From Oscillochloris sp. (GTDB lineage Bacteria; Chloroflexota; Chloroflexia; Chloroflexales; Chloroflexaceae), in assembly GCA_012032775.1 (NCBI GenBank), contig JAAUQO010000005.1:1-64000 (forward strand): a DNA stretch of 64,000 bases. Direction: 5' to 3'. The notes beneath the pieces were generated by a model. That model ran no database searches. It was not told where the DNA came from and saw nothing but the letters and a program-made list of their open reading frames with translations. The position numbers and the translations under genes are program-made. Below are positions 1 through 64,000 of the stretch, piece after piece (position 1 is the stretch's first letter; each line of letters begins with the position of its first letter).

Positions 1-27
1 CTAGCTGTGTAAAAGCCTTGATCGAAC

Positions 28-519
28 TGAGTCGGCGGCGCGTGACGATACCCCCGATTCTGTTCTTTGCCGCCATCTCTCTCTCCGCACATGGCGGAGG
101 CCCTTTGTGGCGCGCCGGGTATTACCCGGTCTACCCGCAGGGCTGCGATGCGAGCAAGCGGGGTGGTACGAGCGCCTGAGCCGTAGCCCATGCTCCCACC
201 GATGAGCCTGCCCCACGCACCTTGCTCCCCATCAGCCGGCGCAGTCGCCTGGCCGCCGACATTGCTGCCGGCGCCGGTGCGCTCTCACCGCACCCTTTCA
301 CCCCTTACCGGGTCGCCCCGGCGGGTCTGCTCTCTGTTGCCGTCTTGCGTCACGGCGGGATTACTACCGCCGTGCCCTCGCTTACTGTTTCGCGAGGCGG
401 CTTTCTGAGTCAATGCAAGCTGCAAAACCCGTTGGGCAAAGCCATGTCGCATTTTGCACGTTGCATTGACTCAGGCGAGGAGTCGGGAAGTTCCTCTAGA
501 TCACTCCAGCGGCGACTCA
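28..519 (-). ncRNA. rnpB: RNase P RNA
   Basis: This is the catalytic RNA of RNase P, which removes 5' leaders from tRNA precursors. Read on the minus strand it begins near GAGGAACTTCCCGACTCC, a variant of the usual GAGGAAAGTCC start, and contains the conserved block GGGTGAAAGGGTGCGGTGAG and the 3' block AACAGAATCGGGGG. The outermost bases TGAGTCG (513-519) and CGACTCA (28-34) pair as P1. At about 490 nt it is long for the family; much of the excess is a long helix at 405-474. The ends are set from P1 pairing, so the exact transcript ends are uncertain. Open reading frames across it are ignored. Confidence 0.93.
405..474 (-). other. Extended P3-like helix inside RNase P RNA
   Basis: CTGAGTCAATGCAA at 405-418 is the reverse complement of TTGCATTGACTCAG at 461-474, a 14 bp perfect stem with about 42 nt between the arms. 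It lies directly after the 5' conserved segment, where P3 is expected. Placement as P3 is inferred from order, not from a computed fold. Confidence 0.6.
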
Positions 520-582
520 CCACATATGCTTCGCGGTCATTATAGCACGTTCGCCCAACGATTCAAGGACGCCGTTAATGGT

Positions 583-1740
583 TCAGGAGTATTCCCGACG
601 GACCAGATCGCCCAGCCGGCGGGCGCCGAGTTCGAGTTCGTCGGGCGGCAGCAGGCTAAACGAAAGGCGCAGGTAATTGTGTCCGCCGCCGGCGGGAAAG
701 AATCGCGCGCCGGGTAAATAGGCAACACCTGCTGCTTCGGCGGCAGGCAGGAGTTTCGCCGTATCGAGTTGTTCGGGCAAACGGATCCAGATGAAGAATC
801 CGCCCAGCGCCGGCTGCCACTGACAAGTCGGCGGCAGATAGCGGGCCAGCGCCGCCAGCAAGACGTTGCGGCGCTCGCCGTAGGCGGCCCGCAGGCGTTG
901 CACATGTGCTGCGTACAGATCCAATTCAAAAAAGGCCGCCGCCACATGGGCCGTAAAGTGATTGACCCCGCCGCCGCTATCGAGCAAACCGCCGGCCACA
1001 CAGCGTTGTACGATCTGCGGATCGGCCTGTACCCAGCCCAGCCGTAACCCCGGCGCCAACGATTTGGCGAACGAGCCGAGCCTGATGATCGGCCCGCCGG
1101 GCGCAAAATTATAGACCGGCGGCGGCGGCGGCGCATCATACCAGAGCTCGGCATAGGCGTCATCTTCGATCATCAGCAAGCCCTCGCGGCGGGCCAATGC
1201 TGCCAGGGCGTAGCGCCGATCCGGGGTGAGCGTGGCGCCACTGGGATTGTTGAAGGTTGGAACATGGTATACCAGCGCCACACGTTCGCCGCGCCGCCGC
1301 AGCATTGTCAACAGGGCGTCGATGGCCTCCACATGCAATCCCTGCGCATCACTCGGCACGCCGACCAACTGCAAGCCATGGTCGCGAAAGATCTTCTGCG
1401 CCAGGTGGTAACTCGGCTCGCCAACCAGTACCACGTCGCCGGGGCGGGTAAGTTGCACGCAAAGCATCTCCAGGGCTTGTGAGATTCCGCCGCTGATCAA
1501 AAAGTGATCCTCCGGCGGCACATCACCCTCGGTTTGCGCCAACCGCTGACGGATGGCCTCGATCAAGCGGCCCGGCCCTTGTTCGGCGCCATAGGCCAGT
1601 GCCTCGGCGCCCGCCGTTTCTAAAGCGTAGGTTGCGGCGCGCGCCAGATCGGCCGTTGGTAAGAGGGCGGCATCGGGATGTCCCCAGCCGAATTCGACAA
1701 TACCCGGCCGCAAGCTGAGCTGAATATCGGGAAGTGCCAT
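583..1740 (-). CDS. PLP-dependent aminotransferase, class I/II (LysN/MocR-type)
   Basis: A 385 aa fold-type I aminotransferase that would transfer an amino group from an amino acid to a 2-oxo acid in the cytoplasm. The cofactor motifs are intact: SGGISQALEM near residue 83, FNNPSG near 163, the Asp of IEDDAYAELW near 193, and the Schiff-base Lys at about 226 in SFAKSLAPGLRLGW. The sequence resembles the 2-aminoadipate/aromatic aminotransferase and MocR catalytic-domain group, but there is no N-terminal GntR DNA-binding domain. The substrate cannot be set from sequence. It is transcribed divergently from the S41 protease gene at 1862. Confidence 0.85.
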   Translation of the reverse strand: MALPDIQLSLRPGIVEFGWGHPDAALLPTADLARAATYALETAGAEALAYGAEQGPGRLIEAIRQRLAQTEGDVPPEDHFLISGGISQALEMLCVQLTRPGDVVLVGEPSYHLAQKIFRDHGLQLVGVPSDAQGLHVEAIDALLTMLRRRGERVALVYHVPTFNNPSGATLTPDRRYALAALARREGLLMIEDDAYAELWYDAPPPPPVYNFAPGGPIIRLGSFAKSLAPGLRLGWVQADPQIVQRCVAGGLLDSGGGVNHFTAHVAAAFFELDLYAAHVQRLRAAYGERRNVLLAALARYLPPTCQWQPALGGFFIWIRLPEQLDTAKLLPAAEAAGVAYLPGARFFPAGGGHNYLRLSFSLLPPDELELGARRLGDLVRREYS

Positions 1741-1789
1741 CGATCGATCCTTGCTCTTAGCGAGTTCTTAGCCAGTTGTTCGGTCGTGA

Positions 1790-1798
1790 TGGTATCAT
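1790..1798 (+). promoter_or_regulatory. Putative extended -10 (TGG-TATCAT) for the S41 gene
   Basis: TGG followed by TATCAT lies 64 bp before the S41 start. No convincing -35 is visible. It matches the TGG-TATAAT pattern at other promoters in the window. Confidence 0.35.
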
Positions 1799-1861
1799 AA
1801 CAGGGAACGGTACAAGCCCTCATGGTAGCGGCGGCGCTTTGCTCCCGCCTCCCCAATTCTT

Positions 1862-3313
1862 ATGCATAACTATCGCCGGCCGGTTTACGTAACGCTTCTC
1901 CTGCTTTTGATCAGCGGATGCACAATTGCGCCGCAACTTGGTTTTGCGCCGACACCTACTGTCCCGCCTTTACCAACGGCTTTGCCGACGGCGGAGATCG
2001 CGCTCAGCCCCACTGCAACGGCGGCTCCCAGCGAAACAGCCAGCCCAACGCCGCTGCCGAGTGCGACGCCGACTCCCAGTATCACACCCGAGCCAAGCCC
2101 AACCTTCGCGCCCTTGCCGCCCACGCCGACGTTGCCGGCTTTGAGTGCCGATGAGCGCAGCCGGATTTTCGAAGAGGTCTGGACATTGGTGCGCGACCGC
2201 TATCTGTATGAGGATTACGGTGGCAATGATTGGGATGCGGTGCGGGCCGATTTGGCACCCCAAGTTGCAGCGGTGGTTTCGGCCGACGAGTTTTATGCGC
2301 TGATGCGCGGGATGATCGAGCGATTGAACGACGAGCATTCGCGCTTCGAGACGCCCCAGGATGTTGCGGCGCAGCAAGCTGAGTTCCGGGGTGAATTGAA
2401 GTATGGCGGAATCGGTGCGATCATTCGCACGACTGAAGAGGGCGGCCTTGTGATCAATGTCGCGCCCGGTAGCCCGGCCGAGCAGTCCGGTATTCAGCCG
2501 CGCGAGTTGATTGTGGCCATAAACGGCATCTCCTTTGTCGATAGCGAAGCATTCGGGTCTGAGGGGCCAATCGGCATGGTGCGCGGTGAGCCGGGAACGG
2601 CGGTGCGTTTGACGGTGCGCAGTTCCAACGGAAACGAGCGCGAACTTGATGTGATTCGGGCGCCGATCGATCAGGATGTCTTTAATCAGGTTGTTGGGCG
2701 GCGACTCGCCGGCACCAATGTAGGATACGTCGAGATCCCGAGTTTCTATGTCGATGCGATCGATACCAAAGTCCGCGCGGCGGTCGAAGCGCTGCTGGAC
2801 AGCGGTGATCTCGATGGCTTAATCCTCGATGTGCGCGCTAATTCGGGCGGTTACGTGCATCTGATGCGCAATTCGATCGGGTTGTTTGTGGATGGCGGTG
2901 TGATTGGGACAACCAGCGGCCGTTCCGACAGCGAGTCGCAGATCATCCCAAACGGTCAGGTGATTACGGGAACCGGGGATCTGCCGATCGCCGTACTGAT
3001 CAGCGAAGAGACGGCCAGCGCCGCTGAGATGTTCGCCGCCGGGATGCAAGTGCTTGGCCGGGCCCAGGTGATTGGCACGGCGAGCGCCGGCAATACCGAG
3101 AATCTCTACAGCTATACATTCGACGACGGCTCGCGCCTGTTGCTGGCCGAAGTTGCCTACCGTCTGCCTGATGGTTCGTTGATCGAAGGAACCGGCGTCT
3201 TGCCGGATCGCGAGGTTGCGGCCGAGTGGTGGCGCTATGATCCGGAACTCGATCCACAGGTGCTTGCGGCGATCGAACAGTTCGGCTTTGCACCGATTGT
3301 TCAGCGGCCGTAA
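1862..3313 (+). CDS. S41 family C-terminal processing protease, lipoprotein
   Basis: A 483 aa extracytoplasmic serine peptidase. It has a type II signal with lipobox LISGC (Cys20), a Pro/Thr/Ser-rich linker to about residue 93, an N-terminal S41 helical part, a PDZ domain at about 180-265 and the S41 catalytic domain at about 280-465. The nucleophile is Ser386 in ETASAAEMF. In CtpA-type enzymes the Ser works with a Lys in a GK(S/T)FGKG-like segment; the matching stretch here is GTASAGNTENL, with Asn where Lys is expected. Either this subfamily uses another base or the alignment is shifted. The start has no strong Shine-Dalgarno sequence. It is likely anchored to the outer face of the membrane. 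Confidence 0.88.
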   Translation: MHNYRRPVYVTLLLLLISGCTIAPQLGFAPTPTVPPLPTALPTAEIALSPTATAAPSETASPTPLPSATPTPSITPEPSPTFAPLPPTPTLPALSADERSRIFEEVWTLVRDRYLYEDYGGNDWDAVRADLAPQVAAVVSADEFYALMRGMIERLNDEHSRFETPQDVAAQQAEFRGELKYGGIGAIIRTTEEGGLVINVAPGSPAEQSGIQPRELIVAINGISFVDSEAFGSEGPIGMVRGEPGTAVRLTVRSSNGNERELDVIRAPIDQDVFNQVVGRRLAGTNVGYVEIPSFYVDAIDTKVRAAVEALLDSGDLDGLILDVRANSGGYVHLMRNSIGLFVDGGVIGTTSGRSDSESQIIPNGQVITGTGDLPIAVLISEETASAAEMFAAGMQVLGRAQVIGTASAGNTENLYSYTFDDGSRLLLAEVAYRLPDGSLIEGTGVLPDREVAAEWWRYDPELDPQVLAAIEQFGFAPIVQRP

Positions 3314-3343
3314 ATACCGCGCGTGGCGAGATCAACCCTAAAC

Positions 3344-4147
3344 CTAGACATCGGATTTCATCAGTAGTACCGGGATCGGGCTTAAATCAAGCAGATCCCC
3401 GGCGATGTCTTCGAGAAGCAACTGATCGAGCGGCGTTTCGGCGCGATGAGCGCCGATCACCAGCAGATCGTAGCCGTGGGCTGTGTCGGCGATCTCATCC
3501 AGCACCAGGCCAACCCGAATGTCGATCTGCGTCTTCAGGCCCGCCGTTGTCAGCACATGCGCCACCTGACTCAGCACCAGCGCCTCGGCTGAATGGCCGG
3601 CCAGAAATGCTTCGCTTGAGGGCGGTTGGCGTTGGAATCCTTCAAACAGCAGCGACTGTTGCGAGATAACATGCAGAATCGTGACTTCCGCTTCAAGCGG
3701 CGCCAGGAGGCGCGCGATCATCCAGGCGTTTGCGCGCGTGGCCGGATCGCCGCCGCTTGCCAGAAGAACCCGGCGGATCGGCCCGGTGCGGCCCTGGATT
3801 CGCAGCGCTGCCGGATGTAGTTTCTGGGCCAGCCACTTGCTGCGCTGTCCGCGAATGAGCCGTTGAAGTGCCGGTTGGAGCCGGCCGAAGATCACCAGAT
3901 CATACTCATGCTGGTCGGTAGCGCGTTGAAGCGCCTCGACGGCGTTTCCGTCGTAGGTAAGCAGGAGCCGTGGCTGGTCGTCCGGCAACTCCAGCCGTTG
4001 CACCGCATCGTGCAACAGTTCTACATGTTGGGCGCCGCCACCGCTCACCAGGGTTACCGATTGAGCGGCAGTGCGAAACAATGGTGCGGCGTAGGCGAGC
4101 ACCTGTTCGCGGCTGGGTGCAGGGCCGGCGTAGAGCAGAATGCGCAT
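3344..4147 (-). CDS. Tandem universal stress protein (UspA-like)
   Basis: A 267 aa cytoplasmic protein with two Usp folds. The second domain, from about residue 130 (RRVLLASGGDP) to YDLLVIGAHR and PIPVLLM at the C-terminus, is clear; the first is more diverged. The ATP-binding loop of ATP-type Usp proteins (G-x2-G-x9-GS) is poorly kept, so nucleotide binding is doubtful. I start it at MRILLYAGP, 7 nt after the stop of the upstream phosphate-symporter-like gene, so the two probably form one transcript. The physiological role is unknown. Confidence 0.75.
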   Translation of the reverse strand: MRILLYAGPAPSREQVLAYAAPLFRTAAQSVTLVSGGGAQHVELLHDAVQRLELPDDQPRLLLTYDGNAVEALQRATDQHEYDLVIFGRLQPALQRLIRGQRSKWLAQKLHPAALRIQGRTGPIRRVLLASGGDPATRANAWMIARLLAPLEAEVTILHVISQQSLLFEGFQRQPPSSEAFLAGHSAEALVLSQVAHVLTTAGLKTQIDIRVGLVLDEIADTAHGYDLLVIGAHRAETPLDQLLLEDIAGDLLDLSPIPVLLMKSDV

Positions 4148-4154
4148 GCCGAAA

Positions 4155-5306
4155 TTATATCCTAACAAACAAAAGCAGGAGTGGTATCAACAGCATCACG
4201 CCGAGAAATAGCGCCAGCGTGCGATTATTGCGCACAATCAGTTCTTGTACGTGCAGTAAACTGCGGGAAAACGGCCGGTATGCCAGCAGCAGAACCCCGA
4301 GCGAGATCAGAGTAACGCTGAACACCTCGATAAAGACAATCGTGAATGCCGCCGGTCCGCCGACAATTAATGCCGCTATCAGGGTATCGATAAAGGTCGT
4401 GATATTGGCGCCCATAATGTAGGGCAAGGTATTTTCGCGCCGGATCATCCCCTTCGCCGAGAGCGGCACCAGAATCGCGAGCGACACCGAAACAGACAGT
4501 GTCACCGAGGTGACGACGGCGCCGAGCAAGAACATGGCCATCGGTTTATAAACCAGGCGCCCAATCCGGCGAAACGCACTCCGCTCCGGGTCCATCTCCG
4601 GCAAGGCCCGATCGAGCAGTGCGAAAGCCGCCAACAACACGCCTGCGCCAATCGGGAGCAGGCTCCATTCGGGGAGATATTGCTGCGCCAGTAGTACTGC
4701 CGGCGCGATGATGACATCGATAAAGGAAGCGAGCGGGCTATCGGCGTTGACGTGCATGGTGCCGATCAGATTGCTGCTCAGCAACCAGTATCCAAGCACC
4801 AGTGCCGGCAGGTAGATCGCCGCTGTAACAAGCAGTGCCAGCACCCCGATCGAGATACTGGCGGCACGCCGATGGCCGCGTAGGTAGTACAAAAACCCGA
4901 CGAACAACACAATAAACGATGCCCCAAGCCGTGAGCCGGTGATCATGGTAAAGGTTTGTAGGCTGTCAATCGCTCCTGAGGCGAAAAACGAGACCCCCAC
5001 CGCAGCTACCGGTGAGCCACTCAGAAAGAGGTATGCCAGCAACCAGCCGAAACCGAGTGCGCTCGCCGGGGTAGTCACGTCGAGCAAGGCGATCAACTGC
5101 CGGCCATAGCCGGCTGCACCGGTTTTCAGTAACTCCAACGCCAGCACAAACAGAAACAGCCCACCTGCGGCGAAGATAAGCCGCCTGGCTGTAGCAAATG
5201 AGAAAAGTTGTGCCGAGAGAGGTGGTCCGACTTCGTTCGGCAAGGGCACCGCAAGCGTAGCCTCGGCGCCGGCCTCGTTGCCGGTCGATCGTTCACGCTC
5301 GTACAT
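4155..5306 (-). CDS. Na+/Pi-cotransporter (PF02690-like) membrane protein
   Basis: A 383 aa integral membrane protein with about nine to ten hydrophobic segments. The repeated NptA/YjbB signature is seen as GANITTFIDTLIAAL near residue 300, and the stretch LGASFIVLFVG in the first half is its weaker partner. Family members export or import phosphate coupled to Na+. It lacks the C-terminal PhoU-like domain that many bacterial relatives carry. A GGAG Shine-Dalgarno precedes the ATG. It is followed after 7 nt by the Usp gene, which suggests a stress- or phosphate-linked operon. Confidence 0.78.
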   Translation of the reverse strand: MYERERSTGNEAGAEATLAVPLPNEVGPPLSAQLFSFATARRLIFAAGGLFLFVLALELLKTGAAGYGRQLIALLDVTTPASALGFGWLLAYLFLSGSPVAAVGVSFFASGAIDSLQTFTMITGSRLGASFIVLFVGFLYYLRGHRRAASISIGVLALLVTAAIYLPALVLGYWLLSSNLIGTMHVNADSPLASFIDVIIAPAVLLAQQYLPEWSLLPIGAGVLLAAFALLDRALPEMDPERSAFRRIGRLVYKPMAMFLLGAVVTSVTLSVSVSLAILVPLSAKGMIRRENTLPYIMGANITTFIDTLIAALIVGGPAAFTIVFIEVFSVTLISLGVLLLAYRPFSRSLLHVQELIVRNNRTLALFLGVMLLIPLLLLFVRI

Positions 5307-5473
5307 GCCGTTCTCCTAGCTGATAACGTACGCCGCTCGACGGATTACCGGATTGTATCTGGTTAGTATACTGAACAGAATCTTCCGTGGCTAGTAGGCA
5401 AGGTGTGTGTTTGTTCATATTTGCCGGTATGAGCCGGGATTTTGTTGTTGCGCACCATCTTGGGAGGAATAGC

Positions 5474-5961
5474 ATGAGTGCTCAGAAAAGCACGATTGGA
5501 CGACTGGTACAGGTGAATGTCAACCCGCAAGGCGGTGTGCCGAAATATGCCGTGCCGTCCGCCGAGATCACCACCGAGGGTGTGATTGGCGACAAGCAGC
5601 GTGATCGGCGCTTCCATGGCGGGCCGACACGGGCGGTTTCGTTGTATGGGCAGGAGTTGATCGATGCTTTGCGGGCCGAAGGACATCCGATCGCCGCCGG
5701 CAGTACCGGCGAGAATCTCACGGTCTCGGGGCTCGATTGGTCAGTGATTGCGGTTGGTGATCACTTGCGGGTCGGTGATTGGGTGGAACTGGAGATCATG
5801 GCCTATGCTGCGCCATGTAGCAATATCAGCGCATCATCGCCGAGGGCGAGTTTACGCGGATGAGCCAGAAGCTGCATCCCGGCTGGAGCCGGCTCTACGC
5901 CCGTGTACTTTCGGAGGGCGAGGTACATCCCGGCGATATGGTGATATGGGAGCGGGCATGA
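5474..5961 (+). CDS. MOSC domain protein (frameshifted)
   Basis: MOSC domains are sulfur-carrier modules related to the molybdenum cofactor sulfurase C-terminus and to YiiM, and act on thiol or N-hydroxylated substrates. The frame from MSAQKSTIGRL reads through GDKQRDRRFHGGPTRAVSLY and GSTGENLTVSGLDW to YAAPCSNI with the conserved Cys. It then runs out of frame, while the next frame continues with RIIAEGEFTRMSQKLHPGW to a stop at 5959. One missing base near 5826-5830 joins them into a normal 162 aa protein. An upstream GGGAGG (about 5461) precedes the ATG. Consensus error or a recent null mutation cannot be told apart here. Confidence 0.8.
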
Positions 5962-6002
5962 TCTGGAGCGGGGAGCCGCTAAAGACGCAAGATCTTGTGT
6001 TT

Positions 6003-7823
6003 CTAGCGGCGCGCCCACTCGCTCACATTCCAGGTGATCGGAGCGGTTGGGTCGGATTCAACGCCGGCCAGCGTCGGATTCACGATCGTCACATCGACGC
6101 GCTGGAAAAGGGGTAGCACCGGCAATTCCTGGGTAAAGAGCCGCTGTTGCAGCACATAGGCCTGCTCGCGTTCGGCCCGTTCAAGTGCGGTGGTAGCGGT
6201 ACGAATCGCTTTGTCGGCCTCGAAGAAACACCACCCTGGGAAGTTATTCCCGGTCCAGCCATTCGATTCGCTGGGCACACCGGTGCAACTCCAGCGTTCC
6301 CATCCGCGTGGATCGGTCTCGGCGATCCAGGCGAACAGCGCCAACTGGAAACTCCGCCGGAAGAGTGGACCATTCAGGCTATACAACTCTTCGGTTGGAA
6401 GTTCTTCGATATTGAGCGCGATCCCTACTTCGGCCAGATTAGCCTGAATCTGTGCAGCGGCGCTCTGTCGCAGCGGCGAGCCGGCAGTTGTGGTCAACGT
6501 CAGAGTGATCGGCTGGCCGGCGGCTTCACGAATGCCATCACCGTCGCTGTCGAGTAGCCCGGCTTCATCAAGCAGCCGGCGCGACTCGGCGGGGTTGTAG
6601 GGGTAGATCGTGAGTTGTTCGATCGGCGCTGCGGCCCACTGGTCGGGCACAATCCAGCTATTCAGCACCGACGAAAGTCCGCCTTGTAGTTGATCGACCA
6701 TTGCCTGGCGATCGATGGCGTGGGCGATCGCCCGGCGCACACGAATATCCTGAAAAAGCGGCACATCCAGGTTAAAATCGAGATGCTCCCAGATCGGCCC
6801 CGGCACCGCTTTCAGATCATACGCGCCCGTTTCGGCTTCCTGTTGCAGCACCGCCAGATCCTCCGGCAGCAATGCATCGGTGACTGCGAGATCCAGACTT
6901 CCTCCGCTGACGGAGCTGCGCAATAACTCAAGATCGTCGCGGAACAGGAATATAATTGCATCAGGCCCACCGGAATTGGGATAGTGCGGATTGCGGATGA
7001 GTCGCAAACTGCCCTGATCGCGGCGCTCGATCATATACGGGCCATAGCCGATCGGCAAGAGCGCAAATTCGGTTGTGCGCAGCGTTTCCAGGTCGAGATC
7101 GGCCATCAGATGGCGCGGCAACGGCGTCCAGTAGGTTGTCAGATACGCCGGATCGGTGTAATCCGGCCTGAGTATGGCGCGCGTCGTATAGTCGTCGATC
7201 TGTTCGTACGATTCGATCAGCGCCAGGCGCGTGTCGGCTTCCTGGCCAAGACTGATCTGTTGGGCGATTTCGTAGGCAAAGATCGAATCTGCCGCAGTGA
7301 CGGGTGTGCCGTCGGCCCAGCGCAACTCCGGATTCCAGCGATAGGTGACACTCAGTTGCTGAACCTGGGTGATTGTCTCGGTCGGCTCGGCGCTAATCTG
7401 GCCGGTCTGATCGAGAAAGACATCGACCATGTCGATCGTCACATCGCCGTTTTCCAGCGATGGAACGCGCTGGAGCACGCCGGTGGTGGTATAACGATAA
7501 CTGTGGGCCAGCAGCGGCGCCGGGAAGATCAACTGGCTCATCGGCGCCGTCGCGCGCTCATCGGCGCTATCGCTGAAATACGGCAACAGATCGCCTGGTG
7601 CGTTCAGCAAACCGATCCGCACCAACGAATCCGCGATCGGCGAACTGGTTGGCTCCGCAACAACTGTCGGATCGGGCGTCATCGTTGCCGGCGGCATTGT
7701 CGGCGACGAGGACAGGCCGGTTGGGGGAACAGTCGGTGGTGTACGTGCAACACCGCCCTCGATCTGACATGCGGCCAGGCTCAGGGCGATGACGATGAAC
7801 AATGCAAGACGTAGGACAGTCAT
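6003..7823 (-). CDS. Peptide/oligopeptide ABC substrate-binding lipoprotein (SBP family 5)
   Basis: A 606 aa lipoprotein with signal and lipobox LSLAAC, a Thr/Pro linker, and a full SBP_bac_5 fold: RWADGTPVTAADSIFAYE near residue 165, GPYMIERRDQG near 265, VRRAIAHAIDRQAMVDQL near 370 and YPYNPAESRRLLDEAG near 405. Family members capture peptides, nickel or sugars outside the membrane and hand them to DppBC-type permeases. No permease or ATPase gene is next to it, so it is an orphan receptor. A second family member lies at 41661-43325. Confidence 0.88.
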   Translation of the reverse strand: MTVLRLALFIVIALSLAACQIEGGVARTPPTVPPTGLSSSPTMPPATMTPDPTVVAEPTSSPIADSLVRIGLLNAPGDLLPYFSDSADERATAPMSQLIFPAPLLAHSYRYTTTGVLQRVPSLENGDVTIDMVDVFLDQTGQISAEPTETITQVQQLSVTYRWNPELRWADGTPVTAADSIFAYEIAQQISLGQEADTRLALIESYEQIDDYTTRAILRPDYTDPAYLTTYWTPLPRHLMADLDLETLRTTEFALLPIGYGPYMIERRDQGSLRLIRNPHYPNSGGPDAIIFLFRDDLELLRSSVSGGSLDLAVTDALLPEDLAVLQQEAETGAYDLKAVPGPIWEHLDFNLDVPLFQDIRVRRAIAHAIDRQAMVDQLQGGLSSVLNSWIVPDQWAAAPIEQLTIYPYNPAESRRLLDEAGLLDSDGDGIREAAGQPITLTLTTTAGSPLRQSAAAQIQANLAEVGIALNIEELPTEELYSLNGPLFRRSFQLALFAWIAETDPRGWERWSCTGVPSESNGWTGNNFPGWCFFEADKAIRTATTALERAEREQAYVLQQRLFTQELPVLPLFQRVDVTIVNPTLAGVESDPTAPITWNVSEWARR

Positions 7824-7873
7824 AGGATGGCCGATTGTAGGCGATCAGGGTGAATTTGTCGAATAAGCCGCTA

Positions 7874-8443
7874 TTAGGGCAGAGGATCGTCCCGGCGGTT
7901 TATGCCTTGTACCCACTCGATCGCCTGCGTTTCAATCGTGTCTCGGGCCTGGGTACTATCGATTATCAGGTGCGGAACATCGATCGGGTAGTTATACGAG
8001 GCGCTGCGGCGGTGCATATGTTGTTGCAGATCGCTCCAACTGGCGATCTCGTGGGTCGGTTCGCCGAGTGCGGCGCGTTGTTCGATCCGTTGCCGCCACA
8101 GGATTGGATCGGAGCAGATACACTCGATCACCACGAGTTGTGCGCCCACTTCACTTGCCACCCGCCGGGCGGCGGCGTAACCCTGGGCTTCGGAGAGCGG
8201 GCTATCGCAGACGACACTGACGCCATGGAGTAGTTGGCGCCGCGCGATACGAAACATGGCCACATAGGCTAATCCGCCCGGATCGGGATAGCCGACCAGC
8301 AGATCTTTGATGTCGTCCTTGTCAACGACGGCGATCTTCAGCCGTATGCCCAGCGCACGCGAAACCGCGCTTTTGCCACAACCAGGGTGACCTTTTAATG
8401 CGATCAACAGTGGCGCAGAATGTTTCGCAGGCGCTAGGGCCAT
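7874..8443 (-). CDS. P-loop AAA_33-type kinase
   Basis: A 189 aa cytoplasmic protein with Walker A GHPGCGKSA near residue 18, a conserved DKDDIKD segment near 42, and the LID-like ILWRQRIEQRAAL near 115. This is the architecture of the zeta-toxin/chloramphenicol-phosphotransferase-like kinases that phosphorylate small molecules or nucleosides. The true substrate is unknown. I start at MALAPAKH, 7 nt after the upstream P1 peptidase gene, because an earlier start would overlap that gene by 100 nt. The two are probably co-transcribed. Confidence 0.7.
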   Translation of the reverse strand: MALAPAKHSAPLLIALKGHPGCGKSAVSRALGIRLKIAVVDKDDIKDLLVGYPDPGGLAYVAMFRIARRQLLHGVSVVCDSPLSEAQGYAAARRVASEVGAQLVVIECICSDPILWRQRIEQRAALGEPTHEIASWSDLQQHMHRRSASYNYPIDVPHLIIDSTQARDTIETQAIEWVQGINRRDDPLP

Positions 8444-8450
8444 AACGACA

Positions 8451-9431
8451 TTACTCTCTTGGTGGAAGATCGCGCGCTGCCGGCAATCCACCAAGGCCCA
8501 CGGCGGATTGTACGGCTCGTTCGACGGCGCGGGCGAGCACGTCGGCGGCAAGTGCGCCGATAATCAACGGATGTTGCGCCGGTCGTTTGCCGGTGGCCAG
8601 TGCAAAAACGGTATCACCGTCGAAGGGTGTGTGGACGGGCCGGATGGTTCGCGCCAGGCCATCTTGCGCCATCTGCGCGATCTTGCTTGCCTCGGCCTTG
8701 GTTAAGGTTGCGTCGGTGGCGATAACCGCAAGGGTTGTATTCTGACCGACCCCTTTGGCTGAAACCGATCCCCTAAATGCGGCTTGAAGAGCCGGCTGCC
8801 GCAGCAACTGCATGGTATCGACGAGTTGATTTTCGTCGCGTGCGCCGGCGAGTATCGGGCCATGTTCGGCCCACACATCGCCATACGCATTCACGACCAC
8901 CAGCGCTCCAACCGTAGTTCCATCGGGCAGTCGTTCGCTCCAACTCCCGACACCGCCCTTCATCGCGCCGCCGATACCAAGCACCTTGCCCACGGTCGCG
9001 CCGATTCCGACGCCGACGCAGCCTTCGGCAACGCTATTTCCGGCGGCCTCGCAGGCGGCCCGGCCCATGGTGGCATCAGGAAAACCGGCCTGGCCAATAC
9101 CAAGATCGAAGATCACGGCGCCGGGCACAATCGGGATGCGCGCAAACGGCGTATCGAAGCCATGGCCGTGTTCGCGGAGCCAATCGACCACACCGCCGGC
9201 AGCGGCCAGGCCAACAGCGCTACCGCCACAGAGTGCCACGGCGTGAACCTGCTGCACCATTGCGGTCGGATCGAGCAAGTCGGTCTCGCGGGTGCCGGGG
9301 GCGCCGCCGCGCACATCAACCCCGCCGACGGCGCCCTCAGGCGTCAGCACCACCGTCACACCGGTAAGAAGTTCGTCGTTCTGGGCGTGGCCGACCAGCA
9401 GGCCGGCGACATCGGTGATGGCTGGGGGCAT
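8451..9431 (-). CDS. P1 family peptidase (DmpA/aminopeptidase-D-esterase)
   Basis: A 326 aa N-terminal-nucleophile-type hydrolase related to L-aminopeptidase/D-esterase DmpA and to the 6-aminohexanoate oligomer hydrolase group. Motifs include GLLVGHAQ near residue 10, VRGGAPGTRETDLL near 40, ALCGGSAVGLAAAGGV near 66, GATVGKVLG near 145 and NTTLAVIATDAT near 233, where the precursor is cut before the nucleophilic residue. The mature enzyme would be an alpha/beta processed complex in the cytoplasm. The natural substrate is not predictable. It leads a two-gene unit with the P-loop kinase. Confidence 0.85.
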   Translation of the reverse strand: MPPAITDVAGLLVGHAQNDELLTGVTVVLTPEGAVGGVDVRGGAPGTRETDLLDPTAMVQQVHAVALCGGSAVGLAAAGGVVDWLREHGHGFDTPFARIPIVPGAVIFDLGIGQAGFPDATMGRAACEAAGNSVAEGCVGVGIGATVGKVLGIGGAMKGGVGSWSERLPDGTTVGALVVVNAYGDVWAEHGPILAGARDENQLVDTMQLLRQPALQAAFRGSVSAKGVGQNTTLAVIATDATLTKAEASKIAQMAQDGLARTIRPVHTPFDGDTVFALATGKRPAQHPLIIGALAADVLARAVERAVQSAVGLGGLPAARDLPPRE

Positions 9432-9451
9432 CGGGAACTCCGGGGGGTGGC

Positions 9452-9494
9452 GTAAGGCCGAAGTATTTCGCTACGCAAAATGCTTCGGCCTTAC
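9452..9494 (-). terminator. Intergenic hairpin after the zinc ribbon gene
   Basis: GTAAGGCCGAAG (9452-9463) pairs with CTTCGGCCTTAC (9483-9494), a 12 bp perfect stem right after the stop of the zinc ribbon gene. There is no long T-run, so it may act as a weak terminator or a 3'-end stabiliser. Confidence 0.55.
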
Positions 9495-9495
9495 A

Positions 9496-10020
9496 TTATC
9501 TTGTCACTTCTTCGGGTTGCATCGCCGGATAGGTAGATCCGATCAACGTCGGCGCATGGGCGGAACCCCCCTGGTGTGAAGAGTCATCGCCGCAGTAAGG
9601 GCAAACGCTCCAGGTCAGATCGACCACGCGCGTACAATTGTTGCAGCGGCGGCGCAATGTTGTCACACAGTGGGGACAGATCACAAAATCGGGTTCAATT
9701 GGGCGCTGGCATTCGGGGCAAACATATTTCTCTTCAATATCGCGGCGCAAATACTCTTCTTCGAGCGAGCGCTCATATTTTTCGGCGAGTGTTTGCGGCG
9801 GGCGCAGAATCAGGTGCAGCAGAATACCGGCGAACGGCAGCAACAGCACCAACCCAACGGCGAGCACCTGCACCGAGATCTCTTCGCTACGCCGGCGAAT
9901 ATCGCGATAGGCCCACAACACCGAGGCGGCCCAGAGGAGGATCAGGTATGCTCCGAGCAGCACGCCGAACACCTGGAGTAACGGAATAATATTCGCCAGT
10001 AGATCTTGTATTGCTTCCAT
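9496..10020 (-). CDS. Membrane protein with double zinc ribbon
   Basis: A 174 aa protein with two N-terminal membrane helices (about 10-40 and 50-75), a charged stretch, then four CxxC knuckles (CPEC, CPHC, CNNC, CPYC) at about 98-145 that form a double zinc ribbon facing the cytoplasm. The start MEAIQDLL is chosen because it begins 7 nt after the DarA stop. Function unknown. Its place next to the c-di-AMP receptor suggests a shared transcript, not a shared reaction. Confidence 0.75.
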   Translation of the reverse strand: MEAIQDLLANIIPLLQVFGVLLGAYLILLWAASVLWAYRDIRRRSEEISVQVLAVGLVLLLPFAGILLHLILRPPQTLAEKYERSLEEEYLRRDIEEKYVCPECQRPIEPDFVICPHCVTTLRRRCNNCTRVVDLTWSVCPYCGDDSSHQGGSAHAPTLIGSTYPAMQPEEVTR

Positions 10021-10027
10021 CGAACTC

Positions 10028-10354
10028 CTACAGTTTTGCTGTTTCAGCGCGCAGCACAAACACCGTCGCGCCGCCGACCTGCACCTCAAGTGGGGCGGGC
10101 GGATAAAACTCACCAGACTCCGCGATCGGCGGCATTGGTGATACAAAGCGTGTTCGCGTCGAGCAATGTTCGCGAACAGTGGCGATCACCACATTAACCT
10201 GCGGATCTTCCACGCTCAGCATCAATGTTACATTGCCTTCCCGCAGGAAGCCGCCCTGACTACTGAGCCGGGTGACGCGAAAGCCTTTTTCCGTCAGGGC
10301 CGCAACAAGATTGCTCGCGTCCTGATGTTGGACAACAGCGAGGATGAACTTCAT
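10028..10354 (-). CDS. darA: Cyclic-di-AMP receptor (DarA/PstA, PII-like)
   Basis: A 108 aa PII-like trimeric signal protein of the DarA/PstA family, which binds cyclic di-AMP and relays turgor or potassium status. The family pattern is seen in MKFILAVVQHQDA, LTEKGFRVTRLSSQGGFLR and the C-terminal VQVGGATVFVL. The gene starts inside the stop of tmk (ATGA at 10351-10354), so translation is coupled; tmk-darA is a common pair in Firmicutes and other lineages. No c-di-AMP synthase is in the window. Confidence 0.9.
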   Translation of the reverse strand: MKFILAVVQHQDASNLVAALTEKGFRVTRLSSQGGFLREGNVTLMLSVEDPQVNVVIATVREHCSTRTRFVSPMPPIAESGEFYPPAPLEVQVGGATVFVLRAETAKL

Positions 10355-11025
10355 GGCATTGGCTCCATGCCTTGCAGTAACGGCTCGACGGCATGAAAAA
10401 TCTGATCGGCCAGTGCTTCAACGTGTTGATTGGCATCAAAGCGCCGCCAGCGTTTCGGCTCACGGTTCATCAACTCGGCAAACCCATTTGCGACGCGCTG
10501 ATGATATGCCAGATCGCGGGCATCAAGACGATTCCATTCAGCGGGGGTATTATAGCCGCCGCCGCTCTGCTCACGGGCGGCGCGACGACGCTGGAGTCCG
10601 TCTTCCACCGGCAGATCGAGGAAGATCGTCATGTTCGGCATCAGCCCACCGGTTGCCACGGCGGTAATTGCCTGCAACTCTTCGAGATCGCGGCCCAGGC
10701 CATACCCCTGATACGCAAATGTCGAATCGGCGTAACGGTCGCACAGAACAATGCCGCCGGTGGCAAGATACGGGCGCACCAGTTCATTGACCAACTGCGC
10801 GCGTGCGGCCGAGAAGAGCAAAATCTCGGTTGTCGGCGCCATCTCGGTATTACGAAGATCGACCAGAATGCGCCGAATCATCTCGCCGATCCGGGTGCCG
10901 CCCGGCTCGCGTGTCACGATAACAGGGAATCCCAGGCTTTGCAGTCGCTCATAGAGCAACCGCGCCTGGGTACTTTTACCGCTGCCTTCCGGCCCTTCGA
11001 ACGTAATAAACAGACCCATAGCCAT
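10351..11025 (-). CDS. tmk: Thymidylate kinase
   Basis: A 224 aa enzyme that phosphorylates dTMP to dTDP with ATP. It has P-loop GPEGSGKSTQ at about 10-19, the TREPGGTRIGE substrate segment near 40, the DRYADSTFAYQGYGLG motif near 100 and the LDLPVEDGLQRR segment near 140, giving normal length and all landmarks. Either ATG (residue 1 or 3) may be used. It overlaps darA by four bases and follows the R3H ATPase gene after 26 nt. Confidence 0.95.
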   Translation of the reverse strand: MAMGLFITFEGPEGSGKSTQARLLYERLQSLGFPVIVTREPGGTRIGEMIRRILVDLRNTEMAPTTEILLFSAARAQLVNELVRPYLATGGIVLCDRYADSTFAYQGYGLGRDLEELQAITAVATGGLMPNMTIFLDLPVEDGLQRRRAAREQSGGGYNTPAEWNRLDARDLAYHQRVANGFAELMNREPKRWRRFDANQHVEALADQIFHAVEPLLQGMEPMP

Positions 11026-11051
11026 CTCTCTAGGCGAACACCTGCCGTATT

Positions 11052-12725
11052 CTACCTGAAGATCTTCACATGGCGATTCGGATCCTCGCCACGGCTCTCC
11101 GATCGCAAATTATAGCGGTCGGCCATCTGATGTTGCAGCCGCCTGATGTAACTGGAACGCGGCGCTAATTCTACCGCACTGCGCTCGCCGGTCATAACCT
11201 GGCCGATCGCCGTTTCGGCTTCCATCATCGCGTCTTCAACCGATTGTTCGCCGTTGCGCCGCTGCGGATACGGCTCGTCTTCGATCGGTTCGTTCAGGTT
11301 GAAGACATGGGCCAGTTGGCGCTCCATCTGCGTGATGGTGTTGTTGCGCAGCACATAGACCGGCACGCCGTGTTCCTCGGCCTGACGCAGCCGCTGAGCG
11401 CTCTGGCGATAGTAATTCTTCAACGTCATCACCAGTGTCGCGTCTTTCATATCGCGCACGATTACCGCCGGGACGCGCAGGCGCTCAATGGCGCTCTCCA
11501 GCCGGTTGCGGCTGACGCCGAACGGAAAGATGCGCTGCGTCGGCCCTCCTGTCGAAGGCGCGGTTGTGCCGACCGTGGTTGTGCTGGAGTTACCACTACG
11601 TTCGCGCAGCCGCGGTCCGCTGCCGCCCATCATCATGGTTCGCTCGTCGCGAAAGCCGCCGTTACGCGACCCCTGGCTGCGCCGGCCGAGCGCCGGGGCA
11701 TCGATCACCTCGCGTCGTACCGATGTACTGCTCACATTGCCGTCTTCGTCGCGGCTGCGATGTTCGGCGGGCGGATCTTCGCCGCGCAAGATCGCATCGA
11801 CGGCGGCGGCCACGTCATCATAAACCGTTACACTATCCCAACTCTCGATCTCAACCAGCACATCGAAGGTAGGTGGCGCTTTGCGCTCCAGTACCGTCTT
11901 CTGTGTACCGCGGCGACGGGCCTCGTCATCGCCGAGTGTGACGGCCTGAATTCCGCCGACCAGATCCGAGAGGGTCGGATTGACCATCAGATTATCGAGC
12001 GTATTACCGTGGGCGGTGCCGACAAGTTGCACGCCGCGCTCAGCAATGGTGCGGGCGGCCATCGCCTCAAGCTCGGTGCCGATCTCATCGATCACAATCA
12101 CCTCGGGCATATGGTTCTCGACCGCCTCGATCATGACGGCGTGCTGTTCGGCCGGGCGCGGCACCTGCATACGGCGGGCGCGGCCGATCCCGGGATGCGG
12201 AATATCGCCGTCGCCGGCGATCTCATTCGAGGTATCGACAATCACCACGCGCTTGCGCATCTCATCGGCCAACACCCGGGCCGTTTCGCGCAGCAAGGTT
12301 GTCTTACCGGTGCCGGGCTTGCCGAGCAACAGAATACTCTTGCCGGTTTCAACCAGATCTTGAATAATCGTGACCGTGCCGAAGACCGCGCGGCCGACAC
12401 GACAGGTCAGGCCGATCACGGTTCCCCGGCGATTGCGAATACCCGAAATTCGATGCAACGTCCGGGGAATCCCGGCGCGATTATCTTCGCCGAACTGACC
12501 GATTCGACTAATCACGAAATCGATCTCTTCCTGGCTAACTTCGCGCTCACTGAGCAAGCGCTCCTCGGTGCGGTAGCGCACTTCGGGGCGACGCCCAAGA
12601 TCCATAACGATCTCCAACATATCATCGGGATCGCCTTCACCATGACGGATCGCTTCAGTAATATGGAGTGGCAGGGTATCGAGCAAGAGATCGATATCGC
12701 CTGTAAGTTCAACTCGATCGGACAT
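11052..12725 (-). CDS. SpoIIIAA-like AAA ATPase with C-terminal R3H domain
   Basis: A 557 aa protein. The N-terminal half is a RecA/secretion-type ATPase related to SpoIIIAA: Walker [11 protein letters not shown] at about 150, Walker [10 protein letters not shown] near 220 and a [11 protein letters not shown] sensor near 250. A low-complexity Arg/Ser/Gly linker follows, then a second globular part and a C-terminal R3H motif ([11 protein letters not shown] with RHVKIF), which binds single-stranded nucleic acid. This architecture is shared by cyanobacteria, plant plastids (Ycf45) and Chloroflexi. The start MSDRVELTG overlaps the previous gene by 17 nt. Role unknown; RNA or ssDNA remodelling is an inference. 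Confidence 0.85.
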
Positions 12726-13722
12726 ACGGATATAAGTCCTCCCTCGGCGTTGAGATACGCGGAGCTGCAACTTGCGGTTCCAGGCCGGGATCAAACGACG
12801 GTGCGAGTAACGAACGGCGTAGCGGTACCACCGTACTTTTCACCAGCAGTGCCTGCTCGCCGATCGGCTGGAAGCCAAGATCGTGGGCGGGAGCGAGCAG
12901 ATCGCCCTGATATTCGCGCAAAATCAGATAGACCGGGCGTGAGTCGCTGAGTTGGGCGAGCCCAAAGCGCAGCACATCGACCAGATACTCCCGCGCATCC
13001 GGGTGGATCAGCACACTGAAGACATGGCCGGCGACCCCACTAACGAGCCGCAGATACGCGTGCAGATCGTCATCGGGGCCAAGCACCCAGGCGACGCGGC
13101 GCTGACCGGCGTAGGTCTGGGTTAGGGGCAGGGCCCAATGGCGGGCATTCCGCACCTCGGCGTGTTGCACCAGATGCGGGGTGGTTGCACCATAAAGCTT
13201 ATGGATCGCCCAATGGTCGCGGCGAGCCTGTGAGCGCATCTGCGCAAGCGTCGTGCGCTGATCCCAATCGGGGCCGGAAAGGTGCAGAATAGTATTATTG
13301 GCGAAGGCCTGAAAGCCGAGCTGGCGAAAAATCTCGCGCAGTTCACGTTGCTGGCTGGGGATTGCGGTATACAGGCGTTGAATGTGGTTATGGCCGGCGT
13401 TGATACACAGCCGCTCCAGAAGGCGGAACCAGCGATCATAGTCACTTGGTGCATGCACACCCCGCGTACCGCCGACTGCAAGGTAGACGATATCTTGCTC
13501 GGGGCGACCGCTGCGGCCCTGAGCTTGCACCACGGCATTCCCGCCGCGGTCGCGATAGATCATCGTAGCCCACTCACGGCTGTTACCGGCCAGGAGTGAA
13601 CGCAACGCAAACCAGACCGGCCTGTGCGCCTGGGCAAGCAACCCTTCGGTGTACAGTACCAGTTGGTTACGTGGTTTCCGTCGCAGCGACCACAGGTCGC
13701 CGGGCGCGACACTTCGGATCAT
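12709..13722 (-). CDS. GNAT-like protein of unknown function
   Basis: A 337 aa protein without an obvious named family. Sequence such as [40 protein letters not shown] and the second-half [20 protein letters not shown] with [14 protein letters not shown] suggests two N-acetyltransferase-like folds in tandem. The second half looks like the acetyl-CoA fold but lacks a clear Q/RxxGxG/A pyrophosphate loop. It overlaps the start of the R3H ATPase gene by 17 nt, so translation is probably coupled. I do not assign a substrate. Confidence 0.55.
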
Positions 13723-13775
13723 CCGTTTGCTGCCGGAAACGCCGCCCCAAATTGCTTCGGCACGGCGTTCCTGGT

Positions 13776-14348
13776 CTACAATTCCATAAACAGTCGATGC
13801 ACTCGATCATCACCGGTCAACTCAGGATGGAACGTTGTCGCCAGCAGGCGTCCCTGCTGGGCGGCCACAATCCCACCATTGGGCAGACGTGACAACGCGG
13901 TTGCTCCGCTGCCGAGTGCAACGATCTGCGGCGCGCGAATAAACACTCCGGGGAGCGGCGTCTCGCCGACGATCGACATTGCCAACTCCGTCTCGAAACT
14001 GTCGAGCTGGCTACCGAAGGCGTTCCGCCGCACCTGCATATCCATCACTCCGATCAGCGGTTGCCCACCGACCTTCTGGTCGAGCACTTCGCGGGCGATC
14101 AAGATCGCACCGGCACATGTGCCCCACACTGCAAGATCCTTACCGGCGCGAGTGCGAATCGGGTCAAGCAGATGATAGCGAACCAACAACCGCCCGATCG
14201 TCGTACTCTCGCCGCCCGGAATAATCAGACGTTCAACCTGTGCCAGATGTTGCGGCAGGCGCACCTCGATCGGGGATACGCCCATGTGCCGCAAGACCGC
14301 GACATGTTCACGAAAATCGCCCTGCAGGGCGAGCACTCCAACTGTCAT
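13776..14348 (-). CDS. pdxT: Pyridoxal 5'-phosphate synthase, glutaminase subunit
   Basis: A 190 aa class I glutaminase that releases ammonia from glutamine and channels it to PdxS for vitamin B6 (PLP) synthesis. It has [13 protein letters not shown] at the N-terminus, the oxyanion segment [12 protein letters not shown] near 45, the nucleophile Cys in WGTCAGAI near 78 and the catalytic His/Glu in TFHPEL near 172. The start [10 protein letters not shown] is chosen by family comparison; earlier in-frame starts would add a non-conserved tail. It follows pdxS by 84 nt on the same strand. Confidence 0.95.
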
Positions 14349-14432
14349 GTTTCGTTGCATCCAGGGCGAAGCTTTCGGATATGCCGGCTTGCAGTGCATT
14401 ACCGGCGCGGCCGAATGCCTCACCCCTACAGC

Positions 14433-15314
14433 TTACCACCCGCGCTTGGCCATCAACTGCTCGGCGGGGATCTGATCGATGTTGATGCCGACCATCGCCT
14501 CGCCCAGGCCCTTGCTGACCTCGGCGATCACCTGCGGATCGTTGTAATGAGTCGTCGCCTCGACGATCGCCCGGGCGCGCTTCATCGGATCGCCGCTCTT
14601 GAAGATGCCGGAGCCGACAAAAACGCCATCGACGCCGAGTTGCATCATCAGGGCGGCATCGGCGGGCGTGGCGATCCCACCGGCGGCGAAGTTCACCACC
14701 GGGAGCCGGCCAAGCTCGGCGACCTGCTTGACCAGTTCGTAAGGCGCCTGAATGGTTTTGGCATAAGTGAAAAGCTCGTCCTCGTCCATGCCCTTGAGGC
14801 GGCGAATTTCGCTCTGGACGGTACGGGCGTGGCGCACAGCTTCAACCACATTCCCGGTGCCGGCCTCGCCCTTGGTGCGTAGCATCGCCGCACCTTCGGC
14901 CATGCGGCGAAGCGCCTCGCCGAGATTGCGGCAGCCGCAGACGAATGGGATCTTGAATTTGTGCTTGTTGATATGGTGTTCTTCGTCGGCGGGCGTCAGC
15001 ACTTCGCTCTCGTCAATATAATCAATGCCGAGCGCTTCAATCACCTGCGCCTCGACGAAATGCCCGATGCGAGCTTTTGCCATCACCGGAATAGTGACCG
15101 TTTCTTTGATTGCGACAATCAGTTCCGGGTCGCTCATACGAGCGACGCCGCCCTGAGCGCGAATATCGGCCGGAACCCGCTCCAAGGCCATCACAGCCAC
15201 GGCGCCGGCTTCTTCGGCGATGCGCGCCTGCTCCGGTGTCACTACATCCATAATGACGCCGCCCTTGAGCATCTGGGCCAGGCCTACCTTGGTAGTAAAG
15301 GTAGAAGTCTCCAC
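14433..15314 (-). CDS. pdxS: Pyridoxal 5'-phosphate synthase, synthase subunit
   Basis: A 293 aa (beta/alpha)8 enzyme that builds PLP from ribose 5-phosphate, glyceraldehyde 3-phosphate and ammonia, as a dodecamer with Pdx[46 protein letters not shown] (active-site Lys) and [12 protein letters not shown] are all canonical. The start is GTG at 15314, preceded by AGAGG at the right spacing; this gives exactly the usual family length, while the longer open frame would add about 63 non-conserved residues. Confidence 0.96.
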
Positions 15315-15369
15315 GCGGTTACCTCTGCTTTTGAACGTGTGCAATGCACTTACAGGTATCGTACACGTT

Positions 15370-15398
15370 ATTGTACCACGGTGGTTCAGGTGGGGCAA
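15370..15398 (-). promoter_or_regulatory. pdxS promoter
   Basis: On the minus strand TTGCCC (15393-15398) and TACAAT (15370-15375) are 17 bp apart, with TGG directly before the -10 box. A small palindrome ACCAC-G-GTGGT overlaps the spacer edge and could bind a regulator. The -10 lies 56 bp upstream of the GTG start. Confidence 0.6.
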
Positions 15399-15442
15399 TC
15401 GGGCCAATAACCGGGGATTGCAGAGGGTCAATAGATGGTTGT

Positions 15443-15479
15443 GGGTTGGTGTTGACGATTTTGTCGCCAACACCAACCC
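15443..15479 (-). terminator. Hairpin downstream of the surface protein gene
   Basis: GGGTTGGTGTTG (15443-15454) and CAACACCAACCC (15468-15479) form a perfect 12 bp stem, 36 nt after the stop of the surface protein gene and before the pdxS promoter. No T-run follows, so termination may be Rho-assisted. Confidence 0.6.
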
Positions 15480-15515
15480 GGGTTTCTGGCTGTAGCGTAG
15501 CACCCGTTGCTGCGA

Positions 15516-17207
15516 TTAGAGCTTTTCGATGCTCTCGATGCGATGGCCCTTGTTCTTGTTGAACTGCTCACCCGGCCAGTCCACGTCGAGAACCTCGATC
15601 GTGTAGGTGCCGGCCGGCGGGTTGTTCAGGCGGAAAGTGGCCATGCCCTTGCTGTTGGTCTGTGTCCGCACGTACTTCTTGCTGCCGTCGGGCAATGTCC
15701 AGACGGCCTCCACATCGGTGATGAAGGCGTTGTAGCCGTCGGTGAACTCGATGTAGACTTTGGCAATCACGTGGCCGCGATTGTTGACGCTCATCTCGAT
15801 CTTGTTGCTGATCAGCGAGCAGAACTTGTTGCTGATCGTCGCGTTCGTGGTGCGGTTGCCCTCGACTGTCACCTGCTGGTTGTTGCCGGTGACGATCCAG
15901 CTGATGCCGGGATCTGTCTCGCTTATGCTGTACTCGCCGGGGATCAGGTTCGTCCAGGTGAGGTCGAAGTTCACGGCGTAGTTGTCGAGTGCCTCATCGC
16001 CGGTTACCGCGACGGTCTTGCAATCGCCGTTCGGGTAGCTCGGGCCGCTGATGCAGATCTCGAAGTCGGCGGCCTTCGGCTCAAAGCCATCCCAATCCAC
16101 CGTCTTGGTGACGACAAGTGTGCCGACGGGCGGGGCGCAGGTCTGGCCGCCGCTGGCCTTGGTGGACTGCAATACACCATTGACGAAGATGCGGGTGGTG
16201 TTCGGCCCACCGACGGCGGTCGTTTCGAAGAAGAAGGGGTTGGCGCCGTTGCTGTTGGCCGGAACCACGAGCGTGCCGGTCTGGTTGGTGCCGACGACAT
16301 CGTAGCTGAAGGTAACGTCGTAGGGGTTGGCGTTATCGACACGCCAGCGGCGGGTCTCGGCCGGATTGTCGGAGCAGATGCTCACGAGGTTGATCCGGTT
16401 GTAGGCCGCATGGGTGTTGGTGACGGCAACGTCGGTGGTCTCACGCAGCACAACTGTGGCCGGCGAGTCGGAGATAGCCACCGTCCACTGGCTGCCGGGA
16501 TCGGTCTCAGTTATGGTGTACTCGCCGGGCAGCAAGTTGCCGAAGTTGAGCGTGCCGCCACTGGTGGTCTGGCAGATCGGATCGCTCAGGTTCGCGCCGC
16601 TGACGCAGAGCTCAAACTGCGCATTCGAATCGGCTGGGAAGCCGTTCCAATCGACGGTCTTCGTGACTTCGATCGATCCGGTGCAAAGGGCCGGGTTGGT
16701 GGCCTTTGTCTGGTTATTCAGGCCAGGGCTCTTCACAATCATCGTGCCGACCGGTGCCTGGAAGATGTCGTCGCTGTTGGCGGGGACAGTGCGCTCGCTG
16801 GGTGTGCCGCCGCTGCCGATCTGCCAGGTATAGGTCACCGACACATCATTGGTGTTGCGTACTCGCCAGAGTGCTTGCCCATCGCTGGCCGGGGCGATCG
16901 TGCAGAGCGAGGTAAGGATCAGATTGCGCAGTTGGACCGTCTCAAAATTCCACTGATAGTCGGCTTTTCCGATTCCGTTGGGGCTGAAGAACTCCAGTGA
17001 GCCGTTACCACTGCGAGGTTGGGTTGTTGTGATTGCGACGGTTGCGGTGTCACGGATGTTCGCGGGCGCCCAACCATCAAGGTTGCTGGGTGTAACCGTG
17101 GTTGGCGCAGCCAGCGCCGCAGTTGGTGTAAAGACAAACGAACTCAGGGTCATCGCGACCAATGCGATGAGCGCGAGCAGCCGTTGCATCGACTTGAACA
17201 GTTCCAT
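15516..17207 (-). CDS. Secreted protein with repeated Cna-B/SpaA-like modules
   Basis: A 563 aa exported protein with a signal peptide (helix LLALIALVAMTLSSFVF, cleavage near ALA-AP at about 34). Two similar units follow, each a beta-rich domain (RWRVDNANPYDVTFSYDV and its counterpart) and then a prealbumin-like module that starts with VTKTVDWNGF or VTKTVDWDGF and ends with PGEYTITETDPGSQW or PGEYSISETDPGISW. The C-terminal part ends with GTYTIEVLDVDWPGEQF. No LPXTG or C-terminal anchor is visible, so it is probably released or attached to a sheath. SpaA-like modules often form structural or adhesive surface fibres; that role here is inferred. It is preceded by a long leader. Confidence 0.75.
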   Translation of the reverse strand: MELFKSMQRLLALIALVAMTLSSFVFTPTAALAAPTTVTPSNLDGWAPANIRDTATVAITTTQPRSGNGSLEFFSPNGIGKADYQWNFETVQLRNLILTSLCTIAPASDGQALWRVRNTNDVSVTYTWQIGSGGTPSERTVPANSDDIFQAPVGTMIVKSPGLNNQTKATNPALCTGSIEVTKTVDWNGFPADSNAQFELCVSGANLSDPICQTTSGGTLNFGNLLPGEYTITETDPGSQWTVAISDSPATVVLRETTDVAVTNTHAAYNRINLVSICSDNPAETRRWRVDNANPYDVTFSYDVVGTNQTGTLVVPANSNGANPFFFETTAVGGPNTTRIFVNGVLQSTKASGGQTCAPPVGTLVVTKTVDWDGFEPKAADFEICISGPSYPNGDCKTVAVTGDEALDNYAVNFDLTWTNLIPGEYSISETDPGISWIVTGNNQQVTVEGNRTTNATISNKFCSLISNKIEMSVNNRGHVIAKVYIEFTDGYNAFITDVEAVWTLPDGSKKYVRTQTNSKGMATFRLNNPPAGTYTIEVLDVDWPGEQFNKNKGHRIESIEKL

Positions 17208-17470
17208 TGATACTCTCCCCCATTGTGAAGACTAAGACAAGGTCACAGCATACGGTGGGCTAGAGGCGGATTGGGTTGAAGGCAAACAAATTGCCGGGCT
17301 GCGATGAACCTTTCCACCTTGTCTTGTGCGGGCATGCATGGATTGTGTGCTCCGACCCGCGTTTCTCCCTTGCGCCGGTCGGATCTGCTTCCATCAGGCT
17401 GGTCTCCTCCTTTCAGTTGTGATAAGCGCGTAGAATACCTCGCACGACTCATACTGTATTCGATGTGAAA
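17208..17470 (-). promoter_or_regulatory. Long structured 5' leader of the surface protein gene
   Basis: About 260 nt separate the start at 17207 from the next plausible upstream signals. In the minus direction the leader contains a TCCGACC/GGTCGGA stem with an adjoining GCG/CGC pair (within 17349-17384) and a long-range 9 bp pairing of CCTTGTCTT (17317-17325) with AAGACAAGG (17234-17242) that closes just before the Shine-Dalgarno GGGGGAGAG. It matches no riboswitch consensus I can recall. Whether it senses a ligand or only stabilises the mRNA is unknown. Confidence 0.45.
17260..17394 (-). CDS. Possible 44-aa leader ORF
   Basis: An ATG at 17394, 11 nt after a strong AAAGGAGG, opens a 44-codon frame that starts MEADPTGAREKRGSE and ends FNPIRL before a TAG. 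The spacing is longer than ideal and the ORF overlaps the leader stems, so it may be a regulatory uORF or chance. No family is recognised. Confidence 0.25.
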   Translation of the reverse strand: MEADPTGAREKRGSEHTIHACPHKTRWKGSSQPGNLFAFNPIRL

Positions 17471-17574
17471 CTGATATACGTGACAATGTGTTCAACACTT
17501 CGGGGGAATGCCGAAAGAAGGAATGAAAATTTCATCATTATAGATTTGGTTATTACTTTATAGTGATATTTCGT

Positions 17575-17610
17575 AAAAAAATGCATGGACGATAGTACTC
17601 GTCCATGCAT
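17575..17610 (-). terminator. Rho-independent terminator of the dehydrogenase operon
   Basis: ATGCATGGACGA (17581-17592) pairs with TCGTCCATGCAT (17599-17610), a 12 bp stem with a 6 nt loop. Read on the minus strand it is followed by a run of T (the A-run at 17575-17580). It lies just after the E2 stop. Confidence 0.88.
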
Positions 17611-17663
17611 CACATAATGGTTTAGGTTGTAGAGATGGCGTCGCCGCCAACGGGATGCAGCGG

Positions 17664-18994
17664 TTACACCAGGATGTTCATCGGCGCTTCCATCAACTGC
17701 TTGAACACCTTGAGATACTCGGCGGCCACGGCGCCATCGACAATACGATGGTCGGCGCTGATCGTGACATTCATCACCTGGCCGATCACGATCTCGTCGT
17801 TGCGCACCACCGGCACCTTGCGGATCGCGCCGATCGCCAGGGATGCGGCCTGCGGCACGGTGATGATCGACCCGAACTCGACCACGCCGTACATACCCAG
17901 GTTCGTCACCTGGAAAGTGGCGCCCTCAAGCTCGTTCTGCTTGATTTTGCCTTCGCGGGCTCGGCCGGCCATATCGCGGATCTCGGCACTGATCGCGCCG
18001 ACGCTCTTCGTGTCGGCGTCCTTCACCACCGGCGCGATCAAGCCGTCGGTGAGTGCCACGGCAACACTGACATTGATCGACGGATGGCTGGCGACGGCGG
18101 GCTGGCCGTCCTGGCCGCTCACAAAGCTGGCATTCACGGCGGGTATCTTTTGCAGCGCCTTTGCCGCAGCCTTCACGACAATATCGTTCATAGAGATTTT
18201 GGTACCGCTGGCGAGGATCTGCTCGCGCAGGGCCATGGCGGCGTCCATGTCGATCTCCATCGTGATATAGATGTGCGGCACACCGGGCTTTGAATCGTTC
18301 ATCGCGCGGCGATCGCCTTGCGCATGCGCGACATCGATGTCACCTCGGCGGTAGCCGGGGCAGCCGGGGCCGGGCTGGGGGCCGGTGTCGGCGCGGGCTT
18401 TGCCGCCGGAGCGGGGGTAGACGGAGTTGCCGGGGCCGGTGTCGGTGCGACATCGGGGGCCACTGCGCCGCCGCCGGCTGCAGCAGCTTCGACATCTTCT
18501 TTAATAATCCGTCCGCCGGGGCCGCTGCCCTGGATCTGGCGCAGATCGACGCCAAGCTCCTCGGCGATTCGTTTGGCGAGCGGCGACGCCTTCATCCGAC
18601 CATCACCGCTATTTACTGCGGGCGTTGTTGCAACGGCAGCCGGAGCGCCGGCCGGTTCGGGCGCGCCGGCCGGTGTAGGATCAACCGACGCTGCAGGCGC
18701 TTGCGCCGACTCCTTGGGCGCAGCCTCGGTCGGTACGGGAGCGGAAGGCGCATCGGCCGGCGCATCGCCGATATACGCGATCACCTCGCCGATCGGCACC
18801 GTCTGGCCCTCGCCGATCACGATCTTGCTCAGCTTCCCGGCCTCAAACGACTCCAACTCCATCGTCGCCTTATCGGTTTCGATCTCGGCGATGATATCAC
18901 CGACCGCAACCTCATCGCCGGGCTGCTTGAGCCAGCGGCCCACGGTTCCTTCCGACATCGTGTCGGAGAGCCGGGGCATGGTTACTTCACCCAT
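17664..18994 (-). CDS. pdhC: 2-oxoacid dehydrogenase E2, dihydrolipoamide acyltransferase (frameshifted)
   Basis: E2 core of the pyruvate (or branched-chain) dehydrogenase complex; it moves the acyl group from lipoyl-lysine to CoA. The N-terminal part has the lipoyl domain with the modified Lys in IETDKATMELES, a Pro/Ala-rich linker, the E1/E3-binding domain (KASPLAKRIAEELGVDL near 133) and a second linker. It ends SRMRKAIAAR followed by a stop. The catalytic domain continues in the next frame as MNDSKPGVPHIY through to ISADHRIVDGA with the active-site His. One missing base at about 18303 joins them into a normal 443 aa E2. It is last in the E1alpha-E1beta-E2 operon. Confidence 0.9.
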
Positions 18995-19014
18995 AAACCA
19001 CTCCTACAATTGCA

Positions 19015-19041
19015 GAATGCAGAATGCTGCATTCTGCATTC
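19015..19041. repeat. 27-bp palindrome between E1beta and E2
   Basis: GAATGCAGAATGC (19015-19027) and its exact reverse complement (19029-19041) flank one base. The palindrome is itself built from two TGCATTC-type units, which also occur at 24243-24271. It sits in the 60 nt gap between two genes of one operon and would fold into a hairpin in the mRNA. Confidence 0.7.
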
Positions 19042-19054
19042 CCAATTCTAAATC

Positions 19055-20041
19055 TTACTTCTTCCCTTGCAGCACTTTTCGAATGGCATGGATCAGGCTA
19101 TTGGCGCTCGGCTTCGAGGCTGCCGACAGATCCTTGGCGTAGGGCAGCGGCACTTCGATGCCGGCCACCCGCTGCACCGGCGCATCAAGGTAATCGAACG
19201 CCTCTTCCTGGATCGTCGCGGCAATCTCGGCGGTTACCCCATACGACAGCCAATCCTCGGCGATCACAATCGCCCGGTTCGTCTTCTTAACTGAGTCGAT
19301 GATCGTCGGCCGGTCGAGCGGGCGCAACGAACGCAGATCGACCACCTCAACCGAGATGCCCTCCTGCTCCATACGTTGGGCAACCTGCATGGCCACGGCG
19401 GTCATACGCGAGTACGAGATCACGCTGACATCGGTTCCCTGGCGTTTCACCTCGGCGAGGCCGATCGGCACCACATAATCATCGTCCTCAGGCACTTCGC
19501 CCTTGGTATCGTAGAGTGCGAGGCTCTCGATAAAGATCACCGGATCGTCATCGCGCACGGCGGCGCGCATCAAACCCTTGGCATCGTAGGGGGTAGAGGG
19601 CGCCACAACCTTGAGGCCGGGGCAGTAGGCGAACCAATTCTCAAAGCTCTGCGAGTGGGTGGCGGCAAGCTGGCCGGTGCCGCCCGAGGGCGTGCGGATC
19701 ACCATCGGCACCTTCACCTGGCCGCCGAACATATAGTGGATCTTGGAGGCGTGGTTGACAACCTGATCCATCGCCACCAGGATGAAGTTGATCGTCATAA
19801 TCTCGACGACCGGGCGCAAGCCGAGCATCGAAGCGCCGATCGCGACGCCGACGAAACCTTCTTCGGCGATCGGCGTATCGACCACGCGCTTGGGGCCGAA
19901 CTCTTGCAGCAACCCTTCGGTAATCCGGTACGAACCCTGGAACAACCCGATCTCTTCGCCCATCAGCAGGACATTCGGATCGCGGGCCAACTCCTCGCCA
20001 AGCGTATCGTTCAAAGCCTGACGGTAGGTCATCACTGGCAT
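19055..20041 (-). CDS. pdhB: 2-oxoacid dehydrogenase E1 component, beta subunit
   Basis: A 328 aa thiamin diphosphate enzyme subunit that pairs with E1alpha to decarboxylate pyruvate and acylate E2. Clear motifs are YRQALNDTLGEEL, LLMGEEIGLFQGSYRIT with the Glu that activates ThDP near 32, DTPIAEEGFVGVAIGASM near 62, and IRTPSGGTGQLAATHSQSFE near 120. The start MPVMTYRQ is chosen by family comparison. It lies 36 nt after the E1alpha stop. Confidence 0.94.
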   Translation of the reverse strand: MPVMTYRQALNDTLGEELARDPNVLLMGEEIGLFQGSYRITEGLLQEFGPKRVVDTPIAEEGFVGVAIGASMLGLRPVVEIMTINFILVAMDQVVNHASKIHYMFGGQVKVPMVIRTPSGGTGQLAATHSQSFENWFAYCPGLKVVAPSTPYDAKGLMRAAVRDDDPVIFIESLALYDTKGEVPEDDDYVVPIGLAEVKRQGTDVSVISYSRMTAVAMQVAQRMEQEGISVEVVDLRSLRPLDRPTIIDSVKKTNRAIVIAEDWLSYGVTAEIAATIQEEAFDYLDAPVQRVAGIEVPLPYAKDLSAASKPSANSLIHAIRKVLQGKK

Positions 20042-20077
20042 AAATTTCGTTCCTTCACACACATTGGTGGCGGCGCG

Positions 20078-21144
20078 TTACGCCTCGCCCCGATTGATCT
20101 TTACTTCGCGCAGCGCATCTTCGGGGCCGGGCGTATTCGGCACCGGTGTGGCGTACATGTTGTCGTACATCGCCTCGAAGCGGGGATCGGGGCTGCTGTT
20201 GGCGAAATCGATCGCCTCCTGCACCTCGCGATCGACCCGTTCGGTCGTCGCCTTGAGCCAATCGTCGTCCACGATCCCGCTATCGTGCAACAGGGTGGCG
20301 AAATTGCGCACCGGGTCGAAGCTTTCGCGGCCTTTGCGCACCTCATCCTGATCGCGGTAGCGGTCGGCGTCGATCACTGAATGGCCGCGGAAGCGGAAAC
20401 TGATCACATCCAGGATCGCCGCTCGCCGTCTTTCTCGGCCTTCTCACGCAGCCGGCGCACGGTATCGCGAACTTCCAGCACATTGGTGCCGTCCACGCGC
20501 TCGCCGTGGATGCGGAACGAGGCTCCCTTCTTGTACAGATCCGGCTCGGATGAACCGGCCGCCACCGAGGTGCCCATGCCGTAGCCGTTATTGACGACGA
20601 AGAAGAGCACCGGGCAATTCCAAAGCTTGGCCAGGTTCAGCGACTCGTAGAATGCGCCGATATTGGTAGTTGCGTCGCCCATTTGCGCAACCACAACGCC
20701 GGGCTTGCTTTGATACTTCAGGGCGTAGGCTGCGCCCACCGCCAACGGCACCTGGCCGCCGACAATCGCGTAGCCGCCCATAAAATGGGCCTTCTCATCG
20801 AACAGGTGCATCGAACCGCCGCGCCCGCCGGAAACGCCGGTCTCTTTACCGAACAATTCGGCCATCACCGGGCCGGGCGGCACGCCGCGAGCCAGAATAT
20901 AGCCGTGCTCACGATAGTTGGTGAAAATATAATCGTCGGGGGTGAGTGCGGCCATCAAGCCGACAATGGTCGCCTCTTCGCCCAGATTCAGGTGGCAGTA
21001 GCCGCCGATCTTGGCCTTGACGTACATCTCGCTGGTACGTTCTTCGAAACGGCGCAGCAACAACATCTGGTAATAGTAGTGCTGCAATACCTCGGCATCC
21101 TCGCGCTCCAATGCGGCGCGGGTTGCGTCTTCTACCTTCGCCAT
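20078..21144 (-). CDS. pdhA: 2-oxoacid dehydrogenase E1 component, alpha subunit (frameshifted)
   Basis: The ThDP-binding subunit of E1. It has YYYQMLLLRRFEERTSEMY near residue 18, GYCHLNLGEEATIVG near 40, and the ThDP/Mg motif GDATTNIGAFYESLNLAKLW near 155. The frame stops after EKDGERRSWM, while the next frame continues ILDVISFRFRGHSVIDADRYR. A missing base near 20417 restores a 355 aa protein. A strong AAGGAG precedes the ATG at 21144. It is the first gene of the operon; no E3 (lipoamide dehydrogenase) gene is in the window. Confidence 0.92.
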
Positions 21145-21251
21145 CAGGTTCTCCTTATCGCAAGATTCTTGCTGCTTGTTGAGCCAGACCGCCCATCCAA
21201 GCAGCAAGAAACAGCCATCGCGGGGAAGTGCGGTACGTTGCCGGCCGAGGC

Positions 21252-21719
21252 TTACATGCCGGGCGGCACGACATCCTGGTTGAATGCGCTCTCGCTGGCG
21301 CCGCAGCGCGGACATGTGTGCGGTGGCTCCATACCCCGCACGATCTCGCCGCAAACGCCGCAGACCCAACGCATCGCAATCTGACGCACCAGATCGGAAC
21401 GACTGACAATTCCGACCACCTGGCCGTTCTCGACCACCGGCACGCGCCGGATGCGCTGGTTGGTCAGCAGATGCTGTACTTGCTCAACATCGGTGTCGGG
21501 GGTGACGCTGATCACGCCACGGGTCATAATATCGACGACCACGCGACCGCTTTTCGCGATCAGGTCGTGCTCCGTTACCAGTCCGACCAGCAAACCCGAC
21601 TCATCGACCACCGGCAGTCCGCTGATCCGATTACGCGCCAGCATCCGCGCCACCTCTTCGACGGCGCTGTTGTCGCGAACCACCAGCACGTTTTCGGTCA
21701 TGATCTCGCGGGCTTTCAT
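21252..21719 (-). CDS. Paired CBS domains with C-terminal zinc knuckle
   Basis: A 155 aa protein with two CBS motifs (MTENVLVVRDNSAVEEVARM and MTRGVISVTPDTDVEQVQHL), forming one Bateman module that usually binds adenine nucleotides. After residue 118 it carries CGVCGE and CPRCGA knuckles, a rubredoxin-like metal site. The combination suggests a nucleotide- or redox-sensing regulator, but the target is unknown. It lies just upstream of the dehydrogenase operon in the same direction (107 nt gap). A second CBS pair protein is at 45604-46050. Confidence 0.82.
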   Translation of the reverse strand: MKAREIMTENVLVVRDNSAVEEVARMLARNRISGLPVVDESGLLVGLVTEHDLIAKSGRVVVDIMTRGVISVTPDTDVEQVQHLLTNQRIRRVPVVENGQVVGIVSRSDLVRQIAMRWVCGVCGEIVRGMEPPHTCPRCGASESAFNQDVVPPGM

Positions 21720-22000
21720 AAACTGCACTTTCCTGCTAGTACGGTTCAATTGCCGTATCTTGTGAATATCGTCACAAATTTCCCGCGCCGTATTATCCGG
21801 CAGGGTGGAAAGGTGATATGTAAAAGGCACCGAAGCAATCACAGTATAACAGACCTTCCCGGCTGTGCGCTCAGTGTGCAGTAGCGGTGCAAAAACTGTG
21901 CTCGATGCCATATAATTCCGGGCCGGACGGCAGGATCGTTGAGATGCTGCTTGAGCCGTGCGACAACACAATCCGCTGCCGAGCATCACGATCCGGGCTG

Positions 22001-22483
22001 TTAAACGCCTTTGGTTTCACGAATCTCACGCAACAGATTGCGGCTGGCGCTGGTGATCAACCGGTAAACCTGCTCAAAGCCGCCGTCGTAGTACGGATCG
22101 GGAACTTCGCGCACGGGTTGTTCCGGGGCGTAATCAAGCAACAAGCGTACCCGCTGGGCCACATCGGGATGGCGGATCGCGATATCGCGCATGTTCTCGT
22201 GATCCATCGCCAGAATGTAGTCGAACTGATCAAAATCGGCTGCGCGCAACTGTCGGGCACGCTGGTCGCCGGGGTCGATGCGGTATTTGCGCAAGATGTC
22301 CAGAGTGCCGCCGTGGGGCGGTTCGCCGGCGTGCCAGCCGCCGGTGCCGGCCGAGTCGATCAGAAAACGATCAGCTAGCCCGGCCTCGTTGACCAGATGC
22401 CGAAAAACGGCCTCGGCCATCGGCGAGCGGCAGATATTGCCCATGCAGACGAACAGAACCTGAACTGGTTGGAGGGTGTTCAT
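22001..22483 (-). CDS. Low molecular weight protein-tyrosine phosphatase
   Basis: A 160 aa phosphatase with the signature VLFVCMGNICRSPMAEAVF (CX5R loop, nucleophile Cys at about 13) at the N-terminus and the general acid Asp in DPYYDGG near 130. Normal family length and order. It would dephosphorylate phosphotyrosine on proteins in the cytoplasm. The start could be the ATG at 22483 or 22492; the first fits the family better. It follows the metalloenzyme gene by about 30 nt and is likely in the same transcript. Confidence 0.92.
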   Translation of the reverse strand: MNTLQPVQVLFVCMGNICRSPMAEAVFRHLVNEAGLADRFLIDSAGTGGWHAGEPPHGGTLDILRKYRIDPGDQRARQLRAADFDQFDYILAMDHENMRDIAIRHPDVAQRVRLLLDYAPEQPVREVPDPYYDGGFEQVYRLITSASRNLLREIRETKGV

Positions 22484-22498
22484 ATTTTCCATTACATA

Positions 22499-22523
22499 GT
22501 AGGGGCGCATGCTTCGCCCTTAG
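22499..22523. repeat. Small GTAGGGGCG-type palindrome
   Basis: TAGGGGCG (22500-22507) can pair with CGCCCTTA (22515-22522), closing a loop CATGCTT. It sits between the phosphatase and metalloenzyme genes and overlaps the stop of the latter. It belongs to a family of GC-rich palindromes at other gene junctions in the window. Confidence 0.5.
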
Positions 22524-23416
22524 CCAAGTACCGCCAAAATCGCCTCCGCCACCTGGTCGATCCGGCGTACCGCAGCGAAGTGCGCGGCGGCCGGGCCAAC
22601 CGCCAGCAGCGGAACTGCGGCTTCGGTATGCCCTTTGATGCTCGTATCTTCCAGATTTCCATGGTCGCTGGTGATCAGCAACGTGTCGGTTGAGCGCAGC
22701 GTGTCGAGTACTCCGCCGATCATGCCATCGACGCGCAGAAGTGTTTCGCCGATGCCTGCGACGCCAAGCCGCCCGTGGCCGGCCAGGTCGGTCATGAAAC
22801 TTTCGAAAAAGACCAGTTCGTGCTCGTGGGCAAAGGCGGCAAGCCATGCACCGGCTTCTTCGGGTGCGACAGGCGCAAGATCCGGGCCTTCGCCGCGGAG
22901 TTGCAGCATGGCGCCGGTGATGTCCCAGCTGAGCGCCCGGCCCGCAGCGAAATCATCCAGGGTGCGTAAACGGACGCCGGCGCCTTCAGCCGCGATCACA
23001 CTCGCCGAGCGCCGCACACGTCGGCTCGCGATTGCTTGCCAGTAGCCGGGAGTGAACACATTCGCGAAAGCGACCGCATGTCCGGCCGCACGGGCGCGGC
23101 GCAACACCGAGCGTTCGGCCAGCAACGGGCGCAGGGCCGTAGGCGGGAAATTCGGCTGGTGCCGGCCGTGCATCGCCGGCGCATTGACGCCGGCCAAAAG
23201 TGCGACATGGCCGGTGCCGCTTTGTGGTGCGCCGGCCACGCCAAGGGCTGCGTCGATCGGTTGGAGCAGAAGACCGGCTCGCTGCTGCACATGCTCCAGG
23301 CTGAGCGGCCCGCCGAGGAGTTGCTGTAGCCGGAGCATCGGGACGGTGGTGAATGGATTGTTGGGGCCGGCGGGTGCCAATCCCACACCATCGAGAAAGA
23401 CAAAGATAATCGCCAT
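22520..23416 (-). CDS. Alkaline-phosphatase-superfamily metalloenzyme (iPGM-like)
   Basis: A 298 aa protein with the two-metal fold shared by phosphopentomutase, alkaline phosphatase and cofactor-independent phosphoglycerate mutase. Metal ligands are visible as FVFLDGVG near residue 6, DLAGHGRLG near 215 and TSDHGNLED near 252, with HTEAAVPLLAVG after them. It is shorter than iPGM (about 510 aa) and lacks its inserted phosphatase cap, so phosphoglycerate mutase activity is not claimed. It lies 6 nt after the PabA/TrpG gene. Confidence 0.75.
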   Translation of the reverse strand: MAIIFVFLDGVGLAPAGPNNPFTTVPMLRLQQLLGGPLSLEHVQQRAGLLLQPIDAALGVAGAPQSGTGHVALLAGVNAPAMHGRHQPNFPPTALRPLLAERSVLRRARAAGHAVAFANVFTPGYWQAIASRRVRRSASVIAAEGAGVRLRTLDDFAAGRALSWDITGAMLQLRGEGPDLAPVAPEEAGAWLAAFAHEHELVFFESFMTDLAGHGRLGVAGIGETLLRVDGMIGGVLDTLRSTDTLLITSDHGNLEDTSIKGHTEAAVPLLAVGPAAAHFAAVRRIDQVAEAILAVLG

Positions 23417-23422
23417 GCATGC

Positions 23423-23986
23423 TTACTTCAAAAAATTCGCCAGCAGTTGTTTGCCGTGGTCGGTCAGGATCGACTCGGGGTGAAATTGCACGCCCTGAAT
23501 CGGGTGTTCGCGATGGCGCAAGCCCATAATCACGCCGTCGTCCGTCCAGGCGGTGATCGCCAACTCGGCGGGCAGATCGTCGCGGCGCACGATCAGCGAG
23601 TGATAGCGCGTGGCGGTGAACGGATCTTCCAGCCCGGCGAAGACCCCCTGGCCGTTGTGGCGAATCGCCGAGAGCTTGCCGTGCATCACCTGTGGCGCCC
23701 GTACCACTGCCCCGCCGTAGGCTGCGCCGAGGGCCTGGTGGCCCAAACACACGCCGAGGGTGGGAACATGTGGGCCGAGCTCCTGAATGAGTGCGATGCT
23801 GATGCCGGCCTCATGGGGTGTACACGGGCCGGGGCTGATCACGATCCGATCCGGCTTCAGGGCTGCGACATCGGCCACGCTCAGCGCATCGTTGCGGCGC
23901 ACATCAACTGCGGCGCCCAACTCGCTCAGATATTGAAACAGATTATAGGTAAACGAATCGTAGTTATCGAGCAACAGTACCCGCAT
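23423..23986 (-). CDS. pabA: Anthranilate/aminodeoxychorismate synthase glutaminase
   Basis: A 187 aa class I glutaminase that supplies ammonia to TrpE or PabB. It has [17 protein letters not shown] at the start, [13 protein letters not shown] near 52, the nucleophile Cys in [10 protein letters not shown] near 78 and the His-Glu pair in [13 protein letters not shown] near 167. Many bacteria use one such subunit for both tryptophan and folate synthesis. No trpE or pabB is adjacent, so the pathway is open. The start [10 protein letters not shown] is set by family comparison. Confidence 0.92.
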
Positions 23987-24287
23987 CGTAGCCTCCTGGC
24001 ATTTCATTGTTGCGCGCAGTATAGCGGTCGATGCACTGCGGCGCAACCGGCGCGACGCAAACTGCTGTGTTCCATCCGGGCCTGATACCTGCCTGAAAAT
24101 CGTGCCCCGGTCATCCAATTGTCATCGTACGCAGTGTTGTAGTGGTTATGGTGTCGTTAAGATAAGCGCGAGTTCAATCCGAAGCGATTTCGATGACATG
24201 ATCTTCGCCGGTAGTCAGCGATCATCGCAAAGGAACCCGTGCAGAAATTCTGCATTCTGCATTCTGAATTTCCCCATGGAGGCTGCG
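23987..24287. other. Intergenic region with TGCATTC repeat
   Basis: A 301 nt stretch between the divergent pabA and PGRP genes. I see no gene in it. At 24243-24271 GAAATTC and GAATTTC enclose three copies of a TGCATTC-like unit, related to the palindrome at 19015-19041. Promoters for both genes must lie here, but no clear -35/-10 pair is seen. Confidence 0.5.
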
Positions 24288-27187
24288 ATGCTGTTGCGTC
24301 TGCGTATTCTTTTTATACCACTTTTTATTGCAGCGCTTCTAGTACTCGTGTCGATCGCCGGACGTAGCGACGCCGGGCCGACCGTCGATACAGCTACCGG
24401 TCGTCCTGAACAGGTGGCGCTGACAACAATCCCTACGGAAGGCGCATCACTTTTGGCGTCCCTCGGCGCAAGCTACCTTTCGCCGGTGCAGGCGACGGCT
24501 ACCCCGTTCACTCATATACTCCTACGTTGGGAGGCACTGGTTCCCGCCGGCGCCCATGTCCACATCGAAGTTCGCGCCAGCTTCGACGGCATGGATTGGA
24601 CTCCCTGGGGCGAGGTGTTGGAAAACCCCGACCTATGGGTGCCGGCCGATGGTGATTATGTCTTCTGGAGCCAGGAGATCTACGCCGGCGAGGGAGTGCA
24701 ATTCTGGCAGGTGCGCGCCCAGACGAGCCGGCTCCTGATGGAATGCTGCCGCGCCTCGATTCGATCGAAGTCAATACTGTCGATGCCCGCTTCGGCTCGT
24801 CCGACCCCTTGTCGGCCGCCAATTTGCAACATTCCCTTGCCGGCTTCGACAAGCCGCCGGTAGTGAGCCGGAGCGCCTGGGGCAGCCCCGACGGCCAGGG
24901 CAGTCGGGTGAATCCGGCCCACTACCCGGTTACGCATATGGTTATTCACCATACCGCCGACTCGAACAGCCTGAGTGGCAGCCAGCAGAGTTGGGCCGAC
25001 CGGGTGCGCGCGATCTGGTCGTTTCATACCTACACCCGCGGCTGGGGCGACATCGGCTACAACTACCTGATCGACCCGAACGGCGTGATCTACGAGGGCC
25101 GCGCCGGTGGTGATGATGCGGTCGCCTTTCACGATACCGCCAACTACGGCTCGATGGGGATCGTGCTGATCGGCACGTATTCCAATGTCGATCCGCAGGC
25201 TGCCGCGCTCAACAGCGCCGTGGATCTGCTGACCTGGAAAAGCGCCCAGAAGCGGATCGATCCCCTTGGCCGGGCCTTCTACTATGGTTGCTCGATCTCG
25301 AAGTACTGCAAGCCCTTCACCCCCGGCTCGATCGCCGAGACGATCTCCGGCCACCGCGATGCCACACCCGGCCGTACGTCTTGTCCCGGCGATCGGCTGC
25401 ACAGTCGCATTCCGGAGTTACGCCAGCGTGTCGCCAACCGCCTCGCCGGCCTGCCGGAAGCCGCTGCCCCCGACAACGGCGATCTCATTATCGACGATCT
25501 GGAGGGTCGGTTTACGCGCAACAGTGCCAACTGGTATGGTGCCTGCGGTTACGGCGGCAGCAGCGTCTATACTTATTCCACCGACAACCCGGCTGAGAGT
25601 AGCAATAACGCCGTCTGGACGCCGAACATCCCGGCCGATGGCCAGTACCGAGTGCTGGTGCATATTCCCGAGGGCTGTGATCAGGCCACGCCGACAAGTC
25701 AGGCCCGTTACCGGATCAACAGCGCCGACGGCGAACGCGAGGTGCTGATCGACCAGAATGCGCGCCGCGGCTGGATTGAGTTGGGCAGTTTCCGCTTTAC
25801 GACCGGCACCAATGGTTCGGTGCAACTGAGCGATCTTACCGGCGAACCGCTGAGCGCCGGGCGGGTGGTCTATTTCGATGCCGTGCAGTTCGTGAAGGAA
25901 GACGGCGCGCGGATCGAGTTGCTGGCGGTGCAGGCCGAGCAGACCAGTGTCGCCGCCGGCGAGTTGCTGAAAGTAACTTTTACGGTGCGCAACAGCGGCA
26001 ATGGCCCTGCCGAGACCCAGGATCCGCAGGCCGGCACCAACTCCGATGCGCAAGGCAGCTACGACAGCGCCAACGGCTATGTCTACGACGAGGGCGAATG
26101 TTTCCTCGGCGCGCCCGAGCAGGATTATCCGATCTATCCGAAGCAAGGCGGCAGTTTCCGGCTCACCCTCGGCCCGATCAATCGTGGCGTCGCCTGCGCC
26201 GGTGAGAGCGGCGGTTATCCCTGGCGTTGGGGTTTGAATGGTTCGCTGGCGCCGGGTGAGACCCGCGACGTGATCGGCTACGTACGGTTCCGTGAGCCGG
26301 GACAGGTGCAGTTGCAGGCCGGCGTGATCCGCGAATATGTCGCATATCTGGCGCAAAATGTTGTTCTGCCGACGATCACCGTTACTCCGGAGCGTCAGTC
26401 CCCGGCGCCGGCTGCATTCAACGAAAACCTGCAACCACTGGCCCATGTCTATCGCTTAGGGCAAATGCCCGACAACTTGCTGGCCCGGACGCACAATCCG
26501 CTCTCGATTGTGAAAGGCGAGTTGCTGGGCAGTTTCGTCTGGAGCGGCGAATTACGCGAGTGGGGCGACGGTGGACCGTTGCCGGGCGTGAGCGACGGCT
26601 TTGTGATCGAGCAGACGCGGGTTTTTGTGGCGCCGTTGGATGGCGAATATACCTTCAGTGTCACCAGCGACGACGGCGCATGGTTGTGGGTGAACGGCAG
26701 ACCGCTGGTGGTCAATGCCGGCTTGCACAATGCCGAAAGCGCTACCGGAACCATCTATTTGCCGGCAGGGCGCCATGTGCTGGGCTTCAAATACTTCGAG
26801 CGCGGTGGAACGGCGGTGGCCGGCTACGCCGTACAGCATCCCGGCGAAAGCAGCTTCCGCACGCCGGTCGATGGCCTGGCCGGTGTGGGTGGCGGCATCG
26901 ATTTGCGCATTGGAACCGGCTTTCGGCGCCTGCAAGGGCTGACTCTTGCCGCCGACGATCTGGGCGGCAGCGGCGCGGCTTTGTTGCGAGCCTCATTCGA
27001 TGGGATCAGTTGGTACGACTTGCCGGGCGGAATGATAAATATGGGCGAGTTAAGCGCGGGCGAATACCATCTGCGCTATCGAGCCGTAGACGCGGCGGGC
27101 AACGAATCGCCGATTACGGAACTGCATTTCCGCGTCGATCCGGCGCTCCGCGAAGAACAGATCTTCCTGCCGTTACTGGCAAAATGA
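24288..27187 (+). CDS. Secreted PGRP-type amidase with golvesin-like and PA14 domains (frameshifted)
   Basis: A large exported protein, 966 aa once a missing base near 24729 is restored (frame 1 ends QVRAQTS, frame 2 resumes PAPDGMLPRLDS). It begins with a signal helix. A peptidoglycan-recognition / N-acetylmuramoyl-L-alanine amidase domain lies at about 190-385: VIHHTAD, GWGDIGYNYL, and the Zn ligands HRD and C in SGHRDATPGRTSCPGD. A golvesin-type beta domain follows (YSTDNPAESSNNAVWTPNIP), then an unclassified Ig-like region, a PA14 lectin-like domain (VTSDDGAWLWVNG) and a last Ig-like strand set. It probably cleaves peptidoglycan stems while bound to a surface glycan. GGAGG fixes the ATG at 24288. 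Confidence 0.85.
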
Positions 27188-27192
27188 GTGCA

Positions 27193-27222
27193 GTATGGGG
27201 TCGAGCTTACTCGACCCCATAC
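27193..27222 (+). terminator. Terminator hairpin after the PGRP gene
   Basis: GTATGGGGTCGAG (27193-27205) and CTCGACCCCATAC (27210-27222) form a 13 bp perfect stem with a CTTA loop, 6 nt after the PGRP stop. It lies between convergent genes and may serve both strands. Confidence 0.8.
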
Positions 27223-27226
27223 CCAT

Positions 27227-28227
27227 TCAACCCCGTTGTTTAAAGATCGACAGGTGCATTTTGGGATCGTGGTCGCAATTGCTGCACACACCATTACTCA
27301 TCCCGACGGTGCGTGCGACGCCGTTCGTCCGTGTGATCAAAGTCGCCTGGCAATTTGGGCAACGGGTGGCCTGATTGGTTTCGGCGCCTAGATAAATTGC
27401 AGGCCGTTCTCGTGGCCGAGCCGGCGGGCGCGCATCACCGCCGCAGCCGTCTCGCTGCCGGCATCGCCGGGCAAAACATGCCATGGCGTATGGGCGCCGA
27501 GCGAATCGCGAATCCACTCAATCAAGGCCCGTAATTCATCGCTGTCGTCGTTCACGCCGTGATGAATCCGCGTCGTCACCTCCACATGGCAACGCCAATG
27601 AGCGCGGGCATGGACAGTTGTTTCCAAGATTCCACGCCAGTCAGGGATCCCGCCGAGCCGATTGTACGCTGAGTCGGAGAAGCCGCGTAAGTCAAGGCTC
27701 ACGCCGTCGAGATAGGCCCCGAGGGTATCAAGTGCTTCAAGCGTAAGATAGCCGCTGGTGGCGAGGGCGGTATAACGGCTTGAGGCCCGCGAGAGTTGCA
27801 GCAGCGCCAGTACATACTCGAAATTCACCGCTGGCTCGCCGTAGGCCCAGATCACCCCACGACAAAGCCGTTCCAGGGCGAAATTCGCCGCCCGATCCGG
27901 ATCGAGCCGGCGTTGGAGCGTCGGATCTTCCGGGACGAAGGCATACTGTCCGCGCTGCTGATCCACAGGCAGCGCGTAGCCCCAGCCGCCGATCGATAAT
28001 GCCAATGAGTCGGGAAAAAAATGCCAGAGCCGGTGATCTTCGATCGGACCGATCGCAGCTCCACTGATAAGCCCATGATTGAGAAGCTCAATTCCTTCAG
28101 GATGGCCCCTCCGCACCTTGCATTGGCCGGCTTCACCCACGGCTGGAGTGCAGCCCCAACGGCAGGCAAGACAGGTCGGGGGATTGTCGGCGTTGGGCGA
28201 GATGAGATCGGCGAACGAGACACTCAT
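27227..28227 (-). CDS. Radical-SAM-like protein lacking the CxxxCxxC motif (frameshifted)
   Basis: By sequence a relative of the AmmeMemoRadiSam-type radical SAM enzymes. It keeps the N-terminal Cys cluster (Cys19, 22, 26, 36 in CLACRWGCTPAVGEAGQC), the TIM-barrel segments VIWAYGEPAVNFEY and GVSLDLRGFSDSAYNRL, and the C-terminal zinc ribbon CPNC...CSNC. But where relatives have GCNxxCxFCQN the sequence is SIGGWGYALPVDQQRG at about 79-92, with no cysteine, so the SAM [4Fe-4S] cluster should not form. The frame stops at LQFI (27388) and the ribbon continues in another frame; a missing base near 27396 restores 333 aa. No MEMO or AMMECR1 partner is nearby. Confidence 0.75.
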
Positions 28228-28287
28228 AACGACTCCTGATCTGATCGACCGGGCGGGACATGTCTGGCGCTTTGCTGCCCCATCAGG

Positions 28288-28293
28288 TATAAT
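28288..28293 (+). promoter_or_regulatory. -10 box of lepB promoter
   Basis: TATAAT in the context ATCAGGTATAATG, 103 bp upstream of the lepB start. The same 13-mer occurs before the aldolase gene (58182-58195). No clear -35 is visible. Confidence 0.5.
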
Positions 28294-28395
28294 GCACGCG
28301 GCCCCGAGGGGGTTTCCTCATGTACACATGTTTGCGTTGTATCGCAGTATACGACGAGTGTAGCACAGAATAGCGAACTCTGTGCCGGAATTGTT

Positions 28396-29148
28396 ATGGA
28401 ACAACCACCACGCCGGATTGATGGCGATCCTCGCAGCGACCTGATCGCCGATAACGGCCGCTGGGAACCGGTTTCCGCCGACGAACAGACAACATCCATC
28501 GCCCAACGCACGCGGGTGCGTAGTGTCGTCCGCGAGTTACTCGAGACGGCGATCTTTATTCTGCTGGTATTTTTTATTGTGCGCGGCATTGTGCAGAATT
28601 TTAAGATCGAAGGTTCCAGTATGGAACCGACATTACACACCGGCCAATATATCCTTGTCAATAAGCTGGTCTACTTTCACTTTGATTTGAATGCGCCCTT
28701 GCGCTTGCTGCCGGGCCAGGAAGATTTGCCGCAGCGCATTATTTACCCCTTTCATCAGCCGCAGCGCGGCGATATCGTCGTTTTCGAGTATCCCCGTGAT
28801 GTGAGTAAAGACTATATCAAGCGGGTGATCGGCTTGCCCGGCGACCGTTTGCGCGTGAACGATGGGAAGGTCTTTGTGAACGGCGAGCCGCTGGATGAAG
28901 TGTATTTGCAGGGCGCCTCGACCTATTGTGTGTCCGGTTATCAGTGTCACGACGAAGAGTTGATTGTTCCCGAAGGGACGATTTTCGTCATGGGCGATAA
29001 TCGGGCCAATTCCAGCGATTCACGTGAGTGGAATGCGCTGCCGCTGGATCGGGTCGTTGGTCAGGCCTGGGTGATTTATTACCCGATCGCGGATTGGGGG
29101 CTTGTTCCGCACTACGAGTATTCGGCTGAACGAGTGGCTATTCCGTGA
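28396..29148 (+). CDS. lepB: Signal peptidase I
   Basis: A 250 aa membrane serine peptidase that removes signal peptides from secreted proteins. One membrane helix (ETAIFILLVFFIVRGIV, about 50-66) is followed by the catalytic Ser in GSSMEPTLHTGQ near 75, the Lys base in DYIKRVIGLPGD near 138, and the family box MGDNRANSSDSR near 198. Normal length and order. The N-terminal 45 residues are cytoplasmic and charged. It is followed after 64 nt by a glycosyltransferase gene. Confidence 0.95.
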   Translation: MEQPPRRIDGDPRSDLIADNGRWEPVSADEQTTSIAQRTRVRSVVRELLETAIFILLVFFIVRGIVQNFKIEGSSMEPTLHTGQYILVNKLVYFHFDLNAPLRLLPGQEDLPQRIIYPFHQPQRGDIVVFEYPRDVSKDYIKRVIGLPGDRLRVNDGKVFVNGEPLDEVYLQGASTYCVSGYQCHDEELIVPEGTIFVMGDNRANSSDSREWNALPLDRVVGQAWVIYYPIADWGLVPHYEYSAERVAIP

Positions 29149-29212
29149 TCGGCAGCACTGTAGGTGGTGATTTGCTTGCGTAGCGGGCAAATCACCACCC
29201 ACAAACTTATGT

Positions 29213-30360
29213 ATGCACGTCGCGATCAACGCTCATCTGCTGGCCCATACACGCTCGTTTCGCCGCGCCGGGGTTTCGCACTATATCGAACAGGTTCTGC
29301 ATCAGCTCGGGCAGATCGATCGGCGGAATCGCTACACGATCTATACCACCCGTGGCCTCGACCAACATGCGCTCGGCCTGCCGGCCAACTTTCAGGTGCG
29401 GCCGAGTAGCTTGCCAACGATCAATCCCCGCGTCCGCATCCCCTGGGAACAGTTGCTTGCGCCGCTTTTGCTCAGGCGCAATCAGGCCGATCTGTTTCAC
29501 GGAGTGTTGAATGTGGTGCCGCTGGCCTGTCCGGTGCCGAGTGTGGTGACGATCCACGATCTGGCCTTTATTCGCTTCCCACAGACGTTTCGCGCCTATA
29601 ATCGCACCTATCTCGATTTCGCCACGCGCCTGACGGCCCGCCGCGCGGCCCGGATTCTGGTTGTTTCCGAGCATACCAGGCGCGAGGTTGTCGGGTTGTT
29701 GGGGGTGCCTGCGGAGCGTGTGATCGTGACGCCGAATGCTGCGCGCGCCCATTTCCAGCCGCCGGCCCCCGGCGCTGTCGATCGTCTGCGGCGCGCCACG
29801 GGTTGCCGGATCGCTTCGTGCTCTATGTCGGCACGCTCGAGCCGCGCAAAAATTTGCCCACGCTGCTGGCCGCATATGCCGATGTCGCCCGCCAACACCC
29901 CGATGTGCCGCTCCTGGTTGGCGGCGGCAAGGGCTGGCTCTACGATTCGATCTTCGCCCAGCTTGAAGCATTGGGATTGCGCGATCAGGTGCGCTTCGTC
30001 GGCTATATCGATGAGGAGGAGTTGCCGCTCTGGTATGCCGCCGCGACCGTCTTCGCATTTCCCTCGACCTACGAAGGTTTCGGCATGCCGCCGCTTGAGG
30101 CAATGGCCTGCGGCACCGCCGTGGTGACATCCAATAGCTCCAGTTTGCCCGAAGTGGTTGCTGAGGCCGGGTTGATGGTGCCGCCGACCGACGCCTCCGC
30201 TCTGGCCGATGCGCTGAATCAGGTGTTGCGTGATGCCGATCTGCGCACGGAACTTGTGGCCCGTGGGCTTAAACGAGCCACGCAGTTTAGTTGGCGCGCG
30301 ACCGCCGAAAAGACGCTTGCCGCGTATCATGATGTTGCCGTGGAGCATGGTCGCTTGTAG
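29213..30360 (+). CDS. GT4-family glycosyltransferase (frameshifted)
   Basis: A family 4 (GT-B) retaining glycosyltransferase, probably acting on lipid or surface polysaccharide. Frame 1 starts MHVAINAHLLAHTRSFRRAG and gives the N-terminal Rossmann domain (LFHGVLNVVPLACPVPSVVT, HDLAF, VSEHTRREVV). It loses frame after LRRATG at about 29802. Frame 2 continues LPDRFVLYVGTLEPRKNLPT, then the donor-binding EGFGMPPLEAMACGTAVV with its Glu. Adding one G to the G-run at 29800-29802 gives a normal 382 aa enzyme. The donor sugar is unknown. Confidence 0.88.
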
Positions 30361-30451
30361 CGCTCAAGCTCGCTGATTGGGGGCGACGAAGCTGTCGATA
30401 ACCGCCGAAACACGCGTCGGGCCGGCTATGCCGACCTAACTCGGAACGCGG

Positions 30452-30479
30452 TTGACACACCTGTCGGCTACGGTATAAT
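30452..30479 (+). promoter_or_regulatory. Consensus sigma-70-type promoter for tatA
   Basis: TTGACA (30452-30457) and TATAAT (30474-30479) with a 16 bp spacer are both exact consensus hexamers. They lie in the 241 nt gap before tatA (start 30602), giving a leader of about 115 nt. Confidence 0.85.
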
Positions 30480-30601
30480 GATCGTAGGTATCGGAACGAC
30501 AAGTGATTGCAGCGCATACAGAAGCAATCCAGCGCCGGTACACAATCCGGCGCCAAGCCCGGGCGTACGCCTACGGCGCCGGCCCGTTAAGGAGAAAATC
30601 A

Positions 30602-30793
30602 ATGCCTATGCCAGGTCCGTGGGAATTGCTGATCATTCTGGTTATTGTCATCGCTATTTTCGGTGCCAGCCGTCTGGCCGGTATCGGCGGTGCACTCGGT
30701 GGCAGTATTCGCGAGTTTCGGAAGTCAATGAAGGACGACAACGAAGAGAAGCCGAAGGCTGAAACCAAAGCTGAAGGCGAGAGCAACGCGTAG
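30602..30793 (+). CDS. tatA: Twin-arginine translocase subunit TatA
   Basis: A 63 aa protein with a short N-terminal hydrophobic helix (ELLIILVIVIAIFG), the family FGASRLAGIGGALGGSIREF amphipathic helix, and an acidic/lysine-rich tail. TatA forms the pore that moves folded proteins across the membrane. AAGGAG before the ATG at 30602 sets the start; the upstream open frame adds a non-conserved stretch. No tatC is in the window. Confidence 0.93.
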   Translation: MPMPGPWELLIILVIVIAIFGASRLAGIGGALGGSIREFRKSMKDDNEEKPKAETKAEGESNA

Positions 30794-30823
30794 GTTCGTC
30801 CGGCCACTTAATAGATGCGAGGT

Positions 30824-30851
30824 GTAGGGGCGCGGTTGGCCGCGCCCCTAC
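30824..30851 (+). terminator. GTAGGGGCG-family hairpin between tatA and obg
   Basis: GTAGGGGCGCGG (30824-30835) and CCGCGCCCCTAC (30840-30851) form a perfect 12 bp stem with a TTGG loop. It could end the tatA transcript. It shares its sequence with other GC-rich palindromes in the window, so it may be a dispersed repeat. Confidence 0.65.
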
Positions 30852-30862
30852 AGGTGTTTAGT

Positions 30863-32173
30863 ATGGCAGATTATTTCGATCAGGCGACAATTGAAGTGCG
30901 TTCGGGTCGCGGCGGTAATGGCGCGGCAACATTTCGGCGTGAGAAGTTCGTGCCGCGCGGCGGACCCAACGGCGGCGACGGTGGGCGTGGCGGTGATGTG
31001 TATCTGTATGCCGACGATAGCCTGAATACGTTGCTCCACTTTCGCTACGAGCGCGAGTTCAACGCTGAAGACGGCGGCCACGGCATGAAGAACAAGATGT
31101 ATGGCCGCCATGGTCAAGACCAGACGATCAACGTGCCGGTCGGCACGCTCGTACGTGCCGTGATCGACGGCACAACCTATGAGATCGATCTCGATCGGCC
31201 CGGCCAGCGTCTGCTGGTTGCCCGCGGCGGCAAGGGCGGCCTTGGGAATGTTCACTTCACGAGTTCAACCCGCCAGGTGCCGCGGATCGCCGAGTTGGGT
31301 GAACCCGGTGAGACTCTGGAACTGGAACTGGAACTGAAGTTGATCGCTGATGTGGGCCTGGTGGGGTTTCCGAACGCCGGCAAGTCTACGCTGCTCTCGG
31401 TAATCAGCGCCGCGAAGCCGAAGATCGCGAATTATCCATTCACGACTCTGCAACCAAATCTTGGCATTGTCGAAGTGGGTGATTACGACCGGCTGATTGT
31501 GGCTGATATTCCCGGCCTGATCGAGGGTGCACATAGCGGGATCGGCCTGGGCCACGATTTCTTGCGTCATATTGAGCGGACGCGAGTGCTGATCCATATT
31601 GTCGATGCGGCCGGTGTCGATGGGCGTGACCCGCTGGACGATTTTCATCAGATCAACGCGGAATTACGGCTCTACCGCCCCGAATTGGCCGATCGCCCGC
31701 AGGTGGTGGCCCTGAACAAGATCGATCTGCCGGAGGCGCAAGCCGATCTCGACCGGTTACGGCGTGAATTGCCGGTTGCCGCAACCGATATCTTCACTAT
31801 CTCCGCTGCCACCCATTCCGGTCTTGAGCCGATGTTGCGCCGGGTTGCCGAGTTGGTGCGTGCGCAACCCACCCCGGTTCGTGAGGCGGTCGAAGCCGAC
31901 GAGCCGCCACTAACCTGGCCCTTGCCGATTGTCGATGAGAATGTTTTCCAGATCGTGCAGGAAGCAGGTGTCTGGCGGGTACGCGGCGTGAAGATCGAGC
32001 GCCTGGTGGCGATGACGAATTTCGCTCAGGCCGAGGCGGTTGATCGTGTGCAGCGCGTGCTTGAAGCGAGCGGTATCAGTGCTGCATTGGTAAAAGCCGG
32101 CGTTCAGGACGGCGATATGGTGCGGATCGGCAAAGCTGATTTGGAGTGGAATAGCGCGGGCGTGATCGGGTAG
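30863..32173 (+). CDS. obg: Obg family GTPase, ribosome assembly
   Basis: A 436 aa GTPase needed for 50S ribosome assembly and stress control. The Gly-rich Obg fold ([32 protein letters not shown]) spans about 1-158, the G domain has [11 protein letters not shown] near 167, DIPGLIEGA near 214 and NKIDLP near 285, and a C-terminal OCT domain (about 345-425) holds [15 protein letters not shown]. All G-motifs are intact. The start [12 protein letters not shown] matches the family. Confidence 0.96.
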
Positions 32174-32222
32174 AGGCGAAGCATTCAGGTATCTCGCCTT
32201 TGCCGGCGCGGAAAATCAACCA

Positions 32223-32264
32223 TTTCGGTTCGTTTCGGCAATTCCGCCGCCGAAAGAACCGAAA
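32223..32264. terminator. Bidirectional terminator between obg and the PHP gene
   Basis: Two nested stems, TTTCGGTTC/GAACCGAAA (32223-32231 and 32256-32264) and TTTCGGC/GCCGAAA (32233-32239 and 32249-32255), make a long hairpin between convergent genes. Confidence 0.7.
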
Positions 32265-32331
32265 GAATCATCGCATCACTACCACCCTGCCCGAGGCGAA
32301 TAGCCTGCCGCAGGCGCGCCGACTGCGTACG

Positions 32332-34692
32332 TCACAAATCCCCGTACAACTCAAGTAACTCGCGCCATTCGCCGGTGAGTTCTTCGCGGCGGGCCGCATA
32401 GTAAAAATGCGGTTCGCCCATCTCATCAAGATAGACCAGATCGACCTGGCTGCGCATTGGGCGCGTATAGCCCAGGTTGCCCCACCAGCGAATCTTCTCC
32501 GGGTCGAGCGGGATATCCTGCTGGTACATACGGGCGGCGTACTCACGAACCGTGCCAAGCTCAATGTCTTGCAAGCGCCACGGCACGCCGCTTACATCGC
32601 CGGTGCGCAGGTTGCGGAAGATGTATTGCCACTCGCCGTTCTCATCACAGTCGGCACTCACAACCTCGATGCCGGTACGCGGGCGAGCCACCCGAATCAG
32701 ATTGAGCCAGGCTTCGGTGAGTTTTTCAAAGGGAACGCCGTTGTACTCCTGCTGGCCCTCGCCGTCCTTCTCCTTCATGATCAGATCGAAGCGCACCCGG
32801 CTTGTCGAGTCGCGGTAAACCGCCGCCAATCCACCCCGCCCGCGCCAGCGCACCTTGCGCGTGCCCCAGACATCGGGATCGAGCGTTTCAACCGGCTCAA
32901 TCGGCGCTTCTGGCTCATTTATCGATAGTGGCGGCGCCTCTTCCTCACGTTCGAACGCGCCGTTTTCGGTCTCGATCGCCTGCGCCGCATTGGGATCGCC
33001 GAGCAGATTCGACCACGCTTCGCTCAGCCCCCAATCACTGACGCCGAAGAAGACATGATCGATCACGCCGTTCACATCACGATGCACCAGATCGTATTTA
33101 ACGCGGCTCCCCTGGCGATAGGCGCGCCAGAGGCCAAGCCGGCCCTGCCAGCGTACCTGACTTTGCAGATCAACCCGTCCTTCGCGCAAGTCTTCGTGGC
33201 GACTGATCGCATAGGCCCACAAACCCTGGGCGCGGTCGCGGGTAACGCCGGCGGTAGTACGTAAGTCGCGCACCTCATACAGCCAGACACCGCCACGCTT
33301 CTGACTGCTGACGATCTGCACGCCCGAGCGGGGCAGATCGATATCTTCGCCGTTGTCGAGTGGTGACGAGGCACCCTCGGCGATCGCCCGCCGGCACAGT
33401 TGAATAATCTCGCTGCGGTCGGCGGCGCTGGTTTCGCCATCGCGGCGCACATAGATCACGCCGTCGGATCCAACATAGGGCGGCGGCTCCGAGGCCTTCA
33501 CCTCGACGCGCATGACATCGCGGCCTTCGTAGCTCATCAACTCAAATGAAAGGTACGGCTCAGGGCTGATCTGCTCATTCACCCCGCGCCGCAACGCTTC
33601 GCTGACATGATCGGGGCGCTGGACACCGACGACTTTGCCGTCGGGCATGATCCCGATCACCAGGACACCGCCGCCGGTATTGGCCAGCGCCGCTACATCG
33701 CTCCAGAGTTGCGTTGCACCCTGAGGATCACTGTCGAGCGCACGGAGGATCTGGCGCTCGCTGGAGCCGTTGAAGCGGGCGGCATCAACCTGCCACTGCT
33801 TCTGATCGCGCTTCGGTACCCGCACCCGGTCGAAATCCCGGCTCGCCAGAAGGTCGCGCAAAGCATCGAAACTGTTATCAGGTAGTAGTAACTCGACATA
33901 ACGATCGCCAATACCATGGCGATGCATCGTCTGCATCTCGCCGTTCCCAGCCCGGCGCAGGCGGTGCGCATCGCTACCCTGGAGGCAGAACATCCGCCGC
34001 TCATAGTGTTCGGTTTTGCCGTTGTAAAAACCGGGTGAGGTAAACTTCTCGTGGTCGGTGTAGAAATTCACGAACTCCAGTGCATGCAGATGCGAACTCT
34101 GCGTCACGGCGATGCGGGCCTGGCCGCTGGTGCCAAGCCGGAGCGTTTCGGTGATCACGCCATTCGGGCCATTGGCGTGGGGTGCGATCACCAGGCCGCC
34201 CGAGCGCGCGATAATGTCATAGGCTTCCGTAACGTGGCGCGTGTTGGAAACCCCACATAGGCCGGCTTTCAATTGGGTCGGTGGTACGCCGAGTTGTAGT
34301 AATGTCGCTTCAATCAAACTAATCGGATGATTTGGTGGGAAGATACCGAGAATATGGGCGCCGAAGTGGGATGTAAACTCGAAACCCGGCAGCACCGTAA
34401 CCTTCGCCAGTAATCGCCGATATTCGGTCAGTCGCTCTTGCTCTTCCGTTGTCAGGCGGCCGGCCGCCTCAAATGTGGTCAGAAAATCGATATCACGCTG
34501 AAATTGTTCGTAGCCGTGAACCGTATTATGATCGGTAAAGGCGATGATTTCCAACTCACGCCGTTCGGCCTCTTGTAGTATCTCCAGATAGGTTGCCTGA
34601 GGTTCGGCATAATCCTCAGAGGCGGGCGTGTGTAGATGCAGGTCGGCGCGCATCCAGCGCATACTGTTGCGCGTTTCGGCCGAAGTGCTCAT
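32332..34692 (-). CDS. PHP domain phosphoesterase fused to AlbA_2 (Schlafen-type) domain
   Basis: A 786 aa cytoplasmic multidomain protein. Residues 1-285 are a PHP metal hydrolase with all ligands: ADLHLHT, FTDHN, GFEF, APHAN and GSDAHR. Residues about 305-440 are a Schlafen AlbA_2 domain (SDVAALANTGGGVLVIGI, IYVRRDGETSAADRSEI), which in other proteins binds nucleic acid or NTPs. The remaining 330 residues hold a module that occurs about two and a half times (WLYEVRDLRTTAGV / WQYIFRNLRTGDVSG, then RWQGRLGLWRAY / RWRGRGGLAAVY / RWWGNLGYTRPM, and a closing W-NLL/W-ELL). PHP plus AlbA_2 suggests a nuclease-like or DNA-surveillance enzyme; this is inference. The start is the ATG at 34692 behind GTGGAGC. 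It stands alone. Confidence 0.8.
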   Translation of the reverse strand: MSTSAETRNSMRWMRADLHLHTPASEDYAEPQATYLEILQEAERRELEIIAFTDHNTVHGYEQFQRDIDFLTTFEAAGRLTTEEQERLTEYRRLLAKVTVLPGFEFTSHFGAHILGIFPPNHPISLIEATLLQLGVPPTQLKAGLCGVSNTRHVTEAYDIIARSGGLVIAPHANGPNGVITETLRLGTSGQARIAVTQSSHLHALEFVNFYTDHEKFTSPGFYNGKTEHYERRMFCLQGSDAHRLRRAGNGEMQTMHRHGIGDRYVELLLPDNSFDALRDLLASRDFDRVRVPKRDQKQWQVDAARFNGSSERQILRALDSDPQGATQLWSDVAALANTGGGVLVIGIMPDGKVVGVQRPDHVSEALRRGVNEQISPEPYLSFELMSYEGRDVMRVEVKASEPPPYVGSDGVIYVRRDGETSAADRSEIIQLCRRAIAEGASSPLDNGEDIDLPRSGVQIVSSQKRGGVWLYEVRDLRTTAGVTRDRAQGLWAYAISRHEDLREGRVDLQSQVRWQGRLGLWRAYRQGSRVKYDLVHRDVNGVIDHVFFGVSDWGLSEAWSNLLGDPNAAQAIETENGAFEREEEAPPLSINEPEAPIEPVETLDPDVWGTRKVRWRGRGGLAAVYRDSTSRVRFDLIMKEKDGEGQQEYNGVPFEKLTEAWLNLIRVARPRTGIEVVSADCDENGEWQYIFRNLRTGDVSGVPWRLQDIELGTVREYAARMYQQDIPLDPEKIRWWGNLGYTRPMRSQVDLVYLDEMGEPHFYYAARREELTGEWRELLELYGDL

Positions 34693-34929
34693 ATTCTTTT
34701 TGCTCCACAATCAAGATAGTTTGCTCTCTGAAAGATCTCTCCAGGGTTTTTTCTTTTACGGCAGGCGCAATAACAGTGGGTCGCCTATTGCCGCAGGGCC
34801 TCCTTTCCAGGTAAAGTGCCATTCTTACTCTCATCTCTGCTGCGCTGTAACTGTCTTGCCGCGCAGACCTAATGTTTTACCACACCATCTTACCCGAAAC
34901 CGCGCAAAACGACAATAAGGAAGGAATGT

Positions 34930-35600
34930 ATGGATAGCGAGCGCTAGCGAACAGACGGCATTTCAGCGGCTGCGCTCGGGTATTCCGGCGCCTGAGAGCG
35001 GTTCGATCGCCCTGAATGGGCCGATTGTGGCCGAGCAGATCGGGGCGCAGATCTTTAGCGACGGCTGGGCGATGGTCTGTCCACATGATCCTGACGGCGC
35101 CGTTGTGCTTGCCCGTGCCGCCGCACAGGTGAGTCACGATGGGGTTGCGGTTGATGCCGCCTGTTTGCTGGCGGCCATGGCGGCGGCGGCGTTCGGCGGC
35201 CACGATATTCCGACGCTGTTACAGATTGGATTAGAGCGGGTTTCTCCTGACTCAGCGATTGCCCGCCTGGCCACGGAATTGCTACACATCGTAGGTGTGA
35301 ATCGGATTGGCGGGCGGCGCGGGTATGGCTGGCAACCCACTACGGCTACGACCGCTATCCAGGCAATTGTCATGTGATGCCCAACCACGGAGTGCTACTG
35401 CTGGTGTTGCTGTGAGGTGATGGGGATTTGAGTCGTTCACCCTGGTTGCATCGGTGGGTGGGCATCGGTTGTCGGCCCAGGTAGGTGATCTCGATCCGGC
35501 GGGCGCGGCAGCCATTGTGGTAGAAGCCGGCATGCTCACGGCACGGTGCGTGCGGATCTATCGGGCTGAAAAATCCGATATTTCAAATATTCCGAGATAA
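34930..35600 (+). pseudogene. ADP-ribosylglycohydrolase remnant
   Basis: Fragments in three frames read like an ADP-ribosylglycohydrolase. ASEQTAFQRLRSGIPAPES and GPIVAEQIGAQIFSDGWAM come first, then AAAQVSHDGVAVDAACLLAA. After a shift near 35320 comes YGYDRYPGNCHVMPNHGVLL, which is highly typical of the family; a stop follows and a last frame ends at 35598. No start codon fits and the C-terminal Mg-binding GWDTDC-type motif is not found. More than one lesion is needed to explain this, so decay is more likely than a single consensus error. Confidence 0.55.
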
Positions 35601-35624
35601 GAACTAGAATTATTGCGTACTTTT

Positions 35625-35633
35625 TGCTATAAT
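35625..35633 (+). promoter_or_regulatory. Extended -10 promoter of the recombinase gene
   Basis: TGC-TATAAT, an exact extended -10 element, lies 126 bp upstream of the probable ATG. No good -35 hexamer is at the right distance, as is common for extended -10 promoters. Confidence 0.6.
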
Positions 35634-35758
35634 GCAAAAGTACCGACGTTTTAGTCAAAATCGACTCAGTATGAAGCCGATACTGTGTCTTCAGGCATCC
35701 GGCTAAGCGCCCGGCGCGAACCTGGCATAGTTGGAGATGCCTCAAAGGAGGCTTGCGT

Positions 35759-36738
35759 ATGTCCACAAATGGCGCTTATTTACCGCAGCGCGTACGCACC
35801 ATGACAGCGAGATGGATGGCTTCCTTGAGGACATCCAGCGTATCCAGGGTTTGAGCAACAACACAATCACCTCATACCGTTGCGATCTGCGCACAGCGGC
35901 CGGAATGCTGGAGATGTCGTTGAGCGAAGTTTCATCCGACGACATCCAGCAGTTTCTGGCCTCGCGCAATGAGCAACCGGGAACCACCAATCGACGGATC
36001 GCCAGTCTGGGGCGGTTCTTCCGCTGGGCGCTCGATCAGGGATACGTGGACGAGAACCCGGTTGAGCAGATTAGCGCCCGCCAGCACGCCGAGCATCGAC
36101 CTCAGCCAATCGTGAGTGAGACGGAGCGGCGGGCGTTGGATGCGGCGATCGCCGCCGCCGGCCAACCCTACCGACTGATTTTTACCCTGTTGCGTGAGAT
36201 CGGCGTACGCACCGACGAAGTCCTGAATCTGAATATGGGCGATGTGATTTTGGAGCCGGGCCGCGAGTTGTTGCTCGTGAACGACAGCAAGAGCGGCAGC
36301 AAACGGATGGTGGTGCTGACACCCGATGCGATGCCGCGTTCACTCCGCGGGCTGCGCAGTTGGATGCGTGAAATGGAAGAAGATCTCCCGCCCGCCACGC
36401 CGCTTTTCCGCTCATCGCGCGGGAACCGTGCTTCGTATGACACGTTGCATCGGCGTTGGGTGCAGGTATGTAAGGCGGCGCGCCTGGTTGACATCATTGA
36501 CGGGCGCGAGGTGCCGCGCTATACCTTGCATCACCTGCGCCACACAGCCGCAGCGGAGTTGATCGCATTTTACCCCGAGCAGGTCGTACGGCGTATTCTC
36601 GGCCATCGCGATCCGCGCAGTACGCGGCGCTACGCTGAGATTGTGCGCACGAATGCGGCCTTTAGCAATGGGCATAGTGCGAACGGCCACAACGGGAACG
36701 GGTTACGGGCGAATCACCGCGAACAACAGGCATCGTAG
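35759..36738 (+). CDS. Tyrosine recombinase/integrase, XerC-like (probable 5' frameshift)
   Basis: A site-specific recombinase with an N-terminal SAM-like core-binding domain (FLEDIQRIQGLSNNTITSYR) and a catalytic domain with every key residue: Arg in IGVRTDEVL, Lys in SKSGSKRMVV, HHLRHTAAAEL, ILGHRD and the nucleophile Tyr in TRRYAEI. A short Gly/Asn/His tail follows. AAAGGAGG precedes an ATG at 35759 whose frame (MSTNGAYLPQR) runs out after 30 codons, while the adjoining frame holds the recombinase; a missing base at about 35785-35800 would join them to 326 aa. No att repeats, cargo or second transposon gene are seen, so it may be a Xer-type housekeeping enzyme. Confidence 0.85.
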
Positions 36739-36758
36739 CGTAGCGCTACAAAAGGAAC

Positions 36759-36798
36759 GGGCGGGTAGCGACGCACAATCGTGCATTGCTACCCGCCC
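36759..36798 (+). terminator. Terminator of the recombinase gene
   Basis: GGGCGGGTAGC (36759-36769) pairs with GCTACCCGCCC (36788-36798); a smaller GCAC/GTGC stem sits inside the loop. It begins 21 nt after the recombinase stop. Confidence 0.75.
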
Positions 36799-36823
36799 TT
36801 CGCGATCCAACCAAGTGCCGAGA

Positions 36824-36854
36824 CGAAAGCGCGTTACTTTGCAACGCGCTTTCG
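36824..36854 (-). terminator. Terminator of the TRAP permease genes
   Basis: CGAAAGCGCGTT (36824-36835) and AACGCGCTTTCG (36843-36854) make a 12 bp stem with a 7 nt loop, 12 nt past the stop of the DctM gene on the minus strand. Confidence 0.75.
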
Positions 36855-36866
36855 CATCTCAAACCC

Positions 36867-38204
36867 TTACGTACCGTAGCTGATCGAGGGCAGGTACGTT
36901 ACCAGAGCCGGGAAGACAATCACCAGGATCACGACCGCCATCTGTACTGCGATAAACGGGATCACGCCGCGATAGATATGGCCGGTAGTGATACCGGGCG
37001 GCGAGACACCGCGCAGATAGAAGAGCGCGAAACCGAAGGGCGGCGTAAGGAACGAAGTTTGCAGGTTCGCGCCGAGGATAACGGCGAACCAGAGCAGATC
37101 GACGTCGAGGGCCAGGGCAACCGGCACGAACAGCGGGATCACGATAAAGCAGATCTCGAAGAAGTCGATAAAAAAGCCGAGCACAAACACGACAAGCATA
37201 CTAACCAGCATAAAGCCCCAGTAACCGCCGGGCAGATTGCTCATAATATCGAAGACGAAGGCATCGCCTTCAAGCGCCCGAAAGACCAGCGCGAACGCGG
37301 TCGAGCCGATCAGAATAAACAGCACCATGGTGGTAACGCGCATGGTCGCGTCGGAGACTTCCTTGAATGTCTTAAAACTCAGGCGACGATTGGCGAGTGC
37401 GAGCAGGGTTGCGCCGAGTGCGCCGACGGCCCCGGCCTCGGTAGCGGTGGCGAGGCCGAAGAAGATCGAGCCGAGCACGGCCAGGATCAAGAAGAGCGGC
37501 GGGATCATCACCTTGACGACCTTCAACGCCAACTTGCTACCGCGCAACGTCCGTTCCGAGAGCGGCAGAGCCGGCGCGGTGTCGGGCTTGATCTGGGCAA
37601 TGATCCAGCAATAGAAGGCCAATGCACTGGCGAGCATCAGGCCCGGGATAAGCGATCCGATAAATAAGCGGCCCACCGACAGACCGATCTGATCGCCCAG
37701 CACCACCAGCACAATCGATGGTGGAATAATCTGTCCCAGCGTACCGGAGGCGCAGATCACACCGCAGGCCAGTTCTTTGTTGTAGTTATAGCGCATCATA
37801 ATCGGCAGCGAGATCAGGCCCATCGCCACCACCGTTGCCGCCACCACACCGGTTGTTGCGGCGAGCAGTGCGCCTACCACCACCACGGCGATCGCCAGAC
37901 CGCCGCGAATTGGTCCGAAAAGAACACCCATGGTTTCGAGCAAATCTTCGGCCAGGCCCGACTTCTCCAGCATCGACCCCAGAAACACAAAATAGGGGAT
38001 CGCCAGCAATGTGAAGTTGGACATAATGTTGAAGATGCGCGAAGGCATGGCCCGAATCAGGATCGGGTCGAAGACATCGAGCGAGGCGCCGATAATCCCA
38101 AAGATAATCGCAACCGCGCCGAGTGAGAAGGTGACCGGATAGCCGATCGCCAGAATCACCAGCGCCCCCAGAAACATCGTCGGTCCGAGCCACTCGTACT
38201 CCAT
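36867..38204 (-). CDS. dctM: TRAP transporter large permease (DctM)
   Basis: A 445 aa membrane protein with about 12 helices. It is the ion-driven transport subunit of a tripartite ATP-independent periplasmic transporter for organic acids. Family landmarks are GPTMFLGALVILAIGYPVTF at the start, the LLAIPYFVFLGSMLEKSGLAE segment near 70, ATTGVVAATVVAMGLI near 117, ASGTLGQIIPPSIVLVVLGD near 150 and a second-half FIDFFEICFIVIPLFVPV. It lies 15 nt after dctQ. The solute is unknown because no DctP receptor gene is present. Confidence 0.93.
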   Translation of the reverse strand: MEYEWLGPTMFLGALVILAIGYPVTFSLGAVAIIFGIIGASLDVFDPILIRAMPSRIFNIMSNFTLLAIPYFVFLGSMLEKSGLAEDLLETMGVLFGPIRGGLAIAVVVVGALLAATTGVVAATVVAMGLISLPIMMRYNYNKELACGVICASGTLGQIIPPSIVLVVLGDQIGLSVGRLFIGSLIPGLMLASALAFYCWIIAQIKPDTAPALPLSERTLRGSKLALKVVKVMIPPLFLILAVLGSIFFGLATATEAGAVGALGATLLALANRRLSFKTFKEVSDATMRVTTMVLFILIGSTAFALVFRALEGDAFVFDIMSNLPGGYWGFMLVSMLVVFVLGFFIDFFEICFIVIPLFVPVALALDVDLLWFAVILGANLQTSFLTPPFGFALFYLRGVSPPGITTGHIYRGVIPFIAVQMAVVILVIVFPALVTYLPSISYGT

Positions 38205-38219
38205 CGTTGCGAGCCTCCG

Positions 38220-38777
38220 TTACAGGGCGGTGTCGAGTTTTTCTTCAGCGTCTGGCTCACGATGACCAGTGAGCACGGCGAGGTTCTTGATTGCTTCGGA
38301 GATTCCCTGAATGATCAGCAAGGCGGGGCTAACCATAATGAAGGTTTTGAGCGGATAACGCAGCAAGCCGCTCGGATCGGGCGAGTTCTCCTGGATACGC
38401 CACGACCCTTCGACATACGGCCAGGAGAAGTAGATCAGCAGGCCACAAAAAGGAAACAAGAACAACAACGATCCGAGGAAGTCAACCAGGGCTTTGCGCT
38501 TCGGCGACCAGTTGCCGTAGAACACATCAACCCGCACATGCTCGCCGTGCTTCAGCGCGTAGGCTGAGCCCAGCAAAAAGATCAGCGAGAAGATATACCA
38601 CTGCATCTCGATGAACACATTCGAGCCGAGCGAACGACCGATGGCGCGACCGATATAACGGTTGAACACATTCCAGACGCCGACACTCAGTACCAGCGGC
38701 ACCATCCAGATCACAATCTGGCCGATGAACTCGGTGAAGGCATCGATGCCTTGTGAGACTCGCAGCAATGCGCGCAC
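38220..38777 (-). CDS. dctQ: TRAP transporter small permease (DctQ)
   Basis: A 185 aa, four-helix protein that partners DctM. WNVFNRYIGRAIGRSLGSNVFIEMQWY and AYALKHGEHVRVDVFYGNWSP are typical of the larger DctQ subfamily. I choose the GTG at 38777 because GGAAAGGAAG lies 8 nt before it; the longer frame from 38840 adds basic, non-conserved residues. It is the first gene of the dctQM pair. Confidence 0.88.
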   Translation of the reverse strand: MRALLRVSQGIDAFTEFIGQIVIWMVPLVLSVGVWNVFNRYIGRAIGRSLGSNVFIEMQWYIFSLIFLLGSAYALKHGEHVRVDVFYGNWSPKRKALVDFLGSLLFLFPFCGLLIYFSWPYVEGSWRIQENSPDPSGLLRYPLKTFIMVSPALLIIQGISEAIKNLAVLTGHREPDAEEKLDTAL

Positions 38778-38969
38778 GCGCGTACTTCCTTTCCTTTTCT
38801 GCGATGCGTGAACAGTACGGACAAGCGAACTATGCCACACCGAGGGCCTGAAAACGGCCGCACCATGGCAGCGATTATTTGTAGGAAAGGGGAAAAATTA
38901 AAACCCTAGTCGATAGTATCTATGGTACTTGCTAACAAGAGTTCTGTCAAAAATTTGCGAGGTAAAACA

Positions 38970-39005
38970 TTCCGCCGCTTGCTCATGTTTGTGCAAGCGG
39001 CGGAA
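38970..39005 (-). terminator. Terminator of the PEPCK gene
   Basis: TTCCGCCGCTTG (38970-38981) pairs with CAAGCGGCGGAA (38994-39005), followed on the minus strand by TGTTTTACC. It is about 25 nt after the PEPCK stop. The rest of the 38778-39030 gap shows no gene. Confidence 0.8.
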
Positions 39006-39030
39006 CAGGTACTATGTCGTCGTGCGACGA

Positions 39031-40886
39031 TTACTCGTGGGTTGCGCCCCAATTCTCAGGCGTGCGCCAGAGACTGGAGAGGATCAAATCGCGGACGTTG
39101 AGCATCTCCTTGGGCAAGCGATCATAGAGCTTAATGAACAGTTCTTCGTGGAGCAAAATCTCTTGCTGCCACTCGCCGGTGTTCAAGCTCATCACATTAT
39201 CGAACTGAGCGCGCGAGAAGTTCATCCCGCGCCAGTCGATATCTTCGTAGCGCGGCAGCCAGCCGATCGGGCTTTCGACGCTGACTGCACGGCCGTGCGA
39301 GCGCTCGACGATCCACTTGAGGATGCGCATGTTCTCGCCGAAGCCGGGCCAGGCGAACTTGCCGTTCTCGTCCTTGCGGAACCAGTTAACGCTGAAGATG
39401 CGCGGCGGATTGTAGATCTCGCGCCCAAACTGGAGCCAGTGGTTGAAATAGTCGGCCATATGATAGCCGGCGAAGGGCAGCATCGCGAATGGATCGCGGC
39501 GCACCACACCCTGCTGCCCGAAGGCGGCGGCGGTGGTTTCCGAACCCATTGTAGCGGCCAGGTAGACGCCATAATTCCAGTTAAAGGCCTGATAAACCAG
39601 CGGCACCGTACCACTGCGCGGCCGCCGAAGATAAAGGCATTGATCGGCACGCCCTTCGGATCGTCCCAGGCCGGGTCGAGCACCGGGTTATTGGTGGCCG
39701 GCGCCGTAAAGCGCGCATTGGGATGGGCCGCTTTGCGCCCGCTCTCCTTGGCGATCTCCGGCGACCACTCTTTGCCGGTCCAGTCGATCGCATGTGCCGG
39801 CGGTTCCTTGGTCATGCCTTCCCACCAGACATCACCGTCGTCGGTTAGTGCGACGTTGGTGAAGATCGTATCCTTGGCGCAACTCTCCATTGCGCTATGG
39901 TTCGTCTCTTCCGAGGTGCCCGGCGCCACGCCGAAGTAGCCGGATTCGGGATTGATCGCATAGAGCTTGCCGTCTTCGGCGGGTTTGATCCAGGCAATAT
40001 CATCGCCGACGGTAGTGACTTCCCAGCCGTCATTCTGGAAATCTTTCGGCGGCACAAGCATTGCGAAGTTCGTCTTACCGCAGGCCGACGGAAATGCCGC
40101 AGCGACATACGTCTTCTCGCCCGAGGGCGCCTTGACGCCGAGGATCAGCATATGCTCGGCCAGCCAACCCTCCTGACGGGCCATCACCGAGGCGATGCGC
40201 AGGGCCAGGCACTTCTTACCCAGCAAGGCATTGCCGCCATAGCCGGAGCCGTAACTCCAGATCGATCGCTCTTCGGGGAAGTGGACAATGTACTTGGTTT
40301 CGGGGTTGCAGGGCCAGGGAACATCGGCCTGTCCCGGCTCAAGTGGCGCACCGACCGAGTGCAGACAGGGGACGAAATCGCCGTCTTCACCGAGGACATC
40401 GTACACCGCCTTGCCCATGCGGGTCATGATCTGCATATTGGTGACGACATAGGGCGAGTCGGTAATCTCGATGCCAATCTGGGCGATCGGCGAGCCGAGT
40501 GGGCCCATGCTGAACGGGATGACGTACATTGTGCGCCCGCGCATCGAGCCGGTGAAGAGCGGGAGGAGGGTGTCCTTCATCTCCTTCGGCGCCATCCAGT
40601 TGTTGGTTGGTCCGGCATCGCTCTTACTTACTGAGCAGATATAGGTGCGATCTTCGACCCGCGCAACATCGCTGGGATCGGAGCGCGCCAGGAAGCTGTT
40701 TGGTCGCTTTTCAGGATTGAGGCGGATAAATGTACCAGACTCGACCATCTGGTTGCAGAGTGTGTCGTACTCCTCTTGCGACCCGTCACAGAAGTGGATA
40801 GCCTCAGGCTGACACATCTCGACCATGTCGCTAACCCACTGGCGCAGGCGGTTGTGCTTGAGATACTCCGGGAACTGCAACAACAT
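39031..40886 (-). CDS. pckG: Phosphoenolpyruvate carboxykinase, GTP-dependent (frameshifted)
   Basis: The GTP-type PEPCK, which converts oxaloacetate to PEP and CO2 in gluconeogenesis. Visible are the substrate segment [38 protein letters not shown] with the metal-binding Lys, the kinase-1a loop [15 protein letters not shown] near 265 and [10 protein letters not shown] near 293. The frame leaves the family after INAFIFGGR at about 39618, and the next frame continues [19 protein letters not shown] to the stop. One missing base restores a 618 aa protein. GGGAGGAG fixes the start MLLQFPEYL at 40886. Confidence 0.94.
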
Positions 40887-40952
40887 GAACTCCTCCCGTT
40901 CTCGCATAATTCCATACCACAATGTATGCTTGCTGGTATGTCGGACGGGTTT

Positions 40953-40961
40953 AATATACCA
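40953..40961 (-). promoter_or_regulatory. Putative extended -10 of PEPCK
   Basis: On the minus strand TGG is followed by TATATT, about 67 bp upstream of the PEPCK start. It fits the TGG-TATAAT pattern of the window. Confidence 0.45.
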
Positions 40962-41046
40962 TATACGATTTCAAGATCGGGTTTTTGAGGCGTAACCAAA
41001 CTTGTGATTTACGCAACAAATGGTTCTTTGCGCAACGATATCTGTC

Positions 41047-41094
41047 AGAACCGAGAACCCAGAACCAGGAACCGCTGCACCAGGACGCAGAACC
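41047..41094. repeat. Degenerate AGAACC tandem stretch
   Basis: Five imperfect copies of (C)AGAACC or GGAACC occur within 48 nt in the 375 nt PEPCK-secG gap. The gap otherwise holds the PEPCK promoter and a TGG-TATACT element at 41157-41165 for secG, and no gene that I can see. Confidence 0.4.
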
Positions 41095-41261
41095 GACTTC
41101 ACAACCCGGCTAGGATCGCTCTATGTCGGAACAAGGCAAGCAATCTGGGTCGAACGTGGTATACTGGCGGCGTTGCGTGTACCGGGTATGTAGTCGCGGT
41201 ATTGCGGGTTTGGATGCCGGGTATGCTTGCAGGAAGAATGGCGTATTTGTAAGGAGATGTG

Positions 41262-41496
41262 TGTGGAGCTGGCGCTCTTTGTTGCGATCATTGTGATCAG
41301 TGTGGTGTTGTCGGTGCTGGTGGTGGTGCAGTCGCGAACGGCCGGCATGGCCAATCGCGATTCGAGTTCGATCTATCGCACTCGGCGTGGCCTTGAGAAG
41401 ACGATGTATCAGGCGACGATTGTGCTGGCGGCGGCTTTCTTGTTGCTCGCGCTGATCACCAGTTTGCCGATCTTCGGTAGTGCGACGGGCGCGTAG
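41262..41496 (+). CDS. secG: Preprotein translocase subunit SecG
   Basis: A 77 aa protein with two membrane helices (LALFVAIIVISVVLSVLVVV and ATIVLAAAFLLLALI) and the family signature VVQSRTAGMANRD and SIYRTRRGLEKTMYQATIVLA between and after them. SecG joins SecYE and helps SecA-driven export. I start at GTG 41262, five nt after AAGGAG; the nearer ATG (41256) overlaps the Shine-Dalgarno. Confidence 0.88.
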
Positions 41497-41660
41497 TTCA
41501 GCGCGTCCACGCGGCCCTCTTGGATGATTCCCGATGCCCGAGCCAAACCGACCGGTGGCTTCTGTGTCGGGAATCAGGCTCATCACCACTGATGCGCTAG
41601 CCTGCACCTTCCCTTTGTTCATCGGCCTGTAGCACAGGCGCTAGTTACAGTATTCCCATT

Positions 41661-43325
41661 ATGGCTCGACGTATTCGCTGGCAAATTGTGATTGCCGCTT
41701 TGAGTGCGTTGCTGGTTGCCGGCTTACTCGGTCGCCTTGCGTTGCTCTCGACATCGGTGGCAAGCCCCTTGCAGGGCGGTTCGTATATTGAAGCATTGGT
41801 CGGCGCGCCGCAGCAGCCGGTGCCGCTGCTGAACGATCCACTGACCGATCCATCCGGCGCGGCGTTGATTACGTTGCTGTTCGACGGCCTTTTACGCATC
41901 GGCGCCGACGGTTTGATCGAGCCGGCCCTGGCCGCCGATTATCAACTTGATGCGACCGGCGAGGTTTACACGTTTCAGTTGCGCCGCGATGTGCGCTGGC
42001 ACGACGGTACGCCGTTCACCGCCGATGATGTGGTGTTTACGTTGCGTACGTTGCAGTCGCTCGATCAAATCGGTGATCCGCTGGCGGCGCAGATCTGGCA
42101 AGATGTGCTGGTCGATCGGATCGATGATTATACGGTTCGCGCAACCCTGAGTGCGCCCCTGGCTTCGTTCCCTAGTCTGGCGCGGGTGCCCATGTTGCCG
42201 GCTCATCTGCTGGCCGATGTGCCGGCGCAGAATTGGCCGCAGACCGATTTCGCCCGCACGCTGATCGGCACTGGGCCGTACCAGTTGGCCGAACTCGGCC
42301 CTGAAGCCGCCCGCCTTACGGCGAACCCCGCGTATTTTGATGGCCGGCCCTATATCGATACGCTGGAATTGCGCTTCTTTACCGCTGCGCAAGCCGCCGC
42401 CGCCGCGCTTGGGCGCGGTGAGTTGAGCGCCTATGGTGAGCGGGCGGGCGCGACGTTGGCGGCGCAGGATCTGCCGGCCGACCTACAGTTGCGGAGTGCG
42501 CCGCTCGATGAGTATGCGACCCTGACGATGAATATGCGAACTGCGCCGCTGGATCAGTTGCCGCTTCGGCGGGCGTTGGCCTACGCTACCAGCCGCGATG
42601 CCTTGATCGAGCGGGTGCTTAATGGTCTGGCCACACCGCTCGATCGGCCGATTCTGGTTGGTTCATGGGCCTATGATCCGCTGCTTGAGGGCTATCCTTA
42701 CGATCCGGCCCGTGCAGTGCAGTTGTTGGGCGAAATCGGCTATGAGCCGTCGGTTGGTGGAACACGCGCCCGTGATGGTCGTCCGTTGCGCCTGGAGTTG
42801 ATCGTCGATCGCGAGCCGCGCCGCCTTGCCGCCGCCGAGGAGATCGCACGTCAGTGGGCCGAAATTGGGGTTGCGGTCGATGTCGTGCCGCTTGAGCCGC
42901 TCGAATTGCTTGCCCGGCTCCAACAGCGCGATTTTACCCTGGCACTGCATAGTTGGGCGCGTATCGGCCCCGACCCCGATGCCTTCGCGCTCTGGCATTC
43001 GTCGCAGGCAGACACTGGCCTGAATTATGCCGGCCTCGCGGATCCGCAGATCGACACATTGCTTGAGGATGCCCGCCGGGAAAGCGAGCTTGCGCAGCGG
43101 AGCGTGTTGTACGCCGATTTTCAGGATCGCTGGATGGAGCTTGCGCCGTCGCTGACACTCTTCCAGTCCCGCTACTATATCGCGCTTGATGCGCGGGTCG
43201 GCGGAATTACCTTTGACGATCCGCAACTCGGCCAGCAGATGCTTTATGGGGTTGAAGATCGCTATCGCACGGTGCGCCGCTGGTTCACCGACAGCTATCG
43301 TGAAATCGAGGGCGATCTTGAATAA
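41661..43325 (+). CDS. Peptide ABC substrate-binding protein (SBP family 5)
   Basis: A 554 aa exported binding protein with an N-terminal signal or anchor helix (IVIAALSALLVAGLLGRLALL) but no lipobox Cys. The SBP_bac_5 core has DVRWHDGTPFTADDVVFTLR near 113, LIGTGPYQLAELGPEA near 200, LRRALAYATSRDALIERV near 300 and NYAGLADPQIDTLLEDARRE near 455. It probably binds oligopeptides. As with the gene at 6003-7823, no ABC permease or ATPase gene is beside it. The 164 nt before it hold no gene that I can see. Confidence 0.87.
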   Translation: MARRIRWQIVIAALSALLVAGLLGRLALLSTSVASPLQGGSYIEALVGAPQQPVPLLNDPLTDPSGAALITLLFDGLLRIGADGLIEPALAADYQLDATGEVYTFQLRRDVRWHDGTPFTADDVVFTLRTLQSLDQIGDPLAAQIWQDVLVDRIDDYTVRATLSAPLASFPSLARVPMLPAHLLADVPAQNWPQTDFARTLIGTGPYQLAELGPEAARLTANPAYFDGRPYIDTLELRFFTAAQAAAAALGRGELSAYGERAGATLAAQDLPADLQLRSAPLDEYATLTMNMRTAPLDQLPLRRALAYATSRDALIERVLNGLATPLDRPILVGSWAYDPLLEGYPYDPARAVQLLGEIGYEPSVGGTRARDGRPLRLELIVDREPRRLAAAEEIARQWAEIGVAVDVVPLEPLELLARLQQRDFTLALHSWARIGPDPDAFALWHSSQADTGLNYAGLADPQIDTLLEDARRESELAQRSVLYADFQDRWMELAPSLTLFQSRYYIALDARVGGITFDDPQLGQQMLYGVEDRYRTVRRWFTDSYREIEGDLE

Positions 43326-43414
43326 CCGCAGTATTATTGCCTTTGCCTGCTACACGGGCAATCGCAACAACGAATGTTATTCGCATCAGGCATCAAAGCA
43401 TAAGGAGGACCGGC

Positions 43415-44203
43415 ATGGCGCTCGACCAGGCGACGGTTGCTGAACTCGCGCAGTTGTATTTTCAGGCCGAACATAATGCGACGCCGCTTGAGCCGGTAAG
43501 TAGGCGCTATCCTGATGCCGATGAGGAAGATGCGTACCGGGTTCAAGCAGCCCTGATCGAACTCAAGATCGCCCTGGGCCGAGGCATAGTTGGACGTAAG
43601 GGCGGCGCCACCAATCCCGGTGCTCAGGCTGCCTTCGGTTTGAGCCAGGCCGTGTATGCGACACTCTTCGACCATGGTGCTGTGGTGAATGGCGGCGTGA
43701 TCGAGTTGAGCGAACTGATCCACCCGCGCCTGGAGTGCGAAGTGGCATTTCGTCTCGGCGCCGATCTGCGCGGCCCCGGCCAGACGCCCGAGTCGGCGGC
43801 GGCGGCGGTGGCTGAACTGCTGGCGGCCTTTGAAGTTGTCGATGCACGGACGGTCGGCTGGCAGGCGAAAATGCTCGACATGATCGCCGACAATGTGTTT
43901 CAGGCGCGCTATGTACTCGGCGATCAGGGTGTTTCACTCGCCGGGATCGATCCGGCGACAATTACGGTTACGCTGTTACATAATGGCGAGTCGGCGGCCC
44001 AGGCAAGCGGCGCCAATGTGCTTGGCAGCCCGCTGAACGCATTGGCCTGGCTGGCCAATCGCATGGCCGATCACGGCGCATACCTCAGGGCCGGCGATCT
44101 GGTGCTGGCCGGCTCGCTCACACCGCTCACGCCGATTGCACCCGGCGATCGCTTCGAGGCAGTTTTCGATCACCTCGGTAGCGTGCGGGTCTCGTTTGTC
44201 TAG
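43415..44203 (+). CDS. 2-keto-4-pentenoate hydratase-like (FAH superfamily)
   Basis: A 262 aa enzyme of the fumarylacetoacetate hydrolase fold, closest to 2-oxopent-4-enoate hydratase (MhpD) and 4-oxalocrotonate decarboxylase. The metal site is seen as HPRLECEVAFRL near 105 (Glu-x-Glu) and the second-half ARYVLGDQGVSLAGID. Such enzymes work in meta-cleavage of aromatic compounds. No other catabolic gene is near, so pathway assignment is open. AAGGAGG sets the ATG at 43415. Confidence 0.82.
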   Translation: MALDQATVAELAQLYFQAEHNATPLEPVSRRYPDADEEDAYRVQAALIELKIALGRGIVGRKGGATNPGAQAAFGLSQAVYATLFDHGAVVNGGVIELSELIHPRLECEVAFRLGADLRGPGQTPESAAAAVAELLAAFEVVDARTVGWQAKMLDMIADNVFQARYVLGDQGVSLAGIDPATITVTLLHNGESAAQASGANVLGSPLNALAWLANRMADHGAYLRAGDLVLAGSLTPLTPIAPGDRFEAVFDHLGSVRVSFV

Positions 44204-44238
44204 TTGCGGCGTGGCTTTGTTCGTTCAGTTGACGATTG

Positions 44239-44286
44239 AGGTGCGTGTTTGTCAGTTCAATTGACAAACATTCGCCTCTCTTTTTA
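44239..44286 (+). terminator. Terminator after the hydratase gene
   Basis: GAGG...TGTTTGTCA and TGACAAACA...CCTC form an imperfect stem with a TTCAA-containing loop, followed by TCTTTTT. It is 36 nt after the hydratase stop. Confidence 0.75.
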
Positions 44287-44414
44287 TCTGGGTAAGAATG
44301 TGATTTATACTGTAGTTTGTAGAAGGCGATGACGCCGCACGCGTAATCGTTGTTGTGGTTTGGCGGCATAGATGCTGCAACACAGCATGCAGTTATAACC
44401 AAGGATGACAGCTT

Positions 44415-45269
44415 ATGCGAATCGCGGTGCTTGCCGATATTCATTCCAATCTTATTGCCCTGGAGGCGGTGGTCGCCGATATTGAAGCCTGGTCGCCGGA
44501 TATAGTTATTGTCGCCGGTGACGTGGTGAATCGTGGGCCGGATGCGCGGGATTGCCTGCTGCGGATCCTCCAGTTGCGTGCTGAACGTGGCTGGCGTGTG
44601 ATTCGCGGCAACCACGAGGGCTATGTCCTGCGTTACGACCGCGATCATCGCCTGCCGGAGTTCGCCACCGCCGGGCCGCGGCGTGATATGGCCAATATGA
44701 CCGTCTGGACCCACGGGCAGCTTATCGATCTGATCGCTGAAATCGCGGCCCTGCCCGAGGAGTTGCGGCTTGATCTGCCGCAGGGCCCGCTGGTTATCTA
44801 TCATGCGTCGATCCGCCACAATCGCGACGGGATCAACCGCAACACCGCGCCCGATCTCCTGCGCGCGCAGATCGACCCGGCTGCGGCGGTGTTTTGTGTT
44901 GGGCATACCCATGTGCCGCTGATAACTCAGATCGACCGAACGCTGGTGGTGAATTGCGGCTCGGTCGGCCTGTCGTTCGACGGTGATACCCGGCCGGCCT
45001 ATGCTCGATTGCGCCTGATGGATGGTCGCTGGCAGGCGCAGATCCGCCGCGTGAACTACAATCTAGCCGCCGCCCAAGAGCGCTATCGCGCCAGCGGTAT
45101 GCTTGAGATGGTCGGGCCGATCGGATCGCTGATGCTGCGCGAACTACAGACCGCCCATTCCTACATCTTCGACTTTGTCCCGGCCTACCGCGACAAAGTG
45201 CTTTCCGGGGTGATCAGCCTTTCTGAAGCAGTCGAGGACTTCTTGCACAGCTATCATCGTGCGGCCTAA
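44415..45269 (+). CDS. Metallophosphoesterase (YfcE/ApaH-like)
   Basis: A 284 aa calcineurin-like hydrolase with a two-metal site: LADIHSN at 6-12, IVAGDVVNRG near 36, the GNHE at about 63, and VGHTHVPLI near 160. Members act on phosphodiesters or nucleotides. The last 70 residues (YRASGMLEMVGPIGSLMLRE) form a helical tail beyond the minimal fold. Substrate unknown. A TATACT at 44307-44312 may be its -10 box. Confidence 0.85.
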   Translation: MRIAVLADIHSNLIALEAVVADIEAWSPDIVIVAGDVVNRGPDARDCLLRILQLRAERGWRVIRGNHEGYVLRYDRDHRLPEFATAGPRRDMANMTVWTHGQLIDLIAEIAALPEELRLDLPQGPLVIYHASIRHNRDGINRNTAPDLLRAQIDPAAAVFCVGHTHVPLITQIDRTLVVNCGSVGLSFDGDTRPAYARLRLMDGRWQAQIRRVNYNLAAAQERYRASGMLEMVGPIGSLMLRELQTAHSYIFDFVPAYRDKVLSGVISLSEAVEDFLHSYHRAA

Positions 45270-45282
45270 GCCGGTTTATGTG

Positions 45283-45322
45283 ATGGCCTGATCGGCACCG
45301 TATTGCGGTACGATCAGGCCAT
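45283..45322 (+). terminator. Terminator after the phosphoesterase gene
   Basis: ATGGCCTGATCG (45283-45294) pairs perfectly with CGATCAGGCCAT (45311-45322). T-rich sequence follows. It starts 13 nt after the stop. Confidence 0.8.
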
Positions 45323-45331
45323 TGTTTGTGA

Positions 45332-45601
45332 TCGGCAGCCTGGCTATGGGGTGACCGGTGTGCGCTCGAAGGGCAGCGCTATTTCCATACGAATGGTGAT
45401 GCGCTGCAAATTGATGTTTATCGGCGCAGCAATGGTGACGATCCGTATATTCTGGTGCATCCCGCGTTTCCGCCGGGCGGTTTGTGCGCGACGCTTTATA
45501 TCTTGCCCCACGAACACGCCATGGATTCGTTGCTGCAACGAGCCCAACAAATGATTGCCGTACTGCTTACGGCTGAGGCCCGGCGGCATGGGCGGGCCTG
45601 A
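45332..45601 (+). pseudogene. Uncharacterised ORF fragment without a start codon
   Basis: A 90-codon open frame with protein-like composition and no ATG, GTG or TTG near its beginning. It contains ALEGQRYFHTNGDALQIDVY, DPYILVHPAFPPGGLCATLY and HEHAMDSLLQRAQQ. The 5' end may be in another frame (IVCDRQPGYG precedes it, one frame off), so it could be a small gene hit by another missing base. No family is recognised. It ends 2 nt from the convergent CBS gene. Confidence 0.45.
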
Positions 45602-45603
45602 TC

Positions 45604-46050
45604 TTAGGCCTCGGTTGCTTCGTCGTCGTCATCGGGCCATGTTGATACCACCAGCCGGAAAATATCCGATTCGGTGATGATCCCGACCAGGCGATCATTT
45701 GCGACCACCGGCAGCCCGCTGACCTTCGCCCGCATGATCGTTGCGGCAGCGTTGCGAATACTGCTCTCAGGCGTCACCGTCAGCGGATTCTGGGTCATTA
45801 AGTCGGAAACTACGGTGCCGGCCAATTCAAACAAGCCATGGCGGCGGTCTTCTTCGCCGCGTGATTGCGGCATGGCCTGTTCAATATCACTGCGCGTGAC
45901 GATCCCAAGTAATCGTCCATCGAGATCGACCACCGGCAGGCGGCGGATATTGTGGCGGCGCATGCTGTCGTAGGCCTCGAACGCCGACGTGTCCGGCCGT
46001 ACCACATGTACGTCGCGACTCATCCAGTCACGGACTCGTTGTTGCTGCAT
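45604..46050 (-). CDS. Paired CBS domain protein
   Basis: A 148 aa protein formed by one Bateman module: MSRDVHVVRPDTSAFEAYDSM with RRLPVVDLDGRLLGIVTRSD, then MTQNPLTVTPESSIRNAAATIM with GLPVVANDRLVGIITESDIF. The acidic tail DDDDEATEA ends the chain. Such modules sense AMP, ATP or SAM; the partner is unknown. The 219 nt upstream (46051-46269) hold no gene that I can see, but contain a TGTATTC-like repeat at 46238-46259. Confidence 0.88.
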   Translation of the reverse strand: MQQQRVRDWMSRDVHVVRPDTSAFEAYDSMRRHNIRRLPVVDLDGRLLGIVTRSDIEQAMPQSRGEEDRRHGLFELAGTVVSDLMTQNPLTVTPESSIRNAAATIMRAKVSGLPVVANDRLVGIITESDIFRLVVSTWPDDDDEATEA

Positions 46051-46269
46051 TCTTACTCTCCACTATCTATTGTCGGGCAAGGGTCGCTAACCGAAGTTGA
46101 CCCTTCGTGCAGGCACCTCGATCTGATCGGGTCGGATCATTTCGAGTATAGCGCCGTCGATGTCGGTTCGGCAAGCGCAGCTACACTACCGGGGGCGAAG
46201 ATCTCGCGACTAAGTGGAGGATACGCGAGATTCGGGCTGTATTCTGTATTTTGTATTCGCAAAAGGCGC

Positions 46270-47310
46270 TCATCCGCCGCGCATATCGATCAGCAACGCC
46301 GCTCCGGCAAGCATGGCGAGTGCGCCGCCGATGACCAGTATTCCGGCCAGCACCCAGGTGGCTGCGGCGCGTACAAATCCAAAGCGGTGGGCTTCTGCTA
46401 CGCCGATCACACTTAACATCCCCGACCAGGCGGCGAGCGCAAGATGGATCGTAGCGCAGATCCAGGCCAGCACAATGCTGAAAGCGGTTGCCTGCGAACC
46501 ACCGAAACTTGCATCGGTCAGGAAAATCAGTTGCCCGATCCAGAGCGCTAGCCCGGCGATCAACGGCAGCCCGGCCCATGCCAGCGCCGCACGAACCGTA
46601 CCGCTGCTCCCGCGCCCGCCGAGTCTGTGCCCCGCGCCGGCCAGTAGTAGTCCCCCGCTAAATAGGATGAGCGCCCCCAGCGGCCCGCCCAACGCAAGCG
46701 CCAACATGCCGATCTCGATCGGCTGGATCTCGGCGCCAATCCGGCGCACGGCGGCCCAGACAAAGATCAAGTAGGCTCCGGCCAGTCCGCCCAGAAAGAT
46801 CGTTTCGAGCAGGTTGCGGGTGAAGATCGCCGAGCGCAACGCCGCTGCCGGTCGGCTCCAGATCCAGCGCCAGGGGTTGAGATAATCAGGCCTGATGTTT
46901 GATGCCTGAGGCCTGATGCCTGATGTCTGAGGCCCAATCTCTGATGCCTGAGGCGTGATGTTTGCCAGGGGCGGGGCGTTGGTTGCGGGGCGGGGGCTAT
47001 CTGCGGCGGGCTGTGGGTTAGGGGCTTCGGTATGTGCGGACTCGCCATGCTGCGCTTCTGCATTCCGCACCTCAGCCAGTGCCCGTCTGGCCGCATCAAG
47101 GCCTGGATCGAGCTGTAATGCCCGTTCCAGGCACTCACGGCGTTGCATCCGCTCATCGACGGCAGCCGCAAGCCAGAGCCAGGCCCGCGCATTTGATGGA
47201 TCGGCGCGTACGGCACGGCCCAGCAATTCGCGGGCATGTGTCCGATCGCCGGCCCGCAGGGCGGCCGCGCCGGTTGTAAAGAGTTGTGCCGCTGTATCCG
47301 ATGCAGTCAT
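46270..47310 (-). CDS. TPR protein with C-terminal membrane domain
   Basis: A membrane protein of about 346 aa. An N-terminal TPR-like helical repeat (LLGRAVRADPSNARAWLWLAAAVD, about 25-80) is followed by a Pro/Ala-rich linker with a short repeat (PQAS/PQTS then IRP, three to four copies near 128-146), and a Yip1-like membrane domain with five or six helices. The start is uncertain: the ATG at 47310 or a GTG at 47337 that overlaps the stop of the upstream transferase (GTGA). The pair is probably co-transcribed. Function unknown. Confidence 0.65.
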   Translation of the reverse strand: MTASDTAAQLFTTGAAALRAGDRTHARELLGRAVRADPSNARAWLWLAAAVDERMQRRECLERALQLDPGLDAARRALAEVRNAEAQHGESAHTEAPNPQPAADSPRPATNAPPLANITPQASEIGPQTSGIRPQASNIRPDYLNPWRWIWSRPAAALRSAIFTRNLLETIFLGGLAGAYLIFVWAAVRRIGAEIQPIEIGMLALALGGPLGALILFSGGLLLAGAGHRLGGRGSSGTVRAALAWAGLPLIAGLALWIGQLIFLTDASFGGSQATAFSIVLAWICATIHLALAAWSGMLSVIGVAEAHRFGFVRAAATWVLAGILVIGGALAMLAGAALLIDMRGG

Positions 47311-47333
47311 GCGTGTTCCGGAGAAGCTGCCAA

Positions 47334-49286
47334 TCACACCTTACGGCTTCGCACGCTTTCCGCCGTCCGCCAGGCGTAGATCAGCAGGCCGATCAAGATT
47401 GCGAGGGCCAGCCAGGCCACTATAACCGGGAGCGGTGAGGCGCGGATGGCGGCGCTGCTTTCTGAACCGAAGCCGCGAATCGCCCCGAACAGGTTGATCG
47501 TCGCGGCAAATGTAAGCAAGCCGAAGGGCCAGAACGCGCGCCGGTCGATTGCGGCGGCCAACAGCAGAAACGGCAGCGCGAAGAAACTGTAGCGTTCGTG
47601 AATCTGGGTCGGGAGTGCGAAAAAAGCCAGCGCCAGTGCGGCGGCGGCGAGCGCGCGCGTCAATCCGCCGGGGTTGCGCAACAGCGCCAGCATGCTGATC
47701 AACGCAGCGACGCCAACCAACAAAAACCCGATCGTGCGATAACTGAACGGGCCGAAGGTGCTCAGATCGGAGACAATATCATCGTCCACCACCAGCCACC
47801 ACAAATTATAGGCCCGGTTCGTTACCTGCGGGAAGCGCCCGACCGAACCGATCGCAGCCTGGGCCAATCCCCGGCCCTGCCCGGCAAGTACGATCGGCGC
47901 GCAGAGCAACACAATCACGCCGATCGCCACACTGCCGCCGATCAACAGCCCGCGTGGGCCATGCCGGCGTAATGTGCCGGCGTAGATCAGCGGCGCCAGA
48001 ATGATCGCCTGCGGCTTGATCATCAACGCGGCGGCCCAACTGAGCCATGCCGCCCGCCCATCGCCGCGATCGATCAGGGTCAGCGCCGCCACCATCGGCA
48101 TCGCCAACAAAACATCAACCTGGCCCCACCAGGCCACATTCATCCAAACCGGCGGCACCACGGCGTACAATCCGGCGATCATGGCGGCATAACCGGTGCC
48201 GCCATAACATCGTGCCCAACGGAAGAGCAGGCCAATCGTGATCAGCAGGGCGAACAGGCTGGGGAGTTTGATGATCGCGCGGGTAACCGGCGGCAGCGGC
48301 TCGAAGAATGCGCCGTTCAGCAGCGGCACCAGTTCGGCCAGGCCGCGCAGCAAGTACAGGCGCAGCGGCATATAATCGCCGCCGAAGGTGAACATGCCGG
48401 CGAAGCCTTCGGCCACCATAAAGCCCATTCGGCGGGCCGACAACTCCAGATCGCCGACCGGATCGGGCGCGCCGAGCCAGGGCAGACATAGGGCCAGCGC
48501 CAGCAACAACAAGCCGCCGAGGGCCAGCCGATCGCGGCGTGCGAGCGGTGTGTGCGGCGGATCGCGGGCTATGTCGGTGGGCGGCCAGATCCGCTCGATC
48601 ACCAATCCGCCGATCGCCCCGGCCGATGCGAGCAACAGCAACTGGCCGATGAAGCCGTATTGCCAGGCGCCGGCGTGCAACCAGAAGGCAACCAGCACTT
48701 GCAGCGTCAGGACAATGCCAGCGGCGATGAGTAACGGTACATGGCTGCGGCGTAAGAGCGGGTAGGCCGCCGCTGTGGCCAGAAGTAACAGCCCGATCAG
48801 GGAGAGCGGCGCAGCCCGGCCGCCACTAAGGCCCAGGGCGTGCCACATCACCCCCAGGTCGCGCCCGTCGATATTTGTTGGCGGCGCACTGATCGTCAGT
48901 TCCACCCGTTCGCCGGGCTGTGGCGGCAAAACCAGGTGGTAGGCGCGCAAACCGGGGCCGACTTCGAAGCGAGCCAGATAATCGGCGGCGCGCAGTTCAA
49001 TCTCGGTGGAGGTCGGAAATCCGCTGGCGAGGGTAAGATCGACCAGGAGCGGGCCGCCGGGGTTGGGCGGTTGCAGCGTTGATTCGGCGGTGGTCCAGCG
49101 GAAACTGCCGGCGCGATCGACCAGCGGTTCAAGCTCGTGGAAATTGGAGGCCGGCAGCAGCACCGACAGACTCGTGCTGGTGAGCGAAATGGCGCGCTCG
49201 CCGGCAAAGGCGAGCGCAAGCCAGATCGGCGCAACCAACAACAGGGCGATCAGGGCGGCGGTGTCGGAAAATGGAAATCGTCGCAT
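47334..49286 (-). CDS. Multi-spanning GT-C type glycosyltransferase
   Basis: A 650 aa protein with a signal/anchor helix, an extracellular beta domain (about 35-150) and at least ten membrane helices. In the membrane part NVAWWGQVDVLLAMP and TQIHERYSFFALPFLL are the kind of motifs seen in polyprenol-phosphate-mannose or -glucose dependent transferases (GT-C fold, ALG6/8- and GT87-like), and an acidic DPVGDLELSARRMGF lies in the first loop. It probably adds a sugar to an exported lipid or protein. Donor and acceptor are unknown. Confidence 0.7.
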   Translation of the reverse strand: MRRFPFSDTAALIALLLVAPIWLALAFAGERAISLTSTSLSVLLPASNFHELEPLVDRAGSFRWTTAESTLQPPNPGGPLLVDLTLASGFPTSTEIELRAADYLARFEVGPGLRAYHLVLPPQPGERVELTISAPPTNIDGRDLGVMWHALGLSGGRAAPLSLIGLLLLATAAAYPLLRRSHVPLLIAAGIVLTLQVLVAFWLHAGAWQYGFIGQLLLLASAGAIGGLVIERIWPPTDIARDPPHTPLARRDRLALGGLLLLALALCLPWLGAPDPVGDLELSARRMGFMVAEGFAGMFTFGGDYMPLRLYLLRGLAELVPLLNGAFFEPLPPVTRAIIKLPSLFALLITIGLLFRWARCYGGTGYAAMIAGLYAVVPPVWMNVAWWGQVDVLLAMPMVAALTLIDRGDGRAAWLSWAAALMIKPQAIILAPLIYAGTLRRHGPRGLLIGGSVAIGVIVLLCAPIVLAGQGRGLAQAAIGSVGRFPQVTNRAYNLWWLVVDDDIVSDLSTFGPFSYRTIGFLLVGVAALISMLALLRNPGGLTRALAAAALALAFFALPTQIHERYSFFALPFLLLAAAIDRRAFWPFGLLTFAATINLFGAIRGFGSESSAAIRASPLPVIVAWLALAILIGLLIYAWRTAESVRSRKV

Positions 49287-49318
49287 AGCGGCGCGATTAT
49301 AGCACGGCCGCGACGAAC

Positions 49319-49897
49319 TTACCCTTGAACAACAACCGATGTTTCCGACGGCGGCGGTTCAGGGCTGCGGCTCAGATCGCGCAGGGTGCTGAGATCGCGG
49401 ATGCGTTCGGTGAAGAGCACGCCGTTCAGGTGATCAACTTCGTGCTGAATCGCCCAGCCCAGCAAGCCATCGGCCTTACGCAGGCGGCGTTGCTTGCCGT
49501 TCGCCTCCTGATATTCGACCGTCACCCATGTCTGGCGCGGCACTTCGCCGTACCAACCCGGCAGGCTCAGACAGCCCTCGTCGCGCATGACTTCTTCGCC
49601 GCTGGTCTTCACAATCCGCGGATTGATAAAGACATACTGTTCGGGCGGCGTCACCTCAACTTCCGTGCCGTCGGGTTGTTCTTCGATCTCGCCCGGAATC
49701 TCGATCACACACAGCCGGATCGGCAACCCAACCTGCGGCGCCGCCAGACCAACGCCGTTTGCCACTTGCATCGTTTCGAACATATCCGTGATCAGTTGCT
49801 TAAGATTGCGATCGGGCAACTTGATCGACCGGCAGTTCGCCTTTAAGATTTTTTTGTCCTCTTCGTCGTCAATACGTAGAATGCGTCGAACAGCCAT
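49319..49897 (-). CDS. def: Peptide deformylase
   Basis: A 192 aa Fe/Zn enzyme that removes the formyl group from new proteins. All three motifs are intact: GVGLAAPQVG near 48, EGCLSLPG near 105 (metal Cys) and QHEVDHLNG near 150 (metal His pair). It has a C-terminal tail rich in Pro and Ser. The 94 nt before it, toward priA, hold no gene. Confidence 0.96.
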   Translation of the reverse strand: MAVRRILRIDDEEDKKILKANCRSIKLPDRNLKQLITDMFETMQVANGVGLAAPQVGLPIRLCVIEIPGEIEEQPDGTEVEVTPPEQYVFINPRIVKTSGEEVMRDEGCLSLPGWYGEVPRQTWVTVEYQEANGKQRRLRKADGLLGWAIQHEVDHLNGVLFTERIRDLSTLRDLSRSPEPPPSETSVVVQG

Positions 49898-49991
49898 TTT
49901 TGCGATCCCTTAAGTTTACAAAATACCTGATGCTGCTTGATTATAGCATGGCAGCCCCCTAGCGCCACAAAATGTTGCGCCCTACCGAGCA

Positions 49992-52595
49992 TCACAACAC
50001 ATGAACCGGATCGACATCAATCGACCAGTTCGGGATCGGGCCGAGCGCGTCGAGCAGGCCATTGAGGGCCGGCACCGGCGCAGCAATCGGCAACCGCAAA
50101 ATCAGGTGCCAACGCCAGCGCCCGCGCGTTCGTTGCAGAAATGCCGGCGCCGGGCCGATGATGCTCCAGCCCTCAAGCCGGCGGCGTTCCAACAGTTCCG
50201 CCAGCCGGGCGTGCAGCCGGTCGGATTCGCGCTTGCCGGCAGCTTCGGTGCCGGTCGCACATACGAACCGCACCAACCGGCCGAAAGGCGGGTAGCCGGT
50301 GGACTTGCGATAGGCGATCTCCTGGGCATAAAACCCGACGTAATCGTGTTCCTGCGCCGCCCGCAACGCATAATGCTCCGGGTCGTAGGTCTGGATAATG
50401 ACTTTTGCCCCGGCGGTACGGCGCCCGGCCCGACCCGCGACCTGGGTCAGCAGTTGAAAGGCCCGCTCGCCGCTGCGAAAATCGGGCAGATGCAGCCCGG
50501 TATCGGCGGCTACGACACCAACCAGCGCCACCATCGGCAGGTCGAGTCCTTTGGCGATCATCTGGGTGCCCACCAGCACATCGGCCTCGTAACGCAGAAA
50601 GGTATCGAGCATGCGGGTGTGGGCGCCCTTGCCGCGTACACTGTCGCGATCCCAACGCAGCACCCGCGCCTGTGGGAAGAGTACCGTCACCTCTTCCGCC
50701 ACCCGCTGTGTGCCGATTCCAAAGCGTTTAATGCGCGGACTCAGGCAACTCGGACAGACCGGCGGAACCAGGGCGGTGAAGCCGCACGAATGGCAGATCA
50801 GCAACTCCGACTGTCCATCATCGCCCACTTCATCGTAATGCAATGTAAGCGGACTGGAGCAAGCCGGACAACCAACGACATTTCCGCAGTCGCGGCACAT
50901 CACAAATGCGGCCGCGCCGCGCCGGTTCAGAAACAGGATCACCTGTTCACGCCGGCTCAGGCACTCGTCGATCGCAAGTTGCAACGAGCGCGAGAAGATC
51001 GAGCGGTTGCCGCTTTGCAGTTCGCGCCGCATATCGATCAGTTGAACCGGCGGCAGCGGCAGTTGTTCACTCCGTGGCAAGCCATCGACACCGATGCCGC
51101 CGCCGACCCGCTCCGGCAATTCAAGCATGCGCAAACGGCCCTGCCCGGCGGCGTAAAAACTCTCGACGCTGGGCGTTGCACTGCCGAGAATCAACACACT
51201 CCCGCTGATCTCGGCCAGTTTTATGGCGGCGTCGCGAGCATGATAGCGCGGCCCGGCATCGTGTTTGTAGGTCAGTTCGTGTTCTTCATCGACGATGATC
51301 AGCCCCAACTCGGGCAGCGGCGCAAATACCACCGAGCGTGAGCCAATCGCGAGCCGGGCCTCGCCACTGCGCAGCCGCCGCCACTCGTCGTAGCGTTCGC
51401 CCATGCTCAGCCCGCTATGCAGCACCGCCAGTTTGCCGGGGAAGCGTGCGGCGAAGCGGCGCACCAGTTGGGCGGTGAGCGCGATCTCGGGCACTAACAC
51501 CAGCGCCTGCCGGCCCAATCGCATAACCCGCGCGATCGCCCGCAGATAGATCTCGGTTTTGCCGCTGCCGGTGATCCCGAACAGCAGAAACATGGTTGCC
51601 TTCTGCTCCGGCGGATGCGCGCCATTGGCCGGATCGCGGTCTTTGCCGGCAGTCTGTTCGAGTGCGCCTGCAACTTGTTCAAAGGCAGCGCGTTGCGATG
51701 CTGTCAGTAGCGGCGGCTGATCGGGCGGTACGCCGTCGCCGGCCAATGGGTCGCGGCGGATCTCGCGTTCACCGAAGCGAACCAGCCCGCGCTGCTCAAG
51801 TTGTTTCAGCAGTGTTGCGTTTGCGCCGGTGGCGGCGTACACTTCACGGGCGATCAGTTCAGGGGTTGGCGGCGCTTCGTCGTCGTCCTCGCCCTGCGCG
51901 ATACGATGTTCGGCCAGCCAGCGCAGCACCGCCGCCTGTTTCGGGGCGCGGCTCAGTTCGTGGAGGGCGGCGTCGATCGCGTCGCCGTCAATATCCAGCC
52001 GTACCGTGCGCTCGCGCCGTGGACGAGCACGCGGCGCAGTGATCGTCGCTCCGCGCTCGATCAATCCGCGCTCGGCCAGTGCCTGGTAGGCGGCGCGCAG
52101 ATCGCCGTCGGCGCCACGTAACACCGCCCGCAACTCGCGCTCCGACTGCTCGCCGTGCTGGCGCAGATAATACAAAATCGCCCGCTCGCGCTCGGGCAAC
52201 GCGCCGAGATCGGCCCGCAACCCGGCCTGATTGATCCGCCAGGTTGTCACCGCTTCCTGACTCACACCCGGCGGCAGCAGCAGCGCCAGCGCTTCATAGA
52301 GCGGCGCACGATATGTTGTCGCCACCCATTCGGCCAACTCCAGGCCTGCGGGCGTCACACTTGCGGCCGGATCGCCGATATCCTCAAGCTCGCGCAGCAC
52401 GCGGTCGCTAAACTCGGCCTGCCCAACCGACAGCACCACGCCTTGTACCCGGCGGCGGCGCAGTGGCGCCCAGACCAACTGGCCGGGGTGGATGCGCCCA
52501 CGTAGGCGCGGCGGCACCCGGTACGAGTAGGTCGGACTCATCCCACCCGCAACCGTCGCACGCAAGGCGACTTCAGCTATCAACTCGATCGGCAT
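49992..52595 (-). CDS. priA: Primosomal replication restart helicase PriA
   Basis: An 867 aa superfamily 2 helicase that reloads the replisome at stalled forks. The N-terminal DNA-binding domain (YSYRVPPRLRGRIHPGQLVW) is followed by a winged helix, Walker A GITGSGKTEIYL near 345, DEEHELTYKHD near 435, ATPSVESFYAA near 470, and the zinc sites CRDCGNVVGCPACS, CHSCGF and CPSCLSPRIK (about 575-640). Helicase motifs IV-VI follow (DVLVGTQMIAKGLD, QVAGRAGR). A strand of the zinc region matches known PriA well. Normal length. Confidence 0.95.
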   Translation of the reverse strand: MPIELIAEVALRATVAGGMSPTYSYRVPPRLRGRIHPGQLVWAPLRRRRVQGVVLSVGQAEFSDRVLRELEDIGDPAASVTPAGLELAEWVATTYRAPLYEALALLLPPGVSQEAVTTWRINQAGLRADLGALPERERAILYYLRQHGEQSERELRAVLRGADGDLRAAYQALAERGLIERGATITAPRARPRRERTVRLDIDGDAIDAALHELSRAPKQAAVLRWLAEHRIAQGEDDDEAPPTPELIAREVYAATGANATLLKQLEQRGLVRFGEREIRRDPLAGDGVPPDQPPLLTASQRAAFEQVAGALEQTAGKDRDPANGAHPPEQKATMFLLFGITGSGKTEIYLRAIARVMRLGRQALVLVPEIALTAQLVRRFAARFPGKLAVLHSGLSMGERYDEWRRLRSGEARLAIGSRSVVFAPLPELGLIIVDEEHELTYKHDAGPRYHARDAAIKLAEISGSVLILGSATPSVESFYAAGQGRLRMLELPERVGGGIGVDGLPRSEQLPLPPVQLIDMRRELQSGNRSIFSRSLQLAIDECLSRREQVILFLNRRGAAAFVMCRDCGNVVGCPACSSPLTLHYDEVGDDGQSELLICHSCGFTALVPPVCPSCLSPRIKRFGIGTQRVAEEVTVLFPQARVLRWDRDSVRGKGAHTRMLDTFLRYEADVLVGTQMIAKGLDLPMVALVGVVAADTGLHLPDFRSGERAFQLLTQVAGRAGRRTAGAKVIIQTYDPEHYALRAAQEHDYVGFYAQEIAYRKSTGYPPFGRLVRFVCATGTEAAGKRESDRLHARLAELLERRRLEGWSIIGPAPAFLQRTRGRWRWHLILRLPIAAPVPALNGLLDALGPIPNWSIDVDPVHVL

Positions 52596-52622
52596 AGCGG
52601 ATAGTGTAGCACAACGGTGCGT

Positions 52623-54587
52623 TTACCGCAGCAGACACAAGTGCAGCGCCGCCAGTAACTCGGCCACGCTCCAGGCCTGCGCGACACAACCACGGGGTGT
52701 ATGGGGTGGTTCGGCATCGAAGATCTCGCTCACCGTTCCAAGCCCGGCATCGCTCAGATGATCGAGCAGCGGCGTCAGGAAACTGCGTGCTGTTGCAGGA
52801 TCGTGGTAAACCCGCAGATGAGCGCGCACAAACGGCCCGATCAACCAACCCCAGACCGTTCCCTGGTGATAAGCGCCGTCGCGCCTGATGATCGGCCCGC
52901 TGTAGCGCGGCTGATAGTCGGGATGCTCGGGGTCGAGGCTGCGTAGGCCGTAGCCGGTGAGTAAGCGCTGCATGCAGATATCGACCACCGCTTTTTGGCG
53001 AATCGGGTCAAGTGGGCTGTGATGCAGAGCGACGGCGAAGATCTGGTTTGGGCGCAGGGTCGCATCTGCGCCGATCGGGCTGTCGATCACATCGTAGCAA
53101 TAGCCGCGTTCGGGATTCCAGAACCGCGCGAATCCGGCCAGCACGCGATCCGCCGCATTGCTGTAATCCTGGCCGGATTGGCCCAGACGCGCCGCAAACT
53201 CGGCCATTGTGCGCAGTGCGTTGTACCAGAGTGCGTTCAACTCTACGGCCTTGCCATGGCGCGGCGTCACCACCCAACCCTGCACGCGCACATCCATCCA
53301 GGTGAGTTGGCTGTCGGCCTCGCCGGCCCGCAGCAGGCCATCGGCCGGATCGACGGCGATGCCGTAGCGCGTGCCGCGTTCGTGCCAGGCGACGATCTCG
53401 CGCAGCACCGGAAACAGGTCGCGCAGCAAGTGCTCATCGTCGCTGTGCGCCAGGTAGGCCCGAATCGCCTCGAAAAACCAGAGCGTCGCATCGGCGGTGT
53501 TATACTCCGGCTCCTCGCCGGCATCGGGGAAACGGTTCGGCAACATGCCCTGGCTGACGAAATGCGCGAAGGTGCGCAACACCATGGCGGCCAGTTCCGG
53601 CCTGCCGGTCGGCAAGGTTAGCCCCGGCAAGGCGATCATCGTGTCGCGGCCCCAATCCGAGAACCAATGGTAGCCGGCAAGCACGGTTTTGCCCGATTCG
53701 CGCACGCCGGGCGCCTGGCGATCGACAATGAACTGATCGGCGGCGAGGGCCAGCCGGTGTACCGCCGGATCGGTGCTCCAATCGATCCGGGCCTGCAACT
53801 CAGCCTCACGCTTGGCGTGTGTGGCCCAGGCTGCCTCGGCATCGAGTTCGCTTGCGGCGTCGGTGGTAACGGCGAGCAGCAGTGATTCGCCGGGGGCCAG
53901 GTTGGCCTGAAGCCGGCCGACGCGCAGGAAATCCTCCGTATCCAAAAGGCCGCGTTCGTGTTCGATCGCCAGGAAATAGTCGCAATCCCAGGCCATGCCC
54001 GGCGTCACCTGCAAGTCTGCGCCAAGGATGTAGAACGGCGTTGCCGCCGAATCGGCCGGTTGCACCATCAAGCCGTTCGGCAGCGCCCGTGAGTGCAGCA
54101 CCAGATCGCCGGCGCGCACATTATTGTGATGATCGCGGTAGGTGGCCCGCGCCGCGAAGCGCAGATCAAGTGGAGCCGAAGCGCGCACCAAACGGTAGCG
54201 CAGGTATGTCGTATTGGCGCCCGGCTGCATCCAGAGCCGAATTTCCAGCAACGCATCGCTGAGTGCGTACGTCCAGATCGGCGTTGTTCCCGCAAGCTGA
54301 AATGACTCCAGGTAACGAAATCCGGCGGCATGTTCGCCGTTGGTGCGAGCATCGGCGGCGAGTGAGAAGGATCGCCCGGCGTAAGTAACGCTGAGATCCA
54401 GACCGGCCAGCAACAGCGTGCGACCGAGCGGCGGATCGAGGGCGGCGATCAACAGGCCGTGATAACAGCGGGTTGGCACACTGCCGACCGTACCGGCGGC
54501 ATAACCACCGATTCCATTCGTCACCAGCCACTCGCGCCGGCTCGCCGCAACCCGATCGGCACAAAGGGCCTGTCCAAACCGGATCAT
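52623..54587 (-). CDS. Glycogen debranching enzyme (amylo-alpha-1,6-glucosidase, GH133)
   Basis: A 654 aa enzyme. The N-terminal GDE_N domain begins [31 protein letters not shown], and the (alpha/alpha)6 catalytic part has [17 protein letters not shown] near 370, with the Asp acid, and [28 protein letters not shown] near 465. The C-terminus holds [15 protein letters not shown] and [24 protein letters not shown], typical of the archaeal/bacterial debranching type. It frees glucose from branch points of glycogen. The start [11 protein letters not shown] replaces an upstream open frame of about 100 non-conserved residues. Confidence 0.92.
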
Positions 54588-54606
54588 AGATTCTTTCACC
54601 GAGATA

Positions 54607-55389
54607 CTATTTTCTTCCCACCACAAGCAACATCGAGCGCGTCGCCGGCAGGGCGGTGGTAAGGGTGAAGAATCCGGCTTTCGCGGCAACGCGCAAAGGA
54701 TGGCGCAGCACCCGTTTAGCCTCGATCCCAACTTGCTCCCAGGGCGCCTGATAGCTGCGGCGCTCCAGCGTAAAGCCGGCCTGCTCCACCAACCATGCAA
54801 GTTCGCCCATGGTGAAGGTGCGGCTATGGGTTGTATAGCGTTTCTCACCCTCCAGAAGCATCTGGTGGCGGAATTCTTCGTTCGTGTTTGCACTCTGCCA
54901 GAGCAACATCCGCATAATGGTGCGCAACCGGCTCTTCAGATACAACTCATTCGGTGTGGTGATCAGCACCCGCCCGCCCGGCCGCAGCACCCGCTGAAAC
55001 TCGCGCAGCACCGGCAGCGGCGAGTAAACCAGATGCTCGATCACCTCCGAGAAGACCACCCAATCGAACGTATTATCGGCGAAAGGCAGCGGTTCGCGTT
55101 CCAGATTCGCCCGCCGCACCGTCACCCCAAGATCGCGCCAGAGTGCGCTGCGGGTGTCGGGATCGAGATCGACGCCGCTCACCCGGTAGCCGGCCTGCAC
55201 CATCAACTCGGTGAACTGGCCGGGCGTCACGCCCACTTCCAGCACGTTGGTGCCTGGTGCGGCGCGCATCGTACGCAACATTGCCGCGAAGCGCCGGCGG
55301 TGCAGCCGAAAGTACTCTGATTTGCCGTCGGCGGCGGCGCGCCGTTCAACCTGAGCGAAAATTGTGGTCGGCGAGGAATGATTTGGCAT
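54607..55389 (-). CDS. Class I SAM-dependent methyltransferase
   Basis: A 260 aa methyltransferase with the Rossmann motif VLEVGVTPGQFTELMVQAGY near 50, GVDLDPD near 72, FDWVVFSEVIEHLVYSPL near 108 and LRPGGRVLITTPNE near 138. The C-terminus has a hydrophobic segment (LRVAAKAGFFTLTTALPATRS) that could be membrane-associated. Substrate unknown. It precedes the debranching enzyme by 19 nt, which suggests a joint transcript, but the functional link is not clear. Confidence 0.88.
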   Translation of the reverse strand: MPNHSSPTTIFAQVERRAAADGKSEYFRLHRRRFAAMLRTMRAAPGTNVLEVGVTPGQFTELMVQAGYRVSGVDLDPDTRSALWRDLGVTVRRANLEREPLPFADNTFDWVVFSEVIEHLVYSPLPVLREFQRVLRPGGRVLITTPNELYLKSRLRTIMRMLLWQSANTNEEFRHQMLLEGEKRYTTHSRTFTMGELAWLVEQAGFTLERRSYQAPWEQVGIEAKRVLRHPLRVAAKAGFFTLTTALPATRSMLLVVGRK

Positions 55390-55544
55390 AAAGATTCAAG
55401 CAGCATCAATCGCTGTAGTTTGTTGGAGCGGCATAGCCGTCAGAACGAACCAGATCTGGAAACAATCGTGCATAACGGCGCGTATAGTATCATAAGAGCA
55501 AGGGCAGGGCGAGTCTGGGTTACATCTCAGCTTTGGGGGGAAGA

Positions 55545-55973
55545 ATGGAACCGAACGTATCGCCGCCGACAATTCGGCCGGAATGGCAGCGCCTGTTGTT
55601 GCGCTGGCTGATCAGTTCGTTGGCGATTTTCGCAGCAGTAGCGGTTGTGCCGGGGATAACTTTCGCCGGGCCGGGATGGCAGATCGGGATTGTGGCGCTG
55701 GTATTCGGGTTACTGAACGCCTTATTGCGCCCACTGATCTACTTGCTTACCTGCCCGCTGGTGATTCTCACATTGGGGTTATTCGGCCTGGTGATCAATG
55801 CCGTATTGCTCGGCCTGACATCGGCATTTGCCAACCAACTCAACATTGCGTTTACGGTTGACGGGTTCTGGCCGGCATTCCTGGGTGGCCTCGTGATCTC
55901 GATCGTCACCACCCTGCTCAGCGTAATCGCCGGCGACACCCAGGTTCAAGTGGTACGAGTACGACAAGAATAG
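55545..55973 (+). CDS. Phage holin family 4 / 4-TM membrane protein (DUF360-like)
   Basis: A 142 aa protein with four predicted helices: RWLISSLAIFAAVAVVPGI, IGIVALVFGLLNALLRPLIYLL, LVILTLGLFGLVINAVLLGLT and FLGGLVISIVTTLLSVIAG. LLNALLRPLIYLLTCPLVILTLGLF is the diagnostic stretch of the 4TMS mycobacterial-type (DUF360) family, which is called phage-holin family 4 only by name. GGGGGGAAG lies just before the ATG at 55545. Function unknown. Confidence 0.85.
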   Translation: MEPNVSPPTIRPEWQRLLLRWLISSLAIFAAVAVVPGITFAGPGWQIGIVALVFGLLNALLRPLIYLLTCPLVILTLGLFGLVINAVLLGLTSAFANQLNIAFTVDGFWPAFLGGLVISIVTTLLSVIAGDTQVQVVRVRQE

Positions 55974-56010
55974 GGGCGAAGCATCTCGCTGTGCGAAACG
56001 GTTCGCCCCT
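55972..56010. terminator. GTAGGGGCG-family hairpin between convergent genes
   Basis: AGGGGCGAA (55972-55980) pairs with TTCGCCCCT (56002-56010). It overlaps the stop of the 4-TM gene and lies 8 nt from the acyl-CoA ligase stop. Probably a bidirectional terminator. Confidence 0.65.
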
Positions 56011-56017
56011 CCAGCGG

Positions 56018-57758
56018 TTACGCGGTTGCCGGCGCGGGTTTGGCACCCTTTTGCTTGGCCTTTTCTTCCTCGAGCAACACCCGCCGTAGGATCTTGCCGA
56101 TCATGGTCTTCGGCAGTTCGCTGCGGAACTCAACCTCGCGCGGCACCTTGTAGGGCGCAAGGTGCAGTTTGCAGAACTCCTTGATCTCCTCCGGCGTCGG
56201 GTTTTCGCCTTCCTTCGCCACAATAAACGCCTTGACGGTATCGTCGCCGCGCTGCGGGTTGGGAATACCAACCACCACCGCTTCCATCACTTTGGGGTGC
56301 AGGTACAGCACCTCCTCGACATCGCGCGGCAGCACTTTGAAGCCCGAGGCGATGATCATATCCTTTTGCGATCGACAATGAAGAAGTAGCCTTCCTCATC
56401 CACCTTGCAAATATCGCCGGTATGCAACCAGCCTTCGGCGTCGATCGTGCCGGCGGTCTCCTCGGGCTTATTCCAGTAGCCCTTCATCACCTGCGGGCCG
56501 CGTACGCACAACTCACCCTGCGACTCATTATTGAACGGCAGATCGGCGCCCGTCTCCAGGTCGATGATCTTCACATCGGTATTCGGGAACGGCACACCAA
56601 TGCTGCCGGCCTTACGCTGGCCATACACCGGATTACAGTGCGTTACCGGGCTGGACTCCGTCATCCCAAAGCCCTCAACCAGGCGTCCGCCGGTCAGTTG
56701 GCCGAAGCGCTCCTGAACCTCCATCGGCAGCGGCGCCGAGCCGGAGATACAGGCTTTGATGCTTCGGAGATCGTACTCATTGACCTTGGGATGGTTGATA
56801 ATACCGATATACATCGCCGGCACGCCCGGAAACAGCGTCGCCCGCTCCTTTTGCATAATGTTCATCACATTTTCAATCGGTCGCGGGTTCGGCACAATAA
56901 TGATCTCGGCGCCCATATACAGCGAGTAGATCATCGCCACCGTCATACCATAAACGTGGAAGAACGGCACAGCGGCCATCATCTTCTCGCCGCCCTTCTT
57001 TCCGTCCACCAACCAGGCCGCGATCTGCACGGCGTTCGCCACCAGATTGCGGTGGCTCAGCATTGCCGCCTTGGGCAAGCCGGTGGTGCCGCCGGTATAC
57101 TGGAAGAGCGCCACTTCGTCGGGGGTTGTCTGCACCCGCGGCGGCGTGGGGCCGTATTTTTCAAGCAGATGTTGGAAGAAGAACGTATCCTGCTCGGCGC
57201 GCACATCCACCCATTCGGCCGTCTTCTTCTGCGCGCTCTTAACCAGGAAATTCGATGGGAAACTCAGAGTATCGAAAACATGCGCCACAATCACGCGCTT
57301 GACATTCGTTTCGCTGCGGATCTCACGTAGTCGCGGCCAGAAAATATTCAGCAGAATAATGGTTTCCGCGCCCGAATCGTGGAGTTGGTGCTGGAGTTCG
57401 CGGCTGGTATAGGTGGGGTTGGTGTTGACCACAATCGCGCCGAGGCGCATTGCCGCGAAGAAGCTGATCACATAATGCGGCGAATTCGGCAGCATCAGTG
57501 CGATCCGATCCCCTTTGCGCACGCCAAGTTGATACAGTGCTGTCGCCAGGCGGTCGATCTGCTCGCCCAATTGGCGATACGTCATCTTGCCGCCAACCGT
57601 ATACCGCCCGCCGAGCAGGTACTTCAGCACGAAATTCGTGGCCGTCTTGTCGCCGTAGTTGCGGGCCGCTTCGGCAAACAAGTCACTGAGCGTGAGATCG
57701 GGGATACTGATCGACTCCGGCACACCCTTCTCGTAAAACTGTAACCAGGTTTTTCCAC
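56018..57758 (-). CDS. fadD: Long-chain fatty acid CoA ligase (two frameshifts)
   Basis: An acyl-CoA synthetase of the AMP-forming family that activates fatty acids for beta-oxidation or lipid synthesis. Visible are LFQYTGGTTGLPKAAMLSH (P-loop), MTVAMIYSLYMGAEI, EGFGMTESSPVTHCNP and WLHTGDICKVDEEGYFFIVDR. The frame then stops at KRI while MIIASGFKVLPRDVEEVL continues in another frame: a missing base in the A-run (T-run 56364-56367). At the 5' end, GAGGAGG precedes a GTG at 57758 that reads VEK, and another base missing in the run at 57750-57754 gives MEKTWLQFYEKGVP. The joined product is 580 aa. Confidence 0.9.
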
Positions 57759-57800
57759 TGATGCACCTCCTCGTGCAATAGCAATACGCTCGCGGATATA

Positions 57801-57837
57801 GATGTGGTTGCTTCGGTGCTCCCGAAACAACCACATC
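57801..57837 (-). terminator. Terminator after the 56-aa membrane protein
   Basis: GATGTGGTTG (57801-57810) pairs with CAACCACATC (57828-57837); the TTCGG/CCGAA bases extend the stem. It lies 8 nt after the stop of the small gene on the minus strand. Confidence 0.65.
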
Positions 57838-57845
57838 CTCAGATC

Positions 57846-58016
57846 TTAGACGTCATCGCGGAGCCATCCCCGTTCACGGGCAATAAACTTGATCGTTGCA
57901 TCGTCGGGCGGGTACAGCCCGGCGGCCTGGTAGGCGTAGGCGAGAAGCGCCGCCCCGCCGATCGCGCCAAGCGCCAGGCCGAGCGTGAAGGCGAGCAAGC
58001 CGACAACCTGCTTCAT
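57846..58016 (-). CDS. Small single-pass membrane protein (56 aa)
   Basis: GGAGG lies 7 nt before an ATG (58014-58016). The frame gives a 56-residue protein that starts MKQVVGLLAFTLGLALGAIG, continues through a hydrophobic helix ending AALLAYAYQAAG, and has a polar tail YPPDDATIKFIARERGWLRDDV. The terminator follows directly. It is a good candidate for a real small gene, of unknown function; I know no family for it. Confidence 0.7.
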   Translation of the reverse strand: MKQVVGLLAFTLGLALGAIGGAALLAYAYQAAGLYPPDDATIKFIARERGWLRDDV

Positions 58017-58188
58017 AACATGTCCTCCAAGGACTGGCAGATAATGAACCGAGAGCCGCGGTTCAGCGGGGCCGCATGCGGCGTACTACCGAAGTGTCGC
58101 CCACAGCGAACCGACCCTGCAAAGTACGGGATTATGGCTCATATTGTACCATACTTCACCACCAAACCGAGGCTGAACATGAATCAGG

Positions 58189-58194
58189 TATAAT
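58189..58194 (+). promoter_or_regulatory. -10 box of the aldolase promoter
   Basis: TATAAT in the context ATCAGGTATAATGG lies 70 bp upstream of the aldolase start. It shares ATCAGGTATAATG with the lepB promoter. AGGAG before the ATG at 58264 gives the ribosome site. Confidence 0.55.
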
Positions 58195-58263
58195 GGCTGC
58201 GAAGCACAGCGCCGACATTTGAAAAGGGTTCCGCACACTAAGCCAGATAAAGGAGTGTAGACC

Positions 58264-59289
58264 ATGGCACGTGTGACGATGACCAGAGGCAAGTTCGATG
58301 GTATTCAGGCTTGCGCCGACGACAACGGGGTGATTGCCGCCGCAGCGATGGATCAGCGCGGTTCACTCAAGAAGGCGATCGCAAAGGCCCACGGCAGCGA
58401 TGTAGACGATTCTGCGCTTGTCGAATTCAAGACGGCGGTTACCCGCATCCTCACCAAGCACGCATCCGCGATCTTGATGGATCCCGAGTATGGCCTGCCG
58501 GCGATCGCCCAGCGCGCCCCCGGCACCGGTGTGTTGCTTGCCTATGAGAAGACCGGCTACGATGCGACGGTGAAGGGCCGCTTGCCCGATCTGCTCGGTG
58601 AGTGGAGTGTCCGCCGCCTGGTTGCCGCCGACGCCGACGCAATCAAGATTCTGCTCTACTACAACCCCTTCGACGATGGCGCGATCAACGAGATCAAGCA
58701 CGCCTTTATCGAGCGGATCGGGTCTGAGTGCGCCGCCAACGATGTGCCCTTCTTCCTGGAGCCGATCTGCTACGACGATAATATCGGCGACGAGAAGTCT
58801 TTCGAGTTCGCACAGGTGAAGCCGAAGTATGTCACCGCCTACATGGAGGAGTTTTCCAAGCCCCAGTATGGCGTCGATATTCTCAAGGTCGAGGTGCCGG
58901 TGAACGTGAAGTTCGTCGAGGGGATGCAGGTTTTCAGCGGCCAGAAGGCTCAGAGCCGCGCGGAAGCCAAGGAGTTGTTCCAGCAGGCCGCCGCAGTCTC
59001 GAAGAAGCCGTTTATCTACCTTAGCGCCGGCGTTACCGACGAAGTTTTCCGCGAGACACTTGAACTTGCCGCTGAGGCCGGGACGCCGTTCTCGGGCGTG
59101 CTTTGCGGCCGGGCAACCTGGCAAGACGGTGTTTCGATCTATGGCCAGAAGGGCCTGGCGGCCCTTGAGGAGTGGCTGGAAGATCGCGGCGTGATCAATA
59201 TCGAGGCTTTGAACACAACCCTCGCCCAGGGCGCTAAGCCCTGGTGGGATTTCTACGGCGGCAAGGACAATATCGAGATTGTTGGCTAG
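58264..59289 (+). CDS. lacD: Tagatose 1,6-bisphosphate aldolase (LacD-like, class I)
   Basis: A 341 aa Schiff-base aldolase. The family LacD signatures are seen as AAAAMDQRGSLKKAI near 26, SAILMDPEYGLPAI near 70, DADAIKILLYYNPFDD near 122, FFLEPICYDD near 160, and the catalytic Lys in GVDILKVEVPVNVKF near 205. It cleaves tagatose 1,6-bisphosphate or related ketose bisphosphates to DHAP and glyceraldehyde 3-phosphate. Since no other tagatose gene is near, it may serve as a general class I aldolase; that is inference. Confidence 0.9.
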   Translation: MARVTMTRGKFDGIQACADDNGVIAAAAMDQRGSLKKAIAKAHGSDVDDSALVEFKTAVTRILTKHASAILMDPEYGLPAIAQRAPGTGVLLAYEKTGYDATVKGRLPDLLGEWSVRRLVAADADAIKILLYYNPFDDGAINEIKHAFIERIGSECAANDVPFFLEPICYDDNIGDEKSFEFAQVKPKYVTAYMEEFSKPQYGVDILKVEVPVNVKFVEGMQVFSGQKAQSRAEAKELFQQAAAVSKKPFIYLSAGVTDEVFRETLELAAEAGTPFSGVLCGRATWQDGVSIYGQKGLAALEEWLEDRGVINIEALNTTLAQGAKPWWDFYGGKDNIEIVG

Positions 59290-59312
59290 TGCCAGCCTCA
59301 TCACCGCTGGAA

Positions 59313-59390
59313 GGGCGGAGCATGCTCCGCCCCACGCCTAACGCCATTGGATCCATACGCATAGAAGGGCGCAGCATGTGGCGCCCTTCT
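59313..59390. terminator. Two palindromic hairpins between convergent lacD and cysS genes
   Basis: GGGCGGAG-CATG-CTCCGCCC (59313-59332) is a perfect palindrome. AGAAGGGCGC (59363-59372) and GCGCCCTTCT (59381-59390) form a second stem. Either or both can terminate the facing transcripts. Confidence 0.7.
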
Positions 59391-59406
59391 GTGGCACAAA
59401 TCGATT

Positions 59407-60603
59407 TTATCGCAAGGTAAACCCCAGCATCAGCGCCAGTTCACGCAGGGTGGTGGTGGCCGCCGACACATCGCGGCCCTCGCTCGCCGCCGCGATTGTC
59501 TCCAGGCTCATAATGTGCAGAACGGCCAGTGCTGCGGGTGTGTTCAAATCATCGTCCATCGCCGCCAGCACCTCTTCGCGGCCCCGGCTCAGATCGAGCG
59601 GGCTGCCCGCTCCGCCGCTTGTGGTCGTCGCCTCGCGTAACTGTTGCGTGATCGCCACATGGCGCGCCGCAGCCACACGGTTGTAATCGAACTCCTCGCG
59701 GTAGTGTTCGCACAACAAATACCAGCGGATCGCGTCGGCCCCCAGCTCGCGTAGTGCCTCGCGGGCGAAGATCAAATTCCCCAGCGACTTGCTCATCTTC
59801 TCGCCGTCCAACCAGACCAACCCGGCATGCATCCAGAAATGCACAAAGGGTTTCTTGCCGGTTACCGGCTCGGTCTGCGCGATCTCGCAGGGGTGATGCG
59901 GGAAGATCAAATCCGCCCCGCCGCCGTGGATATCGATCTGATCGCCGAGATACTTCGTCGCCATCGCGCTGCACTCAATATGCCAACCCGGTCGGCCCAG
60001 GCCCCAGGGGCTTTCCCAGGTTGGATCGCCGGGATTGCCGGTTTGCCAGAGCACAAAATCCAGCGGATCGCGCTTGTTGGGATCGTGCGGATTATTACCG
60101 CGCTGGTTGGCAACCGCCAGCAATTCATCGTAGCCCATGCGTGCCATGCGGCCGAAATCCGGGTCGCTGCGCACACTGAAATACACATTTCCCGCCACCA
60201 CATAGGCATGATCGAGTTGCAGCAGCCGATCGATAATCGGCAGCATGGCGTCGATCTCGGCGCTCGCCCGCGGAAAGAAGTCGGGCGCTTCGATATTCAG
60301 ATCGGCATAATCTTGTACCAGTTGGCGTACCTGCTGCTCCGTCAGATCGCGCCAATCCATGCCGTCACGTCTGGCTCGCTCGAACAATGGATCATCGACA
60401 TCGGTGACATTTTGACAGTAGCGGATTGTGGCGCCCTTAAAGCGCACGTAGCGCCGCAGCACATCAAAAGTCAGGAATGTGCGAGCATGGCCAATATGCG
60501 TCGTATCATACGGTGTCACACCGCACACATACATAGTCACCGGGCGATTAAGGGGGATAACGAACGGCTCCCGCTCACGCGAGAGCGAGTTAAAGAGCTG
60601 CAT
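59407..60603 (-). CDS. Cysteinyl-tRNA synthetase / MshC-like cysteine ligase
   Basis: A 398 aa class I aminoacyl-tRNA-synthetase-type enzyme that activates cysteine. It has YVCGVTPYDTTHIGHARTF (Cys zinc ligand and HIGH), CQNVTDVDDPLFERARRDG, WHIECSAMATKYLG (second Cys ligand), FPHHPCEIAQTE and EKMSKSLGN (KMSKS). It ends right after LGFTLR at the point where CysRS (about 460 aa) continues with its tRNA anticodon-binding domain. Length and the CGVTPYDTTHIGHA / NVTDVDDPLFER wording fit MshC, the mycothiol cysteine ligase, better than CysS. Which substrate it joins cysteine to is open. Confidence 0.8.
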   Translation of the reverse strand: MQLFNSLSREREPFVIPLNRPVTMYVCGVTPYDTTHIGHARTFLTFDVLRRYVRFKGATIRYCQNVTDVDDPLFERARRDGMDWRDLTEQQVRQLVQDYADLNIEAPDFFPRASAEIDAMLPIIDRLLQLDHAYVVAGNVYFSVRSDPDFGRMARMGYDELLAVANQRGNNPHDPNKRDPLDFVLWQTGNPGDPTWESPWGLGRPGWHIECSAMATKYLGDQIDIHGGGADLIFPHHPCEIAQTEPVTGKKPFVHFWMHAGLVWLDGEKMSKSLGNLIFAREALRELGADAIRWYLLCEHYREEFDYNRVAAARHVAITQQLREATTTSGGAGSPLDLSRGREEVLAAMDDDLNTPAALAVLHIMSLETIAAASEGRDVSAATTTLRELALMLGFTLR

Positions 60604-60658
60604 ATGGGCTCCTGGTAGCGGCGTATCACGACGCCGCAGGTACGATCACATACAGCTA

Positions 60659-62610
60659 TTATAAAGAGTTTCCGTGTGCCGTTGGGGAAGGGTTGCCGGC
60701 AGGCGCGGTTGCCGGCGCATTGAGCACAACTTCGCTGTCTGCCACGGTTGTCGCGGTGCGTAGCGCAATCAACGTCATATCGTCGTGGGGGTCGTTGCTG
60801 CCGGCAAAACTCAACACGGCATCGATAATCTTCGCAACCATTGTGGCGGCGTCGTAGTGTTCGGCCAGCGTTGCCACCAGCGCCTCCAGTCGTTCAAATC
60901 CGAACATCTCGTTGCTCGGGCTGTGGGCCTCGACGATCCCGTCGCTCATAAAAAGCACCGTGTCGCCGGGGGCAAGTTGCAACTCTTCATCAAAGTAATG
61001 CCCGCGCAGACCAACGCCGATCGGCAGGCCGTAGGCTTCAATGAAACGACAACTCACGCCGCCCTCCGGTCGAGGCCGGGCCAGCATCGGCGTGATCATG
61101 CCTGCGTTTGCCACCGTCAGGGTGTTGCGCTCCGAATCGTAAATCGCGATCTGCAAGGCCGCATTCATCTGGTTGGCCTGGAAACGCACATGCAATTCTT
61201 CATCGAGCGCTTCCAACAGGGTTACCGGGTGCTCGATCGTGCGTGCCTGGGCCTCAAGCGATGAACTGGTCAGCGCCATCAGCAAGGCCGCGCCAACGCC
61301 CTTTCCTGAGATATCGCCGATCGCAAGTGCGGCCCGGCCACTTGGTAATGCCAGGTAATTGTAGAAATCACCACCGACTTCACTGGCCGGGATCGAGCGC
61401 GCCGCCACGTCGATCTGCGACGAGCGCCAGGGCGGCTCATCAGGCAGCAGACCCATCTGAATATCGCGCGCCAACTCCAGCCCGTGCCGCAACCGTTCGT
61501 TCTGGTCGGCGATCTCGTGAACGCTCGCCTCTAGCCGGGTCGCCATGTCGTTGAAGGCGCGCGCCAACTCGCCAAGTTCGTCTTTACCGATCACCCCGAT
61601 CCGGGCATCAAGTTGACCGCCGGCAATCGAGCGTGCGCCGGCGGTGAGCGCCCGTACCGGCACCACAATCTGCTTGGCCTGGGTCAAGGCCCAGATCAAG
61701 GTCGAGGCGATCACCAGCGCCACAATTGCCGTGAGCAAAAACAGGCTGCGATAAACCTCGACGAAGAAATCCATCGCCGGCTGTTCAACTACCACCGACC
61801 AGCTATTTGCCGCAGTCGGCTCGACTGGTGCGTGTGCGCCAAGCAGTTCCTCGGCGCTGCTGTTGGCGTACTGTGCGGCCTGCGTCTCACTGCTGAACAG
61901 CCGCTCCAGATTCTGCGGCGGCGCCCAATTCGTGCCGCCGGTACTCAACATAAGTCCTTGATCGGCATTCACCAGATAAACGACTTGGGAGCTATTTTCA
62001 CTTTCGCGGCGCAAAATCTGCAACAGCCGGGCGGCGCTAATCTCGCCGTTCAACGCGCCGATAATCGCGCCGGTTTGCGTATCGCGAATCGGCACCACAA
62101 CCTGAAAAATCGCCTGCTCGCCCGGCGACTGGAAGAGATCGGTACGCCCGCCGCGGCCGACATTGATCGCCTGAGTCACCAGATCGGCATTGGCCGCTGC
62201 CAGCAGTGTATCGTTGCGCTGCAGCAAACTACTTGTCGCCTCGGCGACGACGGTTCCACTCCGATCGAAGATCTGCACGCCGCGTAGATCCGGCAAATTG
62301 TCCACAATCTGGTCGGCCGTTGCATTCAGCAGCGCCCCTGGTTGATCCGGTTGCAACCCCCGCGAGGCCCGGAGCAATTGTTGTTCGAGATCGAACAAAT
62401 AGGTTGCCACCGAACTCGCCACATGATCGGCTGCCGTGCGTTGACTCGTATACGCATTCCGCTGCTGAACCTGAAACAGCACACCGATCAACAGCCCGCC
62501 GACCAGGATCAGCGGGACAGTTGAACTCAGCAGATACGACCAACGTAAGCGTTGGGCGATCCCTGATGCCGGCGCGGCGCCGGGTCGGATGGAGCAAAAT
62601 CAGTGCTCAT
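60659..62610 (-). CDS. SpoIIE/RsbU PP2C-type phosphatase with HAMP and Cache-like sensor (frameshifted)
   Basis: A 650 aa membrane sensor phosphatase. An N-terminal helix (LLSSTVPLILVGGLLIGVLF) and an extracellular Cache-like domain (about 50-290) lead to a second helix, a HAMP linker (VPVRALTAGARSIAGGQLDAR), a short coiled coil (HEIADQNERLRHGLELARDIQMGLLP) and a PP2C core (SEVGGDFYNYL, AIGDISGKGVGAALLMA, FMSDGIVEAH). It should dephosphorylate an anti-sigma antagonist. The ATG at 62610 begins MSTDFAPSD and runs out of frame; one missing base at about 62555-62585 joins it to the rest. It starts 1 nt after the SH3b lipoprotein stop. Confidence 0.88.
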
Positions 62611-62611
62611 A

Positions 62612-63049
62612 CTACGGTACAACTGTTGGAATGTTGGAAGCTACATCGGTTGGGATGTCCAACAACTGCGCGAAGAGCCAACCGGAAAAGCCGTCAGGCG
62701 TCCTGATCTGATACCAATCACCGGAGCGCCCCAGTATCTCAACCGATGCACCGCCTTCGATAATCGTCAGGATATCGAAGGTGGTGGACGGCCCGCTGCG
62801 CACATTTGCGGTGATCGTCACAGTTCCAAGAATCGGCACGCTGGTTGGCGTCGGCGGAATCGTCGGTACAGGCAGGGTCGCCGTCGGTAACGGACTGGGA
62901 GTAACCGGTGTCACACTGGGTAATCGTGCCAGGGTTGGGAATGGTGTGGGGCGCGGCGGTAAGGCAGCAGCCAGATCGGCGCATCCCGCCAGCACTAGCA
63001 CCAGCCCTACGACGCCCAGACGCATGAGCGTAACGAACAGGTTCGGCAT
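62612..63049 (-). CDS. SH3b-domain lipoprotein
   Basis: A 145 aa exported lipoprotein. Lipobox VLAGC lies near 22, a Pro/Thr-rich linker reaches about 75, and a bacterial SH3 (SH3b) domain ends the chain: TITANVRSGPSTTFDIL then VEILGRSGDWYQI and FSGWLF. SH3b domains bind peptidoglycan or surface partners. Its stop nearly overlaps the phosphatase start, so it may help anchor or sense the cell wall for that enzyme; this is inference. Confidence 0.85.
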   Translation of the reverse strand: MPNLFVTLMRLGVVGLVLVLAGCADLAAALPPRPTPFPTLARLPSVTPVTPSPLPTATLPVPTIPPTPTSVPILGTVTITANVRSGPSTTFDILTIIEGGASVEILGRSGDWYQIRTPDGFSGWLFAQLLDIPTDVASNIPTVVP

Positions 63050-63124
63050 AGAGCTGCGAAAACCTTTAGTACAGGTGATAAAAAACTCGGCGCCTGCGCC
63101 AGAAACGCAGACGCCGAGTTTGCC

Positions 63125-63201
<77 letters not shown>

Positions 63202-63241
63202 ACGATAATGGAATTGTTGGAACCAATTGCATGGCGGCAAT

Positions 63242-63327
63242 TGGTGCCGAAGGTGGGGGTCGAACCCACATGAGGTTGCCCTCAACGGTTTTTGAGACCG
63301 CCGCGTCTGCCATTCCGCCACTTCGGC
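63242..63327 (-). tRNA. tRNA-Leu (CAA)
   Basis: An 86 nt class II tRNA on the minus strand with a GCCGAAG/CTTCGGC acceptor stem, anticodon loop CTCAAAA (anticodon CAA), a long variable arm TTGAGGGCAACCTC, T-loop GGTTCGACCCC and encoded CCA. Confidence 0.94.
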
Positions 63328-63399
63328 GCAACGGCGGAAGTATAGCACGCTCACTCTATACCGTCAAATACACGCAGCGCAACTTTTCGGCGGCCACCG

Positions 63400-63408
63400 T
63401 GGTATAAT
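63400..63408 (+). promoter_or_regulatory. Extended -10 promoter of the kinase gene
   Basis: TGG-TATAAT lies 48 bp upstream of the kinase ATG. No strong -35 is seen. Confidence 0.55.
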
Positions 63409-63456
63409 CCAGAGGCGCCTGTGTCTGGTTGAGGCGCGCAACAATGGGCAATATCG

Positions 63457-64000
63457 ATGATCGCACATTCTTCCGATCTTCTTGCGCCGAACAGCGTGGT
63501 TCAGGGCGCCGCCGATCGCTATACCATCCTTGGTCTGATTGGGCGCGGCGGCATGGGCGCCGTTTATCGTGTGCGTCGCGCCGCCGACGGAACCGTTTGG
63601 GCGCTCAAAGAGATGCGCCCGCAGGGCGAGCTGAATCCTGAAGATCTCGTTGAGAACCGGCGCCTCTTTTTGCAAGAGGCGGCGCTTTTGCGCTCGCTCT
63701 CATTCGCGAATCTGCCGGTGGTTGCCGATCTGTTTGAAAACGAGAATCGGCCGACTCTGGTGATGGAGTTTGTCCCCGGACAAACGCTGGAACAACGTGT
63801 CCAGGAGACGAATTCGCCCCTGCTTGAACAGCAGGTGCTTGGGTATGGCATTCAACTCTGTCGCGTCTTGCACTATCTCCATAGCTGTGATCCGCCGATC
63901 ATCTACCGCGACTTGAAGCCGTCGAATATTATGCTCACGCCCGACGGCGTGCTTAAGTTGATCGACTTCGGTGTGGCACGCACGCATAAGCGCGGGAAGG
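63457..64000 (+). CDS. Ser/Thr protein kinase, PknB-like (partial, runs off the window)
   Basis: The first 181 codons of a eukaryotic-type protein kinase. After ADRYTILGLIGRGGMGAVY (glycine loop) come the ATP-binding Lys in VWALKEM, the hinge LVMEFVPGQTLEQ, the catalytic YRDLKPSNIM and the DFG motif in KLIDFGVAR. It starts MIAHSSDLLAPNSVV and has no N-terminal signal. The rest of the gene, including any membrane or sensor domain, is outside the window. Confidence 0.9.
   Translation, partial: MIAHSSDLLAPNSVVQGAADRYTILGLIGRGGMGAVYRVRRAADGTVWALKEMRPQGELNPEDLVENRRLFLQEAALLRSLSFANLPVVADLFENENRPTLVMEFVPGQTLEQRVQETNSPLLEQQVLGYGIQLCRVLHYLHSCDPPIIYRDLKPSNIMLTPDGVLKLIDFGVARTHKRGK

What the first reader, a model, noticed from the sequence alone, without database searches (positions are those of the whole stretch)
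27227..28227. Radical-SAM-like protein that has lost its [4Fe-4S] ligands
The protein keeps the N-terminal Cys cluster, the barrel core and the C-terminal zinc ribbon of AmmeMemoRadiSam-type enzymes, but the CxxxCxxC motif region reads SIGGWGYALPVDQQRG without cysteine. The loss is in a well-read frame far from the frameshift at ~27396, so it is not a reading error. It could be a neofunctionalised fold that binds a substrate or SAM without radical chemistry.
Basis: partly seen in the sequence, partly recalled or inferred. Interest (0 to 1): 0.7.

Follow-up and report, generated by a model that had tools for sequence, protein, structure and literature searches.

The report
Cysteine-less radical-SAM protein of Chloroflexia
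One group of bacteria, the class Chloroflexia, carries in most of its sampled genomes a protein built like a radical-forming enzyme that lost all three iron-sulfur-holding cysteines in a common ancestor yet is still strictly conserved, so it probably now does a non-radical job that nobody has worked out.

Summary
Window 27391-28227 (-) encodes a 279-aa protein related to the radical-SAM enzyme of the AmmeMemoRadiSam system. The CxxxCxxC loop reads GGWGYALPVDQQRG. The same loss is found in all 37 representatives from seven family-level groups of the same class (53 of 61 genomes searched in the order carry the gene). They form one clade (bootstrap/SH-aLRT 100/100) nested among Cys-containing AmmeMemoRadiSam enzymes of other Chloroflexota, which mostly sit beside Memo and/or AMMECR1; 34 control proteins from another phylum all keep the motif. 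The gene is under strong purifying selection (dN/dS 0.014-0.12). Besides the cysteines, Chloroflexales members lost the EKKP motif, the DLK lysine and the SRFxP loop, so radical chemistry is very unlikely. They keep the N-terminal Cys4 motif, the barrel (model pLDDT 89; nearest solved fold PFL-activating enzyme) and the C-terminal Cys4 ribbon. Partner genes survive piecemeal: Memo in one lineage, AMMECR1 in another, none in about 30 genomes including this one. Best reading: an ancient, single-origin pseudo-radical-SAM protein working as a binding or scaffold protein; partner or ligand not identified. The window copy also carries a frameshift near 27391-27397, probably an assembly error.

The parts
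27391..28227 (-). Cys-less radical-SAM-fold protein, main open frame (279 aa; stop TAG at 27388-27390)
   Evidence: Pfam Radical_SAM 38.6 bits over cut-off 29.5; TIGR04337 121.8 bits, below cut-off 220
28120..28173 (-). N-terminal Cys4 motif, residues 19-36 (C-x2-C-x3-C-x9-C)
   Evidence: four Cys invariant in Cys-less clade, nearest Cys-containing relatives and canonical families
27949..27990 (-). former cluster-binding loop, residues 80-93 GGWGYALPVDQQRG (CNFHCxxCQN in nearest Cys-containing relatives)
27832..27849 (-). GGE-type motif at the end of strand 2, residues 127-132 WAYGEP (YNEP in nearest Cys-containing relatives)
27391..27397 (-). frameshift in the window's copy, separating barrel from C-terminal ribbon
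   Evidence: relatives read through as one frame of about 330 aa; profile match continues in the other frame
27230..27397 (-). C-terminal Cys4 zinc-ribbon-like part in the shifted frame (CPNC...CSNC)
   Evidence: conserved in relatives
28396..29148 (+). signal peptidase I (lepB), divergent neighbour conserved across most of the clade
   Evidence: (named from its translation)

Best explanation
This is an orthologous family confined, as far as sampled, to class Chloroflexia. It descends from the radical-SAM subunit of an AmmeMemoRadiSam (rSAM-Memo-AMMECR1) operon and lost the three [4Fe-4S]-binding cysteines once, in an ancestor of the class. [Shown by tree, alignments and operon comparison.] Without that cluster, and in Chloroflexales also without EKKP, the DLK lysine and the SRFxP loop, it cannot make a 5'-deoxyadenosyl radical by the known mechanism. 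[Inferred from the family's chemistry.] Strong purifying selection and retention where Memo, AMMECR1 and canonical rSAM are all missing show that it has a function of its own. [Shown that it is kept; function inferred.] Most likely it works as a pseudoenzyme: the two Cys4 metal sites hold the ends of a folded barrel that binds a ligand or partner protein (perhaps what the ancestral enzyme bound), acting as an adaptor or sensor without radical catalysis. [Inference; ligand unknown.]
For: All 37 Cys-less representatives form one clade (SH-aLRT 100); 26 of them in a careful tree have 100/100 and 100% of bootstrap trees, with the loop columns left out. The nearest relatives keep GCNFHCxxCQN and most sit beside Memo and/or AMMECR1. 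dN/dS 0.014-0.12 for close pairs in Chloroflexales and f6, the same range as the canonical paralog (0.056-0.11). The replacement loop is itself conserved: WGY and R91 in all 23 f1 and f4 representatives, same length. No alternative cysteine triad: C121 is the only conserved cysteine in the barrel. AlphaFold2 model of a full-length ortholog has pLDDT 89.4, with the loop block at about 87; best solved match PFL-activating enzyme, Z 19.6, 216 residues at 2.8 A. About 30 of 53 genomes with the protein have no Memo, AMMECR1 or canonical rSAM. G064 holds a likely relic: next to an intact Memo (APHAGY, ACGYGP kept), with one Cys left (GNNLAC).
Against: No ligand, partner or phenotype was identified, so adaptor/sensor is inference. 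Partial retention of SAM-type motifs ((F/Y)xEP, TxG, DLR) could mean SAM is still bound. The relic lineage f8 rests on one draft genome with 6% contamination.
Confidence: 0.62

Rival explanations
1. It became a different, non-radical enzyme: the barrel acquired a new active site, for example for an anionic or phosphorylated ligand, using newly fixed arginines.
For: Chloroflexales members gained or fixed arginines at positions 111, 122 and 150 and mostly 180 and 219; the remodelled loop is strongly conserved; H213, E215 and N225 are invariant and H249 nearly so.
Against: From topology, several gained residues (122, 146, 150) lie at the start of strands, away from the usual active-site mouth, so they may form a surface patch. 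No known catalytic motif was recognised. 3-D positions could not be checked.
Confidence: 0.2
2. It remains a structural subunit of an AmmeMemoRadiSam-like complex, working with Memo or AMMECR1 without radical chemistry.
For: It is followed directly by Memo in one lineage and by AMMECR1 in the family f3 genomes searched.
Against: About 30 of 53 genomes with the protein, including the window's, have neither partner, so this cannot be the general function.
Confidence: 0.1
3. Radical-SAM chemistry persists through other cluster ligands, such as the N-terminal Cys4 motif.
For: Four invariant N-terminal cysteines; the (F/Y)NEP and TNG motifs are mostly intact in the deep-branching members.
Against: The same four cysteines are present in relatives that also have CxxxCxxC, and four Cys leave no open iron for SAM. 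EKKP, the DLK lysine and SRFxP are also lost in Chloroflexales.
Confidence: 0.05
4. Sequencing error, local mutation or pseudogene in this genome.
For: The window copy has a frameshift, and two neighbouring genes look frameshifted too.
Against: The same loss in independent genomes of seven family-level groups, with open frames and dN/dS well below 1.
Confidence: 0.01

Closest known systems
AmmeMemoRadiSam system radical SAM enzyme (TIGR04337), Cys-containing form in other Chloroflexota (e.g. L160-L182)
   Same: N-terminal Cys4, barrel, HxEVT strand 5, W/H of PWH, C-terminal Cys4 ribbon; the clade nests among these
   Different: CxxxCxxC and EKKP present; usually beside Memo and/or AMMECR1; the two members scored reach 283-309 bits against cut-off 220, the Cys-less ones 122-195
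Pyruvate formate-lyase activating enzyme (3c8f)
   Same: Same radical-SAM fold, Z 19.6 over 216 residues; only sequence match in PDB
   Different: Has CxxxCxxC and the SAM-binding residues, no Cys4 ends; activates a glycyl-radical enzyme; 15% identity
Radical-SAM proteins of FtsH-ternary conflict systems (PMC7159879), perhaps L131 here
   Same: Described there as related to the Memo-AMMECR1 rSAM family; L131 branches close to the Cys-less clade and lies next to AAA ATPase genes
   Different: L131 keeps all three cysteines; no such neighbours at the window locus
Pseudoenzymes in general (reviews PMC5106787, PMC10211241)
   Same: Catalytic motif lost, fold and gene kept
   Different: No pseudoenzyme of this radical-SAM subfamily turned up in the held literature

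Membership tests
AmmeMemoRadiSam radical SAM enzyme (TIGR04337) | score over NCBI's curated cut-off (220 bits) | tested here: not met
   121.8 bits for the window protein; 134-195 for other Cys-less members
AmmeMemoRadiSam radical SAM enzyme (TIGR04337) | CxxxCxxC [4Fe-4S] motif and EKKP motif | tested here: not met
   GGWGYALPVDQQRG and EDHRL
AmmeMemoRadiSam radical SAM enzyme (TIGR04337) | N-terminal Cys4 and C-terminal Cys4 ribbon | tested here: met
   both present, the second in a shifted frame in the window copy
AmmeMemoRadiSam radical SAM enzyme (TIGR04337) | descent from the family | tested here: met
   nested among Cys-containing members, 99/96 and 100/98 at the enclosing branches
AmmeMemoRadiSam system | Memo and AMMECR1 in the same genome | tested here: not met
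   neither found in the window's genome (93% complete)
Radical SAM superfamily (PF04055) | domain score and fold | tested here: met
   38.6 bits over 29.5; fold of the ortholog L042
Radical SAM superfamily (PF04055) | three-cysteine CxxxCxxC cluster motif | tested here: not met
   no cysteine in the loop
Radical SAM superfamily (PF04055) | [4Fe-4S] cluster and reductive SAM cleavage | not testable with these tools
   biochemistry needed
Radical SAM superfamily (PF04055) | SAM-binding residues (GGE-type, strand-4 DxK, strand-6 motif) | tested here: inconclusive
   (F/Y)x(E/D)P kept, Lys to Arg/Tyr/Asn, SRFxP loop lost

The most novel reading that the evidence does not exclude
A radical-SAM barrel was turned, once and over a whole bacterial class, into a non-radical functional protein with a newly evolved ligand- or partner-binding site where the iron-sulfur cluster used to be, and it outlived the AmmeMemoRadiSam operon it came from.
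Probability: 0.4. Interest if true: 0.75.

Novelty: new variant of a known kind. Interest (0 to 1): 0.55.

Why it matters
What the AmmeMemoRadiSam proteins do is not known: the NCBIfam model is only a 'hypothetical equivalog' and no functional study turned up in the held papers. Two of the three have human homologs (MEMO1, AMMECR1; own knowledge). A lineage in which the radical centre was lost once while the scaffold, and in places Memo or AMMECR1, was kept separates the radical from the non-radical part of that system. It gives a cluster-free, probably oxygen-stable version to study in Chloroflexus or Herpetosiphon. It is also a class-wide case of a radical-SAM protein that lost its cluster and stayed under selection.

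Tried and rejected
Local error or pseudogene as the cause of the Cys loss: rejected. Migrated cluster ligands: only C121 is conserved in the barrel. Regulatory partner of a canonical paralog as a general role: most genomes have no paralog. Functional link to signal peptidase I: divergent adjacency is conserved, but no mechanism follows and it may be plain synteny. Loss of a conserved Cys in the neighbouring AMMECR1: RGC becomes RGS in only two of the distinct f3 sequences examined, not general. Sampling of family f8 for more relics: only one genome held. Literature: searches for AmmeMemoRadiSam and for radical-SAM pseudoenzymes gave nothing on this family; the 2019 paper cited as Burroughs et al. 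in PMC7159879 appears not to be held (one DOI from memory tried). The scan of all GTDB species used short peptides of the window protein only, so distant Cys-less relatives in other phyla could have been missed; only one other phylum was sampled as a control.

Full report
Observation. The minus-strand ORF 27388-28227 (stop included) encodes 279 aa. It matches Pfam Radical_SAM above its cut-off (38.6 against 29.5 bits). Its best NCBIfam model is TIGR04337, the AmmeMemoRadiSam radical SAM enzyme, at 121.8 bits, far below that model's cut-off of 220. The four-Cys N-terminus is intact. The stretch that should read CxxxCxxC reads GGWGYALPVDQQRG. The C-terminal CPNC/CSNC part lies in another frame, so the assembly has a frameshift at about 27391-27397. 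Relatives read through as one frame of about 330 aa, and a family profile continues directly in the shifted frame. The glycosyltransferase and the peptidoglycan-recognition gene nearby are also split over two frames although relatives have one, so an assembly error is likely. It has no bearing on the cysteines. The genome holds one copy only.

A shared loss. Of 61 genomes (own, family and order), 55 have a match, and 53 have this ortholog (the best matches of G052 and G060, at 78 and 107 bits, fall in the range of the canonical paralog). In all aligned orthologs the three cysteines are missing. A class-wide search added further family-level groups (f6, f8, f9) with the same loss. A phylum-wide search found a second group at 246-319 bits that keeps GCNFHCxxCQN. 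It lies beside Memo and/or AMMECR1 in most loci examined. A paralogous canonical form (CNLGCRFCQN) occurs in 15 of the 53 genomes. As a control, the 34 loci read from another phylum, among them the 30 best matches of the search there, all keep the motif.

One origin. With the loop columns removed, 37 Cys-less representatives form one clade (SH-aLRT 100). A careful tree of 61 rows gives 100/100, and 100% of 200 bootstrap trees have it. The clade sits inside Cys-containing sequences, so the cysteines were lost, not never present. The earliest lineages are f8, f9 and f6; the f8 protein L125 keeps one cysteine (GNNLAC) at the middle ligand position.

Selection. Pairwise Nei-Gojobori dN/dS is 0.014-0.12 among close relatives, the same range as for the canonical paralog. 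The former cluster loop is not drifting in f1 and f4: WGY and R91 occur in all 23 representatives, without a gap. In f2 and f3 it is more variable (WGT, FGT).

What else changed. In Chloroflexales, EKKP became mostly E-(D/E)-(H/Y)-R, the strand-4 DLK lysine became Arg (f1, f4) or mostly Tyr (f2, f3), and SRFxP after strand 6 was replaced by a loop about seven residues shorter (LPGDAG in most). YNEP became (F/Y)x(E/D)P. R122, S149, R150 and the RAxSR motif were fixed. In the deep lineages NEP and TNG are mostly intact. Conserved throughout: both Cys4 motifs, H68, P71, G79, G82, R105, R122, H213, E215, N225 and W237. C121 is the only conserved cysteine in the barrel, so there is no migrated ligand triad. 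Positions relative to the barrel mouth are inferred from strand order, not measured.

Fold. The AlphaFold2 model of the Chloroflexus islandicus ortholog (L042) has mean pLDDT 89.4; the block holding the former cluster loop scores about 87. The corresponding loop in a model of a Cys-containing relative (L046) is poorly predicted (blocks at 46-58). That contrast may partly reflect the alignment, which is mostly Cys-less. The nearest solved structure is PFL-activating enzyme (Z 19.6, 216 residues, 2.8 A), which is also the only sequence match in PDB.

Surroundings. The gene is divergent from signal peptidase I in the window and in nearly all loci of f1, f2 and f4, in half of the f3 loci, and in loci of f6, f8 and f9. 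No such neighbour was found beside the Cys-containing relatives. In the f3 genomes an AMMECR1 gene follows directly. In the single f8 genome a Memo gene with its conserved His and Cys motifs follows, then a protein kinase. In f6 and f9 a protein kinase with a beta-propeller follows, with a PP2C gene after it in at least one. Memo is absent from the f6 and f9 genomes that carry the gene, and both Memo and AMMECR1 are absent from the window's genome. About 30 of 53 genomes have the Cys-less protein with neither partner and no canonical paralog (my count).

Reading. The ancestral AmmeMemoRadiSam operon decayed in Chloroflexia. The radical-SAM gene lost its cluster ligands early, and the partners were lost unevenly afterwards. 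The protein kept the scaffold and both Cys4 ends under strong selection. Loss of radical chemistry is inferred from motif loss, with high confidence. A binding or adaptor role is my best guess, at moderate confidence. Whether it still binds SAM is open.

Limits. Genomes reached through the genome search carry group codes, not names; the family names used here (Chloroflexaceae, Herpetosiphon and so on) are inferred from named loci (Chloroflexus, Oscillochloris, Viridilinea and Chloroflexales MAGs) and from genome size. One other phylum was sampled. The f8 relic is one draft genome.

Noticed in passing
window 29213-30360 (+) and 24102-27187 (+): The glycosyltransferase and the PGRP/PA14-like gene flanking the locus are each split across two frames although relatives have one, which suggests several indel errors in this assembly.
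   Followed up: partly
L127 5232-8985, L124 3-3775, L126 118-3289: In deep-branching members the Cys-less gene is followed by a Ser/Thr kinase with PQQ-type beta-propeller; PP2C-like and von Willebrand-like genes lie beyond it (kinases and one PP2C checked by Pfam, the rest read from sequence).
   Followed up: partly
L131 3-4981: A Cys-containing rSAM close to the Cys-less clade lies downstream of two AAA ATPase genes and an unknown protein, resembling the FtsH-ternary conflict systems of PMC7159879.
   Followed up: no
L042 7027-9528: In Chloroflexus the Cys-less gene is followed by a peptidase U32/DUF3656 gene, a family often tied to iron-sulfur-dependent modification (own knowledge).
   Followed up: no
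genus group g21 of family f4 (G039, G058, G121-G153): A genus of about 3 Mb genomes in the order lacks the Cys-less gene in all members searched; an apparent secondary loss.
   Followed up: no
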